Shown here: piece by piece, positions 1 to 64,000 of the stretch
Numbering within the stretch: the first letter of the stretch is position 1
How the letters are laid out: the number at the start of each line of letters is the position of its first letter
DNA from: Parapedobacter indicus
Lineage (GTDB): Bacteria > Bacteroidota > Bacteroidia > Sphingobacteriales > Sphingobacteriaceae
DNA: 64,000 bases
Direction: 5' to 3'
Assembly: GCF_900113765.1 (NCBI RefSeq)
Contig: NZ_FOQO01000002.1
Span: forward strand, 620,001 to 684,000
Translations under genes and position numbers: made by a program
The notes under the pieces: generated by a model
What the model was told of the DNA's origin: nothing
What the model saw: only the letters and a program-made list of their open reading frames with translations
Database searches by the model: none

Positions 1-751
1 ACTGGTCCCGCAATTTCCCCATGGCCCGGTCGATTCCGGTCAACTCCCCATAATAGTTCTTCAGGTTCTCCGGCTCGTCCGCGTACAGGTCTTTTAATTC
101 TTCCGAGGCCTGGTGGGGAAGATGGGGAGATCCCAGCCAGATAAACACAAGAAACGGTGATTCTGCCTGCATGGCCTTGTCAATATATTCCAAAGCCAGG
201 TCCACCGTTACTTCAGAACTCTCTCCTTTCAGGTGCACCGGTTCGCCGTTCTTGCTCATCCAGGGGTCGTTCTCATAAAAGTTCGCCGCTGCGCACCAGG
301 TGTCAAAACCCCGAGCCCCGGGGTTGGTCGGGTGATCCGAAGTGATCGATCCGATATGCCACTTGCCAAAAAAGCCCGTTTGATAGCCGCTTGCTTTCAG
401 GTGGTTAATGAAGCTTTGCTCTTCCGGCCTGAGGATGTGCCCCCAGGAAAAAACGCCCGTTCGCGTAGGGTACCGGCCCGTGATCACCCCCGCCCGCGTC
501 GGGGAGCAGACCGGTGCGGTATAAAAACGGTCCAGCCGCAACCCATTCCGTGACATGTCGTCCAGGTTCGGGGTTTGTACATTACTGTTCCCCCTGTAGC
601 CAACATCCCCATACCCCTGGTCGTCCGTCATCACGATGACGAAATTCGGTCTGGAAGGGAGCTGTTGACCCTTTACAAGACTCAAGGGAAAAATAAAAAG
701 GAATAGGATGGACAATTTGGTTGACAATACCTTGTGAATTAACTGTTTCAT
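1..751 (-). CDS. S1-family sulfatase, exported, 3' end cut by window edge
   Basis: Hydrolyses sulfate esters, probably on a glycan in the periplasm. I translated it from an ATG at 749-751; about 250 residues are present and the frame runs off the window. A Sec signal peptide covers about residues 1-28. The metal-binding pair lies in TDDQGYGD (D43, D44). CSPTR (C82-R86) is the canonical site whose cysteine becomes formylglycine. GKWHIG and SPHLPH supply further active-site residues. It starts 8 bases after the stop of the other sulfatase, so the two are almost certainly co-transcribed as the distal genes of the SusC/SusD operon. Substrate cannot be read from this fragment. No sulfatase-maturing enzyme is visible in the window, because the FGE-fold protein at 52 kb lacks the needed cysteines. 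Confidence 0.9.
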   Translation of the reverse strand, partial: MKQLIHKVLSTKLSILFLFIFPLSLVKGQQLPSRPNFVIVMTDDQGYGDVGYRGNSNVQTPNLDDMSRNGLRLDRFYTAPVCSPTRAGVITGRYPTRTGVFSWGHILRPEEQSFINHLKASGYQTGFFGKWHIGSITSDHPTNPGARGFDTWCAAANFYENDPWMSKNGEPVHLKGESSEVTVDLALEYIDKAMQAESPFLVFIWLGSPHLPHQASEELKDLYADEPENLKNYYGELTGIDRAMGKLRDQ

Positions 752-759
752 ATGATCGT

Positions 760-2259
760 TCAATATATGTAATTGTTTGTCTGAACAACTCGTTTATTTT
801 CCTCTATTGCTGAAGCGTGTTGAACCTCCCGCTGTTTCTGACTAAACGTTTCTCTTAGCTTCTGAACCAAATCTGGTCTGGACAGGGCAAGGTCATTTGC
901 TTCTGACACATCCTCTTTTATATTAAATAACTGCCAGGCGTCATTGGTATTCTCCCGAACTATTTTCCAATCCCCCCAATGTAAAGCATCAAATTCCCCT
1001 ATCTCGAAATACAAAGTAGCATGGGGTGAAAATGCTGTTTCTCCAAGAAGTACCGGTAAAGGGTTTTTCCCGTCAATAACACGATCTGCTGGTAGTTCAG
1101 CTCCGGATAATTTAACACATGCGGTAAAAAAGTCAGGAGACCACAGGCGGGTATTGATCAGGGAACCGGGTTTTATCTTATTGCCCCATTTTACGACGGC
1201 CGGGATACGTATTCCTCCTTCATACAACGTCGAGCTCCCTCCTCTTAGCGGTGTATTTGTGCTGAATTGAACGCCCATGATACGCTCTTGGACAGCCTTT
1301 ACATTAGCGCCATTATCTGAGTAAAAGAAAATAAAGGTGTCTTTTGATATGTCTAGTGAGTCCAATGTACTTAGAAGTCGGCCAATAGCCCTATCAATTG
1401 CCGTAACTACGACATGATACCGCATGATGGGGTCTTTTTCATCAGGCGAAATCCCATAGGGTTCAAAAGCAGCATCCGGTGCTTTGAAGATAGGGAGTTC
1501 ATCCGGTGGAATGTTTCGCTGCCCGGGCGAGTGCGGGGCATCAAATGGCAGGTAGATAAACCACGGCCTGGACATCTTTGCATTCGTTTTTATGAAATCG
1601 ATGGCTGCATTGGCAAACATATCTGTACTGTATTCACCTGACCGGCTAACGGCCTCCGTATTATGATACAGATCAGGATTGCCGGCATATACGTGTGTAA
1701 AATGATCCGCATTGCCTGAAACGATTCCTAAGTATTCATCAAAACCCCGGTCCGTAGGTCTTGAGCCGGGCGCAAAGCCGATATTCCATTTCCCGAAGGC
1801 TGCTGTTGCATAATTTCCCGGGCTGTTCTTGATTACCTGAGGAAGTAAAATTTCTGATTGACGCAGCCCAATCCCGTAATTGTCGGCTAAACCATTCATT
1901 TGATAATCCAGTTTATTCCGTTGCGGAATCCTGCCTGTCAATAGGGTAGCCCTTGACGTCGTGCATGTTGCTCCGGCTGTATAAAAGTTAGTCAGTACAG
2001 CTCCTTCTGCTGCGATTCTATCTAAATTGGGCGTAATAATGGGTGACCTTTTATTATAAAGTTTATAGTCACCGTACCCTACATTGTCGACTGTAATGAT
2101 GATGATGTTGGGAAAGGATTGTTCCAGATTTTCATTTGGAAAATCCAAATTTTTTGCTTTTTTATCATAGCCTTGGCCATATAATGCCATTGGAAATATA
2201 AAGTGGTATCCCATAAGCAAAATAAGGATCCGGGCTACATACAAACCTAATGTATCCAT
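760..2259 (-). CDS. Sulfatase-fold protein with degenerate active site
   Basis: A 499-residue alkaline-phosphatase-superfamily protein of sulfatase type with an N-terminal hydrophobic export signal (about residues 5-28). The overall order of sulfatase motifs is kept, but several key residues differ. The DD pair is D58-N59. The formylglycine site is C99-T-T-S-R103 with Thr where Pro or Ala is normal. The GKWHxG histidine is N159. The lysine of LRGGK is S342. H243 in APHSP and the SDNG metal ligands D315 and N316 remain. So the fold and part of the metal site are present but catalysis by the textbook mechanism is doubtful. It lies between susD (51 bases upstream) and an intact sulfatase (8 bases downstream). 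It may be an inactive glycan-binding relative, or a subfamily with different chemistry. Confidence 0.88.
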   Translation of the reverse strand: MDTLGLYVARILILLMGYHFIFPMALYGQGYDKKAKNLDFPNENLEQSFPNIIIITVDNVGYGDYKLYNKRSPIITPNLDRIAAEGAVLTNFYTAGATCTTSRATLLTGRIPQRNKLDYQMNGLADNYGIGLRQSEILLPQVIKNSPGNYATAAFGKWNIGFAPGSRPTDRGFDEYLGIVSGNADHFTHVYAGNPDLYHNTEAVSRSGEYSTDMFANAAIDFIKTNAKMSRPWFIYLPFDAPHSPGQRNIPPDELPIFKAPDAAFEPYGISPDEKDPIMRYHVVVTAIDRAIGRLLSTLDSLDISKDTFIFFYSDNGANVKAVQERIMGVQFSTNTPLRGGSSTLYEGGIRIPAVVKWGNKIKPGSLINTRLWSPDFFTACVKLSGAELPADRVIDGKNPLPVLLGETAFSPHATLYFEIGEFDALHWGDWKIVRENTNDAWQLFNIKEDVSEANDLALSRPDLVQKLRETFSQKQREVQHASAIEENKRVVQTNNYIY

Positions 2260-2310
2260 CGTCTGATACTTTAAAAGCCACTAAAAGAGCTATTGTAATT
2301 TCTAAAAACG

Positions 2311-4071
2311 TTACTCAATGATCTCTAAGGGTGGAACATTTCGTTCTGTTCCGGAATAGCCTTTATTTTGATTGATAATCCCCAACGTATTTTCCGAGAT
2401 GACGGTTTCAGGGATGGGCCACAACGCATTATGTGGAGCGATTCGATACGATTGTTGTCCCCACGAAAAATTTATCTGAAAAAAGAGGTTTTTGGCCATC
2501 ACTCTATCAAAAAACCAGTTATTCTGACTAAAGTTTTCCAGATTATATCCGTTCATGTTCTGTCTCGCCATGATAAAAGATACTCTTACCAGCTCACCGT
2601 GCCTGGGTTCTTCCGTAGCCAACTCGCGGGCACGTTCATCAAAAATAAAATCAATGGTAACATCATTAGCGGTTATGGGCAGAGCACCCGCCCTTTCGCG
2701 GACTCTATTCAGATCCATCGCTGCCTGGTCAAGTTCATTTTTCCAGAAATAAGCTTCGGCCCTGATGAGGTATGTACCAGCCAAGCGAAAGATGTAAATA
2801 TCTCCGTTTCCTCCCCCTGTATTTTGCCCGGGGTAATAAGTCTTATAATGGGGAAAAGAAAAGCTATGCTGAAACGTATCAGCCGGAGTGGCAAAATTCG
2901 AACGGTCAACAGGTTTTCCAAAATCGGGAGAAGATGGATTGTTGTATAATAACTCATTCCATTCCACCCAATTCGCGTCGCTTCTTCTTAAGTCATGCTG
3001 ATAATCCCAGATTTCGTAAAGATAATAAGGTGTCAAACGGGCATTCGCATTTCCTCTCTTATATGTTTCGTATTGTTCACCCACATCTACCATCCCTGCA
3101 CCTCCGCTATGATCCCGGACTTTTGCATGCCACCAGGCCGGATTATATGCCTGGGGTAAAAATGAACCGACCTCCCGGGCTCCATCAGGGTCCTCAACCC
3201 GATCAATTACGCTGAATATCGTTTCTGTATTGGCGGAATTATTAATATTAGCCGGCCTAAAAAGGTCCCATATGACATTATATCCAGAGTTGCCCGCATC
3301 TTGTCCGAACCGCGCTGTCATCAATGCGTAAGGTCCTTCGATCACGTTTGTAGCTGCAGTTATTGCCTTGTCAAAATCTAGGTTAGCCAATGAAATCTTG
3401 GCTAATAAATGATTGCCGGCACCTTTGGTCGTTGCCCCCGGCTGCGCTGATACCGGAAGCCACTGCACGGCCCATTCCAGATCCGCTTGGATCTTGTCAA
3501 GTATCGCCCACCTGGAATGGGTATAAAAATCCAATTTCGGACCGGTTATTTCCTCCCCGATGAACGGTACATCGCCATAAGAGTTTACCAAGCGGTAATA
3601 CCAGTATGCCCGATAAAAATAAGCAGATGCCAGTAAGTGGTTCCTCGTTTCTTCCAGATCCCATTGTACCTCATCAATCCTGGAAATTAACACATTGGCA
3701 CTCCTTATGGAATTATAGGCATGCGTAAACAGCTTACCTGGATAATCATGGGTACCTCCATCTCCCGCCGGCGTTAATACCTGTGGAAAATCTTTTACTA
3801 CGGCATTTGCCAAGGCTCCCGGTACCGCCATATCTGACATAGCGTATTCATTCACCATCAGGGAGCGACCATTATAATGCTCCTGCTTAATATCTTTGCT
3901 CATCGTCACCACTAATGCTTCAAAGCCTTCTTCATTAATATAGACGTTTTCTGGTGCATAAAAAGAAAGAGGCTTGGGTTTCAGCCAGTCTTTTGAACAT
4001 GCTGTAAGAACTAAAAGCAAAAATAACAGCGGTATATTGGTTATTCCTTTCATGTCTTTATAATTTATCAT
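2311..4071 (-). CDS. SusD/RagB-type glycan-binding outer-membrane lipoprotein
   Basis: A 586-residue surface lipoprotein that captures glycan and lids the SusC channel. The lipobox LTAC places the lipidated cysteine at residue 25. The N-terminal SusD-like tetratricopeptide region (HLLASAYFYRAYWYYRLV) and the C-terminal region (RLAGTYLIRAEAYFWKN, then FIFDERARELATEE) are both recognisable, and the length is normal. The start is the ATG at 4071. A second ATG 18 bases on (4053) also gives a good lipoprotein signal and may be the true start. It begins 15 bases after the susC stop, so it is translated from the same message. Specificity cannot be told from sequence. The two downstream sulfatase genes suggest a sulfated polysaccharide. 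Confidence 0.95.
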   Translation of the reverse strand: MINYKDMKGITNIPLLFLLLVLTACSKDWLKPKPLSFYAPENVYINEEGFEALVVTMSKDIKQEHYNGRSLMVNEYAMSDMAVPGALANAVVKDFPQVLTPAGDGGTHDYPGKLFTHAYNSIRSANVLISRIDEVQWDLEETRNHLLASAYFYRAYWYYRLVNSYGDVPFIGEEITGPKLDFYTHSRWAILDKIQADLEWAVQWLPVSAQPGATTKGAGNHLLAKISLANLDFDKAITAATNVIEGPYALMTARFGQDAGNSGYNVIWDLFRPANINNSANTETIFSVIDRVEDPDGAREVGSFLPQAYNPAWWHAKVRDHSGGAGMVDVGEQYETYKRGNANARLTPYYLYEIWDYQHDLRRSDANWVEWNELLYNNPSSPDFGKPVDRSNFATPADTFQHSFSFPHYKTYYPGQNTGGGNGDIYIFRLAGTYLIRAEAYFWKNELDQAAMDLNRVRERAGALPITANDVTIDFIFDERARELATEEPRHGELVRVSFIMARQNMNGYNLENFSQNNWFFDRVMAKNLFFQINFSWGQQSYRIAPHNALWPIPETVISENTLGIINQNKGYSGTERNVPPLEIIE

Positions 4072-4086
4072 TGTTAACTAATGAAC

Positions 4087-7000
4087 TTAGAAAGTTACAT
4101 CCAGACCAAATGAATAAATCCGGGGCATTGGAGAGCCTCCCGATTCCGGATCCCAGTCTTCCCATTGATCAAAGCTATAGAGATTCCGAACAGCGCCAAA
4201 GATCCGCGTATTAGTCAAATTTCCCTTCTGAATAATCTTCGCTGGTAATTTATACGACACGGTAAAATCCTGAATTCTTACAAAAGAGCGCGGAAAATAC
4301 AGGTTGTATCCCCCGCTATAGGGCGCAGCACTAGCGGTTAATGAACCATATTTATTTGATGGATTAGCCGCGGTCCAATAGGGAACTGCACGCATTCCTC
4401 GTCTGTCATAAAGCTCGGTATTATTGTGTTTAAATTCGGCTATACTACCGATATGGCCAAGATCGGCACGAATAAAAATGGATGCAGAAAAGTTTCTTAA
4501 AAACGTAAAGTCATTTCTTAATCCAATCCGGTACCGGGGTTGCCTCCAACCTATGAATTGCTTATCAACTAAGGTTGAATAAACCTTATCCCCGTTCACG
4601 TCAACAGCCTTATAGTCTCCTGGTAAAAGTCCGTACAGGTTTGCTTCTTCTGCTTCACTTTCCTGCCAAACTCCTGTGATCTCGTAATCCCATACTCTGT
4701 CGATCGGTTGTCCGATAAACCATTGATTGGAAATATCTGAAATCTCCCGTCTTACTATTTCCCCATCTATCTCCACTTCTTCAAAATCTCCGAAAAGCCT
4801 TTTGATCTTATTTCGATTTAAGGAAAAAACCAGGTTTGATCTCCATTGGAAGCTTTCCCTATTGATATTTTCCGTCGTAATGCCTAATTCAATTCCCCTG
4901 TTTTCCAACTCACCTAGGTTTGTTGTAATATCATCAAAACCTGTTATGCGTGGCAGGTTCCGCTGCATCAACAGATCCAAGGTCGTCATTTGATATGCAT
5001 CGAGGGTAGCGTTGATCCGATTATGGAGTATGCCCAGATCAAAGCCCAGATTATAAGCTTTCGTTTTTTCCCAGACCAAACTGGGATTTGCCAAAGAGCT
5101 GTTAAATACCCCAACCAACACTTGCGAACCGTTGGAGTATAAATTTTGAGATAAACGTGCCAGTGCAGCGTATCGCCCGATTTCCCGGTTTCCATTAATG
5201 CCCCATGATAGTCTTAATTTCAGATTGTTAATCAGGTTACTTGAGAAAAATTTCTCTTCGTCGATCTTCCAGGCAAATGCTAAAGCAGGGAAAGTTGCCC
5301 TTGGGTTCTTTTGACCAAAAGCCGAATAACCATCCCTTCTTAACGAAGCGGTTAGTAGGTATTTATCTAATAGTGTATAATTTAGTCGGGCCATCAGGGC
5401 GTCGCCTGTTGATTCGTTATCATCATTTCTGATTACATCGTTAGCGGAAAATTGTAGCCCATGAAAGGAAAGGTTTTGGTTAGGACTGAAATCTTCCCCG
5501 CTTTGAAAAGAAGACCAGTTTCTGAACTTCTCAATATTGTAAAGGAGCGTTACGTCGAAATGATGTAAGCCAATCTTTCTATTCCATTTAATGAGATTAT
5601 CTACCATCCATTCATACATCTGGGAGTCCTCACGGGTACCATACCCGTTAATATGAGTTCGCCCTCCGTTAATCGTTCTCGAATCCCAAAAATTATGATC
5701 TTTGGTGAACGACAATCTGGGTTGGTAGGATAATCGGTAATTAATGCCAAAGGGAAGTTTTAATTCAGAATAAATAACACCAAACAGACTATTTGTGGTA
5801 CTTAATCTATCTTGGTATTTATGATTGATCAGTGGGTTTTGACCTCCCTGGTAATCGTTTGGGAACCATTTTAACGTACCGTCTTCATTATACATGGAAC
5901 CGAAGGGGCTGGAGATCAGCATTTGTTCCACATTTGCCGCCACGGCACTTTCATCCCGATTAGCAAACTGCGTGTTAACTCCAACCGTTAACCAGTCAGT
6001 AATTTCCGCATCAAGATTCAATCTGGAACGTATCGTGGAAAATTCATCTCCCACGATGATACCTTCATTATCAGTATAACCTAAAGACCAGTAATATTTA
6101 GCCCTTTCTGATCCTCCGCTCAAACTGATATCATAGTTCTGTCTAAGCCCTTTTTGTATAACCTCATCATACCAGTTGACACCGGTCCCGGCTATGTAAT
6201 TTTCAACTTCAGCTGGAAAGAAAAGGAGTCGGTTAAGCCATTCTTTTGTGATGTCCGCGTTGGGATTGTTATTGTAGTTTAACCACTCCTCTTTACTGAT
6301 ACCTGAAGGAAGATCGTCCGGATTATGAAAGTAATAATCAACAGTGTTGGGGTTCGTCTGGATCAATAAATCCCTTCTGAAATCGGTATATTCTTTTGCC
6401 GTTAACGCCCGGATGTCTTTATTGGTAACTTCCGTAATACCTATCGTGGATTGAAAATTGATTGACGGCTTACCCGTATGGCCTTTTTTTGTCGTAATGA
6501 TGATAACGCCGGAGGCCGCCCTTGAACCAAATACAGCTGCAGAGCTCGCATCTTTCAAAATATCAATTGCCTCAATATCTTTCGGATTTATGTCTGCTAA
6601 GCTACCGTTGAAAATCACGCCGTCCAATACGATTAATGGTTGTGTACTAGCGCTTAATGATGTTTGTCCTCTGATTTCCAATGAGCTCCCTCCTTCAGCA
6701 GAAGTAGCTTGATTCGCATTAAAGCCAGCTACCGTACCTGTAAGCATCTCGCTTAGCTGCGTCATGCTTTGATTTTCGTACGTTGTTGCATCGACACGTG
6801 TAACCGACCCTGTTAAATCACTTTTCTTTTGCGTGCCATAGCCAACTACAACTACTTCTTCTAAATCGCTAACTGATAAATTCATTACAATGTCTATAGT
6901 TTGTCGGTTTCCTACGGGCTGTTCCATAGTGTTGTAACCAAGCATGGAAAACATCAACGTACCATCATCTGCAGGCATATTTATACGGTAGCGACCATTG

Positions 7001-7497
7001 GCGTCAGTTTTGGAAGCTATAGAAGTACCTTGGATGATTACCGTTACCCCCTCCAGCGGTTGACCCTCTTCGTCGGTTACAAGACCGGTAATCGTTTGTT
7101 CCTGTCGCAATGCTGCTGAGGTTCTAGCAAGGGTTGGTAATTCTTTTAGCGTTATGGCGATAGATTCACCACTGATTTGGTATTGCAATGGCTGCTCTTT
7201 GAATAAAATAGCCAAGGTTTCGTCTACGCTTTTATTCTTGACTCGGATGGTGACAGGACTGGCCTGATTTAGCTCCTTTTCGTCATAAATAAACGTATAA
7301 CCAGACTGCCTGCTGATCTCAACCAATACTGTTTTCAGCCGAATTTGGTGATGATTTAAGCTAATGCGTTGCGCATGGACCTTAGCCAATGCAACCGTAA
7401 TGGATGCAAAAAAGATAATTAGGGTCAATTTCATGGCTAAATAGATTTGTGGCGATACCGGATCATCAAGGTGGTATCGAAGTCTTTCGCTTTTCAT
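4087..7497 (-). CDS. SusC/RagA-type TonB-dependent transporter with N-terminal STN domain
   Basis: A 1136-residue outer-membrane receptor that imports oligosaccharides using TonB energy. After a 21-residue extension comes the signal MKLTLIIFFASITVALA. Then follow an STN signalling domain (about 45-105), a CarboxypepD_reg-like domain (about 135-215, GLVTDEEGQPLEG), the SusC hallmark EEVVVVGYGTQKKSDLTGSV, a plug with NPKDIEAIDILKDASSAAVF, and a 22-strand barrel ending in an aromatic C-terminus. An STN domain is the part that talks to an inner-membrane FecR protein, and fecR and its sigma gene lie immediately upstream, so this transporter probably senses its own substrate. It is separated from fecR by 147 bases that contain a hairpin and presumably the ECF-sigma-dependent promoter. 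The N-terminal extension before the signal is common in sphingobacterial SusC proteins. Confidence 0.96.
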   Translation of the reverse strand: MKSERLRYHLDDPVSPQIYLAMKLTLIIFFASITVALAKVHAQRISLNHHQIRLKTVLVEISRQSGYTFIYDEKELNQASPVTIRVKNKSVDETLAILFKEQPLQYQISGESIAITLKELPTLARTSAALRQEQTITGLVTDEEGQPLEGVTVIIQGTSIASKTDANGRYRINMPADDGTLMFSMLGYNTMEQPVGNRQTIDIVMNLSVSDLEEVVVVGYGTQKKSDLTGSVTRVDATTYENQSMTQLSEMLTGTVAGFNANQATSAEGGSSLEIRGQTSLSASTQPLIVLDGVIFNGSLADINPKDIEAIDILKDASSAAVFGSRAASGVIIITTKKGHTGKPSINFQSTIGITEVTNKDIRALTAKEYTDFRRDLLIQTNPNTVDYYFHNPDDLPSGISKEEWLNYNNNPNADITKEWLNRLLFFPAEVENYIAGTGVNWYDEVIQKGLRQNYDISLSGGSERAKYYWSLGYTDNEGIIVGDEFSTIRSRLNLDAEITDWLTVGVNTQFANRDESAVAANVEQMLISSPFGSMYNEDGTLKWFPNDYQGGQNPLINHKYQDRLSTTNSLFGVIYSELKLPFGINYRLSYQPRLSFTKDHNFWDSRTINGGRTHINGYGTREDSQMYEWMVDNLIKWNRKIGLHHFDVTLLYNIEKFRNWSSFQSGEDFSPNQNLSFHGLQFSANDVIRNDDNESTGDALMARLNYTLLDKYLLTASLRRDGYSAFGQKNPRATFPALAFAWKIDEEKFFSSNLINNLKLRLSWGINGNREIGRYAALARLSQNLYSNGSQVLVGVFNSSLANPSLVWEKTKAYNLGFDLGILHNRINATLDAYQMTTLDLLMQRNLPRITGFDDITTNLGELENRGIELGITTENINRESFQWRSNLVFSLNRNKIKRLFGDFEEVEIDGEIVRREISDISNQWFIGQPIDRVWDYEITGVWQESEAEEANLYGLLPGDYKAVDVNGDKVYSTLVDKQFIGWRQPRYRIGLRNDFTFLRNFSASIFIRADLGHIGSIAEFKHNNTELYDRRGMRAVPYWTAANPSNKYGSLTASAAPYSGGYNLYFPRSFVRIQDFTVSYKLPAKIIQKGNLTNTRIFGAVRNLYSFDQWEDWDPESGGSPMPRIYSFGLDVTF

Positions 7498-7603
7498 TTC
7501 TTTTGCTTCATGAGCAATACAGACGTTCTCGATAGAAATCGTTACGTTTGTATTGTTGGGTTTAAACTTTGGTTAATGCATTTTTAATGAAGTCACTCAA
7601 CAT

Positions 7604-7635
7604 ACTGTCTGAGGTGTTGCAACCACCTCGGCAGT
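7604..7635. other. Stem-loop between fecR and susC, with a T-tract on the plus strand
   Basis: Left arm 7604-7616 and right arm 7624-7635 pair over GAGGTG/CACCTC plus an outer ACTG..CAGT with one wobble and one bulge. Six T residues follow on the plus strand (7635-7640). Read on the plus strand it looks like an intrinsic terminator, yet no plus-strand gene ends here. On the coding (minus) strand the A-run precedes the stem. It could stop antisense transcription out of susC, or act as an mRNA hairpin separating the sigma/anti-sigma message from susC. Confidence 0.5.
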
Positions 7636-7644
7636 TTTTTGTAA

Positions 7645-8793
7645 TTATTCTATTGTTATAACCCTCCTTCCTTCTACGTTAAACTTCAATCCGGTTTTCA
7701 ATTCGATGGCCTGGAGTACTTCCCGTAGCTTGGCATCTCGCGGGATGATGACCGACAAACGTGTCTCACGTCGTGGCCACATCGTCACTTCCACATCATA
7801 CCAACGCTCCAGCTGTTGCAGCAGTTCGACTAAATCTGAGTTGCTAAGCACATAGATACCATCTTTCCACGAAATCGCTTCCATCACATCTACCTGCCTC
7901 ACCTCAATTTCATTGTCTCGCAGAACTGCCTGTTGCCCGGGCATGAGGGTTGTGGCGGATCCACCGTTGCTCTTCTCCAATCGGACACTTCCTGTGACCA
8001 ATGTTGTCGTAATTGCCTGTTCGTTTTGATAAGCTTTTACATTAAATGATGTACCCAGCACAATCAGCTCCTGTTCTTGGCTCGTCACCACAAATGGATG
8101 TGAGGCATCAGGTACAATTTCAAAAAACGCCTCGCCAGTTACTTCCACCTCCCGTCTGTCTCCTGTAAAAGCCGTTGGATAGCGCAACACCGACTCAGCA
8201 TTCAGCCACACTTTACTACCATCGGGCAGCGTTACCTGATACTGTCCCGCCCGCGGAGTCGAAAGGGAAACGTATTGTACCTCTTTCGCCTGAACGATGG
8301 CCGTACCATCTACATATACGATCCCACCGCCTTCCATAGCGATCCCTGTTTGGTCTTCGCTCAATGCAATGGCCGGGCCGTTGTCTAACACAAGTTCAGC
8401 GCGGTTTTTGCCGGGTTCTATTTCCTGTGCACGGGGCGCTGTGACCGGGCCTTCCGAAACCGAATCTCCAAAGAAAATCCAACTGCCGATACCCGCTATC
8501 AGGAGACCCGAAGCAGCTATTCCCAATAGCATACGGTTACCACGGAGGTGTTTCGGACGGCGGCGTGTTTTTCGTTTGAGCGATTTTCTTACCCAACGAT
8601 CTACCTCGTCTATCTGTACTTGATGCTCATCGATATCCAATTCAGTATCCAGCTCATTTTCAATCAATGCTTTTAGGGCGTCTCCCTCGTCATCGATATC
8701 AAAATAACTAAGCAGAGCTACCAAATCTTCTTGGGTATAGTTACCACTAAGGTATCTGGCAAAAATGTACTTAATATGTTCCCGACCTTCCAA
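7645..8793 (-). CDS. FecR-family anti-sigma factor
   Basis: A 382-residue inner-membrane anti-sigma factor that holds the adjacent ECF sigma factor inactive until SusC reports substrate. Cytoplasmic part residues 1-85, with a basic stretch (KRKTRRRPK) before a single membrane segment at about 87-108. The periplasmic FecR domain covers about 170-300 (LPDGSKVWLNAES, VTGEAFFEI), and a C-terminal DUF4974-like STN-contacting domain about 310-382 ends in LKFNVEGRRVITIE. The start codon must be TTG at 8791-8793: the frame has a stop seven codons upstream and the next ATG would delete the cytoplasmic domain. It follows the sigma gene by 38 bases and precedes susC by 147 bases. Confidence 0.93.
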   Translation of the reverse strand: MEGREHIKYIFARYLSGNYTQEDLVALLSYFDIDDEGDALKALIENELDTELDIDEHQVQIDEVDRWVRKSLKRKTRRRPKHLRGNRMLLGIAASGLLIAGIGSWIFFGDSVSEGPVTAPRAQEIEPGKNRAELVLDNGPAIALSEDQTGIAMEGGGIVYVDGTAIVQAKEVQYVSLSTPRAGQYQVTLPDGSKVWLNAESVLRYPTAFTGDRREVEVTGEAFFEIVPDASHPFVVTSQEQELIVLGTSFNVKAYQNEQAITTTLVTGSVRLEKSNGGSATTLMPGQQAVLRDNEIEVRQVDVMEAISWKDGIYVLSNSDLVELLQQLERWYDVEVTMWPRRETRLSVIIPRDAKLREVLQAIELKTGLKFNVEGRRVITIE

Positions 8794-8831
8794 AACAAGT
8801 GCTTTGTAGGTTTATACAATCCTGAAAGGAT

Positions 8832-9431
8832 TTATGGGTACATAGAAAATAAAAAAAACAAAATTGATATGGAAAATTCCGCGTAGCTTGCTATTCTTTT
8901 CCTCAGAAATTGATTTGCTCGCTTGATATGGGTGTGTATGGTACCGATTGATATATTGAGTTCCTTGCTAACTTCGTCGTAGCTTTTCCCGTGGAGTTTG
9001 CAAAGTGTATATACGATCCGTTGTTTAGCGGGCATCCGTTGCAGTATTTCGCGGAAACGTTGTTCGTTTTCCTTCTCCAATAGATGGGTTTCAATATGTT
9101 CGTAACCCGCTTCAGTCGCCGGATAAAGGTAGGCTCTTACTTTCTCATCGTGAACCGCTCTCTTAAAGATATTATACGCATTGTTCGTTGCGATCTTAAA
9201 CAGATAGGCTTTAATGGGTTTATGCTCGTCTACACGTTCCCTGTGTTCCCATAAAGCCAAAAAAGTATCCTGTACGACCTCCTTAGCCAGCTCGGCAGAT
9301 TTCAGCAAACGGAGTAAATGCCCGATGAGTTGCTGGTAATACGCATTATAAATAGTTTCAAAAGCTGTTTCATTCCCCTTCCGTAGCTGCTGAAGTACAT
9401 ATTGTTCATTGATGGGCGTTAATCTTTTCAT
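8832..9431 (-). CDS. ECF RNA polymerase sigma factor (Bacteroidota sigma-70 family 1 type)
   Basis: A 199-residue extracytoplasmic-function sigma factor that should direct RNA polymerase to the susC promoter. Region 2 covers about residues 24-95 (ETAFETIYNAYYQQL, EVVQDTFLALWEHRE, AYLFKIATNNAYN). Region 4 covers about 125-180 with the helix-turn-helix KSYDEVSKELNISIGTIHTHIKRA. The last 18 residues (from SYAEF) are strikingly hydrophobic, a tail also seen in other sphingobacterial FecR-paired sigma factors. It sits directly upstream of fecR and only 20 bases after the stop of the esterase gene, so it may also be transcribed with the upstream catabolic genes. Confidence 0.95.
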   Translation of the reverse strand: MKRLTPINEQYVLQQLRKGNETAFETIYNAYYQQLIGHLLRLLKSAELAKEVVQDTFLALWEHRERVDEHKPIKAYLFKIATNNAYNIFKRAVHDEKVRAYLYPATEAGYEHIETHLLEKENEQRFREILQRMPAKQRIVYTLCKLHGKSYDEVSKELNISIGTIHTHIKRANQFLRKRIASYAEFSISILFFLFSMYP

Positions 9432-9451
9432 TTTCAGTAGCGTGAAATACC

Positions 9452-11836
9452 TTACATCGGTTCGTCAACACACGACGATATCCAATGAATCATTCCCTGT
9501 TTCTGCTCGCTGGTAAACCGGTTAAAACCCAGCGGTGTTTCTAAGCTGAGTGCGTCCTCCGCACCATATAATTGATACACACCCCGCGCTTCTTCCACAC
9601 ACTTCCGTAGCGCATCGGGATTGACATGCCGGTCTAGCGTCGGCGAGTTTATCCATACAGGTCTGGGTGCAACGGCTGCAATAATTTCGTTGAAATCTGT
9701 TGGGATATGATCTTCTTTACCGACAAAAAAACCAAGCCTGGGAAGCAAGCCATGCAAATGAGAAAACGCCAAAATACCCTCACGCTGCCCATCCCCCTGC
9801 ATATCTCGAAACGATGTGAAAGCACTGACCGCGGCAACTCCGGCTAGCCGATCATCCAATGCCGCTGTAAACAGGCCGACGGTTCCTCCCAGGGCATACC
9901 CAGCGATATAGATATGATCGGAATCGATAAAATCCAAGCTTTCTGCTGCATCAATAGCCGCGCGTGTATCCGCAACCATTTTACCGAGCTTTGACCACCG
10001 TGGATATCGCTCATAAAATAACGTACCCTCGTCAATCCGTTCTCCGTACCCTAACAGATCAATTGCCAGCACAGCGACTCCCTTCGAAAGGAATCCCTCA
10101 AACAGGTCGCGGTATCTCATCCCGAATCCCGTATTTGCATAGTCGTGTAAAAAAATAACAACCGGCAACTTTGCCCGGTTTCCGAATTTCATACCACCGG
10201 ATTCGTCAACGGGGTAGTACAGTGAGGCAAAAAGGTTATCGCCTACAGCGTTCGAGTAAGGCCCCAAACTTTGCTTTTTACCATTGCGAACGACCGGTCG
10301 ATCAATGAGTTTACTCAGGTAATCTTCCGCGGGCACCAATTGCTTCAACGAGTCGCCTTTCAAACCCGGAGGCTCTTCTCCCAACAGCCATTGAACTCGC
10401 TCCCGGACTTCTTGCTTCGTTTGATTCCAATCCAACGTATTTACGAAGGTCTTCTTTTCATCCAACAAACCAGGAGCCTGTGGAAATTGGTCGGGATTAA
10501 TTCGTTCCCCGCTAAGTTCCTTCCATTTATCAAAAGAATAATCGTATACCAGCTTGTTTTCCCACGGAAGTTGTCTGCGGCTGAATCGGATGTCAAGCCA
10601 GTCTATATAGGCTTCAATATCTCTTGCGGAAACGCTATGTCCGCCGTCGCGAAGGCGGACACCCACATTGTTTGGCGCACCTAAAAACGCGTATACGCGT
10701 TTTACAGACTTAAAATTTTGCTCGATCGCCCACGGATCGCCCCCGCCACCTTCTCTTACGGAGGAACTCATCAGTAAGGCATTGGGAGCTATCAGCGCCA
10801 TCAATGAGTTCTGATCGATGGGAAGTTGGTGCTCACGTCCCGCATAAAAGCGCAAACGAGGGTGCAACCACTGCGGCCGAATGGAGCACAGGAAATCGAT
10901 GGATTCGTTGTCATACCGTTCGTCCGTATATCGATAAGGAATCTCTCCACCTGTGCCTCCGCTGCTGCTAATCACCGCTGTAATTCTGGGATCAAACGCC
11001 GCAGCAAATAGCGATTGCTTTCCATTTCGTGAGTGGCCTGCCAGTGCGATCTGTTGTTTGTTGACCTCTTCGCGCGTGTATAGATAGTCAACTGCTCGTT
11101 GCGCTCCCCAAGCGCGAGTCATCAAGATGCTCCAATCGTATTGGGGATATAATTTTTGATACGACTCCGTATCGTCGTTGATATCCGCACCAGCATATAG
11201 ACATCCGATATATCCCCGTCGCACTGCAATTTTAGCCCAGACCCGGTGATTCCATTGTGACATAAAAACCGGGAATGGTCCTTTGCCGGGGGGTATCAAC
11301 AATTCAAGGGTAAGCTTAGCCGCTTCTGACTCACCAAACCGCAACTCCACCTGCTGTATTTTCACACCGTTCTCCGATCGCTCCGATAAGATGTGTGCCC
11401 GTAAATTATTGGGAGGAGGGGGAAACGTCCCCGAAAACAAATGTTTCACTTGCTCACCTATCCAAGCCTTCTTTTTTTTCCAATCGGCTAGGCTTTCAAT
11501 CCGTTGACTTTGTCCGTTTTCTTCCCACATCAAAGGATCAGGTAAAAACGCATTGACGGGCAACGTATCAAAGTCCGGAGGTAATTCCCCGGTACGTTGC
11601 TGCCAATCATCCCACGTACTATCCCGATAGCTAAGCCTTACGAAAGAAGAAAATACGTCGCGCGGCCTATTCGTTGGATGCGGATACCGAATTAATCGCA
11701 GTTGCTCCAAATACGCTTTCCGTTTGGTTGTATCGGTCTGCGCACACACTTCCCACGCGTTCTGTAAGAACACAACAAGCAGTGTCAGCTTAAAAATTGC
11801 CGATTTTAATTGATAAATGTATAGTTGGCAAACCAT
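9452..11836 (-). CDS. Two-domain alpha/beta hydrolase, CE15 glucuronoyl-esterase-like first half
   Basis: A 794-residue exported protein with two tandem alpha/beta-hydrolase domains. The hydrophobic export signal spans about residues 10-33. Domain 1 (about 100-430) has the nucleophile motif GHSRNGK (S269), LPIDQNSLMALIAP and RDGGHS with a likely catalytic His, matching the carbohydrate esterase 15 pattern of 4-O-methyl-glucuronoyl methylesterases. Domain 2 (about 470-790) resembles acetyl-xylan-esterase or dienelactone-hydrolase-like enzymes but its nucleophile elbow reads GYALGG: codon 648 is GCC (Ala) where Ser is expected. Domain 2 therefore looks non-catalytic. The gene lies 36 bases after the Gfo/Idh gene and 20 bases before the sigma gene. 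Probable role: removing ester groups from a uronic-acid-bearing glycan. Confidence 0.85.
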   Translation of the reverse strand: MVCQLYIYQLKSAIFKLTLLVVFLQNAWEVCAQTDTTKRKAYLEQLRLIRYPHPTNRPRDVFSSFVRLSYRDSTWDDWQQRTGELPPDFDTLPVNAFLPDPLMWEENGQSQRIESLADWKKKKAWIGEQVKHLFSGTFPPPPNNLRAHILSERSENGVKIQQVELRFGESEAAKLTLELLIPPGKGPFPVFMSQWNHRVWAKIAVRRGYIGCLYAGADINDDTESYQKLYPQYDWSILMTRAWGAQRAVDYLYTREEVNKQQIALAGHSRNGKQSLFAAAFDPRITAVISSSGGTGGEIPYRYTDERYDNESIDFLCSIRPQWLHPRLRFYAGREHQLPIDQNSLMALIAPNALLMSSSVREGGGGDPWAIEQNFKSVKRVYAFLGAPNNVGVRLRDGGHSVSARDIEAYIDWLDIRFSRRQLPWENKLVYDYSFDKWKELSGERINPDQFPQAPGLLDEKKTFVNTLDWNQTKQEVRERVQWLLGEEPPGLKGDSLKQLVPAEDYLSKLIDRPVVRNGKKQSLGPYSNAVGDNLFASLYYPVDESGGMKFGNRAKLPVVIFLHDYANTGFGMRYRDLFEGFLSKGVAVLAIDLLGYGERIDEGTLFYERYPRWSKLGKMVADTRAAIDAAESLDFIDSDHIYIAGYALGGTVGLFTAALDDRLAGVAAVSAFTSFRDMQGDGQREGILAFSHLHGLLPRLGFFVGKEDHIPTDFNEIIAAVAPRPVWINSPTLDRHVNPDALRKCVEEARGVYQLYGAEDALSLETPLGFNRFTSEQKQGMIHWISSCVDEPM

Positions 11837-11871
11837 AGCTTCGAAATTATGCGCTAGCGGCTACCGCTTCC

Positions 11872-12861
11872 TTAACCAAGCTCTGCCAATGCCACTTTGG
11901 CACCACCTCGGGCCTTACTGAGATCAGCGGCCGTCATAAACCGATAAATCTCCAACGTTTCGTTTGCATCCACTGGAGATTGTCCTGAGTCAAAAAATTC
12001 AATAATCTTGCTCAATAATGTATCGTATCCCTTATAGGGGCCCAACGTCAGATCTCCCTGCTCTCCATAGGCTGTGCCGCCGTATGTATGCTTACCTGTA
12101 CGCGTACCCCGGAACGTACCGATACGACCGTCCGCCCAAGTGCCCACCACGATATCCGTACCTTCGGTATGGACACGACTTAGTTCTTTGCATCCAACTC
12201 CCATCAAGGCAATCAGCGATTCCACACCATGGATTCCATACCAAAATAAATCAGGATGATGAGGTTCAATCGTCGCCGGGCTATACGTATCCGCTCCTAA
12301 GATTTTACCTATTTTACCGTTAATAGCGTCCTGAATCGTGCCCATGTACCGCAGCGATGACGTGGAAAAAACCGGAACGTTACGCTTTTCAGCCAAGTTG
12401 TAGATTTTCCGAACATCTTCGAATGAAGCCGCTACCGGCTTATCAATAAACACCGGTTTCCCCGCTTCGATAACTTCTATGGCCTGTTGCAACCTCGGAT
12501 TACCGTCGTTGGTCTCCAACAATACATAGTCAACTTCTGCTAACAACGTGCGAATGGAGTCAACAATCTTCACTCCATAGGGTTTAATTTGCTCAAGGTA
12601 ACCAGGGATTCGGCTGGTGCTGACTTCAATCGTACTTCCGTATGGGTAAGCCGCCGTCACCCGATAACCTGAATTGCTTAATGCACTTGAAGAATCGTTT
12701 AATCCTTTCGTAAATGCCATACTGTGTGACGTATCCAATCCAATAATCCCAACTCGCTTTCCTGATGCAGGCATCTGACCACTGACCGCCTTTGCATACC
12801 CTGCCATTCCAATACCGGCGGCCGCCAGTGATGCATTTGTGATAAATTTTCTTCTATCCAT
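11872..12861 (-). CDS. Gfo/Idh/MocA-family oxidoreductase with Tat signal
   Basis: A 329-residue NAD(P)-dependent sugar oxidoreductase. The N-terminus MDRRKFITNASLAAAG is a twin-arginine export signal, so it works in the periplasm with a prebound cofactor. The Rossmann part starts at VGIIGLDTSH (about residue 37) and the catalytic-lysine motif reads IDKPVAAS instead of the usual EKP. GIHGVESL (about 218) lies in the substrate pocket. It is short for the family, which usually runs 350-450 residues. Flanked closely by the BNR gene (27 bases) and the esterase gene (35 bases), it belongs to the same operon. Substrate unknown; oxidation of a sugar released by the neighbouring enzymes is inferred. 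Confidence 0.88.
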   Translation of the reverse strand: MDRRKFITNASLAAAGIGMAGYAKAVSGQMPASGKRVGIIGLDTSHSMAFTKGLNDSSSALSNSGYRVTAAYPYGSTIEVSTSRIPGYLEQIKPYGVKIVDSIRTLLAEVDYVLLETNDGNPRLQQAIEVIEAGKPVFIDKPVAASFEDVRKIYNLAEKRNVPVFSTSSLRYMGTIQDAINGKIGKILGADTYSPATIEPHHPDLFWYGIHGVESLIALMGVGCKELSRVHTEGTDIVVGTWADGRIGTFRGTRTGKHTYGGTAYGEQGDLTLGPYKGYDTLLSKIIEFFDSGQSPVDANETLEIYRFMTAADLSKARGGAKVALAELG

Positions 12862-12888
12862 GATGTATTTATATTATATTTAAATGTA

Positions 12889-14271
12889 CTATTCCTTTTC
12901 TCGATTCGACCTGTGAATGCGCAACATCGTATCAAATTTTGTATAATGGTTGTAGTGTCCTGTCATCCATAAAACAACCGGCGGTCTACCTGCTGGTAAT
13001 TTTACGGCATAAGGCCGCACATTATGGGTGGATGAATGAACGGTGAGCGGAGTGGTGTCCCATCCGGTCGTCCCTTTCTTCCAGTGCTCCAATTCAAAAT
13101 AGCCACCTATTTCACGCGATAGATAGACACTACTTACATCGCTGTGGTCAATGACAAGACCTCCCGAATAATGCGGTTCCCTAACCGCTTCGCCTGGCGC
13201 CACTCGCGGCATCCACCCCCCCGCTTTGCAAATTTCCTCATCCATCCATCGGTCGCCGTCCCACGAGGCGTAGTGATATCGATGATCCGTGTCTTCCGGA
13301 AATGTCGTATAACAAACAACCGGTTTGCCGTCGTCGCCCAAAGCCACGTCAGCTATCCAACTCCGCACTCCGTTTTGCTTCCCATCGTAAACTTTGTCAA
13401 CTGATTCCCGCAAAATAGGCAGTTGATCCATCTTTGTTAGGAGGCGACCATCGGTTTGATAAAATACTCCTTTTTCATAATACATATGATAAACCGAATT
13501 GGTCGGCTCCACACCGGGATGACCATCTGTGAAAACCAGGTCAATTCGGCTAAGGCCGTCTGAGCTGACTTTTAGATACGGGCGATTTTTGGTCCCTTTA
13601 CTCGCAATGAGCACGTGGGGTTCGCTCCACGTATCGCCTTGGTCGTCGCTATATGCAAAAGTTTGCTGCCAATCGCTCCCTCTCCAAAAGACATAAATCC
13701 GGTTTTGTTCCCCGGCTAGCATAACCGGATGAGAATACGTGATGCGATCTCCCCCAAATGGAATGATCCGTTCGTCGCTCCACTCACGAATATCTGCTGG
13801 CCTTTTACTTTTGCGCATAAAAAAACGCCCATTATGCTCCGTATAAAAAACAAGGATATGGCCGTCCGGAAGAATAAGTATCGAAGGTACATTGTGGTCA
13901 TCCACTTGTAATCTTTCGTGCAGCACAAACGTAGTTATCTCATGCGTCAGAAAATCATTGGCGCCGATGACCACATCTCCCTGACTGCTGATGTATCCAA
14001 AATAGACTTGTTCATGTGTCCCTGCATGGTAAACGGCTCTTGGATCAGAAAACCAGCACCATGCTGCGTCATGAGAAACGATTGGATAATCTTCTCCCGA
14101 GCGCTGAGCAAATCCGCTGACGGCGCTTAAAAGCAGAACCGCAAATAGCAACATCGTTAGAGCCGGTTTCCCCGCCATCGAAGTTCCTTTACCGGAGATC
14201 ATTGGAGAGGCGACCATTCCAACACCTAATACGGAACTACTGACAATAAACTTTCTCCTAGAAATGTCCAT
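12889..14271 (-). CDS. BNR_4 beta-propeller protein with stacked Tat and Sec signals
   Basis: A 460-residue exported protein of the BNR_4 (seven-bladed propeller) type. Recognisable blades include DDHNVPSILILPDGHILVFY, TYSHPVML, FAYSDDQGDTWSEPHVLI and VALGDDGKPVVCYT. This fold includes several polysaccharide lyase families, among them ulvan lyases, but I cannot confirm catalytic residues. The N-terminus is odd: residues 1-30 form a Tat signal (MDISRRKFIVSSSVLGVGMV) and residues 37-55 form a second, Sec-type signal (ALTMLLFAVLLLSAVSGFAQ). The mature domain follows directly. An original start may have been Met32 (14178) or Met40 (14154), with the Tat segment joined by deletion of an upstream gene. 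First gene of the esterase-sigma operon, 215 bases downstream of the LacI gene. Confidence 0.82.
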   Translation of the reverse strand: MDISRRKFIVSSSVLGVGMVASPMISGKGTSMAGKPALTMLLFAVLLLSAVSGFAQRSGEDYPIVSHDAAWCWFSDPRAVYHAGTHEQVYFGYISSQGDVVIGANDFLTHEITTFVLHERLQVDDHNVPSILILPDGHILVFYTEHNGRFFMRKSKRPADIREWSDERIIPFGGDRITYSHPVMLAGEQNRIYVFWRGSDWQQTFAYSDDQGDTWSEPHVLIASKGTKNRPYLKVSSDGLSRIDLVFTDGHPGVEPTNSVYHMYYEKGVFYQTDGRLLTKMDQLPILRESVDKVYDGKQNGVRSWIADVALGDDGKPVVCYTTFPEDTDHRYHYASWDGDRWMDEEICKAGGWMPRVAPGEAVREPHYSGGLVIDHSDVSSVYLSREIGGYFELEHWKKGTTGWDTTPLTVHSSTHNVRPYAVKLPAGRPPVVLWMTGHYNHYTKFDTMLRIHRSNREKE

Positions 14272-14360
14272 AATCGTTAATTATACCCTTCGTTTTGTTG
14301 CAATACATCCGACCTAACCTCTGCGTGTACGCACCCGCAATCCGTGAAAATAAAAGATGG

Positions 14361-14374
14361 CGAAGCACGCTTCG
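14361..14374. promoter_or_regulatory. Palindrome upstream of the BNR gene, possible LacI-type operator
   Basis: CGAAGC-AC-GCTTCG, two perfect 6-bp arms around a 2-bp centre, lies about 90 bases before the BNR start in the gap after the LacI-family gene. A smaller inverted repeat, TGCGT-GT-ACGCA, sits at 14322-14333. Size and position suit a dimeric regulator such as the adjacent LacI protein. No footprint or second copy supports it. Confidence 0.35.
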
Positions 14375-14486
14375 ATTTCATTTGCTCCTTAGCCCAATTT
14401 GATAATTTGTTTATAATCGTATCGGTAACGTACCCGCTAAATAAGCGAATCCATTTTGAATTTGCAAGACTTTTTATGGAATCAAG

Positions 14487-15566
14487 TCAATTTTTATAAA
14501 ACTCAAAATTTTCTTTTGTGATAATATCAATCGGCATATATTGCTCCTTTTCAATCTTCCTATCTGCCACCACATGCTGAAATAACGACATAATACCCAA
14601 ATATCCTTGCTCCTCGGGTTTTTGACCAATAAGAAAATCAATCGTGCCATCTTTTAAATAGTTGATATTTTCTTCAGACAAATCATATCCAATCAGGATT
14701 TGATGGTGCAGTGCGGTGCCGCGAAGATATTTTGCAACGCTCTTTACTCGGGAGTTGGTAACAAAAAAGGCATCTATATCCGTATGCGTTTTTAGGAAAT
14801 CATCCAGGAGACTACTGACAGACTCATCGGTTGTGTTGGTGATATCTATCTTTTCAATGGTAATACGGGCTTCGGAAGTGTTGGTATCTTCGATGTAATG
14901 CCGAAAACCTTCTTCTTTACGAAGCAGGTGGTGATAGGCATCGATTTCCTTGGATATATTGATGATCAACACTTTTCCCTGCTTCAATCCAAATCGAACG
15001 AGTTGACCGGCTTGGTAGCCACTCTTATATAAGTGAGGACCAATGTAAGTAAGGCTGTTCTTGCTTGGCACGTCAGAATTGATAAATACATAGGGAATTT
15101 GCCGGTCTTGACAGATCGAAGCAAAATTAGCTGCTTCTTCAATAAACGAAGGAGCCACAATGATGCCATCATAATTATCTTGGGCGATGCTACTGACATG
15201 TTTGACAAACGTACTTTTATCATTGAGATCAAACAGATATCTATCCAAGAAAATACCATATTGTTTGATTTCCTGATAGCCACGCTCTAGACCGTCCAAT
15301 GATGCTTTCCAGTAATCGGTTTCCCGGGCATTGGGAATTAAAAAAGCAAAGCGATTCGTCTTCTTCGAGGCCAGCCGACTCGCCAGAATATTAGGCTGGA
15401 ATCCAATTTCTTTAATAATCTCATTGATTTTCGCCCGGGTAGTCTCCGAGACACCTTTCCGATTGTGGATAACACGGTCAACCGTAGCTATTGAAACGTT
15501 AGCCCGTCTCGCTATTTCTTTCACGCCAGAAAGATGTCCCGTTGGTTGTCTTTTTTTCAAGCTCAT
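14487..15566 (-). CDS. LacI-family transcriptional regulator
   Basis: A 359-residue sugar-responsive DNA-binding regulator. The LacI helix-turn-helix spans residues 15-67 (VKEIARRANVSIATVDRVIH, then the hinge region GFQPNILASRLAS). Residues 72-345 are a periplasmic-binding-protein-like sensor domain of the ribose/galactose type (TRFAFLIPN-like start, DNYDGIIVAPSF, LIGYDLSEENINYLKDG). It is the first gene of the minus-strand PUL, 215 bases upstream of the BNR gene, so it probably controls the esterase/oxidoreductase genes in response to a breakdown product. A LacI protein together with an ECF sigma/FecR pair gives the locus two layers of control. The start ATG is fixed by a promoter box 8 bases upstream. 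Confidence 0.94.
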   Translation of the reverse strand: MSLKKRQPTGHLSGVKEIARRANVSIATVDRVIHNRKGVSETTRAKINEIIKEIGFQPNILASRLASKKTNRFAFLIPNARETDYWKASLDGLERGYQEIKQYGIFLDRYLFDLNDKSTFVKHVSSIAQDNYDGIIVAPSFIEEAANFASICQDRQIPYVFINSDVPSKNSLTYIGPHLYKSGYQAGQLVRFGLKQGKVLIINISKEIDAYHHLLRKEEGFRHYIEDTNTSEARITIEKIDITNTTDESVSSLLDDFLKTHTDIDAFFVTNSRVKSVAKYLRGTALHHQILIGYDLSEENINYLKDGTIDFLIGQKPEEQGYLGIMSLFQHVVADRKIEKEQYMPIDIITKENFEFYKN

Positions 15567-15574
15567 AATAATGC

Positions 15575-15582
15575 CAAAAATA
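15575..15582 (-). promoter_or_regulatory. Bacteroidota -7 box for the LacI-type gene
   Basis: Read on the minus strand the sequence is TATTTTTG (consensus TAnnTTTG), 8 bases before the ATG at 15566. The -33 region is T-rich but lacks a clean TTTG. A transcript from here would have a very short leader. Confidence 0.45.
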
Positions 15583-15741
15583 ACTGATTTGTTGAATTTC
15601 TAAAATGGCGGATATAGTCTGCTTGCTTATCCTACCGAGAGTCAGCGTTTTTTAATGTTTCCGGCCAGTCTCAAGAAAGCTTTCTCAATAGCCGTTTTAA
15701 AAAATTGAATCAGATTTTAGATGCCGGATAAAATACAGCTA

Positions 15742-15799
15742 TTTTCATCGTATTTTTTATCGTATTTTCATCGAATAATAACGATGAAAACACGATGAA
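15742..15799. repeat. Cluster of TTTTCATCG direct and inverted repeats
   Basis: TTTTCATCG occurs at 15742-15750 and 15765-15773, a variant TTTTTTATCG at 15753-15762, and the reverse form CGATGAAAA at 15782-15790 with a shortened CGATGAA at 15793-15799. The copies at 15765-15773 and 15782-15790 form a perfect 9-bp inverted repeat around AATAATAA. It lies in the divergent promoter region, 160-230 bases from either gene. It may be a multi-site operator or a terminator-like structure. Confidence 0.55.
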
Positions 15800-15938
15800 T
15801 TTATGATATAATTACGTTTAATGATAAAGTTATAATCAACTTTGATTAAGTTTTAAAAAGTAACTTTTTAAAATACATCCTCAAAACATCTAGGTTACTT
15901 CCCCCGTCGCGGGGTGGTACATTGCGTAAAATTTTCGA

Positions 15939-15946
15939 TATTTTTG
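15939..15946 (+). promoter_or_regulatory. Bacteroidota -7 box for msrC
   Basis: TATTTTTG lies 24 bases before the ATG at 15971 and inside the longer open frame, which supports starting msrC at 15971 rather than at an upstream codon. The -33 element is weak. Confidence 0.4.
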
Positions 15947-15970
15947 TCCGATTATCAGTTCTTATTTACT

Positions 15971-16465
15971 ATGGCAGAAGAATTCTACGTAACAGCGGGA
16001 ACCAAAGAAGAGCAATATCAGGCGTTATTGCCCCAGATTGATGCGTTGATTGCCGGAGAGCGCGATCTGATTGCCAATATGGCCAACCTATCTGCGGTAC
16101 TCAAGGCGCAGTTCGATTTCTTTTGGGTAGGTTTTTATTTGGTTAGGAAGGATGAATTGGTACTCGGCCCTTTCCAAGGCCCTCTGGCTTGCACACGTAT
16201 TGGTAAGGGCAAAGGCGTATGCGGCCGGGCCTGGGAACAACAGGAGATACTCGTCGTACCGGATGTGAATGCCTTCCCCGGTCACATTGCATGCAGTTCA
16301 CAATCAAATTCGGAGCTAGTAATACCGCTCATGAAGGAAGGGGCCGTCATTGGCGTATTGGACGTAGACAGTGAGTACCTCGACTACTTTGACGAAGTGG
16401 ATGTGCGCTACTTGCAACGGATCGCGGAACGATTAACGGGCTGTATCCAACTGAAGCCTATATAA
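15971..16465 (+). CDS. msrC: Free methionine-(R)-sulfoxide reductase, GAF-fold
   Basis: Reduces free methionine-R-sulfoxide in the cytosol, a repair and antioxidant function. The product is 164 residues of a single GAF domain. Three cysteines, C74 (PLACTR), C84 (GKGVCGRA) and C108 (GHIACSS), have the 10- and 24-residue spacing of the E. coli enzyme (C84, C94, C118), so the catalytic and resolving set is complete. SNSELVIPL and GVLDVDSEYLDYF complete the family signature. I start at the ATG at 15971; the open frame extends 19 codons upstream but a promoter box lies there. The last 33 bases overlap the 3' end of the convergent ABC exporter gene. Confidence 0.93.
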   Translation: MAEEFYVTAGTKEEQYQALLPQIDALIAGERDLIANMANLSAVLKAQFDFFWVGFYLVRKDELVLGPFQGPLACTRIGKGKGVCGRAWEQQEILVVPDVNAFPGHIACSSQSNSELVIPLMKEGAVIGVLDVDSEYLDYFDEVDVRYLQRIAERLTGCIQLKPI

Positions 16466-18262
16466 ATGATGGTACAGTCCATCTCCTTTTTCCATCAGCT
16501 CTTCATGCGTGCCGGAGGCCACCACCTGTCCACATTCGACCACCACGATTTGATTGGCCTCACGGATGGTAGAAAGGCGATGGGCAATGATGATAGACGT
16601 ACGGTTTTTCATCAACTCTTCCAACGCTTGTTGTACCTGACGTTCGGATTCCGAATCGAGCGAAGAAGTTGCTTCATCCAAAATCAAAATGGCGGGATCT
16701 TTGAGCAATGCCCGTGCGATAGCAATCCGTTGTCGTTGCCCGCCGGACAATTTTACGCCACGCTCCCCCACGACGGTATCATATCCTTCGGGGAAATCCA
16801 TGATAAAATCATGTGCATTTGCGCGTTCAGCAGCGGTGATGATTTCGTCAGCGTCGGCTGAAAGACGGCCATACGCAATATTTTCACGAATGGTTCCACC
16901 AAAAAGCAGCACATCTTGAGGCACGATGGCCACCTGGCTACGAATATCAGTCAATGGGTAGTTGTCAGCTTCGCGGCCATCGAACAAAATACGTCCGCTA
17001 TCTGGTTTGTAAAATTGCAACACCAATGCGGCGATGGTCGACTTACCCGTGCCACTTGGTCCTACAATCGCTATTTTCTCACCCGCCTGTGCCTTAAATG
17101 AAACATTTTTCAGCACAGTAATCTCCCTGCGCGAAGGATAGGAAAAGGTAACGTTTTCGAAGGCAATAGTTCCCTTTATGGGATTTTTAATCGCCTTTTC
17201 TTCTTCCAGCAAACCGACATCTTCCTGTTGTTCGTCAAGAATTTCGATGACCCGCTCACTTGCGCCGATTGCTTTCTGAATATTCGCGTATAGTTCCGGA
17301 AAACTACCCATGGAACCGGCTACAAATATGGAATACAGTATATAGGTGGTCAAATCGCCCACCGAAATACTACCTGCGGCAACCAAAGACGACCCATACC
17401 AAATAACGGCAACCACCGCACCGAAGAGGCAAAAAATAATAAACGAGGCAAAGATGCCGCGATACGTAGCACCCTTGACAGCAATTTTGACAACGGCGTC
17501 AAGCGTACGGGAATAACGTGACGCTTCATAAGCTTCATTAACAAAGGCCTTGACGTTGCTGATGCCCTGCAAGGTTTCCTGAACCACGGTGTTGGATTCG
17601 GCGAGCTTGTCTTGTGCTTTGCGGGAAAGCTTTCGGATATACCTGCCGAAAATGACGGCAACAACCACCAATATGGGCAGAATGCTCAAATTGAGTAGCG
17701 TGAGCTTGGCGGAAACAATGAATAACCAGCACACTCCGCCGATCAATAAAATGATCTGCCGAATCATTTCTGCCACCGTCGTCGTCATGGTATCTTGTAT
17801 CTGTGCCAAATCGGCCGACAGGCGGCTGTTGAGTTCGCCTACCCTCCGGTTAGCAAAAAAATCAAGGGGAAACGTAATCAGGTTGTAATAGGAATCACGA
17901 CGAATGTCTGCGAGCGACTTTTCTGCGACTTCGACGAAAAGACGTATCCGGAAAAAAGATACCACGGATTGGACAAACAGGATCAAGAAAGAAATCGCAC
18001 CGATCGTATGGATCTCGACTGCAAGCCAGTCGTATTTCACTTTACCCTGGGCCGCATCAATCATGGCTCCGAGCAAGGCAGGAAAAGTAAGTGCAGTAAG
18101 GCTTGACAAAAACAAAAATACCATCCCCACGATGAATTTCGTCCGGTAAGGTCTTAGGTAGGCTAGTAGTTTAGCTGCTTTTCTGAGTGTTGTCTTTGTA
18201 AGTTTCGGTTTGGGTAGGTCCTCCGATGGCGTATCCCCACTATTTAACCGTTGTCTTGCCAT
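16433..18262 (-). CDS. ABC exporter, fused permease-ATPase (MsbA/BmrA type)
   Basis: A 609-residue half-transporter working as a homodimer in the inner membrane. The transmembrane domain of six helices covers about residues 38-330. The ATPase domain follows with Walker A GPSGTGKS (about 405), the Q-loop VPQDVLLFGG, signature LSGGQRQR, Walker B ILILDEATSSLD and H-loop AHRLSTI. Substrate is not predictable: lipids or drugs are typical. Its 3' end overlaps msrC by 33 bases on the opposite strand. Its ATG follows a good promoter box (18288-18295). Confidence 0.93.
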   Translation of the reverse strand: MARQRLNSGDTPSEDLPKPKLTKTTLRKAAKLLAYLRPYRTKFIVGMVFLFLSSLTALTFPALLGAMIDAAQGKVKYDWLAVEIHTIGAISFLILFVQSVVSFFRIRLFVEVAEKSLADIRRDSYYNLITFPLDFFANRRVGELNSRLSADLAQIQDTMTTTVAEMIRQIILLIGGVCWLFIVSAKLTLLNLSILPILVVVAVIFGRYIRKLSRKAQDKLAESNTVVQETLQGISNVKAFVNEAYEASRYSRTLDAVVKIAVKGATYRGIFASFIIFCLFGAVVAVIWYGSSLVAAGSISVGDLTTYILYSIFVAGSMGSFPELYANIQKAIGASERVIEILDEQQEDVGLLEEEKAIKNPIKGTIAFENVTFSYPSRREITVLKNVSFKAQAGEKIAIVGPSGTGKSTIAALVLQFYKPDSGRILFDGREADNYPLTDIRSQVAIVPQDVLLFGGTIRENIAYGRLSADADEIITAAERANAHDFIMDFPEGYDTVVGERGVKLSGGQRQRIAIARALLKDPAILILDEATSSLDSESERQVQQALEELMKNRTSIIIAHRLSTIREANQIVVVECGQVVASGTHEELMEKGDGLYHHLYRLQLDTAR

Positions 18263-18287
18263 GTCCTATAATTAAAAACTATAGGGG

Positions 18288-18295
18288 CAAAAGTA
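18288..18295 (-). promoter_or_regulatory. Bacteroidota -7 box for the ABC exporter
   Basis: Minus-strand TACTTTTG (TAnnTTTG consensus) 25 bases before the ATG at 18262. The leader that follows contains CCTATA and TATAGG arms that could pair just before the start codon. Confidence 0.5.
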
Positions 18296-18317
18296 ATGAC
18301 AATAACGCGGTCACTTA

Positions 18318-18860
18318 TCACGGTTTCGTCAATTTTTGACGTTTTATAAGGAAAAAGACACCGGCGCCAGCAATTGCCAAACCAAAAAGAAGGGTCAACC
18401 CTCGGTAAAATTGATTTGCTTTTTCCAACGTGGTTATTTCGCTAACCATCCGTTCGTGCTCCTGTTGCAGTTTGCTGATGGTCTTGATGTACCCGTTAAT
18501 GCGCCCGTCAAACTCAGAAGCCCTTTCAGCGATTTTTGATTTCTCGAAGTCCTTATAATCCAGCAGGGCTTTGGTTTCTTGAAAAATATCATTGTCCGTA
18601 AGGACAATCTGCTTCAGGATATCTATGGACGCCTGCATGTCCTTTTTGGTTTTCAACCCGAAAATACCCGTACGCTTTTGAAGGCTTTCATTAAATTGAC
18701 CGAATCGCTGACCCCGTTCGGTCAATAATCTATTCACTTTTTGACGCTGGACTTCGTAGCCCACCGTATCTGACGTTTCCTGACCGAATGAAAACGAAAT
18801 CAAACAACTTGCCAAAAAGAATGTTGCTACGCAAATGCAGCTGAACTGATACGGTCGCAT
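18318..18860 (-). CDS. Hypothetical protein with N-terminal signal, coiled coil and C-terminal membrane helix
   Basis: I do not recognise this 180-residue protein. From the ATG at 18860 it has an export signal (ATFFLASCLISFSFGQ), a highly charged helical middle likely to form coiled coil (about residues 35-145, e.g. LQQEHERMVSEITTLEKANQ), and a single C-terminal membrane segment (GLTLLFGLAIAGAGVFFLI) followed by basic residues (KRQKLTKP). It is therefore probably anchored in the inner membrane with its coiled coil in the periplasm. The frame is open back to a TTG at 18890, but the signal peptide fits the ATG. It lies just after the SAM hydrolase gene on the same strand and probably shares its message. 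Function unknown. Confidence 0.75.
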   Translation of the reverse strand: MRPYQFSCICVATFFLASCLISFSFGQETSDTVGYEVQRQKVNRLLTERGQRFGQFNESLQKRTGIFGLKTKKDMQASIDILKQIVLTDNDIFQETKALLDYKDFEKSKIAERASEFDGRINGYIKTISKLQQEHERMVSEITTLEKANQFYRGLTLLFGLAIAGAGVFFLIKRQKLTKP

Positions 18861-18892
18861 GTTGTCTATCTTGCTCAAAAAACGGACCAAGT

Positions 18893-19672
18893 TTATTTTT
18901 TGAATTCCACGCGGATGATATCGCCTTTATTCAGCCCTAATAAACCGCTGGCATTTCCTTTGTTGATAGCGATCTCCAGGTAGTTAGTAATTCCAAAGAG
19001 GCAAAGCTTTTCGCCTTCCGGCACTTCGTTGTAATGCCAACTCATCTGATCAATCGTTTCGTTGCGTCTGAAATGGACTACAAAATTGCGACCGCGTTGG
19101 ACCTTATTGAATAACTCTTTGCTGATATTGCTGATAACGTTACCAAATGAATCGACAAATACCACACTGCCACGTAGGCTATCTTTTTCGACCACGGGCT
19201 GCACCAGGGTACGGTCAACCACGCCGTCTACCGGATCTCCGATATCGGTTAATTTACCCCCTTTCGCAAGATGACAGGCAGCCTTGGCAAAAATATCGGT
19301 TAATGGGAAGTGTAAATATTTCAGATCCTGAATAATATTGATTTCCACAGCTTCCGTAGGCGGCCCATCTAATATTAACGAAAATAAGCCATTATCTGTA
19401 CCGATAAAATAGTGACCCTTGTATTGCAGGGCAAGATAACGGTTGTTTTCGTTGAATACGGAGTCGATGCCGACAAGATGGACGCTTTGAGGCGGGAAAT
19501 ACGGATACGCATTTTTCACGACAAATGCGGCATACTGGATATCAAAAGGAGGTATCTCATGAGAAATATCAACCAGTCGCACAGCGGGAAATTGGCTGAT
19601 AATACTGCCTTTTAATGCTGCTTGATAAAAATCTTTATGTCCTAAATCTGTTGTTAAGGTAATAATACCCAT
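18893..19672 (-). CDS. SAM hydrolase (S-adenosyl-L-methionine hydroxide adenosyltransferase, DUF62)
   Basis: A 259-residue cytosolic enzyme that splits S-adenosylmethionine into adenosine and methionine using water. The N-terminus GIITLTTDLGHKDFYQAALK carries the family's catalytic Asp. DISHEIPPFDIQYAAF, the adenine-site TDNGLFS and the C-terminal domain SFGNVISNI follow in the family order. I start at the ATG at 19672 (Met19 of the longer frame) because the family begins at this point and because a strong promoter, TTG-N20-TAAGTTTG, lies inside the 5' extension. Its stop is followed closely by the hypothetical membrane protein gene. Confidence 0.9.
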   Translation of the reverse strand: MGIITLTTDLGHKDFYQAALKGSIISQFPAVRLVDISHEIPPFDIQYAAFVVKNAYPYFPPQSVHLVGIDSVFNENNRYLALQYKGHYFIGTDNGLFSLILDGPPTEAVEINIIQDLKYLHFPLTDIFAKAACHLAKGGKLTDIGDPVDGVVDRTLVQPVVEKDSLRGSVVFVDSFGNVISNISKELFNKVQRGRNFVVHFRRNETIDQMSWHYNEVPEGEKLCLFGITNYLEIAINKGNASGLLGLNKGDIIRVEFKK

Positions 19673-19695
19673 ACCCGCCTTGATTGCAATCGATG

Positions 19696-19726
19696 CAAAC
19701 TTAGATAAAGTTGCCATGATATCCAA
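19696..19726 (-). promoter_or_regulatory. Promoter of the SAM hydrolase gene (TTG-N20-TAAGTTTG)
   Basis: On the minus strand, -33 TTG (19724-19726) and -7 TAAGTTTG (19696-19703) are separated by exactly 20 bases, and the ATG at 19672 follows 23 bases later. The same 14-mer, TTTATCTAAGTTTG, recurs at 39124-39137 and 55605-55618. Confidence 0.6.
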
Positions 19727-19733
19727 TTAGCGA

Positions 19734-19775
19734 AACTGCGAATTTGCAAAACTGCGAATTTGCAAAACTACGAAT
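19734..19775 (+). repeat. Short tandem repeat, 16-bp unit
   Basis: Two perfect copies of AACTGCGAATTTGCAA (19734-19749, 19750-19765) plus a partial third beginning AACTACGAAT. The repeat lies between the divergent SAM hydrolase and phoH promoters. Similar wordy repeats such as AAGCTGATTGCCGATA (around 20860) fill other gaps in this stretch, so it may be a genome-wide spacer repeat. Confidence 0.7.
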
Positions 19776-19788
19776 GGTAATTTATCGC

Positions 19789-19796
19789 TATCTTTG
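19789..19796 (+). promoter_or_regulatory. Bacteroidota -7 box for phoH
   Basis: TATCTTTG, 64 bases before the phoH start. The -33 element is poor. The leader downstream contains the GCATCA/TGATGC hairpin. Confidence 0.45.
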
Positions 19797-19807
19797 AAAA
19801 CTGCGAA

Positions 19808-19822
19808 GCATCAGCGTGATGC
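19808..19822 (+). promoter_or_regulatory. Inverted repeat in the phoH leader
   Basis: GCATCA-GCG-TGATGC, a perfect 6-bp stem with a 3-base loop, 10-25 bases after the expected transcription start. It could be a leader hairpin or a protein-binding palindrome. Confidence 0.4.
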
Positions 19823-19860
19823 AGCGCACAGGGAGTCATATCATTCATTGGAGATAGAAT

Positions 19861-20829
19861 TTGAACGAATTAAACATTACGTTGGAATATGTGAATCCTG
19901 CCGTGTTGTGGGGCACACATAATGAACATTTCGAAGTGTTCAAAAAGCAGTTTCCAAAATTAAAGCTCGTTGCCCGTGGCAACGAAGTAAAGGTACTGGG
20001 GGATGAGCGCGAAATTTCGTTATTTAAAGAAGGTTTTGATAAAATAGTTGCGCATGTCGAACAATACAATAATTTAACGACAAACGACATAGAAAACATT
20101 TTGGATACAAGGCCTGTTAATGGTAAGCTAGCAAAAAAGACGGAAAAAACAGATACAGGTCCTATCGGCGTTGGAGAACCGATTGTTTTTGGACCCAATG
20201 GCATCGTTGTAAAGGCGCGGACGCCAAACCAGCGGAGGATGGTGGAAAGCATCCTGAAAAATGATATTTTGTTTGCCATCGGCCCGGCCGGCACCGGCAA
20301 GACATATACCGCCGTGGCGTTGGCGGTTCGTGCCCTGCGGAACAAAGAGGTAAAACGGATCATCCTGACACGACCGGCCGTGGAGGCAGGCGAAAATCTG
20401 GGCTTTCTCCCGGGAGACCTTAAGGAAAAGGTTGATCCGTACCTGCGACCGCTTTATGACGCACTTGACGATATGATTCCCGCTGAAAAACTAAAAGCTT
20501 TTTTGGAAAACCGAACGATAGAAGTGGCTCCGTTGGCTTTTATGCGTGGTCGTACGCTCGACAACTGCTTTGTTATTCTGGATGAAGCCCAGAATGCTAC
20601 GGACATGCAAATGAAAATGTTTCTTACCAGAATGGGGCCGACTGCCAAATTCATTGTAACCGGCGATGTCACGCAGATCGACCTTCCCAAGAAACAACAA
20701 TCAGGCTTACAAACCGCCCTGAAGTTACTTGACGGAATTGAAGGCATTGATATGATCTATCTGAGTGGTGGAGATGTGGTACGGCATAAACTGGTAAGGC
20801 GAATATTAGAGGCATATGGGGATATTTGA
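19861..20829 (+). CDS. phoH: PhoH-family ATPase
   Basis: A 322-residue cytosolic P-loop ATPase linked in bacteria to RNA metabolism and ribosome maturation; the precise reaction is not settled. An N-terminal KH-like region (about 1-85, LVARGNEVKVLGDERE) precedes the PhoH domain with Walker A GPAGTGKT (141-148), LTRPAVEAGENLGFLPGD, Walker B FVILDEAQNA and the arginine motif TGDVTQIDLP. The start codon is TTG at 19861: the frame has a TAG two codons upstream, and the next ATG is far inside the domain. It is followed 51 bases later by purC on the same strand. Confidence 0.93.
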   Translation: MNELNITLEYVNPAVLWGTHNEHFEVFKKQFPKLKLVARGNEVKVLGDEREISLFKEGFDKIVAHVEQYNNLTTNDIENILDTRPVNGKLAKKTEKTDTGPIGVGEPIVFGPNGIVVKARTPNQRRMVESILKNDILFAIGPAGTGKTYTAVALAVRALRNKEVKRIILTRPAVEAGENLGFLPGDLKEKVDPYLRPLYDALDDMIPAEKLKAFLENRTIEVAPLAFMRGRTLDNCFVILDEAQNATDMQMKMFLTRMGPTAKFIVTGDVTQIDLPKKQQSGLQTALKLLDGIEGIDMIYLSGGDVVRHKLVRRILEAYGDI

Positions 20830-20880
20830 GTGGAAAGTGATAGCCTATTGCCGAAAGCTGATTGCCGATAATAGAAAAAA

Positions 20881-21846
20881 ATGAATACATTAAAAGAAAC
20901 AAATTTCCATTTCGAGGGTCAAACTGCCTTTTATCGAGGTAAAGTACGCGATGTCTATACGATAGCCGACACCTATCTAGCGATGGTCGCTACCGACCGT
21001 ATATCTGCATTTGATGTAGTACTTCCCCGGGCAATACCGTATAAAGGACAGGTACTCAATCAAATTGCTGCCAAATTTTTAAAAGCAACGGAAGATATCG
21101 TACCCAATTGGGTATTAGCGATACCGGATCCCTGTGTGACCATCGGTCGGCAATGCCTCCCTTTTAAGGTGGAGATGGTGATCCGTGGATACCTATCGGG
21201 ACATGCATGGCGTGAGTATCAAGCAGGAAAACGTGAAATATGCGGGGAGCCTCTTCCAGACGGACTGAAAGAAAATGACCGACTGCCCCATCCCATCATC
21301 ACTCCGACCACAAAGGCCGCTGTGGGACACGATGAGGATATATCGCGCGCCGCAATTCTTGAAAAAGGGATTGTATCAGAGGCCGATTATCAACAGCTGG
21401 AAATGTATACCTTTGCGCTGTTCAGACGAGGCACCGATTTAGCCGCAGAAAGAGGATTGATCTTGGTAGATACTAAATATGAATTTGGAAAAATAGGCGA
21501 CGATATATTTTTGATCGACGAAATCCATACGCCAGATTCATCGCGCTATTTCTATGCAGATAGTTATGCTCAATTACAAAATGAAGGCAAGCCACAACGG
21601 CAATTATCCAAAGAGTTTGTCCGGAAATGGCTGATAGCAAATGGCTTTCAGGGAAAAGATGGACAAAAAATACCTGAAATGACCGATGAAATTGTATCAT
21701 CGATTTCCGAAAGATACGTCGAACTCTTCGAGCACATCACCGGAGAGCGTTTTGAATACCCCAACGATACGGCAGCTGCAGAGCGAGTAGAACGCAACAC
21801 AACAGCAGCTCTTTCCAGTATGAAAACAAGTAAGCACCCATTATAA
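20881..21846 (+). CDS. purC: Phosphoribosylaminoimidazole-succinocarboxamide synthase
   Basis: Joins aspartate to CAIR to give SAICAR with ATP, a middle step of de novo purine synthesis. The 321-residue product is of the longer SAICAR-synthetase type. Family signatures are RGKVRDVY near the N-terminus, [38 protein letters not shown] and the metal/nucleotide segment LVDTKYEFG followed by [12 protein letters not shown]. The length is normal and nothing is missing. It precedes a STAS gene by 10 bases on the same strand, so the two may share a message. No other pur gene is nearby. Confidence 0.96.
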
Positions 21847-21856
21847 AATTTCCGTT

Positions 21857-22240
21857 ATGAAATTCACAATTGATAAGCATGAAAAATATGTCATCATCCA
21901 GCCTCACGTAGAGATATTGGATGGCGACTCTGCACCAAAGATTAAGGCCGAATTTCTTTTACGGAATTCAGGTGGACAACGAAACATCATCTTTGATTTG
22001 TCACAGGTAAAAGAAGCGGATTCGTCTGGCTTACGAACCGGCTTGTTGGCTCACCGTCTTTGCAAAGCTGCGGGCGGTGTATTTGTATTGGCTTGTGCAA
22101 ACCAACAGATCAAGAGTCTTATTTCGGTGTGCAATTTGGCTGGGACGTTGACGCTCGCTCACAACACAGCGGAAGCGGAAGATCTGATCTTTTCACAAGA
22201 GCTGGAAAAAGATCTAAGGGGTGCGGTAGAAGAGGGATGA
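21857..22240 (+). CDS. STAS-domain protein, anti-sigma-factor-antagonist-like
   Basis: A 127-residue cytosolic STAS protein of the SpoIIAA/RsbV type, which in other bacteria is switched by serine phosphorylation and binds a kinase anti-sigma factor. The phosphorylatable serine region reads KEADSSGLRTGLL (S56/S57). No cognate kinase or phosphatase gene is visible here. Its stop codon overlaps the rnz start codon (ATGA, 22237-22240), so the two are translationally coupled. This STAS-RNase Z pairing suggests a link that is not understood. Confidence 0.88.
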   Translation: MKFTIDKHEKYVIIQPHVEILDGDSAPKIKAEFLLRNSGGQRNIIFDLSQVKEADSSGLRTGLLAHRLCKAAGGVFVLACANQQIKSLISVCNLAGTLTLAHNTAEAEDLIFSQELEKDLRGAVEEG

Positions 22241-23148
22241 GATTTGAAGTATTGATATTAGGGAGTAGTTCTGCCACACCGATATATGGCCGTCATCCAA
22301 CCGCGCAGTTAATTAATATCAATGAACAACTGTATCTGTTGGATTGCGGGGAAGGTACGCAGGTACAACTCATCAAATACGGAATCCGAAGTAACCGCAT
22401 CAAACATATTTTTATCAGCCACCTACATGGCGATCATTACCTGGGCTTGATCGGCCTTATTTCGTCCATGCACCTGGTGGGTCGTAGGGACGAATTGCAT
22501 GTGTATGGACCGCCTGCATTAAAGGAAATAATTGAGCTGCATTTTCTGCATTCGCAAACGGTACTGCGCTATCCCTTACATATCCACCCTACACAGGATC
22601 GAAGCAGTGAGCTAATCTTCGAAAGCGAGAATCTGGCCGTTCGTAGTTTCCCGTTAGACCACCGGATCGCCTGCACCGGGTTCCGGTTTGATGAAAAGAA
22701 ACGGATGCCTGCCATTAACCGGGAGAAAACCGACGCCATCGGCATACCTACGGATTATCTTCCGCTGATAAAACGGGGCAACGATTATACGGCGGCAGAT
22801 GGAACGGTATATCGCTGGCAGGATCTGACTATCGCCCCGCCTGTGCCTCGAAGTTATGCGTATTGCTCGGACACCATTATGACCGTGCGATACCAGCCGT
22901 TCATCCAACAGGTGGACCTGTTGTACCACGAAGCCACGTTTTTGCATGAAATGCTGGATCGGGCTACGGAAACTTTCCATACCACAGCGCGCCAAGCCGG
23001 ACAGATTGCGACGGAGGTACACGCAAAAAAATTACTCATCGGGCACTACTCCGCGAGATACAAAGACCTGAAACCTTTACTAGAAGAAAGTAAATCTATA
23101 TTCCCCAATTGTGATTTGGCACTGGAGGGAAATTGGTATCGTGTATAA
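22237..23148 (+). CDS. rnz: Ribonuclease Z
   Basis: A 303-residue zinc-dependent endoribonuclease that trims the 3' end of tRNA precursors. The metallo-beta-lactamase motif is SHLHGDHYLG (H62, H64, D66, H67), with DCGEGTQ before it, further zinc ligands in SYAYCSDT, EATF and FHTTARQAG, and IGHYSARY near the C-terminus. I start at the ATG at 22237, which overlaps the STAS stop codon; the frame is open 59 codons upstream but that stretch lies inside the STAS gene. Length is normal for the short bacterial form. Confidence 0.95.
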   Translation: MRFEVLILGSSSATPIYGRHPTAQLININEQLYLLDCGEGTQVQLIKYGIRSNRIKHIFISHLHGDHYLGLIGLISSMHLVGRRDELHVYGPPALKEIIELHFLHSQTVLRYPLHIHPTQDRSSELIFESENLAVRSFPLDHRIACTGFRFDEKKRMPAINREKTDAIGIPTDYLPLIKRGNDYTAADGTVYRWQDLTIAPPVPRSYAYCSDTIMTVRYQPFIQQVDLLYHEATFLHEMLDRATETFHTTARQAGQIATEVHAKKLLIGHYSARYKDLKPLLEESKSIFPNCDLALEGNWYRV

Positions 23149-23174
23149 TTCTAAAAATTTAGTATAAATTGGCA

Positions 23175-24239
23175 ATGGCTAATTCATTTGATTTGACCGT
23201 TCTTTTAAGAGATAACATCCGGAATCTGACCCCCTATTCCTCGGCCCGTAATGAGTTTAAAGGGGAAGCATCCGTCCTTTTGGACGCCAATGAGAACGCC
23301 TACGGTTCCCCATTGGACAGCAATTACAATCGCTATCCCGACCCGTTACAGCAACAACTAAAAGTGAAGTTAAGCGGCATTAAAGGTGTACCGCCACGGA
23401 ATATTTTTCTGGGTAACGGCAGCGATGAAGCGATTGATATCCTTTACCGGGCGTTTTGTCGTCCAGGGGTGGATAATGTAATCCTCGTGCCCCCCACCTA
23501 TGGCATGTACGAAGTTTCGGCTAACATCAATGACATCGCAACCAAGAAAGTAAATCTCACCGCTGATTTTCAGCTTAACCTGGAAGGTATTGCAGAAGCC
23601 ATCGATGCCCATACCCGCATTATCTTTCTTTGCTCTCCGAATAATCCGACAGGAAATTCGCTGCACCGCGAAGATGTAGAGACCATCCTGGCTAACTTCA
23701 ATGGTCTGGTCGTCATTGATGAAGCATACATCAACTATTCCCGCCAAAAGACATTCATTCAAGAACTGACTGAGTACAGTAACCTCGTGGTCTTGCAAAC
23801 GCTTTCAAAAGCTTGGGGGTTGGCAGGGTTACGCTTGGGAATGGCGTTTGCGAGTGAGGAAATCATCGAAATATTCAACAAAATAAAGCCGCCTTATAAC
23901 ATCAACCAGGCAACACAGGAACTTGCGCTAAAGGCGTTGGAAAATGTAGACAAAGTGAATGGATGGATCCGGGAGACGGTCTCCGAACGGGATAAGCTTT
24001 CTGCGGGATTAAGCGCGCTGGAATTTGTACTGCACGTATATCCTTCTGACGCTAACTTTATTCTGGCCAAGACCGCCAACCCGCGGCCGATATACGACTA
24101 TTTGGTGGAAAGGAGTGTGATTGTACGCGACCGATCTAAAGTGGAGTTATGCGAAGGATGTCTGCGCATTACGGTGGGCACTCCCGATGAAAACAAGCTA
24201 TTGATGGATGCCCTGGGTGAATTTGCATTTGCGCGGTAA
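23175..24239 (+). CDS. hisC: Histidinol-phosphate aminotransferase
   Basis: PLP-dependent transfer of an amino group from glutamate to imidazole-acetol phosphate, the seventh step of histidine synthesis. The 354-residue product carries LDANENAYGSP, FLGNGSDEAIDIL, PPTYGMYEV, SPNNPTGN, DEAYINYS and the PLP lysine in TLSKAWGLAGLRLG. I use the ATG at 23175; the frame also permits a TTG two codons earlier. It is the first his gene here, and hisG and hisD, which usually come before it, are absent from the window. The upstream neighbour rnz is 26 bases away. Confidence 0.96.
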   Translation: MANSFDLTVLLRDNIRNLTPYSSARNEFKGEASVLLDANENAYGSPLDSNYNRYPDPLQQQLKVKLSGIKGVPPRNIFLGNGSDEAIDILYRAFCRPGVDNVILVPPTYGMYEVSANINDIATKKVNLTADFQLNLEGIAEAIDAHTRIIFLCSPNNPTGNSLHREDVETILANFNGLVVIDEAYINYSRQKTFIQELTEYSNLVVLQTLSKAWGLAGLRLGMAFASEEIIEIFNKIKPPYNINQATQELALKALENVDKVNGWIRETVSERDKLSAGLSALEFVLHVYPSDANFILAKTANPRPIYDYLVERSVIVRDRSKVELCEGCLRITVGTPDENKLLMDALGEFAFAR

Positions 24240-24300
24240 TTTAGCTATGTTTGGCCGTTTCAATACAACCATAAAAATTAAGGCAATAAAAACACAATGA

Positions 24301-25440
24301 ATGCCTGACGCAATTAAACGACTACTTTTCATAGACCGCGACGGTACGCTGATTATCGAACCGGAAGACGAGCAGATTGACTCTTTTGAAAAGTTAAAAT
24401 TTTATCCTGGTGCCTTGCAATATCTGCCCCGTATAGCGAGCGAGCTCGACTTCGAATTGGTACTCGTATCCAATCAGGATGGATTGGGTACGGATTCACA
24501 CCCCGAAGTCAATTTCTGGCCGGTACACCGGTTTGTCATCGAGACATTTGCCAATGAGGGGGTTATATTTGCAGCGGAACATATCGACCGGACATTTCCG
24601 CATGAGCAAGCACCGACACGCAAACCGGGAACGGCATTGCTTACCCCCTACTTTGACCGGGAGAAATATGATCTTGCACATTCCTTCGTTATCGGCGATC
24701 GCATCAACGACGTAAAACTGGCCCAAAATTTAGGTGCGAAAGCCATCTGGCTGCGGAATAACGATTTGCTTGGCGCCGCCGAGGCGCATGAAATCGACGT
24801 ATCCGCAGTGGCCTTGGAAACTCCGGACTGGAAAGCCATTTACGAGTTTCTGAAGTTAGGCGTTCGCGCAGGTGAACATCGCCGGAAGACGAACGAAACC
24901 GATATTTACATTCGACTAAATCTCGATGGCAAAGGAAAGGCAGATATCCATACCGGATTGCCTTTTTTTGATCACATGCTCGACCAGATCGCGCGTCATG
25001 GAAACATTGACCTCACCATACAGGCAACTGGTGATTTGCATATCGATGAACACCATACCATCGAAGATACGGGGATTGCATTGGGGGAGCTAATTGCCAA
25101 AACCCTGGGCGACAAACGAGGCATCGAGCGATATGCCTTTACACTGCCCATGGACGATTGCCTGGCACAGGTTGCCATTGACTTCGGTGGCAGAAACTGG
25201 ATGGTTTGGGATGCTGAGTTTAGGCGCGAAAAAATAGGCGATATGCCTACCGAAATGTTCTTCCATTTTTTTAAGTCGTTCTCGGATGCCGCTAAATGTA
25301 ACCTGAATATCAAAGCAGAAGGCGAAAACGAACATCACAAGATCGAGGCGATATTCAAAGCATTTGCCAAATCAATCAAAAAGGCAGTAAGACGGGATGC
25401 GGAGCACATGGAACTTCCAAGTACGAAAGGAGTGCTTTGA
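24301..25440 (+). CDS. hisB: Bifunctional histidinol-phosphatase / imidazoleglycerol-phosphate dehydratase
   Basis: A 379-residue fusion catalysing two steps of histidine synthesis. The N-terminal HAD phosphatase (about 1-170) has FIDRDGTLI with nucleophile D12 and acid/base D14, SNQDGLGT, and the later [11 protein letters not shown]. The C-terminal dehydratase (about 190-379) has the manganese-binding motifs [13 protein letters not shown] and [10 protein letters not shown] and a second metal triad at ENEHHKIEA. Both halves are complete, and this fused form is typical of Gammaproteobacteria and Bacteroidota. It lies between hisC (61-base gap) and hisH (50-base gap). Confidence 0.96.
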
Positions 25441-25490
25441 TAAGCACGAAGTTAGCGATAGAAAGTTAAGCCGACAGCGAATAGCTGAAT

Positions 25491-26084
25491 ATGACAGGAA
25501 TCATCAATTACGGAGCAGGAAATATTTTCTCATTGACAGCGGCGCTTGACCGTTTGGGCATTCCGTATGGAATGGTCAACACGCAAGACGAATTGATTGC
25601 CTATGACCGGATTATTATTCCAGGAGTGGGACACGCCGGTGCAGCCATGCGGAAATTACAGGCGTCGGGATTAGCCGCATCAATCGGGCAGCTTACAAAG
25701 CCTGTTTTGGGAATCTGTGTGGGCATGCAGTTGCTCACCGCATATTCGGAAGAAGGCAATAGTTCGCTGCTGAATATTGTTCCACTGAAAACGTTACATT
25801 TCGAAAATCGGATTTCCGAGAAGGTTCCGCATATCGGGTGGAATCAGGTTTTTCATGAAAATGGGTTTGCATTGTTCGCCAATATAAAAAAAGATGCCTA
25901 CTTTTACTTTGTACACTCTTATTTTATTGAATATAATGCTACTTTTACGGCCGCTTTTACCGATTATGGATTGAAGTTTTCAGCTTCACTACAGGATCGA
26001 AACTTTTATGGGGTACAGTTTCATCCTGAGAAATCGGGAGAAGCAGGTGAGCAGTTATTATTGAATTTTTCAAACTTGTATTAA
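25491..26084 (+). CDS. hisH: Imidazole glycerol phosphate synthase, glutaminase subunit
   Basis: Releases ammonia from glutamine and channels it to HisF, with which it forms a dimer. The 197-residue class I glutamine amidotransferase has the nucleophile C76 in LGICVGMQLL, the PGVGHAGAA oxyanion region and the catalytic His-Glu pair in QFHPEKSG near residue 177. Length is normal. It precedes hisA by 18 bases in the plus-strand his cluster. Confidence 0.96.
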   Translation: MTGIINYGAGNIFSLTAALDRLGIPYGMVNTQDELIAYDRIIIPGVGHAGAAMRKLQASGLAASIGQLTKPVLGICVGMQLLTAYSEEGNSSLLNIVPLKTLHFENRISEKVPHIGWNQVFHENGFALFANIKKDAYFYFVHSYFIEYNATFTAAFTDYGLKFSASLQDRNFYGVQFHPEKSGEAGEQLLLNFSNLY

Positions 26085-26102
26085 AATCAACCTTAAAAAA
26101 AT

Positions 26103-26852
26103 ATGTATATCATTCCGGCAATAGACGTATTGGACAAGAAAGTTGTCCGCCTACGTGAGGGCAATTACAACGATGCGACGGTATATGAGGTCAGTCTTGA
26201 GGAGATGATCGAAAAGTATCAATCCAATGGCACCGAATTTGTGCATATTGTTGACCTTAATGGAGCCAAAGGGGACTTTTCAAATCAATCCTACTTGTTT
26301 GACATTGTACGTCATACCGACATGAAGGTACAATATGGTGGTGGGGTACGGAGCATTGAAAAAGTCATGGAACTGGTTGATGCAGGCATACACCGGGTGG
26401 TGGTAGGTACACAGGCCATCACCAATCCGTCGTTTCTGGATGAGCTTAGCAAGCTCAATCGTGGCAAGGATAAATATGCGGATCAGGTGGTCATCGCCAT
26501 TGATGTGCTGGATGAGGTCATTAAATATTCCGGATGGATGGAAAGTTCCCCTGTTAAACTGCTCGATTATATCGACAGGTGTCTTTCGTTGGGTTTTTTC
26601 CGTTTTCTATGCACGGATATCAACAAGGATGGCAAATTGGGTGGCGCCGGTGTGGAATTGTATAAGAAGTTATTGGATCACTCCCCCATCATTAAGCTCA
26701 TCGCTTCTGGAGGTATCAGTTCGATGGATGATATTTACGCGCTGGATGCCATCAAGGTTGAGGCATGCGTAGTAGGAAAAGCCATCTATGAGAACCGCAT
26801 TACCATTGAACAAATCAAGGAGTGGAATTTGAAGTCCCTCATCCGTTTTTAA
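26103..26852 (+). CDS. hisA: ProFAR isomerase (phosphoribosylformimino-AICAR-P isomerase)
   Basis: Amadori isomerisation in the fourth step of histidine synthesis. A 249-residue TIM barrel with the catalytic D8 in IPAIDVLDKKVVRL, phosphate-binding YGGGVRSIE and ASGGISSMDD loops, and the second catalytic Asp in CTDINKDGKLGG. It lies 6 bases before hisF, its structural relative, and the two are certainly co-transcribed. Confidence 0.96.
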   Translation: MYIIPAIDVLDKKVVRLREGNYNDATVYEVSLEEMIEKYQSNGTEFVHIVDLNGAKGDFSNQSYLFDIVRHTDMKVQYGGGVRSIEKVMELVDAGIHRVVVGTQAITNPSFLDELSKLNRGKDKYADQVVIAIDVLDEVIKYSGWMESSPVKLLDYIDRCLSLGFFRFLCTDINKDGKLGGAGVELYKKLLDHSPIIKLIASGGISSMDDIYALDAIKVEACVVGKAIYENRITIEQIKEWNLKSLIRF

Positions 26853-26858
26853 GGTATC

Positions 26859-27614
26859 ATGCTGGCTAAGCGCATCATTCCCTGCTTAGACGTCAAAGAT
26901 GGACGTACGGTAAAAGGCGTTAACTTCGTAGACCTCCGCGATGCAGGGGACCCTGTGGAACTGGCTTGGCAGTATTCTCGGCAGGGAGCCGATGAATTGG
27001 TTTTTTTAGATATTACTGCCACACACGAACGACGCAAGACTACCGTAGATTTAGTAAAATCCGTTGCGAGGCAAGTCAACATCCCGTTTACCATTGGCGG
27101 GGGTATCAACGAGTTGGCCGATGCCGATATACTTTTGCACGCCGGCGCAGATAAGATTTCCATCAATTCGGCGGCTGTGCGCAATCCGGATCTTATTAAT
27201 CAGTTGGCGGAAGCTTTCGGTATACAGTTTGTCGTAGTAGCGGTAGATACACGCCATGTAGACGGCAAAAACTATGTGCACCTTAACGGTGGCCGACTGA
27301 AAACGGATTTAGAAACCGAAGCGTGGATTAAGGATGCAGAAAGTCGAGGAGCTGGGGAAATTTTACTGACGTCTATGGATCACGATGGCACCAAGAATGG
27401 ATTTGATTGTACGTTGCTAAAAAAAATCAATGATCACTTATCCATCCCGCTGATTGCTTCGGGTGGTGCCGGCAATGAACAGCATTTTATAGATGTATTT
27501 CAGCAAAGCAATGTAGACGCCGCCTTGGCTGCTTCGGTATTCCATTACGGCGAAATATTGATCCCCCGTTTGAAAGGCGAACTACGACAGCATGGAATTG
27601 AAATAAGGCAGTAA
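26859..27614 (+). CDS. hisF: Imidazole glycerol phosphate synthase, cyclase subunit
   Basis: Uses ammonia from HisH to close the imidazole ring, giving IGP and the purine intermediate AICAR. A 251-residue TIM barrel with the catalytic D11 in [23 protein letters not shown], the second acid in [10 protein letters not shown], and the ASGGAGN phosphate loop. Length is normal. A 114-base gap with short repeats separates it from hisIE. Confidence 0.96.
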
Positions 27615-27728
27615 TTCAGTTAACTGGTGAAGTTGTGGATTTGCTAATCCAATGAAAAGTAAATAGCTGAATCAGCGGATATAAACAAATACGCAAATCA
27701 AGCGGATATGCAATAAACGAATAAACGA
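27615..27728 (+). other. Intercistronic spacer with short repeats, hisF-hisIE
   Basis: Contains GCGGATAT twice (around 27675 and 27700) and ATAAACGA twice just before the hisIE start. No gene, promoter box or strong hairpin seen. The wordy repeat style matches other spacers in this stretch. Confidence 0.4.
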
Positions 27729-28322
27729 ATGGGCAATCAGATAGATTTCGAAAAAAGCGGCGGCCTCGTTCCGGCAATTATACAGGATGTACAAACATTG
27801 GAAGTATTGATGCTGGGCTATATGAACGAAGAGGCCTGGCAAAAGACGCAGTCTGATAAACGTGTCACGTTTTTCTCAAGAAGTAAAAACAGGTTATGGA
27901 CCAAAGGTGAAGAAAGCGGCCATTTTCTCGAAGTAGTCAGTACGCATATTGATTGCGACTGTGACACCTTATTGATTAAGGCCCTGCCAAAAGGCCCAAC
28001 ATGCCACACCGGTAGCCGAAGCTGCTTCAGCACTGAATATAATCAAAATTTTATTTTCGAACTGGCAAATATCATCGCCAGTCGCTATGAATTTCCAACT
28101 GCTGATTCTTATGTAAGCCGCTTACATACGCGTGGATTGAACAAAATCGCCCAAAAAGTGGGTGAAGAGGCAGTGGAAACCGTAATCGCCGCGTTAGCTG
28201 AAGATGAAGTAGACTTCATCAACGAAGCGTCCGACCTGGTGTTTCACCTACTGGTGCTGCTAAAGGAAAAGGGTATTCCCTTGGAAACGATCGCTAAAAA
28301 TCTAGAAAATAGGCATCGGTAG
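27729..28322 (+). CDS. hisIE: Bifunctional phosphoribosyl-AMP cyclohydrolase / phosphoribosyl-ATP pyrophosphatase
   Basis: Carries out steps two and three of histidine synthesis in one 197-residue chain. The HisI half (about 1-110) has FSRSKNRLWTKGEESGH, the metal-binding HIDCDCDTLLIKA and the cysteine-containing GPTCHTGSRSCF. The HisE half (about 115-197) has the MazG-like helical motif GLNKIAQKVGEEAVETVIAA and EASDLVFHLLVLL. Both are complete. It ends the his cluster; the WD40 gene begins 15 bases on. Confidence 0.96.
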   Translation: MGNQIDFEKSGGLVPAIIQDVQTLEVLMLGYMNEEAWQKTQSDKRVTFFSRSKNRLWTKGEESGHFLEVVSTHIDCDCDTLLIKALPKGPTCHTGSRSCFSTEYNQNFIFELANIIASRYEFPTADSYVSRLHTRGLNKIAQKVGEEAVETVIAALAEDEVDFINEASDLVFHLLVLLKEKGIPLETIAKNLENRHR

Positions 28323-28337
28323 GCATAATTGGCTACG

Positions 28338-29255
28338 ATGAACAAACTCGATATACATAAAGCAGGGACCTTATCAGGGCATCAAAATCCGATTTTTGCC
28401 ATTGAAAACGGAGTCGTTGCCTCTGTCGTGTATACAGGAGGTAACGACAAAGGTGTAGTTGAGTGGGATCTGGCGGAAATGGCGTTTAAACGTATTTTGT
28501 ATCCAGTACAGTTTTCTGTATATGCGCTGCACCTGATAGCTGGCACTCCATTACTTGCCATTGGTACCCGAGATGGCAAAGGCCACGTGGTACATACCGA
28601 TACCCGAGAGCGAATCGCCAAACTTGACCACCACCAACGACCGATCTTTGCCATTAAATCTTTCAAGACTAAACCTGAACTCATCCTGGCATCGGAAGAC
28701 GGCACCGTATCCATTTGGAACACCCACGCATTTGACCTGTTATACCATTTTAAGGTATCCGACCATACGGTCCGAACCATTGCCATTAGCATCGACGAAA
28801 ACTGGGTAGTCTTTGGAACCAAAGACGGCAAAGTGAAATTGTATAATGCGTTGGACTACTCTTTTGTCGAAGAATTGCCCGCACATGCCATGCCTGTCAC
28901 CTCGCTGTGTTTTTCACCCGACGGACGGTATCTACTCACCGGCGGACGGGACGCACAGCTTAATGTTCTTGACACATCCGACTTTACCGTTGTCAATACG
29001 TTTACACCCCATCTATTTACGGTGTACGCCATCAAGTTCCACCCCTTTTCACCCATCTTCGCCACCGCCAGCCGAGATAAAAGTATTAAAATCTGGTCAT
29101 CGGATGATTTCCGGCTACTGCGTGTGATCAGCTTCGAGCGGGGCTTTGACAGCCACTTGCTTTCGGTCAACGACATCATCTGGAATGCCTATAAAAACCA
29201 ATTGATATCCGTTGGAGATGATAAACAGGCGATCGTGTGGGATGTAGTCGGCTGA
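28338..29255 (+). CDS. WD40-repeat protein
   Basis: A 305-residue cytosolic beta-propeller of about seven WD40 blades with no enzymatic domain. Clear blades include LSGHQNPIFAIENG, AKLDHHQRPIFAIKSF, LPAHAMPVTSLCFSPDGRYLLTGGRDAQL and ATASRDKSIKIW, ending in VGDDKQAIVWDVVG. It has no signal peptide. Such proteins serve as protein-binding scaffolds; the partner is unknown. I start at the ATG at 28338 rather than the TTG nine bases earlier. It follows hisIE by 15 bases, so it is probably transcribed with the his genes without an evident role in histidine synthesis. Confidence 0.88.
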   Translation: MNKLDIHKAGTLSGHQNPIFAIENGVVASVVYTGGNDKGVVEWDLAEMAFKRILYPVQFSVYALHLIAGTPLLAIGTRDGKGHVVHTDTRERIAKLDHHQRPIFAIKSFKTKPELILASEDGTVSIWNTHAFDLLYHFKVSDHTVRTIAISIDENWVVFGTKDGKVKLYNALDYSFVEELPAHAMPVTSLCFSPDGRYLLTGGRDAQLNVLDTSDFTVVNTFTPHLFTVYAIKFHPFSPIFATASRDKSIKIWSSDDFRLLRVISFERGFDSHLLSVNDIIWNAYKNQLISVGDDKQAIVWDVVG

Positions 29256-29341
29256 CCTTCGCTGCAAACATTTTTTTAAATTTCTTGTTCTTACGTTATA
29301 GAACCGAGAACGGTTAAAGAAAGTCATAACAAAAAAAGGAC

Positions 29342-29692
29342 ATGGAGATGAACACGAAAAACAGCATTGTTACGTATGCATTGATAGGACTTGCAGCTGG
29401 TACGGTAGCTTGGTTACTATTGGGCACTAAAGAAGGCCGTAAACAATTGGATCGCGCGAGCGAGGGTATACGCGAATTATCAGATTCCATTAGAAAGAGT
29501 ACAAAAGAAGGTCTGCACAAGGCTTCCAAATTAGCCGATCGGGCCACCAGAGAAATGGATGAGCTTCGTTCGCAAGCCAAAAGTAAAGGCAAGTCGGCGA
29601 TCCGTAAAGCAGATAAGTTGGCCAAAGAAGGTATTTCCAAGGCCAGTGATGCGGCAAACTCAGCAAGCCGACGGGTTGAAGAAGAAATATAG
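29342..29692 (+). CDS. YtxH-like small membrane protein
   Basis: A 116-residue protein with one N-terminal membrane segment containing the GLAAGTVAWLLLGTKEGRK motif typical of YtxH/gas-vesicle-like stress proteins. A long lysine-rich amphipathic helix follows (about 30-115) with repeated KASKLADRA and KADKLAKEG blocks, resembling late-embryogenesis-type helices. Function in this phylum is unknown; a general-stress role is the usual guess. The preceding gap contains a small inverted repeat AACCG-AGAA-CGGTT at 29302-29315. Confidence 0.75.
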   Translation: MEMNTKNSIVTYALIGLAAGTVAWLLLGTKEGRKQLDRASEGIRELSDSIRKSTKEGLHKASKLADRATREMDELRSQAKSKGKSAIRKADKLAKEGISKASDAANSASRRVEEEI

Positions 29693-29714
29693 CCGCTACT
29701 TAGCCCACGAATCG

Positions 29715-29722
29715 TATCTTTG
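29715..29722 (+). promoter_or_regulatory. Bacteroidota -7 box for ccmB
   Basis: TATCTTTG followed by CGGGG and the ccmB ATG only 5 bases later, a spacing often seen in this phylum. No clear -33 element. Confidence 0.45.
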
Positions 29723-29727
29723 CGGGG

Positions 29728-30387
29728 ATGAGTTTACTCAAGGAGGTTACTTCTCTCGTTCGCAAAGAAATTTTGTTAGAGTGGCGTTTCAAATATGCCA
29801 TTAACGGTATTTTACTCTATGTGGTATCTACGGTTTTTGTTTGCTATCAAGCATTTAAATCCGTAGATCCCACAACTTGGAATGCCCTCTTTTGGATTAT
29901 TCTTCTGTTTGCATCTGTCAATGCAATAAATAAAAGCTTTGTTCAGGAAAGTCCTAGTCGGCAGTTGTATTATTATACCGTTGCCAGCGCGAGGGCTGTC
30001 ATCCTATCCAAAATCAGCTATAATATGCTCATCATGCTACTGCTTTCTGCACTAGCGTATTTGGTATATTCTATTATTTTTCAAAATCCACTGGGCGACC
30101 CTGGTCTGTATTTCGTAGTGGTAGTGCTGGGAAGCATTGGCTTTGCTGCGGTATTTACCATGGTATCCGGTATCAGCGCGAAAGCAGGAAATAACAGTAC
30201 CTTAATGGCAATCCTCAGTTTCCCGATTGTCATTCCTCTACTTCTGGTGTTGATCAAAGTTTCCAAAAACGCGATGGATGGTTTGGACCGAAGCATCAGC
30301 TTAGACGAAATCCTTGTTTTACTAGCCATCAATGTTATTACAGTGGCCATTTCTTTAGTGTTATTTCCTTACCTTTGGAGAGACTAA
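29728..30387 (+). CDS. ccmB: Cytochrome c maturation heme-exporter permease CcmB
   Basis: A 219-residue inner-membrane permease with six predicted helices that, with the ATPase CcmA, releases heme-loaded CcmE during system I cytochrome c assembly. Family features are the start LVRKEILLEWRFKYAING, SFVQESPSRQLYYYTVASARAVILSKI and FPIVIPLLLVLIKVSK. It lies 65 bases before ccmC. No ccmA is present on either side, so the ATPase must be elsewhere. Cytochromes needing this pathway occur in this window at 43.6 and 56.5 kb. Confidence 0.9.
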   Translation: MSLLKEVTSLVRKEILLEWRFKYAINGILLYVVSTVFVCYQAFKSVDPTTWNALFWIILLFASVNAINKSFVQESPSRQLYYYTVASARAVILSKISYNMLIMLLLSALAYLVYSIIFQNPLGDPGLYFVVVVLGSIGFAAVFTMVSGISAKAGNNSTLMAILSFPIVIPLLLVLIKVSKNAMDGLDRSISLDEILVLLAINVITVAISLVLFPYLWRD

Positions 30388-30452
30388 TGATTTCGGATGT
30401 TAGTTAAACAACCCAGGTTCTTTTAATTTTTAAATTTGACTTTTGACTTTCA

Positions 30453-31121
30453 ATGAAAAATTACTGGTGGAAAATTCTGGCAATTCTGTTGCTTTTATAC
30501 AGTATTATTATGGGATTATTGGGGCACGTGCCGGCGCTGCCCATCGTGCATGAAACCATTCGCAACGTATATTTTCACGTGCCCATGTGGTTTACCATGT
30601 TTACCCTGTACATCATTTCAGTTGTGTACAGTATAAAATATCTCTCTTCAAGCAATCCGCAGCATGATTTGGTAGCTGTAGAAAGTGTCAATGTGGGCAT
30701 CGTCTTTTGTGTGTTTGGGTTGGTAAGTGGAATGCTTTGGGCAAACTTCACGTGGGGCGATCCCTGGCCGAATGACCCTAAATTGAACGGATCCGCCATT
30801 GCTACGTTGATGTACCTCGCTTACTTAGTACTTCGCAACGCGTTGGAAGAAGAACAAAAGCGAGCGCGTATATCCGCTATTTACAATGTGTTTGCCTTTC
30901 CCATCATGATTGTACTCATGTATATCCTCCCCAAGACAACCGACTCACTTCATCCGGGTAGTGGTGGAAATTCGGGTTTTGGGCAATTTGACCTCGATGG
31001 ATCTATGAAAGCCGTATTATACCCTGCGTCGTTGGGTTGGATCCTCTTAGGAACCTGGTTGTTGACACTCCGATTTCGCATCCGTAAACTGGAATATCAA
31101 AACGACATCCGGGTGGACTAA
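30453..31121 (+). CDS. ccmC: Heme-handling protein CcmC
   Basis: A 222-residue six-helix inner-membrane protein of the heme-handling family that loads heme onto CcmE. The tryptophan-rich heme motif reads WANFTWGDPWPNDPKLN (about residues 95-111), a sphingobacterial form of the WGxxWxWDxRLT signature. Conserved periplasmic histidines occur in FHVPMWF and in DSLHPGSGG. It sits between ccmB and a small CcmD-like gene, all on the plus strand. Confidence 0.93.
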   Translation: MKNYWWKILAILLLLYSIIMGLLGHVPALPIVHETIRNVYFHVPMWFTMFTLYIISVVYSIKYLSSSNPQHDLVAVESVNVGIVFCVFGLVSGMLWANFTWGDPWPNDPKLNGSAIATLMYLAYLVLRNALEEEQKRARISAIYNVFAFPIMIVLMYILPKTTDSLHPGSGGNSGFGQFDLDGSMKAVLYPASLGWILLGTWLLTLRFRIRKLEYQNDIRVD

Positions 31122-31188
31122 AATTGGCAGATTGACAACCATAAAACGATTAAATACTGAAAATTGACAACGTTTATTGCAAAACAAT

Positions 31189-31407
31189 ATGAAAAAGATA
31201 ATTCTTTCGTTACTACTAGTTATCAATGGGTTAATGAGTAGTTTTGCCCAATCAAATACCGGGGTCGAGATGGCTACGGGTTTGCGCAGTTCGGGCAAAA
31301 TTTATGTTGTGGTAGCCGTGTTGGCTGTATTGTTCCTGGGGTTGGCCATCTATTTGATTACCATCGACAGAAAAATTTCCCGGCTGGAAAAACAGCAAAA
31401 AGAATAA
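31189..31407 (+). CDS. CcmD-like small membrane protein
   Basis: A 72-residue protein with an N-terminal export signal (MKKIILSLLLVINGLMSSFAQ), a central membrane helix (KIYVVVAVLAVLFLGLAIYLI) and a charged C-terminal tail (DRKISRLEKQQKE). Size, topology and position directly after ccmC match CcmD, the small helper that joins CcmC and CcmE. I start at the ATG at 31189; the frame opens at a TTG four codons earlier. CcmD is poorly conserved in sequence, so the call leans on context. Confidence 0.7.
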   Translation: MKKIILSLLLVINGLMSSFAQSNTGVEMATGLRSSGKIYVVVAVLAVLFLGLAIYLITIDRKISRLEKQQKE

Positions 31408-31449
31408 CGATAACAATAAGTTACCAATTACCATTAACGATGATTAACT

Positions 31450-32886
31450 ATGGCTAAGTCAGTAGCGAAACCCGTGCAAAATGCCCATTTTTTTGATGAT
31501 GTATCACAGTTTTTTGATCATGCGGCGCAATTCACCAAGCATCCCCAAGGTTTATTGAACCAAATTAAAGTATGCAACAGCATTTACCGGTTCAGCTTTC
31601 CTTTTAGAAGAGGCGATCAGATTGAGGTAATCCATGCCTGGCGGGTAGAGCATTCACAACACATGTCGCCCACCAAAGGAGGTATCCGATATAGCGAACT
31701 GGTCAACGAAGATGAGGTGATGGCGTTAGCTGCACTGATGACCTATAAATGCGCTATCGTCAACGTACCCTTCGGCGGAGCAAAAGGAGGTATTTGCATC
31801 AATCCAAAAAATTATTCGGTGAGCGAACTGGAAACCATCACACGCAGGTACACGGTAGAGCTGATCAAGAAAAACTTCATTGGACCAGCCATCGATGTAC
31901 CCGCTCCGGATTATGGCACCGGTGAACGGGAAATGAGCTGGATTGCCGACACATACACCACCATGAATCCCGGCCAATTGGATGCATTCGGCTGTGTGAC
32001 CGGTAAGCCGTTGTCATTGCACGGCATTAACGGTCGTAAGGCGGCAACGGGACGAGGGGTAGCCATTGCAATACGCGAATGCGTGGATGTGGCCGAAGAC
32101 ATGAAGGAGATCGGTCTTACCCCTGGCATTGCGGGGAAAAAAGTGATCGTACAGGGGTTAGGTAATGTGGGATACAATACGGCAAAGTTTTTGATGGAGT
32201 TTGGAGCTATTATCGTTGGTGTGTGCGAATACGACGGCGCACTTTATAACCCCGACGGATTAGATCCGGATGCCATTCTTGAACACAGAAAAAACACTGG
32301 CTCGATTCTCAACTATAAAAAGGCTAAAAAACAGTTCAAAACTCCAGCGGAAGGCTTGGAACAGGCATGTGATATCCTTGTACCTGCTGCGCTGGAAAAT
32401 CAATTGACGGAAGATAATATAGGTCGTATAAAAGCAAAGATTATTGCTGAGGGTGCAAATGGGCCGACCACCCCCGGCGCTGAAGCAGCATTTGTCAAAA
32501 ATGGTGGAATCATCATTCCGGACATGTATTGCAATGCCGGAGGGGTAACCGTTTCTTATTTCGAATGGTTGAAGAACCTCTCTCATGTAGCCTTTGGCCG
32601 TATGGATAAACGCTACGAAGAAATGTCCAATCTTAACCTGGTAAATACCGTAGAAACCATTACTGGCAAATCACTCACATCTGCCCAACGAATGGCCATT
32701 GTGAAAGGAGCAGACGAATTGGAATTGGTAAATTCGGGGCTGGAAGATACCATGATTCGGTCATATCATGAAATACGTGCGATAAAAAACGCAAATGCAG
32801 CCATTGATACCTTGCGGACAGCAGCTTTTGTGGGATCAATTGACAAGATTGCTATCTCCTACCAAAATTTAGGCATTTGGCCGTAA
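31450..32886 (+). CDS. Glu/Leu/Phe/Val-type glutamate dehydrogenase
   Basis: Interconverts glutamate and 2-oxoglutarate plus ammonia with NAD(P). The 478-residue product has the substrate-site motif PTKGGIRYS, the catalytic-lysine segment [36 protein letters not shown], and the Rossmann motif [18 protein letters not shown] or NADP preference cannot be told reliably. A strong intrinsic terminator follows 19 bases after the stop. The gap before it (42 bases) is too short for an obvious regulatory region, so it may be read from the ccm promoter. Confidence 0.93.
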
Positions 32887-32905
32887 ATGGCGGCTCCCAT
32901 TTTAC

Positions 32906-32929
32906 AAGCCCCGAACAAAATCGGGGCTT
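32906..32929 (+). terminator. Intrinsic terminator after glutamate dehydrogenase
   Basis: A perfect 9-bp stem, AAGCCCCGA (32906-32914) and TCGGGGCTT (32921-32929), with a 6-base ACAAAA loop, followed by TGTATTTT. It lies 19 bases after the stop and isolates the dehydrogenase from the sensor gene. Confidence 0.85.
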
Positions 32930-33057
32930 TGTATTTTCATGGCTTCTTTGAAGCCGCCTCTTCCTGCAGAATCTGTCGCTTGCCGATTCCGTACCAAAAT
33001 GTTAGGACTTTTAAAAAAATCGACCTACTTTTACGCTTCTACTTAAAACATTTAGCT

Positions 33058-35748
33058 ATGAATGACATGGTCGATTATTCGATTGTATTTCGGGCATTGC
33101 CTACTCCCAGTATCGTGCTGCGCCCCAATGCACCTATATTTACCATTGTCGATGCCAATGACGCATACCTAGCTCTTCTTACCAAAAGCAGGGAAGAACT
33201 TGTGGGAAAAGGGTTCTTTGAAGTCTTCCCCAGCAATCCATACCTAACGGATAACGAATGGAGAAACAGCTTCGATGCGATACTTCAAGAAAAAAAAAAC
33301 CACAAAATAGTTCCGCAAAAATATGCGCTTCCCATCACCACCTCGCCTACACGTTTCGATATCAGATACCTCGAAATTCAACAGACGCCGGTACTTGACG
33401 ACTGCGGTGAAATACAGCTTATTATCCGCTCGATGACCGATGTCACCGAATCAATCAATCACGCCCAATTTCTCCAAGATACCCAACAATTGGCACGCAT
33501 AGGCAGCTGGGAAGTGAACATGGCACACCAAACGGTTATTTGGTCGCAGGGAATACGCGAAATTTTTGAGGTAAGTCCGGACTATCAACCGGACTTTGAT
33601 TCGGGTATCGCTTTCTATACCCATGAAGATGACCGGAAAAAACTCACTTTGGCTTTCGAAAAAGCCATGCACGACGGTACTGTTTTTCATACTACATTTC
33701 CCATCACCACTGCAAAAGGGCGTACACGCTGGATATTTTCCGTAGGTAAAGCCGATCTGGTAAACGGCACCTGTGTACGTATCTATGGGACTACACAAGA
33801 CATTACAGAAAAAAAGTACCAAGATGAAGCGTTGGTCGCATCCGAGCATAAATTCCAGAATCTTGTTCAAACGATTGACGGAATCGTTTGGGAAGTGGAC
33901 GCGCAGACGTATAAGACAACTTTTATAAGCGAAAAAGTAGCGCAGATATTAGGATATACCGCCGAAGACTGGCTAGCGGATGACTTGTTTTGGTTAAATC
34001 ATATTGTTGAAGCGGACCGCGAACACGTTGCACGGCATTACTATCTAACGGAAAAAAACCAGTTTCCGGCAAATCAGGCATTCGATTACCGAATGGTTAA
34101 AAAAGACGGCGGGATCGTGTGGATCAAGGACATTGTTTCCGTCACCTATGAAGGAGACGTCCCCCGATGGTTCCGTGGCATTATGGTAGATATTACCGAA
34201 ACAAAGCGTCTCGCCGATTTAGATCGCTTGGAAAAGACCATTCTTGAACTAAATGAACAACGACAAATACCGTTAGCCCATGTTTTATCCAACTATTTGA
34301 CCGGCATTGAATCTCTTTTCCCGGGAATGTATTGCTCCATACATCGGATTCAAGATAATCGTTTACGTACATGGGTGGCCCCATCGTTACCTGAAACATA
34401 CCTCCAGACGATCGATAACCTGATAGTCGGTGAAAACACGGGATCATGCGGTGCCGCCGCCTACCTAAAAAGACCAATAATTGTTAACGATATCGACACA
34501 GACGCACGGTGTACGGCATACAAACACTTGGCGTTGGCTTATGATTTAAAAGCTTGTTGGTCTTACCCAATTCTTGATTCTGAGGGAAACACCCTAGCGG
34601 TGTTGGGCATGTACTATAAACAGGTCCAGTCGCCAAAACCGGACGAACTGGCCGTTGTGGACCGTACGACCTCGCTGTTGAAAGTCATCATCGAGAACCG
34701 TCTAAACGCGGATTTGGCTCACGAGACAGCGGCCATGATTAGTCAGGGGCAGGAATTGGCCCACTTTGGCATCTGGCAGCGCGAGCTAGAAACCGGTAAG
34801 GTTTCTTGGTCCGACACGTTGTATGATATCTATGGAATTAACGCAAAAATTATTGCCCCCGCATTTGAAAGTTACCTTGAGTCGGTACACATCGATGACC
34901 GACAACAGGTTATGGATGTTGTGCGACGTATCCAAGAGACGGGCGAGGACACGGTCTTTGAAGAGCGGATTGTATGTCCAAATGGAGAAATACGGCATTT
35001 ACGCTCATGGGTAAGGCTTATCGGGGATAGCAATGTTCCGAAGAAAATGATCGGTGCAAGCCTCGATATTACGGACACTAAATTGGCCGAAAAAAAGCTG
35101 AATGAACTGTACACGCGATTAGAACAACATGTAAAGGAGATCGAAGCGTCCGAAAAGAAATATAGCGATCTATTTCATCTCAGCCCACAACCTATGTGGG
35201 TATATAGCTTGGAAACATACCAATTTCTCGACGTGAATCACGCTGCCGTCATTCTTTATGGATTTACGCGGGAAGAGTTTCTTTCGATGACGATAAAAGA
35301 GATCCGCCCGCCCGAGGAGATCGCTAAAATAGAAGCCGCAGTAGCTTACTCCAAACAACACGATCAATTGTTTACGAAAGGCGTTTATCTGCATCGGAAA
35401 AAAGACGGAAAACCAATACATGTTGAAATTCAAAGCAACATTATACAGTTTCAGGGACAGAAAGCAGAGGTCGTATTGGTTAACGACATTACCGAAAAGC
35501 GCAATTATGTGACGGCAATCGAGACCCAGAACAGCAAGTTGCAGGAAATCGCCTGGATGCAATCTCATGTTGTAAGAGCACCATTAGCCCGTATTATGGG
35601 GTTGGTTGACCTTATCCAACAATTTCCCGGATCGGTTGTTAATTACAGTGAACTATTGGGTGCGATAGGTCGCGCGGCCACCGAGCTGGACGAGGTAATC
35701 CACGCGATTACAGACAAAGCAGAACAAATAAACGTGATAACACACTGA
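33058..35748 (+). CDS. Multi-PAS/GAF sensor with histidine-kinase dimerisation domain but no ATPase domain
   Basis: An 896-residue cytosolic sensor. Domain order: PAS (about 10-125), PAS (135-255), PAS (260-385), GAF (395-560), PAS (565-685), PAS (700-825), then a HisKA-like helical hairpin with WMQSHVVRAPLARIMG, H837 being the likely phospho-acceptor. The chain ends about 60 residues later, so the HATPase_c domain is wholly missing and no frame beyond the stop restores it. It lies 4 bases before a single-domain response regulator gene, so the two form a pair. It probably accepts or removes phosphate through another kinase. The start is the ATG at 33058, because the frame upstream runs through the terminator of the previous gene. 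No membrane segment is visible. Confidence 0.9.
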   Translation: MNDMVDYSIVFRALPTPSIVLRPNAPIFTIVDANDAYLALLTKSREELVGKGFFEVFPSNPYLTDNEWRNSFDAILQEKKNHKIVPQKYALPITTSPTRFDIRYLEIQQTPVLDDCGEIQLIIRSMTDVTESINHAQFLQDTQQLARIGSWEVNMAHQTVIWSQGIREIFEVSPDYQPDFDSGIAFYTHEDDRKKLTLAFEKAMHDGTVFHTTFPITTAKGRTRWIFSVGKADLVNGTCVRIYGTTQDITEKKYQDEALVASEHKFQNLVQTIDGIVWEVDAQTYKTTFISEKVAQILGYTAEDWLADDLFWLNHIVEADREHVARHYYLTEKNQFPANQAFDYRMVKKDGGIVWIKDIVSVTYEGDVPRWFRGIMVDITETKRLADLDRLEKTILELNEQRQIPLAHVLSNYLTGIESLFPGMYCSIHRIQDNRLRTWVAPSLPETYLQTIDNLIVGENTGSCGAAAYLKRPIIVNDIDTDARCTAYKHLALAYDLKACWSYPILDSEGNTLAVLGMYYKQVQSPKPDELAVVDRTTSLLKVIIENRLNADLAHETAAMISQGQELAHFGIWQRELETGKVSWSDTLYDIYGINAKIIAPAFESYLESVHIDDRQQVMDVVRRIQETGEDTVFEERIVCPNGEIRHLRSWVRLIGDSNVPKKMIGASLDITDTKLAEKKLNELYTRLEQHVKEIEASEKKYSDLFHLSPQPMWVYSLETYQFLDVNHAAVILYGFTREEFLSMTIKEIRPPEEIAKIEAAVAYSKQHDQLFTKGVYLHRKKDGKPIHVEIQSNIIQFQGQKAEVVLVNDITEKRNYVTAIETQNSKLQEIAWMQSHVVRAPLARIMGLVDLIQQFPGSVVNYSELLGAIGRAATELDEVIHAITDKAEQINVITH

Positions 35749-35752
35749 AGCG

Positions 35753-36160
35753 ATGGATATTTGTGTAATGATTGTCGATGATGACCAAATTTTTAATCTG
35801 ATGACCAGGCTTCAGCTTGTCAATGCTGGCATTTCGACACGGCCCTATACGTTTACCAATGGTAAGGAAGCGCTTTCATTTATAACGGAGCACAGCCGTT
35901 CCCACACTCCCATCCTACTTTTTCTGGACATTAATATGCCGGAGATCAGCGGCTGGCAAGTATTGGACCAATTGGAAGAGATGACCATCCACCGGAAAGT
36001 TTATGTTGTCATTGCTACTTCTTCAATTGATAGCGCAGACCGACGACGCGCCGCATCTTACGAGCGTGTCGTAGGCTATTTTATTAAACCTTTAAAATAC
36101 GAACAGGTATTATCCTTAAAGCGGATTGCCCCGCTATCCGAGTTATTTATCGGTCATTGA
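35753..36160 (+). CDS. Single-domain response regulator
   Basis: A 135-residue receiver domain with no output domain. The acidic pocket is VDDD (residues 8-11), the phospho-acceptor D59 lies in FLDINMPEISGW, the switch residues in VIATSS, and the conserved lysine K112 in FIKPLK. Single receivers act as phosphorelay intermediates or by direct protein contact. It is translated with the ATPase-less sensor immediately upstream. Its 3' end faces the FAD/Fe-S dehydrogenase gene 11 bases away, with no terminator seen between them. Confidence 0.93.
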   Translation: MDICVMIVDDDQIFNLMTRLQLVNAGISTRPYTFTNGKEALSFITEHSRSHTPILLFLDINMPEISGWQVLDQLEEMTIHRKVYVVIATSSIDSADRRRAASYERVVGYFIKPLKYEQVLSLKRIAPLSELFIGH

Positions 36161-36171
36161 ATGCATGCTGG

Positions 36172-39108
36172 TTATTTACGCAATGCCTCCCACAAAATCT
36201 CAACGGGATGGTATGCTCTTCTCCCCACCCCATCTTTGATCTGGTGCCGGCAGCTTGTGCCAGGGGCGGCAATGAGGACATCTTCGGAAGTATTCCGGAC
36301 CGTGGGTAGCAACACCAACTCCCCTACCTTCATCGACACCTCATAATGCTCCTTTTCATACCCAAAAGATCCCGCCATTCCACAGCAACCGGATGGAATG
36401 GTCTCTATTTGATAGCTTTTGGGGAAGGAAAGAATTTTCGCAGTGGTCTCCACCAAATGAAATGCTTTCTGGTAGCAATGTCCATGCAATTTTATTTTAC
36501 GAGGCAACTCTGTGAACATCGACTCGGCAATATGCCCTGCCTCCATTTCAGTCAATAAGAACTCGTCGATGAGCAATGCGTTTTTCGCCAAATTATAAGC
36601 ATCGGTCACCAACTCGTTATCCACTAAATCCGGATATTCATCCCGGAACGTAAGAATTGCCGAAGGTTCAATACCAATCAGTGGCGTATCTGCGGTAACG
36701 ATACCTTTCAGGTTCCGGACATTGCGGTTAGCAATCGCCTTTGCCCGCCGAACCAATCCTTTCGATAGGTAGGTACGGCCGCTTTCCACATGTTCCGCGA
36801 GTTCTACTTCGTAGCCTAATGCGGTGAGCAACCGGTACGCAGTTTGACCGATCGCGACATCGTTGTAGTCTGTAAACTCATCACAAAACAGGTAGACACG
36901 CCGTTTCCGCTGCTCGACTTTCTGGTGTCTCCGTTGCCTCGCTATCCACCTGCGCAGCGTTGTTTTTCCCACTTCAGGCAGCGATCGATCCTGCGCGAAA
37001 CCCAGCATCTTCTTTACCAAACCGGATAATGCTTTGTTTCTGATAACAGCATTATAAAGGCCGGGCAGATAAGACGCCAATTGCTGAGATTTGGTAAAGT
37101 TGGCAATTACCCAGGTCCGGAAAGGTGTACCGTTGGCGTCGTGATAATGTTGAAGAAACTCCGCTTTCATCTTGGCAATATCCACACCAGATGGGCATTC
37201 GGTCTTGCAGCCTTTGCAGCTCAAGCAGAGGTCCATCACTTCTTTGATTTCGGCATGGTCGAAGCGATTGACTTTCAGTGAATGGGTTAAAAATTGCCTC
37301 AATATATTCGCCCGCGCACGTGTTGTATCTTTCTCCTCCCGTGTAGCCATATAAGAGGGGCACATCGTACCACCTGTGATATGCGATTTCCGGCAGTCGC
37401 CCGAACCCGAGCACTTTTCCGACAACCTTAAGATGCTTTCCTGTCGACTGAAATCGAAAACAGTGTCTATCTTTACTGTTGGCGTATCTTGCTCATAGCG
37501 CAAGAATTCATCCATGGGTGGCGTGTCTACAATTTTATTCGCGTTGAAGACACCGGAGGGATCAAATATTGCCTTCACCTGTTTCAGTAATGCATAGACT
37601 TTGTCTCCCAAAACAGCGCCAATGAATTCCCCGCGCAAGCGCCCATCGCCATGCTCGCCACTCAACGAACCGTTGTACTTTTTGACAAGTTGGGTGGTTT
37701 CTGCCAGCACGGCCCGAAACGCTTTTTTCCCTTCCGCGGTTTTCAAATTTATCAGCGGCTCCACATGCAGCTCACCTGCACCCGCATGCGCGTAATACGA
37801 AGCTTTCAGCCCATGGTTGTCCAGCAACTGTTGAACATCGATGATATAAGCCGGCAGGTCTTCGGGCGATACCGCACAATCTTCGATTAGATTCACAGGC
37901 TGTGTGTCTCCCGGCAAATTGCGGATCAAACCCAATCCGGCTTTGCGCACATCCCAAACCAAGTTGGTATCCGGTCCGGTAATCAGGGGGTAGGCATAAC
38001 CTAACCCCGCCGCCAGCAAGTCCGCTTTCAAGTCCGCAGCTTTTTCCTCAATCTCTGCCGGCGTTGCCCCTCGGAATTCCACCATCAATAAGGCTTCCGG
38101 ATCGCCTTCAATGAAAAAACGGTTATATTGATAGGTAGGGTGTCCTTTCGTGAAGTCCATGATGTACTTATCCACCAGTTCCGACGCTTCAGGGCGATGG
38201 CGCAACGCTACCACATTTGCATGAAGCGATTCGACAATCGTGTTGCAATGTACGCACAGCAACCCTATTTCCTTTGGGGGCAGTGGCAGCAGGTTGAGCT
38301 TCGCTTCCGTAAGAATACCCAAGGTTCCTTCCGATCCAGCAAACAGCTTACAGAAGTTGAAGGGTTGGGAAGTATCGCTGAGCATGTCCAGCGCGTAGCC
38401 CGTATTGCGCCGGGTGAGCGCTGGTTTCGGATAGCCCGCTTTAATTGCTTCGCGATTTTCAGGATCAGACAACAAATCGTTCATTCTGCGATAAATATCG
38501 CCTTCCCTACCTGCAAGTTTCAGCTTATTAAACAGTGCCTTTTCATTTAGCGCTTCGAACACAACTTCCGATGCGTCATCCACCAGCACATTTGCCGAGA
38601 GCAGGTGGCTGCGCGTATCCCCCCATACAATGGAATGCAAGCCACAGGAGTTATTGCCTACCATACCCCCCACCATCGCCCTACTAGCGGTTGACGTCTC
38701 TGGGCCAAACATCAATCCATATGGGCGGAGGTAGGCGTTCAGGTCATCACGGATCACACCGGGCTGTACACGTACCCAGCGTTCCTCCACATTTACCTCC
38801 AACACCTGATTAAAGTGTTTCGACACATCCACAACAATGCCGCGGCCTACCACCTGACCAGCAAGTGAAGTGCCCGCGGTCCGCGGAATCAACGTTACCT
38901 GATGCGCTTGCGCAAACCCTATGAGCCGCTTTAAATCATCGGTGTCTTTGGGGATAGCTACGGCCAAAGGGCGCTCCTGATACACGGATGCATCCGTTGA
39001 ATACGCCCGCAATAGGGTTTGATGTTCGGGGCTTTCGTCGTGATAAAACGAGCCCTTCAAGTTATTACCCAGCTCCGACAGCCCTTCTTTCCTATTCAAT
39101 GCCTTCAT
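36172..39108 (-). CDS. FAD-linked and Fe-S-containing dehydrogenase (D-lactate/glycolate dehydrogenase type)
   Basis: A 978-residue three-part oxidoreductase. An FAD_binding_4 domain (about 45-190: IPRTAGTSLAGQVVGRGIVVD, GGMVGNNSCG) and FAD-oxidase C domain (to about 540: SGEHGDGRLRGEF) fuse to a two-cluster ferredoxin segment (CSGSGDCRK..CP, CLSCKGCKTECPSG) and a C-terminal CCG domain (GHCYQKAFH, SGCCGMAGSFG). The family oxidises 2-hydroxy acids such as D-lactate and passes electrons to quinone. The frame opens at TTG 39126, but the promoter TAAGTTTG occupies 39124-39131 and touches the ATG at 39123, so I use the ATG at 39108. All clusters are intact. Confidence 0.9.
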   Translation of the reverse strand: MKALNRKEGLSELGNNLKGSFYHDESPEHQTLLRAYSTDASVYQERPLAVAIPKDTDDLKRLIGFAQAHQVTLIPRTAGTSLAGQVVGRGIVVDVSKHFNQVLEVNVEERWVRVQPGVIRDDLNAYLRPYGLMFGPETSTASRAMVGGMVGNNSCGLHSIVWGDTRSHLLSANVLVDDASEVVFEALNEKALFNKLKLAGREGDIYRRMNDLLSDPENREAIKAGYPKPALTRRNTGYALDMLSDTSQPFNFCKLFAGSEGTLGILTEAKLNLLPLPPKEIGLLCVHCNTIVESLHANVVALRHRPEASELVDKYIMDFTKGHPTYQYNRFFIEGDPEALLMVEFRGATPAEIEEKAADLKADLLAAGLGYAYPLITGPDTNLVWDVRKAGLGLIRNLPGDTQPVNLIEDCAVSPEDLPAYIIDVQQLLDNHGLKASYYAHAGAGELHVEPLINLKTAEGKKAFRAVLAETTQLVKKYNGSLSGEHGDGRLRGEFIGAVLGDKVYALLKQVKAIFDPSGVFNANKIVDTPPMDEFLRYEQDTPTVKIDTVFDFSRQESILRLSEKCSGSGDCRKSHITGGTMCPSYMATREEKDTTRARANILRQFLTHSLKVNRFDHAEIKEVMDLCLSCKGCKTECPSGVDIAKMKAEFLQHYHDANGTPFRTWVIANFTKSQQLASYLPGLYNAVIRNKALSGLVKKMLGFAQDRSLPEVGKTTLRRWIARQRRHQKVEQRKRRVYLFCDEFTDYNDVAIGQTAYRLLTALGYEVELAEHVESGRTYLSKGLVRRAKAIANRNVRNLKGIVTADTPLIGIEPSAILTFRDEYPDLVDNELVTDAYNLAKNALLIDEFLLTEMEAGHIAESMFTELPRKIKLHGHCYQKAFHLVETTAKILSFPKSYQIETIPSGCCGMAGSFGYEKEHYEVSMKVGELVLLPTVRNTSEDVLIAAPGTSCRHQIKDGVGRRAYHPVEILWEALRK

Positions 39109-39123
39109 TATTTTGCTAGCCAT

Positions 39124-39154
39124 CAAACTTAGATAAATTCGCTTTTATATGCAA
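39124..39154 (-). promoter_or_regulatory. Promoter of the FAD/Fe-S dehydrogenase (TTG-N20-TAAGTTTG)
   Basis: Minus-strand -33 TTG (39152-39154) and -7 TAAGTTTG (39124-39131) are 20 bases apart, the same layout and 14-mer as at 19696. It lies just before the pyc stop codon's far side (39160), so the dehydrogenase can be transcribed independently of pyc. Confidence 0.6.
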
Positions 39155-39159
39155 CGCAA

Positions 39160-42100
39160 TTACTCCAACTCCAGTACCATATCGTCGGTATTCACCAATG
39201 TTCCGGCACCGAGTTCAACTTGTTTCACTGTGCCCTGCACGGCAGCGGTAACGGTAGTTTCCATCTTCATGGCTTCGATGACAAAAAGCGGTTGATTTAT
39301 CGCTACTACATCGCCCGCCGCCACAAATACCGTGGTCAGCAAACCCTGCAACGGCGAACCCACCTGCCGGGGGTTGGTGGCATCTACTTTTCTATTTTCC
39401 TTCCGTGCAATCTCTGACTTACCGTCTCGTATCTCCAGGTTACGTGTCTGTCCATTTAACTTAAAGAATACGGTGCGGTTGCCATCCATGTCGGTTGGGC
39501 CAATGGACACCAACTTCACCAGAAGTGTTTTTCCCTTTGTCAGCTCCACCGTTGTTTCTTCTCCCGGTTCCATGCCATACAAGAAATACTGCGTGGGTAC
39601 TACCGAAACGTCTCCATATTTTCGATAAGCGGTTAAATAATCAACAAACACCTTGGGATAAAATTGATAACTTAAGTAATCCGTAAATGTCAGATCCTCA
39701 CCATATTCCCTTAAGAAACGCTTAAAATCCAAATCGAGGTCAAGCGGTGGCAAATGCTTGTTGGGCCTATCGGAATATGCGTGCTGTCCTTTCAATACCA
39801 TTCGTTGCAGGTCAGCAGGAAAGCCACCCTCCGGCTGACCGATATCTCCGCGGAAAAAGGATACCACCGAGTCGGGGAACGATAGGCTGTCGCCCCGTAA
39901 TAATACGTCTTTCCCTGTTAGGTTGTTGGCCACCATGTATTGCGCCATATCACCAACCACCTTGGAGCTAGGTGTTACTTTGACGATGTCTCCAAATAGC
40001 TGATTTGCTTCTGCATAACTACGTTTGATAGCTCCTATACGTCCCCCCAAACCAAGCGCATTCGCCTGCTGTTTCAGGTTAGAATATTGCCCACCGGGTA
40101 TTTCGTGACTGAAAACCTCGGCCGAACCAGCCTTCATCCCCGATTCAAAAGGACTGTAATAGGTGCGCACCGCTTCCCAGTAGTCGCTATATGCATTGAG
40201 GCTATCGATATCAAAAAAGTTCTCCCGTTCGTTGAAACGCATCATCTCGATGATGGCATTGAAATTGGGTTGGGATGTCAATCCCGATAGTGCACCCAAC
40301 GCACAATCGATAACATCGACGCCTGCTTCGATGGCTTTTAGGTAGGTAGCCGTCTGCAGCGAAGAGGTATCGTGTGTATGCAGATGAATGGGTATTTTTA
40401 CCGTATCCTTCAATGCAGTAACGAGTTCCGATGCGGCATACGGTTTCAACAATCCCGACATATCTTTGATGGCCAACATGTGAGCTCCTGCATTCTCCAA
40501 ATCTTTGGCCATCCGCAGGTAATAGTTGAGGTTATATTTGTTGCGTTGTGGGTTTAGAATGTCACCTGTATAGCACAATGTCCCCTCGGCGATACCATCG
40601 GTACGTTTTCGCACCATTTCGATACAAGGAGCAATGTTCTCTACCCAGTTGAGCGAATCAAAAATGCGAAATATATCGACCCCGGTTTCCCAGCTTTTTT
40701 CCACAAACGCTTCGATTAGGTTGTCCGGATAGGCAGCATACCCTACACCATTGCATCCACGAATGAGCATCTGTAACAGTATGTTCGGGATGGCTTTGCG
40801 CAGTTTTGCCAACCGTTTCCAAGGGTCTTCCAGTTGGAAGCGCAGGCACACGTCAAACGTTGCGCCGCCCCACACTTCCATGCTGAACGTTTGGGGATGT
40901 GCTTTGGCGAATCCGGAAGCAACTTTTAACATGTCATAGGTACGAACACGGGTAGCAAGTAGCGATTGGTGGGCGTCGCGTAATGTTGTGTCGGTATAAT
41001 GTATCTGCTTTTCATTGGCCAGCCATTCGCAAAACCCCTCAGGACCCAATTCGGTCAGGCGATCTTTGGTTCCCTTCGGGAAACGCGTCTGTGAATCAAT
41101 GGCAGGAATTGCCGGTGGCTCCAATTTAGCCAACCGCACTTCCCCCTTGATATCGGGGTTCCCATTGACGGATATATCGCCGAGAAAGGCCAGCAACTTG
41201 GTGCCGCGGTCTTGTTTGCCAGCTGGTTTAAACAGTTCAGGATGCGTAGCAATGAATTCCACCGTAGCCTCACTTGCTAAAAAAACCGGGTGGGTTACCA
41301 GGTTTTCCAGAAAACCGATGTTGTTTTTTACTCCGCGGATACGAAATTCCCGAAGCGCCCGGTCCATCCGTTTAGCCGCTTCAGCCAGTGTATTGCCGTG
41401 GGTGCTGACTTTTACCAACATGGAATCAAAGAACGGGCTTACTTTCATGCCCGGATAGGCGCTACCTTCATCCAACCGCACGCCAAAGCCAGCTGCATTG
41501 CGGTAGGTAACGATGGTACCGTAGTCGGGTTTAAAACCGTCTGACGGATCTTCCGTGGTTATCCGGCATTGTATAGCAAACCCATTAAGTGGAATGGCCG
41601 TCTGTTCCGCCAATCCTACCAACCGGTCGGATAGTTTGTATCCGGAAGCGATGTATAACTGTGTTTTTACAAGATCGATCCCCGTCACCATTTCCGTAAC
41701 CGTATGTTCGACCTGAATACGCGGATTTACTTCGATAAAATAAACCTGGCCATCGGGGTCAACCAAGAATTCAACCGTACCGACGTTATCGTATCCAGCC
41801 GCTATGGCAATAGCTGTCGCATACGTATATAGCTTATCGCGGGTTTCTGCACGTAGGTTTGCCGCCGGCGCTACTTCCACCACCTTCTGGAATCGACGCT
41901 GCACGGAGCAATCGCGTTCATACAAGTGCATCACGTTGCCATGCCGATCACCCACCACTTGCACTTCGATATGTCGGGGATTTTCGATATATTTTTCTAG
42001 AAAAACCGTACCGTCGCCAAATGCGTTCAGTGCCTCGTTGCGGGCACTGTTGAAGGCTGCTTCCAGTTCAACATCGTTGCGTACTACGCGCATACCACGG

Positions 42101-42600
42101 CCACCGCCCCCCGCGGCGGCTTTCAGCATGAGGGGATAGCCAATGCGCCACGCTTCGGATAATGCCGCCGCAACCACATCCAATACCCCTTTGCTACTTT
42201 CAATGATGGGCACCTCCGCTTTTTGGGCTACCGCTTTGGCACGTACCTTATCACCCAGCATGTCCATTACCGCGGGCGAGGGTCCGATGAATACGATTCC
42301 TTCGTCAGCACAACGGCGGGCAAAGTCGGCATTTTCCGAAAGGAACCCATAGCCGGGATGGATCGCGTCGGCACCACAATCTTTGGCCGTAGCAAGGATG
42401 GCTTCGATATCCAGGTATGGCTTGAGCGGCTCGCTATCCAACCCGATCTGGTACGCTTCATCCGCCTTATACCGATGCAGCGAGTACCGATCTTCAAACG
42501 TATAAATGGCTACCGTACCAATACCTAACTCATTGCAAGCCCGGCTAATTCGGATCGCAATCTCACCGCGGTTGGCGATGAGTACTTTTCTGATGTTCAT
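39160..42600 (-). CDS. pyc: Pyruvate carboxylase
   Basis: Makes oxaloacetate from pyruvate, bicarbonate and ATP to refill the TCA cycle. The 1146-residue single-chain form has a biotin carboxylase domain (about 1-450: KAAAGGGGRGMRVV, VNPRIQVEHTVTE), a carboxyltransferase barrel (about 530-830: TTLRDAHQSLLATRVR, HTHDTSSLQ with zinc ligands), a conserved PYC tail, and a biotinyl domain with the lysine in EAMKMETTV near the C-terminus. Length is normal and no residue is missing. It follows the FAH-family gene by 20 bases, so both are probably co-transcribed at the distal end of the catabolic block. Confidence 0.96.
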   Translation of the reverse strand: MNIRKVLIANRGEIAIRISRACNELGIGTVAIYTFEDRYSLHRYKADEAYQIGLDSEPLKPYLDIEAILATAKDCGADAIHPGYGFLSENADFARRCADEGIVFIGPSPAVMDMLGDKVRAKAVAQKAEVPIIESSKGVLDVVAAALSEAWRIGYPLMLKAAAGGGGRGMRVVRNDVELEAAFNSARNEALNAFGDGTVFLEKYIENPRHIEVQVVGDRHGNVMHLYERDCSVQRRFQKVVEVAPAANLRAETRDKLYTYATAIAIAAGYDNVGTVEFLVDPDGQVYFIEVNPRIQVEHTVTEMVTGIDLVKTQLYIASGYKLSDRLVGLAEQTAIPLNGFAIQCRITTEDPSDGFKPDYGTIVTYRNAAGFGVRLDEGSAYPGMKVSPFFDSMLVKVSTHGNTLAEAAKRMDRALREFRIRGVKNNIGFLENLVTHPVFLASEATVEFIATHPELFKPAGKQDRGTKLLAFLGDISVNGNPDIKGEVRLAKLEPPAIPAIDSQTRFPKGTKDRLTELGPEGFCEWLANEKQIHYTDTTLRDAHQSLLATRVRTYDMLKVASGFAKAHPQTFSMEVWGGATFDVCLRFQLEDPWKRLAKLRKAIPNILLQMLIRGCNGVGYAAYPDNLIEAFVEKSWETGVDIFRIFDSLNWVENIAPCIEMVRKRTDGIAEGTLCYTGDILNPQRNKYNLNYYLRMAKDLENAGAHMLAIKDMSGLLKPYAASELVTALKDTVKIPIHLHTHDTSSLQTATYLKAIEAGVDVIDCALGALSGLTSQPNFNAIIEMMRFNERENFFDIDSLNAYSDYWEAVRTYYSPFESGMKAGSAEVFSHEIPGGQYSNLKQQANALGLGGRIGAIKRSYAEANQLFGDIVKVTPSSKVVGDMAQYMVANNLTGKDVLLRGDSLSFPDSVVSFFRGDIGQPEGGFPADLQRMVLKGQHAYSDRPNKHLPPLDLDLDFKRFLREYGEDLTFTDYLSYQFYPKVFVDYLTAYRKYGDVSVVPTQYFLYGMEPGEETTVELTKGKTLLVKLVSIGPTDMDGNRTVFFKLNGQTRNLEIRDGKSEIARKENRKVDATNPRQVGSPLQGLLTTVFVAAGDVVAINQPLFVIEAMKMETTVTAAVQGTVKQVELGAGTLVNTDDMVLELE

Positions 42601-42620
42601 ATGTTTCTCCCTCTATGGAT

Positions 42621-43472
42621 TTATGCCTGTTCGCAAACCTGTTTCTGCTCACCAAGTCCATCCACACAGAGTTCCACTACGTCGCCTGCTTTCAGGTAGA
42701 GCGGTGGCTTCATTCCCAGGCCCACGCCAGCAGGCGTACCTGTCAGAATCAGGTCTCCAGCTTCCAAGGTCATGAACTGCGATAGGTAATGGATAACGTG
42801 GTATACACCGAAGATCAGGTTTTCCGTATTGCCATTTTGCATGATCTGGCCATTCACACAAAGTTTCAGCTGCAAATTGTGTACATCAGCCACTTCATCG
42901 GCCGTCAGCAACCATGGACCGGTAGGACTGAAGTTATCACACGACTTACCTTTGGTCCACTGTCCGCCACGTTCCAGTTGGAAAGCACGTTCAGACACAT
43001 CATTGACTACACAGTATCCCAAAACATACTGCTTCGCCTCATCCGTAGACTGCAGGTAGCGTGCATCCTTGCCGATCACCACGCCCAATTCAACTTCCCA
43101 ATCTGTCTTTTCGCTGCCCCTTGGAATGACGATGGGATCGTATGGACCAACGACCGTATTGGATCCTTTCTGGAAAACAATAGGCTCCTGCGGAATCGTC
43201 ATATTCGATTCTTTGGCGTGATCGGAATAATTCAGCCCGATACAGATGACCTTGCCCGGACGGGCAATAGGCGCTGCCCAACGTTCATTTTCGCTTACGG
43301 CATTTGGTCGAGGATTGATAGCCAGGTATTCGCGCAGTTTTTCCAAGCCACCTTTGTTGAAAAAATCACGGTCCCAATCGCTGAAGCGATCGGAAAGGTC
43401 CCGTCTAACGTTGTGTTCATCCAAAATACCCGGGCGCTCCGCCTCCGGGCTCCCAAAACGGATTAATCTCAT
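42621..43472 (-). CDS. Fumarylacetoacetate-hydrolase-family protein
   Basis: A 283-residue metal-dependent hydrolase of the FAH superfamily, members of which cleave 2,4-diketo acids or act as isomerases. Motifs: ICIGLNYSDHAKESN, the metal-binding DWEVELGVVIGKDAR, YCVVNDVSERAFQ, GKSCDNFSPTGPWL and ILTGTPAGVG. The closest recognisable type is 2,4-diketo-3-deoxy-L-fuconate hydrolase, but this is a guess. I start at the ATG at 43472; the frame opens at a GTG 63 bases earlier, which overlaps a promoter box. It precedes pyc by 20 bases. Confidence 0.9.
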   Translation of the reverse strand: MRLIRFGSPEAERPGILDEHNVRRDLSDRFSDWDRDFFNKGGLEKLREYLAINPRPNAVSENERWAAPIARPGKVICIGLNYSDHAKESNMTIPQEPIVFQKGSNTVVGPYDPIVIPRGSEKTDWEVELGVVIGKDARYLQSTDEAKQYVLGYCVVNDVSERAFQLERGGQWTKGKSCDNFSPTGPWLLTADEVADVHNLQLKLCVNGQIMQNGNTENLIFGVYHVIHYLSQFMTLEAGDLILTGTPAGVGLGMKPPLYLKAGDVVELCVDGLGEQKQVCEQA

Positions 43473-43501
43473 GATGATGTTTTTTTTTTTCGCTTTCTCT
43501 C

Positions 43502-43509
43502 CAAAAATA
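43502..43509 (-). promoter_or_regulatory. Possible -7 box for the FAH-family gene
   Basis: Minus-strand TATTTTTG, 29 bases before the ATG at 43472. The -33 region is not convincing. A homopolymer of ten T/A residues lies between box and start. Confidence 0.35.
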
Positions 43510-43625
43510 GACAAGCCTTGGTATACTGTGCCCACGATGGCAATATAGCATGCGATTTTGATAAGATTGGATAACGTGATATCCGGTCAAATGGAAACGA
43601 AGTAGGAGTAATCGCTGATCGTTCC

Positions 43626-44060
43626 CTAATCAAGTCCATCCAATGAAAGAATATACATGACCATCTTTTCGGCATCTCCTTCTGAAATCGTTGGATGTGG
43701 CGGCATCACGACATTACCCCAGGAACCCTTGGTTCCCAAAACAATTCGTTTGGCAAGTATACGGATATACGTGCTGTTCATAGGGTAACGGGCTGCAATG
43801 TCGTTGAATGCGGGGCCACGCTTGCGGTCTGCTTCTTTATGACAGGTAAAGCAATCGGAATAAGACATCAATACCCTTCCTTTGTCTATTGTTTCGGCTG
43901 TTGGTACTACATCTATATCTCCGGCAAGTTTATTTATCAGCCGTTTCCTGGGATTGTTACGGGCTAATTCTCCCTTTCGGCGACTTGCGGCATCGGGACC
44001 ACATCCGACAAGCAACAATATAAACGCAAAAATAACCGTATTAAACGTAAAAGTGTGCAT
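43626..44060 (-). CDS. Cytochrome c lipoprotein
   Basis: A 144-residue class I cytochrome c. The signal ends in a lipobox with C20 (LLVGCGPD), so it is lipid-anchored. The heme motif is C70-FTC-H74 (SDCFTCHKE) and the distal methionine is in NVVMPPHP. It is a soluble-type electron carrier tethered in the periplasm. Its position among dehydrogenase genes suggests it takes electrons from an exported oxidoreductase, but the partner is not shown. It needs the Ccm system partly encoded at 29.7-31.4 kb. An AraC gene lies 56 bases upstream. Confidence 0.9.
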   Translation of the reverse strand: MHTFTFNTVIFAFILLLVGCGPDAASRRKGELARNNPRKRLINKLAGDIDVVPTAETIDKGRVLMSYSDCFTCHKEADRKRGPAFNDIAARYPMNSTYIRILAKRIVLGTKGSWGNVVMPPHPTISEGDAEKMVMYILSLDGLD

Positions 44061-44116
44061 GATCAGCGGGTTTGGGTAAAGCTACTTAAAAGAGATGTCT
44101 TTTTGAAATAGTCTGT

Positions 44117-44971
44117 TTAGGCAAACATTTTCCTAAACTCCTGTGGTGTCATTCCCTTCAGTCGCTTGATTAGTTTGATGAAATGCGCCATTGATTGGAA
44201 TCCACTATCTCTGCAAACTTCATGAATTGCTATCGAGGTATCTTTCAGCAATTCACATGCATATTCTATCCGCATTTCCTGTACAAAATCTGTAAACGTT
44301 TCCCCCGTCCACTGTTTGAAATAGCGGCAAAAGGTGGGCACACTCATATTCACAAGTTCGGCCACCTCTTCGAGGTAAATTCGGTTACGCATCCGACTAG
44401 CTACATACGCCTGTATACGATCCAGCGGTTCCTTACCCTGCAAGCCTATATCGGTAGATATGGTATGATGCAACGGTGCACAACCCGGGTTTTCACCCAG
44501 CAAGGCGAGCAGCCGAAGTACAAGCAGTAAACGTCCTTGCCCGATGGCGTGCGGCATTGATAGAAGAAATTCAGCTAATGAATCCTGTGTCACGCCTTTG
44601 AATGACAATGCCAGTCCCTCTATCGTAAGCAATCGCTTCAATTTCCCGTGTTCTGGAAGATTGAAGTATGTTTCGCCCAAAAACGATCTGCAAAACTGGA
44701 GAACGATGAATTCGTCTTCCGCTGTGTTCCATTCGATCGATTGTTCACATTTAAACCAATGCGGTACTCCCGGTGCCAGTAAATATACATCGCCTGTCCG
44801 AAACCGCCTGATGGTATTGCCCACATAAAAGTTTCCCGAACCTGATCGGATCAGTATCAACTCATGTGCACTATGCACATGGTAGGGGATATTGCAATCC
44901 GTGCCCCGCAGGTGTTTCACTGCAAAAGATTGGGATGGAGTGATGGGTATGGAACGCGATACCGGAGTCAT
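44117..44971 (-). CDS. AraC-family transcriptional regulator
   Basis: A 284-residue regulator with an N-terminal cupin sensor (about 20-110: HVHSAHELILIRSGSGNFYV, FRTGDVYLLAPGVPHWF) and a C-terminal double helix-turn-helix (about 185-282: YLEEVAELVNMSVPTFCRYF, IHEVCRDSGFQSMAHFIKLIKR). The cupin reads a small sugar-like ligand in this family. It lies at the distal end of the sugar-enzyme genes, 13 bases after the SDR gene, and is probably their regulator. Confidence 0.93.
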   Translation of the reverse strand: MTPVSRSIPITPSQSFAVKHLRGTDCNIPYHVHSAHELILIRSGSGNFYVGNTIRRFRTGDVYLLAPGVPHWFKCEQSIEWNTAEDEFIVLQFCRSFLGETYFNLPEHGKLKRLLTIEGLALSFKGVTQDSLAEFLLSMPHAIGQGRLLLVLRLLALLGENPGCAPLHHTISTDIGLQGKEPLDRIQAYVASRMRNRIYLEEVAELVNMSVPTFCRYFKQWTGETFTDFVQEMRIEYACELLKDTSIAIHEVCRDSGFQSMAHFIKLIKRLKGMTPQEFRKMFA

Positions 44972-44984
44972 GCGGGAGTATTTG

Positions 44985-45755
44985 TCAAGTCCGATAAGGT
45001 GAAGGGCTCACTGTCGTCCAGCCTCCATCGACGACCACCGTTTGCCCGGTGATGTGGCGGGCAGCATCGCTCACCAGAAATAACGCTGCTGCAGCAATAT
45101 CTCCCGTTGTCGCTGCACGTCCCATCGGGGTGATCGAAGACCAGGTGGCGGCATATTCAGCATCTTCTACCGTTCGCTCGGTGAGCGTCGCACCGGGCGC
45201 GACCGTATTAACGTTAATGCCATGCGGCGAAAGCTCCAATACCAGGTGCTTGGCTAGCATTTCTAAGGCAGCTTTCGACATCCCATAAGCGGCTAAATTT
45301 TTGTGAGCCCGGTGTCCGGTTACTGAGGAGGTAAATAATAGCGATCCGCCACGTCCATGCCGGATCAGCTCCTTTGCTGCCGCCTGCGCGAGAAAAAATG
45401 TGCCACCGAGATTCACTGCCATTACCTTGTGGAATGATTCCGGCGTATATTGCAGAAAGTCACCGAACAGCGTAATCCCTGCATTCGCAATGACGATGTC
45501 CAATGTACCGGTCTCGGTTACCGCACGTTTCACTACCTTATCAATAAACGCAAGATCGCCCGAATCGCCCGGACATGTCAAGCACCGTCCTTCTTTTCCG
45601 ATCTGTGCTGCTGCACGTTCTGTCAATGCTTCATCGATATCGTTGAGCAGCACGGTAGCTCCTTCCAACACCAGCTGGCGGGCAATTTCAAAACCAATGC
45701 CCTGACCTGCTCCTGTGATGATCGCCGTCTTGCCTATAAATCTACCTGTTTGCAT
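44985..45755 (-). CDS. Short-chain dehydrogenase/reductase (SDR)
   Basis: A 256-residue classical SDR. The cofactor motif TGAGQGIG (about 15-22), NNAG equivalent IANAGITLFGD, catalytic Ser in SSVTGH and the YGMSK pair are all present, as is VVDGGWTT at the C-terminus. Sequence type resembles glucose 1-dehydrogenase or gluconate 5-dehydrogenase enzymes that oxidise sugars or sugar acids. It lies 32 bases after the PfkB kinase gene and 13 bases before the AraC gene, in the sugar-catabolic block. Confidence 0.92.
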   Translation of the reverse strand: MQTGRFIGKTAIITGAGQGIGFEIARQLVLEGATVLLNDIDEALTERAAAQIGKEGRCLTCPGDSGDLAFIDKVVKRAVTETGTLDIVIANAGITLFGDFLQYTPESFHKVMAVNLGGTFFLAQAAAKELIRHGRGGSLLFTSSVTGHRAHKNLAAYGMSKAALEMLAKHLVLELSPHGINVNTVAPGATLTERTVEDAEYAATWSSITPMGRAATTGDIAAAALFLVSDAARHITGQTVVVDGGWTTVSPSPYRT

Positions 45756-45787
45756 GAGCTGATTTACTTTTCACTTCTTGTCTGTAT

Positions 45788-46852
45788 TCAGCGGCGTTCA
45801 AGAGAACGCTCGCCGTCCTCATTTTTCCGGTACCCGTATAATTCAGAAAGAGCCAAGCAGTCTGTTTGGGAAAGTATTCCATCTGAGCACGTCGCATGCG
45901 ACAGGCTAGCTGCTGCCGCACAGACGCCCAGATCAAGACATACGTCCATGTTCCAACCTTCATGTAGGCCCAGTAAAACCCCTGCTGCCAGCGCATCACC
46001 TGCTCCATTTGCTCCCACCACTTTTTCTTGGGGAAGCTGCAGGCTGGGTTGAAAGAGTTGCCTACCGTCACGGTGCGAAGCCCATACGCCATCGGGGTGA
46101 TGGATAATTACCCACTCGTTGACTCCCATCTGAAAGATTACCTCAAAAACGTTCTTACATCGATTTCCCATTTCTACCGTATCGGTTATTTCCATCAAAT
46201 CGATACCGGACAGCCGACTTGCTTCATATTCATTCAGGAATAAATAGTCCACGTACGGCAGCGCACAAGGAATGATAGTGGTGAAACGATCCGAATCCTC
46301 ACTCACCAAATCGACGGAAGTTAAAAACCCCTCGCGCTTGGCTTTCTCCAATACAAGCGATGCCCTTGTTCTTTCATTCTTTTGAATTTCATCCAGACGA
46401 TCCAACAGGAGGAGGTACCCCAAGTGAAAGATCTTCGCTTGTGAAATTCGGAAATCAAAATGATCGATATCCAGTAGGGAATTAGCTCCACGATGATGAA
46501 AAAACGTACGTTTCCCGGTATTCTTTACCGATGTTACGATGGTATAGGACGTCGGCGTATCGGGTATCATTTGCAATTGCCGGACGTCAATGCCAGCTTC
46601 GCGGCAATGATCGACAATTCGAATACCATTAAAATCGTTGCCCACCAGACCGACCGCCTCCAAGGGGAAAGGAGCTTGCAATTTGGTTAAGTCCATCAGG
46701 ATATTATAGGCTGATCCGCCATTGCTCGTATATTCGTGCAGAATATTTACGAGCGATTGCTCTGCCGGAAATTTATCGATGAGCTTGACCTGGTCCAATA
46801 TCCAATTGCCCGCTACCAATAGTCCCGATCGATTCAGATGATTTGTAGCCAT
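45788..46852 (-). CDS. PfkB-family carbohydrate kinase
   Basis: A 354-residue ribokinase-like sugar kinase. The N-terminal GG motif reads TSNGGSAYN, and the C-terminal PfkB signature GANGAGDALAAGV holds the catalytic Asp. A long insertion with DLVSEDSDRFTT and LFLNEYEA matches carbohydrate kinases acting on sugars or sugar acids. Together with the adjacent DeoC/LacD-type aldolase it suggests a kinase-then-aldolase route. It is 3 bases from the Gfo/Idh gene (stop 46856, start 46852), so translation is coupled. The substrate is unknown. Confidence 0.9.
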   Translation of the reverse strand: MATNHLNRSGLLVAGNWILDQVKLIDKFPAEQSLVNILHEYTSNGGSAYNILMDLTKLQAPFPLEAVGLVGNDFNGIRIVDHCREAGIDVRQLQMIPDTPTSYTIVTSVKNTGKRTFFHHRGANSLLDIDHFDFRISQAKIFHLGYLLLLDRLDEIQKNERTRASLVLEKAKREGFLTSVDLVSEDSDRFTTIIPCALPYVDYLFLNEYEASRLSGIDLMEITDTVEMGNRCKNVFEVIFQMGVNEWVIIHHPDGVWASHRDGRQLFQPSLQLPQEKVVGANGAGDALAAGVLLGLHEGWNMDVCLDLGVCAAAASLSHATCSDGILSQTDCLALSELYGYRKNEDGERSLERR

Positions 46853-46855
46853 GAT

Positions 46856-47980
46856 CTACTGGATTTCCACGAATGTGCCCGTCTCCTGAGAAAGTAAGGC
46901 TGCGTTGAAAACTCGATGACTATCTACGGCTTCTTCCGGTGTTGCACAACCAAATTTTCCGTTCAGCAAACCTTCACGTTCGGCAATATAGGCAGCGAAC
47001 ATCTGCATGAAACAGTCGGGGAAACCCGCCTCAAAAATACCGCCGGTTATGGTTTCAAACGGCATTTGAAATCCGAGGTCCGTACGCTTCCACCATTGCT
47101 CGGCGCCGTTGGAAAATTGCCAAAAAGCCTTGGTATCTTTGGTGCTATACCGCACACCACCCTCCGTCCCATAAATCTCGATATACCAAGTATTCGTTTC
47201 ACCTGGTGCCAAACGTTTCATCTCCAACTGCATGGGCACCTGTTCGCCATTGATATCAACTTGCGTACTCAGCGTCGCGTTATTCCACGTGTCGCATACG
47301 GCGGTCCCTCCTTTTCCATCGGGTCGCTCGGTAATGATTTTTTGCAACTGGGCAAACACTTTGGACGGCTTCCAGCCTAACCTAAGCGGCACATGCAAAG
47401 CGTGCATGCCTAGGTCACCCATCACCCCGATTTCACCGCAGTATTGTGATTGGCGTTTCCAATTAATGGGCTTCTGGGCGTTCATGTCGCTCGCATGTAA
47501 AAAGCCGGACCGGATTTCAAATATCCGGCCCAATCTTCCCGATTCCACTTCCGCAATGACCCGCTGCGGTCCCGGCAAAAACGGCATTTCGGAACTGCAC
47601 CGCACAAATCTGCCTAACCTTACTGCTTCCGATGCAATGGCCTCCGATGCCTCCAGGTCAATTCCAAAAGGCTTTTCACCGAGCAGGTCCTTTCCCGCAC
47701 GAAGGATATCAATATACAATTCCCGGTGAAGATTATGTGGAACGGCAATATACACAACATCGACTTCCTCACTGCTAATCAACTCATGGTAATTTGTTGT
47801 CAGCAGTGTGACACTTTCAATCTGCCGATACCATTCAAGTATTTGTGCATTTAGGTCGCACACTGCGGTAAGCTGCACGCGTATCGGGAAGTCCTTCAAT
47901 GCAAACCACCTTCCGAACGCACTGGCAGCTTCCCTGCCCATCAACCCGCCACCTATTATTCCTATTTTTACTGTTTTCAT
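46856..47980 (-). CDS. Gfo/Idh/MocA-family oxidoreductase, cytoplasmic
   Basis: A 374-residue NAD(P)-dependent sugar or inositol dehydrogenase without export signal. Rossmann start VKIGIIGGGLMGREAASAF; catalytic lysine in LLGEKPFGIDLEAS; the active-site segment GVMGDLGMHALHVPLRL supplies Asp and His. It lies 11 bases after the aldolase gene and 3 bases before the kinase gene. It probably oxidises or reduces a sugar in the same pathway as these enzymes. Confidence 0.9.
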   Translation of the reverse strand: MKTVKIGIIGGGLMGREAASAFGRWFALKDFPIRVQLTAVCDLNAQILEWYRQIESVTLLTTNYHELISSEEVDVVYIAVPHNLHRELYIDILRAGKDLLGEKPFGIDLEASEAIASEAVRLGRFVRCSSEMPFLPGPQRVIAEVESGRLGRIFEIRSGFLHASDMNAQKPINWKRQSQYCGEIGVMGDLGMHALHVPLRLGWKPSKVFAQLQKIITERPDGKGGTAVCDTWNNATLSTQVDINGEQVPMQLEMKRLAPGETNTWYIEIYGTEGGVRYSTKDTKAFWQFSNGAEQWWKRTDLGFQMPFETITGGIFEAGFPDCFMQMFAAYIAEREGLLNGKFGCATPEEAVDSHRVFNAALLSQETGTFVEIQ

Positions 47981-47991
47981 TCGACCCTGTA

Positions 47992-48822
47992 CTATTTTAA
48001 TAGCCCAATCACGTCTTCAGGTTTGGCTCCTTCGTGTACGAGGGCCATCAACGCGCGTGTCATGCCACTCGGATTAGGGTGTTGGATAACATTCCTACCG
48101 TACACAATGCCCTTTACTCCTTGTTGCATCAGGCCGTACGTACGTTGTAAAATTTCCTCGTCGCTCGCCTTTCCTCCACCACGTACCAATACAGGGATAT
48201 CGCCCGCTGTTTCCACGACACGGTGATAATCTTCCACATCATCCGTCGGATCTGCTTTGATGATGTCGGCTCCTAATTCTACTCCCTGCCTAACCAGGGG
48301 GATAATCTTTTCTGGATCTCCGTTTACCATGTACCCGCCCGCTTCACTGTTCGGCCGAAAGACCAGAGGCTCCACCATCAACGGAATCCCATACCGATCG
48401 GTTTCGGGCTTGATCTTTAGAATATTCTGAATGCATTGGTCAGTCACTTCCGGTTCGTCCGGAATGCTGAACAGATTGACCACCACACAAACTGCGTCTA
48501 AACGAATGGCTTGCTCCACGGGATTTTCAATCATCCGGCTGAATAACGCCCGTGGCAGCTGTTTTCCATATACGTTCGCCACGTCCGTTCGAAGCACGAG
48601 CGACGGTTTCTCTCGACCGGGTATCGCTTGTAGGTAATGTGCCTGCCCTACCGTAAGTTGGATCGCATCCGGTGCCGCTGATACCAATACGTCCACTGCC
48701 GTACGGATATTTTCAATCCCATGAAGAAACGGGTATTCATTGAAAAATCCGTGATCAATTGCGACATCAAAGCAATTTCCCGATCGGCTATTGAATAATC
48801 TATTTAATCGATATGATTTCAT
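47992..48822 (-). CDS. DeoC/LacD-type class I aldolase
   Basis: A 276-residue TIM-barrel aldolase that forms a Schiff base. The start FDVAIDHGFF and the likely Schiff-base K189 in GADIIKADPTDD, followed by VLVRGGGK and GIVYGRNVIQHPNP, match the FbaB/LsrF/LacD/YihT group. Members cleave phosphorylated ketoses (fructose-1,6-bisphosphate, tagatose-1,6-bisphosphate, sulfofructose-1-phosphate). With the PfkB kinase two genes on, it would cut a phosphorylated C6 compound into two C3 pieces. Confidence 0.88.
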   Translation of the reverse strand: MKSYRLNRLFNSRSGNCFDVAIDHGFFNEYPFLHGIENIRTAVDVLVSAAPDAIQLTVGQAHYLQAIPGREKPSLVLRTDVANVYGKQLPRALFSRMIENPVEQAIRLDAVCVVVNLFSIPDEPEVTDQCIQNILKIKPETDRYGIPLMVEPLVFRPNSEAGGYMVNGDPEKIIPLVRQGVELGADIIKADPTDDVEDYHRVVETAGDIPVLVRGGGKASDEEILQRTYGLMQQGVKGIVYGRNVIQHPNPSGMTRALMALVHEGAKPEDVIGLLK

Positions 48823-48877
48823 CTATTTATTTCTATTTTGCAATTGTCAAACTTGTCCCCTCTTCATGGGATGGAAC

Positions 48878-49636
48878 CTATTTGACATAATTTTCTAATT
48901 CTGCCTCCAGCAGATTTTCTTGCGGAAAGGCGTGACCAAGGTGTTGCCGAAAACCTTCGCCGTATCTTACACGAACCGCTTCACCCCGCTTTGCGGAAAA
49001 AGCTCTCATCGCCAGCAAGTATTCGTCCATGCCGTGGTGTTCACGTAGCCAATTGCGCTGCGATTCATGGCAAGCCAACATTTGTTCTTTTAAGGCAATC
49101 TTATCCGTAATGTCGACCACCATACCCGGTACCACTTCCGCTCCGTATCGATCCTTTCCCTCCATGGCATCCGCGTAGTAGAGATAAGGCGTAAAAAAGA
49201 AAGGTGGAGATGCGGTCTCGATGTTCTTGACACCCGCACTGAAACAAGCCGTCTGAACCAATTTGCTGGTCATTTCGTGATCCACCATATAACAGGACGG
49301 GCTCATGGTAAAGACCATCCGAGGTCTTGTCCGACGGATCAACTCAATGACTTTCAGCAGCGTTGGTTTATCATACATTACAAAGATGTCCTCACACTCC
49401 AGGCATTGATAAGGCGCCTCCAGCAAAGCGGCTGCGCTTGCGGCTTCCCGTTTACGAACCGCGCTGATTTCTTCCCGGCTAAGCGTAACTGTACCACCGT
49501 CTCCCGGCGTCATGGTAGCCATCTCTACTCGCCAACCTTTGTCTTTCAACAACGCAAGTGTTCCGGCGCAGAGTAACTCCGCATCGTCGGGATGGGCTAC
49601 GATAGCCAGCACCGTGTTATTTACGTTCTCTTTCAT
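48878..49636 (-). CDS. PIG-L/LmbE-family deacetylase
   Basis: A 252-residue zinc-dependent N-deacetylase. The metal motif is AHPDDAE (H15, D17, D18) with the third ligand in CYMVDHEMTSKLVQ. Family enzymes remove N-acyl groups from amino sugars such as N-acetylglucosamine conjugates. No signal peptide, so cytoplasmic. It lies between the NagB-like deaminase gene (20 bases upstream) and the aldolase gene, consistent with deacetylation then deamination of an amino sugar. Confidence 0.92.
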   Translation of the reverse strand: MKENVNNTVLAIVAHPDDAELLCAGTLALLKDKGWRVEMATMTPGDGGTVTLSREEISAVRKREAASAAALLEAPYQCLECEDIFVMYDKPTLLKVIELIRRTRPRMVFTMSPSCYMVDHEMTSKLVQTACFSAGVKNIETASPPFFFTPYLYYADAMEGKDRYGAEVVPGMVVDITDKIALKEQMLACHESQRNWLREHHGMDEYLLAMRAFSAKRGEAVRVRYGEGFRQHLGHAFPQENLLEAELENYVK

Positions 49637-49656
49637 CTTTTCCGTATATCGACCCC

Positions 49657-50589
49657 TTAGTGCATTTCTGTAGCCACATCCTTCAACGCGTGTCGATAAT
49701 AATGGAACTCCACCTGGGGATGACTGGCCAACAATGACATCGGAACGGATGTATCTTCAATACCCTTTGAAATCATAAATGCAGTCAAACGCATACCAAA
49801 AGCATTGTCGTGATTTCCGGCTTGCCAAATTGATACTTTTTCTGCTTTCCATGTCTCCCGTGGTCCGACTGTCAACGCCTGCATGGGTACACCTACCACA
49901 TATCCGCCGCCCGAAGTGCGTGCATTCTGCATCAGTGTTATGGGATGAAGATCCACGATCCGCGCAGACAACTGACGGTATTCGTCCGGCGAAGGCGGTG
50001 CATCCACATAGTTGCCCTCCCGTTTAAACGGATCGTTGAATGCCCAATGTTTAACATCACCCTGTCCGCCCTGCATGACGGCACATCGGATTTCGTCAAA
50101 GCTGCGTGTATAAGCGTCCAGATTCCCCGCACCGGGATAATGAATATTGGAATCCGGCATCCGGAACTGGGGCTTTATCCGATCAAACAACAACTCCCGA
50201 TTTGCGCGCGCGAAAGAAAGGGGATGTGTTTCATCCACCTCTTTCCCGTTTTCATACCATTCGTCCATCCCCCAAAAATGGGCATGCTCCAGGGAAATTT
50301 CCAGGTCGTTCACCAACTGGGCAACCAGCGGCAATTGCTCGGTAGGCCCTATGGGTCCGCAAATACCTACCGGATTGGAAGGTGTGGACTGCTTCCAGGC
50401 GTTAATATACTCCAAGGCTTCCGCAAGATAGAGAGATTCCAACGTATCATGTAAAACCACTTGGAAACCCGGGCGCGAAAGCTGCTCGATATCCTTGACA
50501 CTTAATTTGGCCGCATCCCGGTGAATTTGATCGTCAAGTGTTGTATAATCCCACCAACCCTCCGCAAGTCTGCTGATTTTTCTGCTCAT
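49657..50589 (-). CDS. NagB-like amino-sugar-phosphate deaminase/isomerase
   Basis: A 310-residue protein of the NagB/RpiA fold related to glucosamine-6-phosphate deaminase. The active-site acid is in [10 protein letters not shown] (D109), matching the MDEY segment of NagB. The second acid/His loop reads [13 protein letters not shown] (175-186) where NagB has GIGxDGHIAFNEP, so His181 and Asn185 are kept but the loop is altered. The Phe-loop NxxSG-like [10 protein letters not shown] replaces the typical LPTGxTP. These changes suggest a substrate other than glucosamine 6-phosphate. It lies 10 bases after the Gfo/Idh gene upstream. Confidence 0.85.
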
Positions 50590-50599
50590 TATTTATCTG

Positions 50600-51685
50600 T
50601 TATAAAATCACTACATTACCTGTTTTTACCGATTCATCGCAAGCAAAGGCGATCCGCAAGCTATTTACCGCATCGGCTAAATGATCAGTCAGATCGATGT
50701 CCTCCTGAATGGCCCGAAGGAAATAAGCCTGTTCCCGGTTGCATAATTCCTGATGGTCCGGCTCGTCGGTCAAATCGATCCACGCGTCCGCTTTAGCAAA
50801 CCGTTCGTTACTATCCAGTTCGGCATGATGTACTAACAATGATTCGGTTTTGGTGTGGGCTTCAATGGAATCTGATTTTCCCGAAGCTCCGGCGTCCTTT
50901 GCCACAATCGATACCGAACCTTTCGGGCCGAAAACGTCTTTCACGAAAAAGGCCGTTTCACTAACCATCGGGCCCCAGCCTGCTTCATACCAACCCACCG
51001 AACCATCTTCAAACCGTATCTGCAGCTGACCGTAATTGTAATTATCTGCCGGGATTTCGTCGGTCAGCTTCGCGCCTATGGCGTAGACCTGTGTGGGCTT
51101 GGAACGCGCCATTTGACACATCACATCGATGTAATGCACCCCACAATCGACGATGGGACTTAGGCTGGCCATCAGGTTGCGGTGCAACGTCCACATGTCA
51201 CCCTCACTCTGTTGGTTCAGGTTCATCCGCATCACTAATGGCTTGCCCAATTGCTGAGCCTCTGAAATAAACCGTTGCCAGGAAGGATGATGACGAAGGA
51301 TATAACCAACCACTACTTTCTTTCCGGTCTGTTTCGAAACCGCGGCCACGCGTTCTGCGCTTTCGACCGTACTGGCAATCGGCTTTTCCACAAATACATG
51401 GCAGCCCTGTTCCATCGCACGGACAGCATACGGTTCATGGGTATCCGGATACGTTGATATACATACCGCATCTGGCTGCGTTTCTTTCAAAGCCATCTCG
51501 AAATCATCGAACAGCGGATAACCGCTACCCAATTTTTCATTCAATTTTTTCTTACTGCCGCCACGGGAAACCAAGCCGCATATTTCAAAACCCGGCAAAT
51601 CGTGATAAGCCTGCGCATGCGATGCCCCCATGTTACCGCATCCCACTACCAATACCTTGACTGTTTTCTTTGGTCCTTCCATCAT
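50600..51685 (-). CDS. Gfo/Idh/MocA-family oxidoreductase, cytoplasmic
   Basis: A 361-residue NAD(P)-dependent dehydrogenase. Rossmann motif VLVVGCGNMGASHAQAY, catalytic lysine in FVEKPIAST, substrate region IVDCGVHYIDVMCQM. No export signal. It begins the amino-sugar sub-block (NagB-like, PIG-L, aldolase downstream) and follows the DUF1080 gene by 60 bases. Function: oxidation of an imported amino sugar or its keto derivative is inferred only from neighbours. Confidence 0.9.
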   Translation of the reverse strand: MMEGPKKTVKVLVVGCGNMGASHAQAYHDLPGFEICGLVSRGGSKKKLNEKLGSGYPLFDDFEMALKETQPDAVCISTYPDTHEPYAVRAMEQGCHVFVEKPIASTVESAERVAAVSKQTGKKVVVGYILRHHPSWQRFISEAQQLGKPLVMRMNLNQQSEGDMWTLHRNLMASLSPIVDCGVHYIDVMCQMARSKPTQVYAIGAKLTDEIPADNYNYGQLQIRFEDGSVGWYEAGWGPMVSETAFFVKDVFGPKGSVSIVAKDAGASGKSDSIEAHTKTESLLVHHAELDSNERFAKADAWIDLTDEPDHQELCNREQAYFLRAIQEDIDLTDHLADAVNSLRIAFACDESVKTGNVVIL

Positions 51686-51745
51686 TGATCTTGTTATTAT
51701 CCGTTAACTTGCTTCTATTTTTTCTGGTTAAGAATTGCTTCTATC

Positions 51746-52348
51746 CTAAAGCTCCTTAATTGTCAAATCTTTCCAACGTACTTTAATGCCGCCGCCGTCG
51801 TGGATTTGCAAAGCGATGAAGCCCTTTGCCGCTCCGATTTTTTCGTCTGATAAATGGACCATTTTCTTTCCATTCAGCCAGGTGGTAACTTCGTTGCCGA
51901 CCGCCCGTATTTTCATGGTATTCCATTCACCTACCTTCAGGTACTTGTCTTTTTCCGGCTCGGGTTGTATCAGCCACCCACGGCCATAAGACTCATAAAT
52001 ACCGCCGGTGTTGTGCGCAGGTGGCGCTACTTCGACCTGCCACCCGCTGATTTTGACCCCTTCGATGTCGGAGCGTATGAACACCCCGCTGTTGCCGTCA
52101 GCTTCCTGTTTAAAGTGAACGGTCAGCTCAAAATCTTTGTAGGTCTCATTGGTTGATAAATAGCCGTATTGTTTATCGGGACCGCTTTCACAGACCAGTT
52201 CTCCGTTTTCCACGTACCATTTCTCTGTACCGTGAATGGTCCATCCAGTCAGGTCTTTCCCGTTAAATAAACTTTTACGTTGGCCGAAAGCGCCAAAATG
52301 AATGAGCATACACAGTGCTGCCAACAAAATTTTCGAATTTGGTATCAT
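51746..52348 (-). CDS. DUF1080 (3-keto-disaccharide hydrolase-like) exported protein
   Basis: A 200-residue protein with a Sec signal (ILLAALCMLIHFGAFGQ) and a single concanavalin-like DUF1080 domain: SLFNGKDLTGWTIHG, LVCESGPDKQYGYL, FKQEADGNSGVFIRSD, then GEWNTMKIRAVGNEV and RWKDLTIKEL. Members of this family have been shown in Bacteroides to act on 3-keto glycosides made by Gfo/Idh enzymes. It is the smallest of three DUF1080 proteins here, 18 bases after the FGE-fold gene. Confidence 0.9.
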   Translation of the reverse strand: MIPNSKILLAALCMLIHFGAFGQRKSLFNGKDLTGWTIHGTEKWYVENGELVCESGPDKQYGYLSTNETYKDFELTVHFKQEADGNSGVFIRSDIEGVKISGWQVEVAPPAHNTGGIYESYGRGWLIQPEPEKDKYLKVGEWNTMKIRAVGNEVTTWLNGKKMVHLSDEKIGAAKGFIALQIHDGGGIKVRWKDLTIKEL

Positions 52349-52366
52349 GTTATTTTATTTTTGGTT

Positions 52367-53368
52367 TCAATATTCTGGAATGGGTTCAATGGTATAATAA
52401 CCCTCGATTTCGTCTTGTGAAGGCTGTACTGCTGGGCGGACGATCCGTAATCCGACAAAAGGCGTAAAGGGAAACCACCAATTGCTTTTGGGCGTTTGGG
52501 GGTCGAGTTCTTTCCAGGCTGGATCCGAATGAGCCCGGGCGGCGGATCGAAGATTTACCGCCTCATCCTGAAAAGATCCACCCCTCACCGTATGTGGATA
52601 TAGTTCCGTAGGTGGGTTAACCGGATTGTTCGCGCGTTTCTCTTTTTTCCATTGTTTATACGCATCGGGGATATACTGATCGAATGTCCACTCGCAAACA
52701 TTTCCCAACATATCGTATAATCCCCAACTGTTCGGCTTTTTGGTACCGATAGGATGTGTCTTTTCTTCACTGTTACCCGAAAACCAAGCGTATTCACCTA
52801 ATTCATCTACATTATCGCCAAAAAAATAGGTGGTTTCACTTCCTGCACGGCAAGCATATTCCCATTCCGCTTCAGTCGGTAGACGGTAAAAGACACCCGT
52901 CCGCGTATACAGCCACCTGCAGAACTGGATAGCATTGTAATGGGTCATAGCAATGGCAGGTTTTCCCTCTTTTCCCATCCCCATCGTCATATCCAGGAAA
53001 GGTGCTGTCGGCCGGGTAACTCCATCCACTTCCTGCATTGCCTGCTCCTGCCCCGCGGTCGGATCGCCAGATTCATAAATATAATATTCGTAAACGTCCC
53101 ATGGAATTTCATATTTTCCGATCCAAAAAGGCGCTATTTCCACATCAATTTGAGGCCCTTCGTCGGTGCGCCGATTCGCTTCACCCGTAGCGCTTCCCAT
53201 CTTAAACGTTCCACCTGGGATGGCCACCATGTCAATCGATTGATCCGTTCCGGCCAATGTTTGCTGGTAATCGGAAAAGTCAACCTGTTGCGCAAGTAGT
53301 GTCCCCGATGCGAATAGAGACAGTAAACAACTCATCGGCGTGTGGAACAACCCTAATTTAATATCCAT
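52367..53368 (-). CDS. FGE/SUMF1-fold protein lacking the catalytic cysteines
   Basis: A 333-residue exported protein of the formylglycine-generating-enzyme fold: VAIPGGTFKMGS, VEIAPFWIGKYEIPWDVYEYY, MTHYNAIQFCRWL, YRLPTEAEWEYACRAG, YDMLGNVCEWTFD and VRGGSFQDEAVNLRSAAR. True FGE ends in a two-cysteine copper site after RGGSF; here the C-terminus reads FTPFVGLRIVRP with no Cys. It therefore cannot mature sulfatases by the known route. Signal peptide at about 10-27 (LLSLFASGTLLAQ). The start is the ATG at 53368. It lies between two DUF1080 genes, a setting suggesting a structural or ligand-binding role with them. Confidence 0.88.
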   Translation of the reverse strand: MDIKLGLFHTPMSCLLSLFASGTLLAQQVDFSDYQQTLAGTDQSIDMVAIPGGTFKMGSATGEANRRTDEGPQIDVEIAPFWIGKYEIPWDVYEYYIYESGDPTAGQEQAMQEVDGVTRPTAPFLDMTMGMGKEGKPAIAMTHYNAIQFCRWLYTRTGVFYRLPTEAEWEYACRAGSETTYFFGDNVDELGEYAWFSGNSEEKTHPIGTKKPNSWGLYDMLGNVCEWTFDQYIPDAYKQWKKEKRANNPVNPPTELYPHTVRGGSFQDEAVNLRSAARAHSDPAWKELDPQTPKSNWWFPFTPFVGLRIVRPAVQPSQDEIEGYYTIEPIPEY

Positions 53369-53393
53369 CAATTCTTTTTTTTTCGTTTATGCC

Positions 53394-54152
53394 TCAATTC
53401 ACCTCCGTTGCAACCTGGTCGGCCGAAGTCACCCCAGGCGGCAATTCAATCAGTTTCAAATTTCTGAAATGAATTTCTGCTCCCTCGGATTCAAGACATA
53501 GATAACCTTTCTTTATCGAGCTTTTTTGGATACCGTTCACAAACTTTCCATTCACCGAAAGCTTGATGGTGCCATCCACACAAATAACCTGATAGGTATT
53601 CCACTCTCCTTTGCCTTTACTCCGGTTTTCAATCGATTTGCTTCGCGAACCCCTGGGGTTATCGGGCACGACGTTTACACCGCCCACACCAAACAGCTCG
53701 CCATGGACATAGGCAATGGGAGGCTTCACGCCGTCTCGCTTATTGAGTTCCACCCATTCCAGATCTAGCATTTGTACCTCTACGCCACCCGGCAGCCGAT
53801 TTTCACCAGGTACCGCGTCACTCCACACAAAGACACCAGAGTTTCCACCCGCTTCCATATGTTTCCATTCAACGTAAAGCATGAAATTCTCATATTGCTT
53901 TGCCGAGCGTATCACGCCGATGGGATGCCCCGAACAAACCAGTGTTTTGCCTTTCACTTTCCACGTATCGCTCCCGGTATTTACCGCATGCCATTCCAAT
54001 CCCCTCCAGTGAAGTCGATTACTTGGCCCCCACTCGACCACGTCCTGTGTCTCCTGGCCAAACTTCAAAAACGGTTGAGCAACCGCCAAATCAGTCATAC
54101 AGACTATGGATAGCAGCACCATGATATGGACCATCAAACGTGTTTCTGACAT
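53394..54152 (-). CDS. DUF1080 (3-keto-disaccharide hydrolase-like) exported protein
   Basis: A 252-residue protein with a Sec signal ([15 protein letters not shown]) and one DUF1080 domain: [72 protein letters not shown]. Compared with the 200-residue paralogue it has a longer insert around [11 protein letters not shown], likely shaping the pocket. Its start lies 6 bases after the stop of the Tat-exported Gfo/Idh gene, the pairing expected for 3-keto glycoside cleavage. Confidence 0.9.
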
Positions 54153-54158
54153 CGTCGC

Positions 54159-55472
54159 TTATAGTACTTTGGTAACACCCGGAATCGCTACCGGTGGTGA
54201 TTGATATTGCAAATCCCAGCTATAGTCTTCGAACCTTGGCCCCAGCACCTGGTTGGAATTAAGGGCTTGGTCCCACGTGATTTCCTGCCCGCTGTATGCA
54301 GCCATTCTACCCAAAATGGCCATCATGGTACTATTGGCCATCCATTCGCCGTCATTTATGGGTTTTCCTGCCCGTATCGAGGCAAAAAAAGCATCGTGCT
54401 CTGCTTGAAACATATTGTTGGGCGCTCCATCAAATTTCCACGGATTTTTTCCGGTAATTTCATGGCGTTGCCCCATCACAAAGTTTGCATCCCCTTCCGT
54501 TCCCGTGACGTCAATCGTGTTTCTTGAAAATGCTCCTCGCTGTTGGCGCGTAAAAAGAAACCCTTTGGCGCCTCCGGCATATTCATATTCAACAGAAAAA
54601 TGGTCGAAAACGTTACCGAACCGCTCCTCCACCCGCTGCTGACGTCCTCCAGATCCGATCGCTTTGATCGGCATAACGTCACCAAGCGCCCAACTCATCA
54701 TGTCCGCGCTGTGGCAGGCGACTTCAACGACAAAATCCCCAGACAACCAATTTTGAAAATACCAATTACGCAATTGATATTCAATCCCTGTTCCCAACGT
54801 ACTTGAGTAGCCAGTCAGCTCACCGCCGTAACGGAATCCCGTAACGGTCCGGACATCCCCAATCCGACCCGCCAAAACTTGTTGGAAGGCCGCTTGGTTT
54901 GCCGCGTCGTGCCGAAAGCAGAATCCTGCAAATACACCGAGGTTCTTCTCCTTTGCTTTCCGTGCAGATTCCATTACCAACCTGACGCCGGGTGCGTCCA
55001 CCGCCATCGGCTTTTCGCAAAAAGCATGTTTCCCTGCTGCGACTGCTGCTGCAAAATGAGCCGGGCGAAATGCTGGCGGAGTTGTCAAGAGGACCACATC
55101 CACACCGGAGTCAATTACCTTTTGATACGCATCAAAACCGATAAATTTATTCCTCTTTTTTACTTTAATCTTATCCGGAATGGCTTTCGACAGCGCATCG
55201 TATGATTTCTCCAACCGATCTTCAAAAGCGTCGCCCATTGCAGTGAGAATCACATTTGGATCTGATTTAACCGCCTGGATGGCCGCACCGGTACCTCGAC
55301 CGCCGCAACCGATAAGGCCAACTTTCAACACTTCTTTTGCTCCTGAAATATTCCCCAGCGCCGAAGGCATCCCAAAGTGATAAGCAACACTGCCGCCAAC
55401 GACTGCCATACCGGCCGTCTTTAAAAAAGAACGGCGGCTTTCCGATTGTAACGATAAATTATTTTTCTCCAT
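54159..55472 (-). CDS. Tat-exported Gfo/Idh/MocA-family oxidoreductase
   Basis: A 437-residue periplasmic oxidoreductase. Tat signal with R13-R14 (ESRRSFLKTAGMAVVGG), Rossmann motif VGLIGCGGRGTGA, catalytic lysine in FCEKPMAVDAPG, and the extended middle ENFxG-type region WYFQNWLSGDFVVEVACHSADMM. Relatives of this length oxidise sugars at C3 in the periplasm with tightly held NAD. It opens the sub-operon DUF1080-FGE-DUF1080, and its promoter carries a 14-bp palindrome at the expected transcription start, so it is probably repressor controlled. Confidence 0.92.
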   Translation of the reverse strand: MEKNNLSLQSESRRSFLKTAGMAVVGGSVAYHFGMPSALGNISGAKEVLKVGLIGCGGRGTGAAIQAVKSDPNVILTAMGDAFEDRLEKSYDALSKAIPDKIKVKKRNKFIGFDAYQKVIDSGVDVVLLTTPPAFRPAHFAAAVAAGKHAFCEKPMAVDAPGVRLVMESARKAKEKNLGVFAGFCFRHDAANQAAFQQVLAGRIGDVRTVTGFRYGGELTGYSSTLGTGIEYQLRNWYFQNWLSGDFVVEVACHSADMMSWALGDVMPIKAIGSGGRQQRVEERFGNVFDHFSVEYEYAGGAKGFLFTRQQRGAFSRNTIDVTGTEGDANFVMGQRHEITGKNPWKFDGAPNNMFQAEHDAFFASIRAGKPINDGEWMANSTMMAILGRMAAYSGQEITWDQALNSNQVLGPRFEDYSWDLQYQSPPVAIPGVTKVL

Positions 55473-55587
55473 TTGTTATTGATTAAAGTATCTGAATTTA
55501 CACAAGAATTAATAATTGGAACCCCAAATCTACTGATTGTACCTGGCATCGCCAATAGCACGCGTTAATCACAAAACTAAAAAATAA

Positions 55588-55601
55588 CTTGTATATACAA
55601 G
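55588..55601. promoter_or_regulatory. 14-bp perfect palindrome, operator candidate (copy 1)
   Basis: CTTGTATATACAAG lies just downstream of the -7 box at 55605-55612, at the expected transcription start of the Gfo/Idh gene. An identical copy is at 63057-63070. The sequence resembles GntR-superfamily (AraR-like) operators of the TTGTAnnTACAA type. Confidence 0.7.
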
Positions 55602-55604
55602 AAA

Positions 55605-55618
55605 CAAACTTAGATAAA
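55605..55618 (-). promoter_or_regulatory. Promoter -7 region of the Gfo/Idh-DUF1080 sub-operon
   Basis: Minus-strand TTTATCTAAGTTTG, the same 14-mer as at 19696 and 39124, with TAAGTTTG as -7 box. The -33 position reads ATG rather than TTG. Transcription would run into the overlapping operator and the leader of the gene at 55472. Confidence 0.55.
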
Positions 55619-55638
55619 TCGACAAACTGTTACATTCG

Positions 55639-56454
55639 TTACCTTCCTGCTGCAAGCGGAACAAGATCGAGCCGGCGGACAAACATCTCTGCTCCTTCTG
55701 ACTGTACCTGGATCCTTCCTTCGGAAGGGCGCACACGGATTGCCTGATTGACCAGTATGTCATTGACATAGATATCGATGGAATCCCCTTTCACCACACA
55801 TTCAAGCTTATTCCATTGTCCGACTGGATGTTCTACGTCCTGAGGACCGCGGAATCCAAGTGTATCTTTCCAATTCGGATCGCGGCCATACCAGTTAATC
55901 CTTCCTCTGTTCACTTCCACCAACTCGCCACCGGCTTGATAAACCGGAGTTGTGCCATGCCGCTCGGAAGCTATGGGACTGGTGATCGAAAAGCGATCGC
56001 TTCCATCCCCAACCACGATAAAATCGCCGGTTCCGCCTTCAATGATATTGCATTCAATGGAATGCATCCACGTTCCCGAATAACCGCCGTCTTCACCAAC
56101 AGAGTGAAACAGGATACCGTTATCACGCGCGCGGTCCGCTCTCGAACCGTACGTCTTTTCTCCCCATTTAAATTCCATCACCAGTCGGTAGTCTGCATAG
56201 ACTTCGTCGGTGGTGATGCAACCCCACTCCTCGCCTGAAATACGTAACACACCATCCTGAATGGAAAATACGCCTTTTGGATCCTGATTCTTACCTCGGT
56301 CCCTGATAAATGTATACCAACCATCTAAGTCTTGTCCATTGAATAAATGGATGGTCTTTTTGGGAGCCTTACCTGCACCAGATTGCGCGTTTACGTCTGT
56401 GGACCAAGTCGCGGCCAACCACAATACACACCCTGCATAAAGTACTTTTTTCAT
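55639..56454 (-). CDS. DUF1080 (3-keto-disaccharide hydrolase-like) exported protein, large form
   Basis: A 271-residue protein with a Sec signal (MKKVLYAGCVLWLAATWSTD) and a DUF1080 domain: HLFNGQDLDGWYTF, LRISGEEWGCITTDEVYADY, FKWGEKTYGSRADRARDNG, FHSVGEDGGYSGTWM, ECNIIEGGTGDFI and the C-terminal VQSEGAEMFVRRLDLVPL. It is the most elaborate of the three paralogues. Its start is 17 bases after the stop of the large cytochrome gene and it ends just before the palindromic promoter at 55.6 kb, so it closes the upstream operon. Confidence 0.9.
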   Translation of the reverse strand: MKKVLYAGCVLWLAATWSTDVNAQSGAGKAPKKTIHLFNGQDLDGWYTFIRDRGKNQDPKGVFSIQDGVLRISGEEWGCITTDEVYADYRLVMEFKWGEKTYGSRADRARDNGILFHSVGEDGGYSGTWMHSIECNIIEGGTGDFIVVGDGSDRFSITSPIASERHGTTPVYQAGGELVEVNRGRINWYGRDPNWKDTLGFRGPQDVEHPVGQWNKLECVVKGDSIDIYVNDILVNQAIRVRPSEGRIQVQSEGAEMFVRRLDLVPLAAGR

Positions 56455-56470
56455 ATCTTTCTCCTTTTTA

Positions 56471-59383
56471 TTACTTTGTATTTCCTTCTTTTAGATAAGC
56501 AATTAGATTCGCTAACTCTTCTTTGGTCATGGTTTGTTCCAATCCATCCGGCATCAGCGAAAGCCCGGAGTTGACTAATGATTCAATATTACTCCGCAGG
56601 ATTGCCTCGTCCGTACCAGCCGCAGTGCGCAACGTTAAGCTATTCTCCGTCTCGGACACTACCCACCCCGAAAAAGCTCCACCGTCTTTCGTACGGACAA
56701 CGACCGATTGATACGTGGGATATACTTCGTAATTCGGGACCAAAATATGTAGCAATAACGCGTCCGGCGGCTGATTTTTAACGCCCGTTAAATCCGGTCC
56801 CACTTGACCACCTTTACCTGCATAGGAATGACAAACTCCGCAATGTGTTTGAAATACCGCTGCACCCGCCTTGGCATCTGCCTTTTGTTCCAAAATACTT
56901 CGATACTCCTGGTACACAGCCATCCGATCACCACCCTCTAATTCACCGAATAGTTTTTCAGCCTGTTCACGGATCACCGAATCCTCCGATTTCATCAATC
57001 GGACGCGGTCTACTGACGATATTTCCGCCGCTGCTACGGTCCCTTTTTCAATTGCCGAGAAAAGCACAGGTAAGAATTTTTTATTGGAAACTAAAGCCGA
57101 AATGACTGCAGGCTTCACGTTGGGAGAATAAGCAGACCACTTGTCTTTTTCTGTAAGCAGCTCAGCCCCCCGGGGGTCCTGCAACCTGGAAATGGCTCCA
57201 ACAACCTCGCGCTGTACATCCGGTGGATATTGCGCATCCAATAGATTGCGCAATATATCGGAAGATTGTTTATAGTTCGTAAAACCCAATAATGCGATCG
57301 CGCGTAACCGCAATCGGTGGCCCGTTTCCGCTTCGACCGCCACTTCTTTAATACCACGGATGAAGCGATCCAAATGGGATGTTCCAGCAGAACCGCCTAT
57401 TGCGTAAAGCGTACCACCCAATCCTTCTGCTAGACCCAGCATAGCAGAAACCTGCCATTCCTCAATTCGGTCCGTTGATACCAAGCGTTGGAAAAAAGCA
57501 CGGGTTTCTGACACGGTTCCCCCATGCCCCAACAGACGTCCCAAATCCTGCATGACCGCCGCAAATGCTGCGGTATCTATGGATCGAAGCGCGCCAAAAG
57601 TTTCCAAAAAAGTCGAAGTGCGTGCCGCTACCCCACTCAGCACGGCTGCCCTTGTCCATTTATTGGCTCCGTCCTTCGCGGCGATTCGTGCGAGTGCGGT
57701 CACCGCATCGGGAGATGTAACCTCTCCCAACGCCAAGGCCGCCAGGTATCGGACGCGGGGAGATTCATCATCCGCAGCCGCCAATAATACCGGTATCAGC
57801 TCCGGATGGTGCCCGCTGTCGGAAGCCGACAGCTGAACTACCTGTTCACGTACGGTAGCTACGCTGTCTGCGAACAATTGTTTCCAGGTCTCCGTGTCCA
57901 AGCCGTCGAATAAGCGGAGCAGCCAAAACGCACGAGCCCGGCTTTCAGGCAGGGCCCCACGAACCGCTGTATCCTTCAACAACGCTATTGCATCTTTCGG
58001 ACGCTGTTCCAATAATAATCGGAAAGCGGTTGCCTGCTTCCACCCATCCGGCGAAGACAACGCTCGCACAAGCTGCGAAACACTCGCACCGGATTCCACA
58101 TTGCCTACGGTGTCCCGGTCGGAAGGCTCGAAATCCTCCTGGATTACTCGATAAATACGCCCATCCGTCTTACCGCTCTCAAAATCAAGCTTATCGCGCA
58201 TTTCTTCCGGGACATAAGAAGGATGGTCAATCACCTTCCGATGCATATCCGCGATGTAAAGCCCTCCTTCCGGGCCATGTTGAGCAAATACGGGTCGGAA
58301 CCACTCATCTGTAGATGCCAAGAACTCTTTACCGTGTTCCGCTATTTCCGAACTGAAACTTGGACCGTCCGCATGCAATACTTGCCGCTGCACCAAGTTT
58401 TGCGCAGATTCACAGATAAAAATATTGCCTTTATGCGCGGGAGTTAAGCCGTTCCCATAAAACGCCACCAATCCACTGGCCGCAGTGAATGTTCCAGCAT
58501 GAGAACGTCCGATCAGCTTGGGGATGTAATCCGCCGTCGTCACCGCTTTACTAATCGGATATACCACCGCATCGGCCTCCACGGGCGAAACATTTTCCAC
58601 TGTTTCATTAAAAAGCAAGTCGGGATTGCGACGAAGATACCAAGGTTCCATCACGATCTGCATCACCGGATGTCGGTTGGATGTACCGAACCGGCGCCCA
58701 TACGGATCAATGGTAAGTCCAAATTGGCTTTTGCCGCCAGTTACCTGGAATTCCAGCGTTTCGGGATGAAAACGCCCATCGGCGGCCGTATACGTAACCG
58801 GTGCACGATCGGGGTGATCGGGTGAAGTAACACTTCCTCCATTTAGTCCTCCCGTGACATAAATCCAGCCATCCGGGCCGAGCGTCGGATGGCTCATCCG
58901 GATTTGCGAAGTTTTTGTATCGTTGAATCCGGTCAGTACGATCTTTTTGATGTCGGCCTCTCCGTCGCCATTTGTATCTTTAAAATAATAGATGTGAGGC
59001 GCGCAGGTTACAAATACCCCTCCCTTCCAGGGTAGAATTCCATTGGGATAAGTCAATCCGGTCGCAAAATCATAGCGCTTGTCGTAATGTCCGTCCCCAT
59101 CGGTATCCTCCAGTAGTGCAATGCGCCCCAATGTTGTCGGGTTCCCTCCCTCTGCCGGGTCGGGATATCCCCTGTCTTCCACCACGTATAGCCGCCGGTC
59201 CTCATCAAAAGCAAATGCCACCGGATCAATCACCATGGGTTCAGCAGCCACCAATTCAATACGCATGCCTTCTTCCACTTGGAAACTTTCCAAGGCTTGA
59301 CGTATGCGCTGATTCGTTGAGTTTGTCTGGCAACCGACTATTCCTATTAAGGCGAATAAGAGGATATAAAAATTTCGATTCAT
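56471..59383 (-). CDS. PVC-type cytochrome c protein with propeller and HEAT repeats
   Basis: A 970-residue lipoprotein (C18 in LIGIVGCQTN). An N-terminal dehydrogenase-like beta-propeller (about 35-400: VEDRGYPDPAEGG, LLEDTDGDGHYDKRYDFATGL, GPDGWIYVTGGLNGG, GPEGGLYIADMHRKVI) is followed by alpha-helical HEAT repeats (about 430-790) and a C-terminal cytochrome c domain with CGVCH (848-852) and a candidate methionine ligand in LSLMPDG. The architecture is common in Planctomycetes and Bacteroidota catabolic clusters. It can carry electrons from a substrate oxidised by the propeller or from a partner oxidoreductase. It is the natural electron acceptor for the exported Gfo/Idh enzymes nearby, though this is inferred. 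Confidence 0.9.
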   Translation of the reverse strand: MNRNFYILLFALIGIVGCQTNSTNQRIRQALESFQVEEGMRIELVAAEPMVIDPVAFAFDEDRRLYVVEDRGYPDPAEGGNPTTLGRIALLEDTDGDGHYDKRYDFATGLTYPNGILPWKGGVFVTCAPHIYYFKDTNGDGEADIKKIVLTGFNDTKTSQIRMSHPTLGPDGWIYVTGGLNGGSVTSPDHPDRAPVTYTAADGRFHPETLEFQVTGGKSQFGLTIDPYGRRFGTSNRHPVMQIVMEPWYLRRNPDLLFNETVENVSPVEADAVVYPISKAVTTADYIPKLIGRSHAGTFTAASGLVAFYGNGLTPAHKGNIFICESAQNLVQRQVLHADGPSFSSEIAEHGKEFLASTDEWFRPVFAQHGPEGGLYIADMHRKVIDHPSYVPEEMRDKLDFESGKTDGRIYRVIQEDFEPSDRDTVGNVESGASVSQLVRALSSPDGWKQATAFRLLLEQRPKDAIALLKDTAVRGALPESRARAFWLLRLFDGLDTETWKQLFADSVATVREQVVQLSASDSGHHPELIPVLLAAADDESPRVRYLAALALGEVTSPDAVTALARIAAKDGANKWTRAAVLSGVAARTSTFLETFGALRSIDTAAFAAVMQDLGRLLGHGGTVSETRAFFQRLVSTDRIEEWQVSAMLGLAEGLGGTLYAIGGSAGTSHLDRFIRGIKEVAVEAETGHRLRLRAIALLGFTNYKQSSDILRNLLDAQYPPDVQREVVGAISRLQDPRGAELLTEKDKWSAYSPNVKPAVISALVSNKKFLPVLFSAIEKGTVAAAEISSVDRVRLMKSEDSVIREQAEKLFGELEGGDRMAVYQEYRSILEQKADAKAGAAVFQTHCGVCHSYAGKGGQVGPDLTGVKNQPPDALLLHILVPNYEVYPTYQSVVVRTKDGGAFSGWVVSETENSLTLRTAAGTDEAILRSNIESLVNSGLSLMPDGLEQTMTKEELANLIAYLKEGNTK

Positions 59384-59394
59384 TGCGTACGAGT

Positions 59395-60843
59395 TCAGTT
59401 AGTTTTGGTTTTGTGGTTTGCTAGTAGTCTAAAAAGTGTCTGTAAAATTTTGTCAGAAGCTTGCTCCTCCAAGTAACTAGAACGTGCCCGCCATGTTTCG
59501 TAGCCGCCCAGCTTGTGTTGCGCCGGCGTGGGTAAATATCCATTGTATCCATTGGCCAATTCGATGGTGAACGTCGGCTTAAATGGGCTTTTCGCTTTCA
59601 GTTCCAGGCCGATTTCAACAAAGACCTCAGCCGGGACGGCCGCTATGGCCAGATCCCCGATCCGGAACACTTGCAACAAGATAGCTACTTGGGAAGGATA
59701 GTCTTTCATGAACAACGTCTCGCGTGCATAAATCTCTTCCATTGATTTCATGGTCGGACCTGCGGCTTTTGCGACGATCTCCTCCGCGCGCATAACCTCT
59801 GCATCGGTTGGCTTCCGCACGCCAAGCGTGATTTCTTCCTGTTCCGCGGCGAGCGAAACCCAGTTCTGGTACGGTACATCCTTCACGGCCTCAAAAGACG
59901 CAGCCGCCAGGTTATCGGCAACAGACTTCATTTTTACATAAGGAGAAAACGTCTCCCGCTTCTTGGCCGTCCAGGGAATATTGTTGATGTCGCCACTTGT
60001 ACCATTGGTCATCATGCCGACAAAAGGAGGATGCTGTGGCGATTGGTCTGCGCCTACCAACTTGCCGATCTGGTCTGCAAACATCCCATAATAATCGGCA
60101 GAGATCTCGCCGCTTCCTGTGCCCCCAACGTAATGCAGAGAATAATTGGCCAATAGTGCAATCGGGGTGCCATCCAGTGTTTGCAAGGAGATGACCGGTA
60201 CTTCCGGGTCGACCGGCCCTGCCGGCTTTAACATGTTCGGATTTCCCACGCCCGGATTCATCTTTACCTGATCCTGACCACCAAACGGGTTTGGCAGTGG
60301 CGTACCCGGTTTCATGTGCCAGCGGCGGTTGAATACTTCGCCCGGTTCTTCCCCCACGCCCCAAGCGATTTTTGCCGGCACGCGATTGCGATAGGCCCGG
60401 ATCAACGCATCCGCGGCCCGGTCGACCAAAAATTCCAGATAAGCTGGATCCGGATCACTTTGAAACAAGCCACATGCCGTTCCAGCGGAGTGCGTATGGG
60501 TGGCAGACATCAGCATATGACTGGTCGGGATTCCGGTAAACTCGTGTGCACGCTGCTTGGCTTTATCCAGTACTTCGCGATATACCATACAAAGGTCAAG
60601 CACCACGAATGCCAACTGGGTATGACCATCGTCCAACACCAAGGCCCGCGCGTGCGTCTCATCGTGGATATTCTTGACTAATCCATCCTGCATATTGCCA
60701 TTGATCGACCCGCCAATTTTAGGTGTGATGTTGCTGGTAGCCGCGCCTGCCTGGAAGATCAGCGAATCAGCAACAGCAAAACCCCGGTTGGATGTGGCTA
60801 TCAGTGCCACGCAAACGAAAAAATAATAACCAAAATTTTTCAT
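59395..60843 (-). CDS. Neutral-ceramidase-like exported hydrolase (copy A)
   Basis: A 482-residue protein related to neutral/alkaline ceramidases, zinc amidases that cleave N-acyl bonds. Sec signal, then QAGAATSNITPKIGG, zinc-site THTHSAG (H116, H118), NRRWHMKPGTPLPNPFGG, LLANYSLHYVGG, and the nucleophile region NGTSGDINNI, with a C-terminal VFRIGDLAIAAVPAEVFVE domain. It lacks the C-terminal immunoglobulin-like domain of true ceramidases and is shorter. Its natural substrate is unknown. It is 11 bases before the large cytochrome gene and highly similar to copy B. Confidence 0.9.
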   Translation of the reverse strand: MKNFGYYFFVCVALIATSNRGFAVADSLIFQAGAATSNITPKIGGSINGNMQDGLVKNIHDETHARALVLDDGHTQLAFVVLDLCMVYREVLDKAKQRAHEFTGIPTSHMLMSATHTHSAGTACGLFQSDPDPAYLEFLVDRAADALIRAYRNRVPAKIAWGVGEEPGEVFNRRWHMKPGTPLPNPFGGQDQVKMNPGVGNPNMLKPAGPVDPEVPVISLQTLDGTPIALLANYSLHYVGGTGSGEISADYYGMFADQIGKLVGADQSPQHPPFVGMMTNGTSGDINNIPWTAKKRETFSPYVKMKSVADNLAAASFEAVKDVPYQNWVSLAAEQEEITLGVRKPTDAEVMRAEEIVAKAAGPTMKSMEEIYARETLFMKDYPSQVAILLQVFRIGDLAIAAVPAEVFVEIGLELKAKSPFKPTFTIELANGYNGYLPTPAQHKLGGYETWRARSSYLEEQASDKILQTLFRLLANHKTKTN

Positions 60844-60878
60844 CGAATTATTTTCTTTTAAGCGGCCGATGAGAGCTC

Positions 60879-60921
60879 GATGTAAATAATGATTGCCCTG
60901 TGTGGCAATACGATTTACATC
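60879..60921 (-). other. Two-tiered stem-loop between the two ceramidase-like genes
   Basis: Perfect 9-bp outer arms GATGTAAAT (60879-60887) and ATTTACATC (60913-60921) enclose a perfect 6-bp inner stem ATTGCC/GGCAAT (60892-60897, 60904-60909) with a CTGTGT loop. No T-run follows, so it is not a classical terminator. It may be an RNA-processing or stabilising element between co-transcribed genes. Confidence 0.6.
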
Positions 60922-60943
60922 TCGGTTTCATCAAATTCATTTT

Positions 60944-62428
60944 TTATTCAGACTCTCCAAACATATTCAGCAATGTCTCTACAATCTTTCGCGATGCATT
61001 TTTCTCGACTTTGTTCGTGGTCAGCCACGTTTCATATCCCCCTACTTCATGTTGTTCGGGCGTTGGCAGATAGCCATAGGAACCATTTGCCAACGAAATC
61101 GTGAATGTTTTTTTCATCGGAGACCTTGATTTTATTTCGAGTCCGGTTTCTGCAAAGGTTTCAAACGGAATCGCGGCAATGCCCAGGTCACCGATTTGGA
61201 ATACCTGTAAAATCACGTCAATCTGATCTGGCCATCCCGCCGCGTGATCGACAACCCTCACCGCATATTCCCGTTCCAATGAATGGTGCAGGGGCTTACT
61301 ATTTTCGGGTCGAGACAGGATCTGGTTGGCTAACTTGAGCGTCTCTGCATCTGGTTTTCTTACCTGGAGCGGCAAGATGGTCTGTGCGGCCCCAAGTTTC
61401 ACCCAAGGCACATGATTCACGGATTCGTAAGCCTGAAAAACTTCTTTAGCGACATCATCCGCAACAAAATGCATTTTGGCATAAGGAGGATCTTTGGGCT
61501 TCGGCCCCTTTACATTGATGTTATTGATGTCTCCTGAAGTGCCGTTGCTCATGATGCCTACGAATGGCACCTCTTGCCGATCTGCATGGAGCAATTCCTG
61601 GATACGATCCGCAAAAACGGCAAAGTAATCCGCGGATATATCGTGTTTCGGCACGCCGCCTACATAATGCAGCGAATAGTTTGCCAACAGCGCAATTGGA
61701 CGACCATCCACCGCTTGGACGGAAATAAAGGATACTTCGGGATCCGTTGGCCCTGCTGGTTCCACCAGATCAGGGTTTCCGATTCCAGGATTCATCTTCA
61801 CGGCATCCATCCCGCCAAAGGGGTTGATTACCGGCTTTTTCATTTTCCAGCGGCGGTTAAAAACATGTTCCGGCACGTTCACCGCACCCCAGCCGATCCG
61901 GGCGGGCCCCAGATGCTCCAACGCGATGGCCACGCCATCGGCGATCCGATGGGCGACAAACTGCTGATATTCATCCAATGGTTTGCCGAAATTCCATGCT
62001 CTTCTTAATGCGCCGTCGCCTTGCGCGCTCGTAGCAGAATGGGTATGCGTAGACGAGGTTAGCACGTGTTCGGGAGGTATACCCGTTCGCTTGTGGATAA
62101 TCCGTTTTGCCTCATCATACACCTCTCGCGCGATGGATATATTATCCGAAACAACGAAGGCCAGCTTCGTCGTACCGTCATCCAGCACCAGCGCACGCGC
62201 ATGCAGCTGGTCGTGTACATTTTTCGCCTCCGGCGGAATGCCAAAGTTGCCAACAATGCCCCCACCCAGATAAGGCGTGATGTTACTGATGGATGCTCCG
62301 GCTCTGAAAACCAGTTGTTTGGTGGGGTCGGCATTGGATTGCCCCCTTGTTTGTAAGCCGGACAAACAGAGAAAACCCACCAAAATGGAAATTTTCCTTA
62401 CTTCAATAAATCGGGTTATTGCTTTCAT
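60944..62428 (-). CDS. Neutral-ceramidase-like exported hydrolase (copy B)
   Basis: A 494-residue paralogue of copy A. Sec signal (ILVGFLCLSGLQTRGQ), FRAGASISNITPYLGGG, zinc-site STHTHSAT (H128, H130), NRRWKMKKPVINPFGG, LLANYSLHYVGG, NGTSGDINNI, and VFQIGDLGIAAIPFETFAE near the C-terminus. Both metal and nucleophile motifs are intact. It is separated from copy A by 100 bases with a large hairpin and from the truncated third copy by 19 bases. Amide substrate unknown; N-acylated amino sugars fit the neighbours better than ceramide, since the downstream block has a deacetylase and a deaminase. Confidence 0.9.
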   Translation of the reverse strand: MKAITRFIEVRKISILVGFLCLSGLQTRGQSNADPTKQLVFRAGASISNITPYLGGGIVGNFGIPPEAKNVHDQLHARALVLDDGTTKLAFVVSDNISIAREVYDEAKRIIHKRTGIPPEHVLTSSTHTHSATSAQGDGALRRAWNFGKPLDEYQQFVAHRIADGVAIALEHLGPARIGWGAVNVPEHVFNRRWKMKKPVINPFGGMDAVKMNPGIGNPDLVEPAGPTDPEVSFISVQAVDGRPIALLANYSLHYVGGVPKHDISADYFAVFADRIQELLHADRQEVPFVGIMSNGTSGDINNINVKGPKPKDPPYAKMHFVADDVAKEVFQAYESVNHVPWVKLGAAQTILPLQVRKPDAETLKLANQILSRPENSKPLHHSLEREYAVRVVDHAAGWPDQIDVILQVFQIGDLGIAAIPFETFAETGLEIKSRSPMKKTFTISLANGSYGYLPTPEQHEVGGYETWLTTNKVEKNASRKIVETLLNMFGESE

Positions 62429-62447
62429 TTTCTTCCTAATAGTTGAT

Positions 62448-62993
62448 TCATTGCCTGATCGTTTTTGTCAAATGCCGGACTACTTTCCGATCGTCGCCTG
62501 CTAGTTCATGAAGAAGGCGAACAGCCGTGTCAAGCATTAGTTCTCCTCCTCCCGGTGCCAACCTCGAATTAATCGTTTCATAACTCCCTTGAGCGAATGC
62601 TTCCCTGTTTGGGACGTATGCAATATGGCTGTTGGTCAATTCTATGATCAGCGTGGTCGGGAAAGGCGACTTTTCCTTGATCGCCATTCCTAACGCTGCA
62701 AAAAGTTCCCCCGGCAACCCGACGATTGCCGCGCTGTCACTGATCTGCATTACCTGCACATGGAGCGGCAATGTCCAAGGTAATGAACCCACGGTGGGCG
62801 GAATCGCTTCCCCTGTTTGTCGCATCCGATATAGTGAACGAATTTTGACAGCCCGCCTACGTGGCGTGATGTTGGCTTGCGCAATACCCGCATAGGATTG
62901 CGCACAAACAGGTAACGTAGCGCCGCACATCATCGCCAAGAGTAAAGCGGTGAGAGGAGGAGCAGACACAAGACTACCTGGATTTACGCTCAT
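62448..62993 (-). CDS. Internally deleted third ceramidase-like copy
   Basis: A 181-residue exported protein. Signal peptide about 1-31, then GIAQANITPRR (37-47), which matches the N-terminal ITP motif of the two full-length copies. From residue about 79 it matches their C-terminal domain: VQVMQISDSAAIVGLPGELFAA, IIELTNSHIAYVPNREAFAQGSYETINSRL. About 300 residues with the zinc histidines and the GTSGD nucleophile are absent, yet the frame is intact. So it is either a decaying remnant or a retained non-catalytic domain. Start is the ATG at 62993; the frame opens at a TTG within the palindromic promoter. First gene after a controlled promoter. Confidence 0.8.
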   Translation of the reverse strand: MSVNPGSLVSAPPLTALLLAMMCGATLPVCAQSYAGIAQANITPRRRAVKIRSLYRMRQTGEAIPPTVGSLPWTLPLHVQVMQISDSAAIVGLPGELFAALGMAIKEKSPFPTTLIIELTNSHIAYVPNREAFAQGSYETINSRLAPGGGELMLDTAVRLLHELAGDDRKVVRHLTKTIRQ

Positions 62994-63016
62994 AATTAAA
63001 GGTCTTTCTTTGTATA

Positions 63017-63031
63017 TGTTCGTTCCGAACA
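63017..63031. promoter_or_regulatory. Small inverted repeat in the leader of the third ceramidase-like gene
   Basis: TGTTCG-TTC-CGAACA, 6-bp perfect arms, between the -7 box and the ATG at 62993. It could be a second regulatory site or a leader hairpin. Confidence 0.35.
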
Positions 63032-63039
63032 ATATAAAG

Positions 63040-63047
63040 CAAAGATA
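63040..63047 (-). promoter_or_regulatory. -7 box of the ceramidase operon
   Basis: Minus-strand TATCTTTG, 46 bases before the ATG at 62993. A TTG of the overlapping palindrome lies 19 bases upstream and can serve as -33 element, so the operator would cover the promoter. Confidence 0.6.
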
Positions 63048-63056
63048 AGAATACAA

Positions 63057-63070
63057 CTTGTATATACAAG
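63057..63070. promoter_or_regulatory. 14-bp perfect palindrome, operator candidate (copy 2)
   Basis: CTTGTATATACAAG, identical to 55588-55601. Here it overlaps the -33 region of the ceramidase operon promoter. Its location on two promoters of the same catabolic block makes chance unlikely. Confidence 0.7.
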
Positions 63071-63097
63071 AGAAAAGATTTCAATTTTGTCCAGCAA

Positions 63098-64000
63098 CTA
63101 CTTCCGGACGGCAGCGAGTTGCTTATGCAACGTTTCCTCGAGCAGTTCCAGCTTTTGCTGGAGCGAATAAGGTGTATAGACATAGTCCTGTTCAAACTGA
63201 AAACCCAGCCGGGAATCCCTGGTTGCTGCCAGCAACGACAAACGGGTGCGTGCGATCTCTTCCTTTAGCAATGACTCCATGCGTTCCAATATTGCCGACG
63301 ATCGAACCGGATCGTTCGACGAAGCCCATTTCAGCCGCAAATTTTCAAATTCCAATACGGCTGCATTGCTTTGCATCATTCTGTTCAGCTGTTCAGCAAT
63401 GAGTACCTCCCGGACCGCTCTTTTCCGCTTACGCTCCGGGCTATTTAAAGCGGCTTCTCGATACAACTTAAGTCCCTGTTCCATGGTATGGGAAGCCCGT
63501 TTTAAATAATCCAAAAAAACGGGAAGAATTAACTTTCCTTCGGGGACGACGATACCCGTTGCCCGTTGTGCATAGCGCTCCGCCTGATTCGTTCGATTAG
63601 TGAAATCGGGGTAAAAAACCATCCGGGAAACGGTAAAAGGCCAGTAAGGATTGAGGTTACTCCCGAGATACCCCATCCATTGGGATTGGTCCGTCCACGA
63701 ATAATTGAACGTTGCAGTGCGGGCCGGAGGCTCCTGAAAGAACAAGGGATTCGCGACTGCATGATTCGTACCCATATTGGGTCCCGTATCGGGAACCAGT
63801 CGGATTGCCTCATCAAAATAATGCCATGCCTGAAGCACGCGTTCTTCTTGGTCGTCGCCAAAAATAAACGATGCGTAGTTTGCTAGCAGTTCTTCAAAAG
63901 GAGGTGCATCACTCCAGCAAGACCATGCACGCAATGCTACGATAAAATTTGCACTGTATCCGCTGCTCCAGCTTTCCAGCGTACCGCTAATCTTGTATTT
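63098..64000 (-). CDS. Unrecognised protein, 5' end beyond window
   Basis: The C-terminal 300 or so residues of a larger protein; the frame is open to the window edge (upstream of the first in-frame TTG at 63934 it reads through SWSSGYSANFIVAL). I do not recognise the family. Aromatic-rich loops (RAWSCWSDAPPFEELLANYA, WHYFDEAIRLVPDTGPNMG, NYSWTDQSQWMGYLG, PYWPFTVSRMVFYPD) suggest a carbohydrate-active or carbohydrate-binding alpha-helical domain. The final 130 residues are charged helices (RKRKRAVREVLIAEQLNRM, LLEETLHKQLAAV). It ends 27 bases before the palindromic promoter, on the same strand as the catabolic block. Confidence 0.75.
   Translation of the reverse strand, partial: KYKISGTLESWSSGYSANFIVALRAWSCWSDAPPFEELLANYASFIFGDDQEERVLQAWHYFDEAIRLVPDTGPNMGTNHAVANPLFFQEPPARTATFNYSWTDQSQWMGYLGSNLNPYWPFTVSRMVFYPDFTNRTNQAERYAQRATGIVVPEGKLILPVFLDYLKRASHTMEQGLKLYREAALNSPERKRKRAVREVLIAEQLNRMMQSNAAVLEFENLRLKWASSNDPVRSSAILERMESLLKEEIARTRLSLLAATRDSRLGFQFEQDYVYTPYSLQQKLELLEETLHKQLAAVRK

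Follow-up and report, generated by a model that had tools for sequence, protein, structure and literature searches.

A conserved clade of S1-type sulfatases with an altered sulfate-binding subsite, represented in Parapedobacter indicus

A minus-strand gene of Parapedobacter indicus encodes a 499-amino-acid protein with the S1 sulfatase fold that differs from canonical sulfatases at three active-site positions, and all three positions are replaced in every member of the clade to which the protein belongs. The gene (the target) lies at positions 760 to 2259 of the window, by which we mean the whole 64,000-nucleotide stretch analyzed (contig NZ_FOQO01000002.1, positions 620,001 to 684,000), and was assigned by ORF reading, a Pfam match, and a tree. 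Comparison with its relatives indicates that the altered active site is real, clade-wide, and maintained and that the target is a member of a small, ancient, well-maintained sulfatase branch, not a lone decayed gene. The evidence leans slightly toward a re-tooled but still catalytic formylglycine enzyme of sulfated-glycan loci.

Three replaced active-site positions and the clade that shares them

The open reading frame begins with ATG and has a signal-like N terminus, as seen in the ORF listing and translation. The product matches the Pfam Sulfatase family (PF00884) with an E value of 1.8e-44 and 152.7 bits, against a gathering score of 25. The AlphaFold model has moderate confidence (pLDDT 74, falling below 50 around residues 341 to 347), and its best Foldseek matches were S1 sulfatases, S1_19 among them. 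Direct reading gives the motifs TVD-N59-VGYGD, C99-T-T101-S-R103, FGKW-N159-IG, and LRGG-S342-STLYEGG and finds C99, R103, K157, H243, D315, and N316 intact. An earlier reading of this DNA, made from the letters alone (the sequence-only reading), had reported N59, T101, N159, and S342, and each was confirmed at its number. Its view that the frame and signal are whole and the gene maintained agrees with the ATG-initiated, 499-residue frame and with purifying selection across the clade.

We compared the 42 sequences of the clade with an outgroup of 47 canonical sulfatases, in which a position was counted as conserved when at least 41 of the 47 had the same residue. There are 49 such positions, and exactly three of them, all in the active site, have a different residue in every one of the 42 clade members. 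At position 59 (minus-strand codon at 2083 to 2085), the Asp that partners the active-site Lys in canonical sulfatases is Asn in 42/42; at position 159 (1783 to 1785), the His of GKWH is Asn, again in 42/42; and at position 342 (1234 to 1236), the active-site Lys, found in 47/47 outgroup sequences, is replaced by Gly in 39 members, Arg in 2, and Ser in 1. The serine is private to the target, the feature of the clade being the loss of Lys. These changes are absent from the 47 outgroup sulfatases, and none of the 42 clade members has the S subsite in its canonical form (an Asp pair, the His of GKWH, and the active-site Lys).

The Cys and Arg of the C/S-x-P/A-x-R motif are present in all 42 members, and the third position (residue 101; codon at 1957 to 1959) is Val in 28, Ala in 12, Thr in 1, and Pro in 1. 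Because this position varies within the clade, T101 was rejected as a signature residue; the proposal that four residues had changed together thus holds for 59, 159, and 342 (42/42) and fails for T101, which is private to the target. The two most divergent members (L097 and L098) already have all three changes, and L098, the most divergent, combines them with a canonical CTPSR. Among the fetched sequences, none is an intermediate that has some but not all of these changes. Two nonclade sulfatases at first seemed to have Asn in place of the GKWH His, but realignment did not reproduce this, and it was not used.

Such changes might be mechanism-neutral, ordinary S1 variation in what is simply an uncharacterized numbered SulfAtlas subfamily, and the clade may already have such a number. 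Among 4,058 S1 sequences, position 59 is Asp in 76%, position 159 is His in 81% (with Leu, Gly, and Asn as alternatives), position 101 is Pro in 87% and Ala in 9%, and position 342 is Lys in 96% (PMC5066984). A single change at 59 or 159 is thus not rare, and the intact fold and other motifs of the target would fit ordinary variation. However, a fixed loss of the Lys is rare, the three changes are fixed jointly and strictly kept, and neither N59 nor a loss of Lys342 is ever seen in canonical relatives from the same genomes, which makes ordinary variation very improbable. No description of the fixed triple change was found in the literature searched.

The 42 sequences (the target, its paralog, and 40 others) form one clade with a support of 100, which is the group sharing the substitutions that the sequence-only reading had proposed to look for, although only three of the changes are common to all. 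The clade spans the Bacteroidota, Verrucomicrobiota, and Planctomycetota, with relatives in Cyclobacterium, Membranihabitans, Saprospiraceae, Bacteroidales, Cytophagaceae, Verrucomicrobiota, and Planctomycetota at 51 to 68% best-segment identity to a two-paralog query. This two-paralog alignment was the query that found them; a single-protein scan of genome contigs, for which the pattern set was too specific, found none. A search among 60 near-relative genomes at 1e-80 gave no match beyond the host's own genome, indicating that the gene is patchy. In whole-genome sampling (E ≤ 1e-120), clade genes were present in 2/395 Bacteroidota genomes, 4/387 genomes of the Verrucomicrobiota sample, and 15/392 of the Planctomycetota sample, each count including the genome on which the search was centered. 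The clade is therefore rare and patchy, yet it is inherited vertically in one planctomycete lineage, in which nine genomes have the same flanking genes.

A second altered sulfatase lies two genes downstream of the target (L031:12878-14293, in fetched neighboring DNA of the host genome) and is 66% identical to it, with N59, N159, and no Lys342 but with CTVSR. In Membranihabitans maritimus (L032), the order of the window recurs as altered, canonical, altered, and canonical sulfatase, the altered copies being at L032:7896-9350 and L032:10806-12236. The target joins the first of these copies in the tree (support 99), and the paralog belongs to another, distinct group (support 96), together with the second copy. 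This pairing indicates two subtypes that are older than either species and have been kept side by side. Subtype A, that of the target, has a longer loop before residue 342, which is Ser or Arg; in subtype B this residue is Gly.

Retained residues and comparison with characterized enzymes

D58, C99, R103, K157, H243, D315, and N316 are present in 42/42 clade members. C99 (codon at 1963 to 1965) is the presumed formylglycine precursor, D315 and N316 (1312 to 1317) are the metal ligands of the SDNG motif, and H243 (1531 to 1533), in an APH motif, corresponds to the catalytic acid of PsS1_19B. That acid is H233 (PMC6923384), which aligns with H243 of the target when the numbering is reconciled (C77 of the paper is chain index 73, so H229 of the chain is H233). 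Sixty of 437 positions are invariant in the clade, in which mean identity is 0.59 and pairwise identity reaches down to 0.43. The chance that seven random positions would all be invariant is P = 6.7e-7, a value that measures constraint, not catalysis, since active sulfatases likewise conserve these seven residues. Residue 167 (1759 to 1761) is clade specific, being Arg in 41/42 members and Lys in 1, and is a candidate replacement positive charge; R171, H189, N183, and N249 are further clade-specific, near-invariant residues.

The clade has dN/dS values of 0.03 to 0.16, mostly below 0.1 (0.03 to 0.16 for the Cyclobacterium genes and 0.06 to 0.12 for the planctomycetes), compared with 0.02 to 0.09 for the sulfatases that accompany the clade genes in the Cyclobacterium loci; dS is saturated for several pairs, and all of these values are rough. 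Slightly higher values than those of canonical neighbors are as expected under a different or a weaker constraint alike. They would also be in keeping with a pseudoenzyme, that is, a sulfatase fold without turnover that binds or presents sulfated glycans or helps neighboring sulfatases. The same reading could account for the loss of both a 96%-conserved Lys and a nucleophile-contacting His, for a third CxxxR position other than Pro or Ala in 29/42 members, and for the location of the Bacteroidota genes, nearly always beside canonical sulfatases. However, the Cys, Arg103, Lys157, His243, and the metal ligands are invariant over three phyla, down to 43% identity, and nine planctomycete genomes and two Verrucomicrobiota loci have the gene without a nearby sulfatase, so there is no dependence on a neighbor. 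Such strict retention of the CxxxR cysteine would be unexpected in a lineage limited to binding, which is an argument and not a proof. Because the nucleophile Cys, Arg103, His243, and the metal ligands are strictly conserved, the suggestion of the sequence-only reading that this might be a sulfatase-fold binding protein is weakened, and we consider a pseudoenzyme rather unlikely. No published precedent for a sulfatase pseudoenzyme was found in the literature searched; the OCTIN paper, considered as one, concerns an FGE-domain protein and no sulfatase.

The best PDB matches in both sequence and fold are the S1_19 carrageenan sulfatases (PsS1_19A/B and ZgCgsA; 6bia, 6prm, and 9hh2-4), which are about 27 to 30% identical to the target and have the Cys, Arg, Lys157, His243, and Asp/Asn ligands in common with it. 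They have DD, GKWH, the active-site Lys, and His at 167, whereas the clade has DN, GKWN, no Lys, and Arg167; the solved S1_19 structures are canonical at all three signature positions, as read from alignments. Given about 30% identity and different active-site residues, the clade appears to lie outside S1_19. The classical arylsulfatases (Pseudomonas aeruginosa AtsA/PAS and human arylsulfatase A) share the fold, nucleophile, metal ligands, and acid His, but their Lys375/302, Asp14/30, and His115/125 are replaced in the clade. The canonical sulfatases of the host operon (L031:14313-15764 and L031:11423-12856) have the fold of the target with DD, CxPxR, His, and Lys intact. Neither the PDB nor the literature searched yielded a characterized active subfamily that shares these three residues, and no clade member has a solved structure in the PDB.

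The choline sulfatase, phosphonate monoester hydrolase (PMH), and EfAS subgroup consists of active formylglycine enzymes in which position 59 is not Asp, as in the clade. In this subgroup, the Lys is kept and bonded to Gln, and ligand 316 is His, compared with Asn in the clade. The active-site Lys hydrogen bonds residue 59 (Lys309-Gln15 in choline sulfatase and Lys337-Gln13 in RlPMH; PMC5870055), and in EfAS, Lys324-Gln21 takes the place of the classical Lys-Asp interaction (PMC12421950). The active Gln enzymes name the first Asp, the second Asp, and the His as ligands, so a loss of metal binding via N59 is unsupported; to treat N59 as the loss of a required metal ligand was an over-reading, as Asp is found in only 76% of S1 sequences and Gln occurs in active enzymes. 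PMH and EfAS are superfamily relatives with altered residues at these positions and are promiscuous (PMC12421950), and the S subsite of the clade is altered exactly at the sites of sulfate recognition and leaving-group protonation. Both observations would fit an active formylglycine hydrolase that acts on another group, such as an ester of phosphate or phosphonate, or a sulfate transferase. However, the active-site Lys, which the clade lacks, is retained in phosphonate hydrolases (RlPMH Lys337; PMC5870055), and the two canonical sulfatases in the same Bacteroidota operon point to a sulfated substrate, so this alternative is quite unlikely. The clade members do not appear to be PMHs, as they have no Lys342 and have Asn316 instead of His.

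Genomic context in the host and in other phyla

The window begins inside an operon, which continues into L031. Its order on the minus strand is an ECF-type sigma factor (8832 to 9431) and an anti-sigma factor (7645 to 8793), together spanning 7645 to 9431; a SusC-like TonB-dependent transporter with an N-terminal STN-like region (4087 to 7497); a SusD-like protein (2311 to 4071), which is the first gene upstream of the target; the target; an intact sulfatase; the second altered sulfatase; a further canonical sulfatase (L031:11423-12856); a Gfo/Idh/MocA oxidoreductase; and an esterase. The sigma factor, anti-sigma factor, SusC-like, and SusD-like products were named by reading their sequences. 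Gaps among the four sulfatase genes are tens of bases or less. The intact sulfatase that had been reported to adjoin the target is the canonical gene immediately downstream (2 to 763, minus strand, cut by the window edge and complete as L031:14313-15764; ORF reading and Pfam), with the motifs TDDQGYGD, CSPTR, GKWHIG, and LRDQKGSLHEGG.

On the far side of the SusC/SusD block, also on the minus strand, are a two-domain esterase with a glucuronoyl-esterase-like domain (9452 to 11836; PF22244), a second Gfo/Idh/MocA oxidoreductase of the GLDTSH type (11872 to 12861), a BNR_4 repeat protein (12889 to 14271; PF15892) that could be a polysaccharide lyase or a binding protein, and a LacI-family regulator (14487 to 15566). 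The 794-residue esterase has a second alpha/beta-hydrolase domain and full-length relatives near altered sulfatases in two Membranihabitans loci. The two host oxidoreductases (window 11872 to 12861 and L031:10193-11200) are 57% identical, and relatives of the GLDTSH protein have clade genes as neighbors both in L031 and at a Verrucomicrobiota locus. In the latter (L096:2885-4198), the GLDTSH oxidoreductase is directly beside the altered sulfatase, is 45% identical, and has a GDSL-lipase-like sequence fused in front.

The host locus looks like one for a sulfated polysaccharide, possibly with uronic acid or xylose; this is a predicted substrate. Sulfatases matched about 75 stretches of the host genome, many in tandem pairs, which suggests that the host is a specialist on sulfated polysaccharides. 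The genome also encodes an FGE with the GSFxCxxxYC motif of human FGE and both human-type active-site cysteines.

In the Bacteroidota, the altered sulfatase is nearly always beside canonical sulfatases, and in Cyclobacterium a GH10-family gene adjoins the cluster. The context is fixed in nine related planctomycete genomes (L120 to L128), with helicase-like and DNA-polymerase/exonuclease-like genes adjacent and no sulfatase within about 9 kb of the altered gene; two Verrucomicrobiota loci also have no neighboring sulfatase. Dependence on an intact neighboring sulfatase as a general rule is rejected by the planctomycete and some Verrucomicrobiota loci, and the association is specific to the Bacteroidota. 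Outside the clade, a Terriglobia locus has tandem alkaline phosphatase (AP)-superfamily proteins (L067:3-2057 and L067:2061-4163) in which Thr occupies the nucleophile position and a DHG motif is present.

Proposed mechanism and its implications

The catalytic reading that we favor is that of a secreted S1-type subfamily whose S subsite would have been rebuilt in a single event on the stem lineage of the clade. The K342/D59 pair became Gly/Asn, and the third change, GKWH His to Asn, hits the His that contacts the nucleophile; the nucleophile Cys, Arg103, Lys157, the metal ligands D58/D315/N316, and the acid His243 have been kept. As the lost Lys and the Asp replaced by Asn are partners, two of the three changes remove a single Lys-Asp pair, and with this charge pair gone the site has the same net charge as before. 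These two points and the retained acid H243 favor catalysis, as do the invariance of the seven retained residues, the low dN/dS values, the occurrence of Gln at position 59 in active sulfatases, the limited (81%) conservation of His159 across S1, the FGE of the host, and the fold match. The lost Lys speaks against it, as this residue is 96% conserved in S1 (PMC5066984) and is half of the general-acid pair (PMC5870055). So does the third CxxxR position, where the FGE and anSME consensus is Pro or Ala (PMC10154612) and most members have Val and the target Thr, as far as the motif can predict modification.

In the proposed cycle, the host FGE would convert Cys99 (CTTSR) to formylglycine, and the hydrate of this residue would attack the sulfur atom of a sulfated sugar. 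Protonation of the departing sugar would fall to His243 by itself, with no His-Lys pair, and the hemiacetal would give up its sulfate with the help of Asn159 and other residues. That Arg167 makes up for the missing positive charge is a guess. In the Bacteroidota, the altered enzyme would act with the SusC/SusD system and the two canonical sulfatases on a sulfated polysaccharide. We hold the full arrangement only tentatively and think it doubtful in its details: a Lys-less, Asn-substituted S subsite with His243 as sole acid and Arg167 as anion holder, whose target group may not be a plain sulfate ester.

Automatic annotation will label the proteins of this clade as plain sulfatases, whereas they would either cut sulfate or a similar group differently or have become binding proteins. 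With three S-subsite changes, a kept nucleophile, and a spread over three phyla, the clade amounts to a natural experiment that can show which elements of the formylglycine mechanism are truly required. If its members are inactive, they would be a long-lived family of sulfatase pseudoenzymes. If they are active, the active-site Lys would be dispensable once its Asp partner goes too. The S subsite of S1 sulfatases is termed invariant in reviews (PMC10154612 and PMC12280919), and the Lys-less arrangement, if true, would be the first exception to it.
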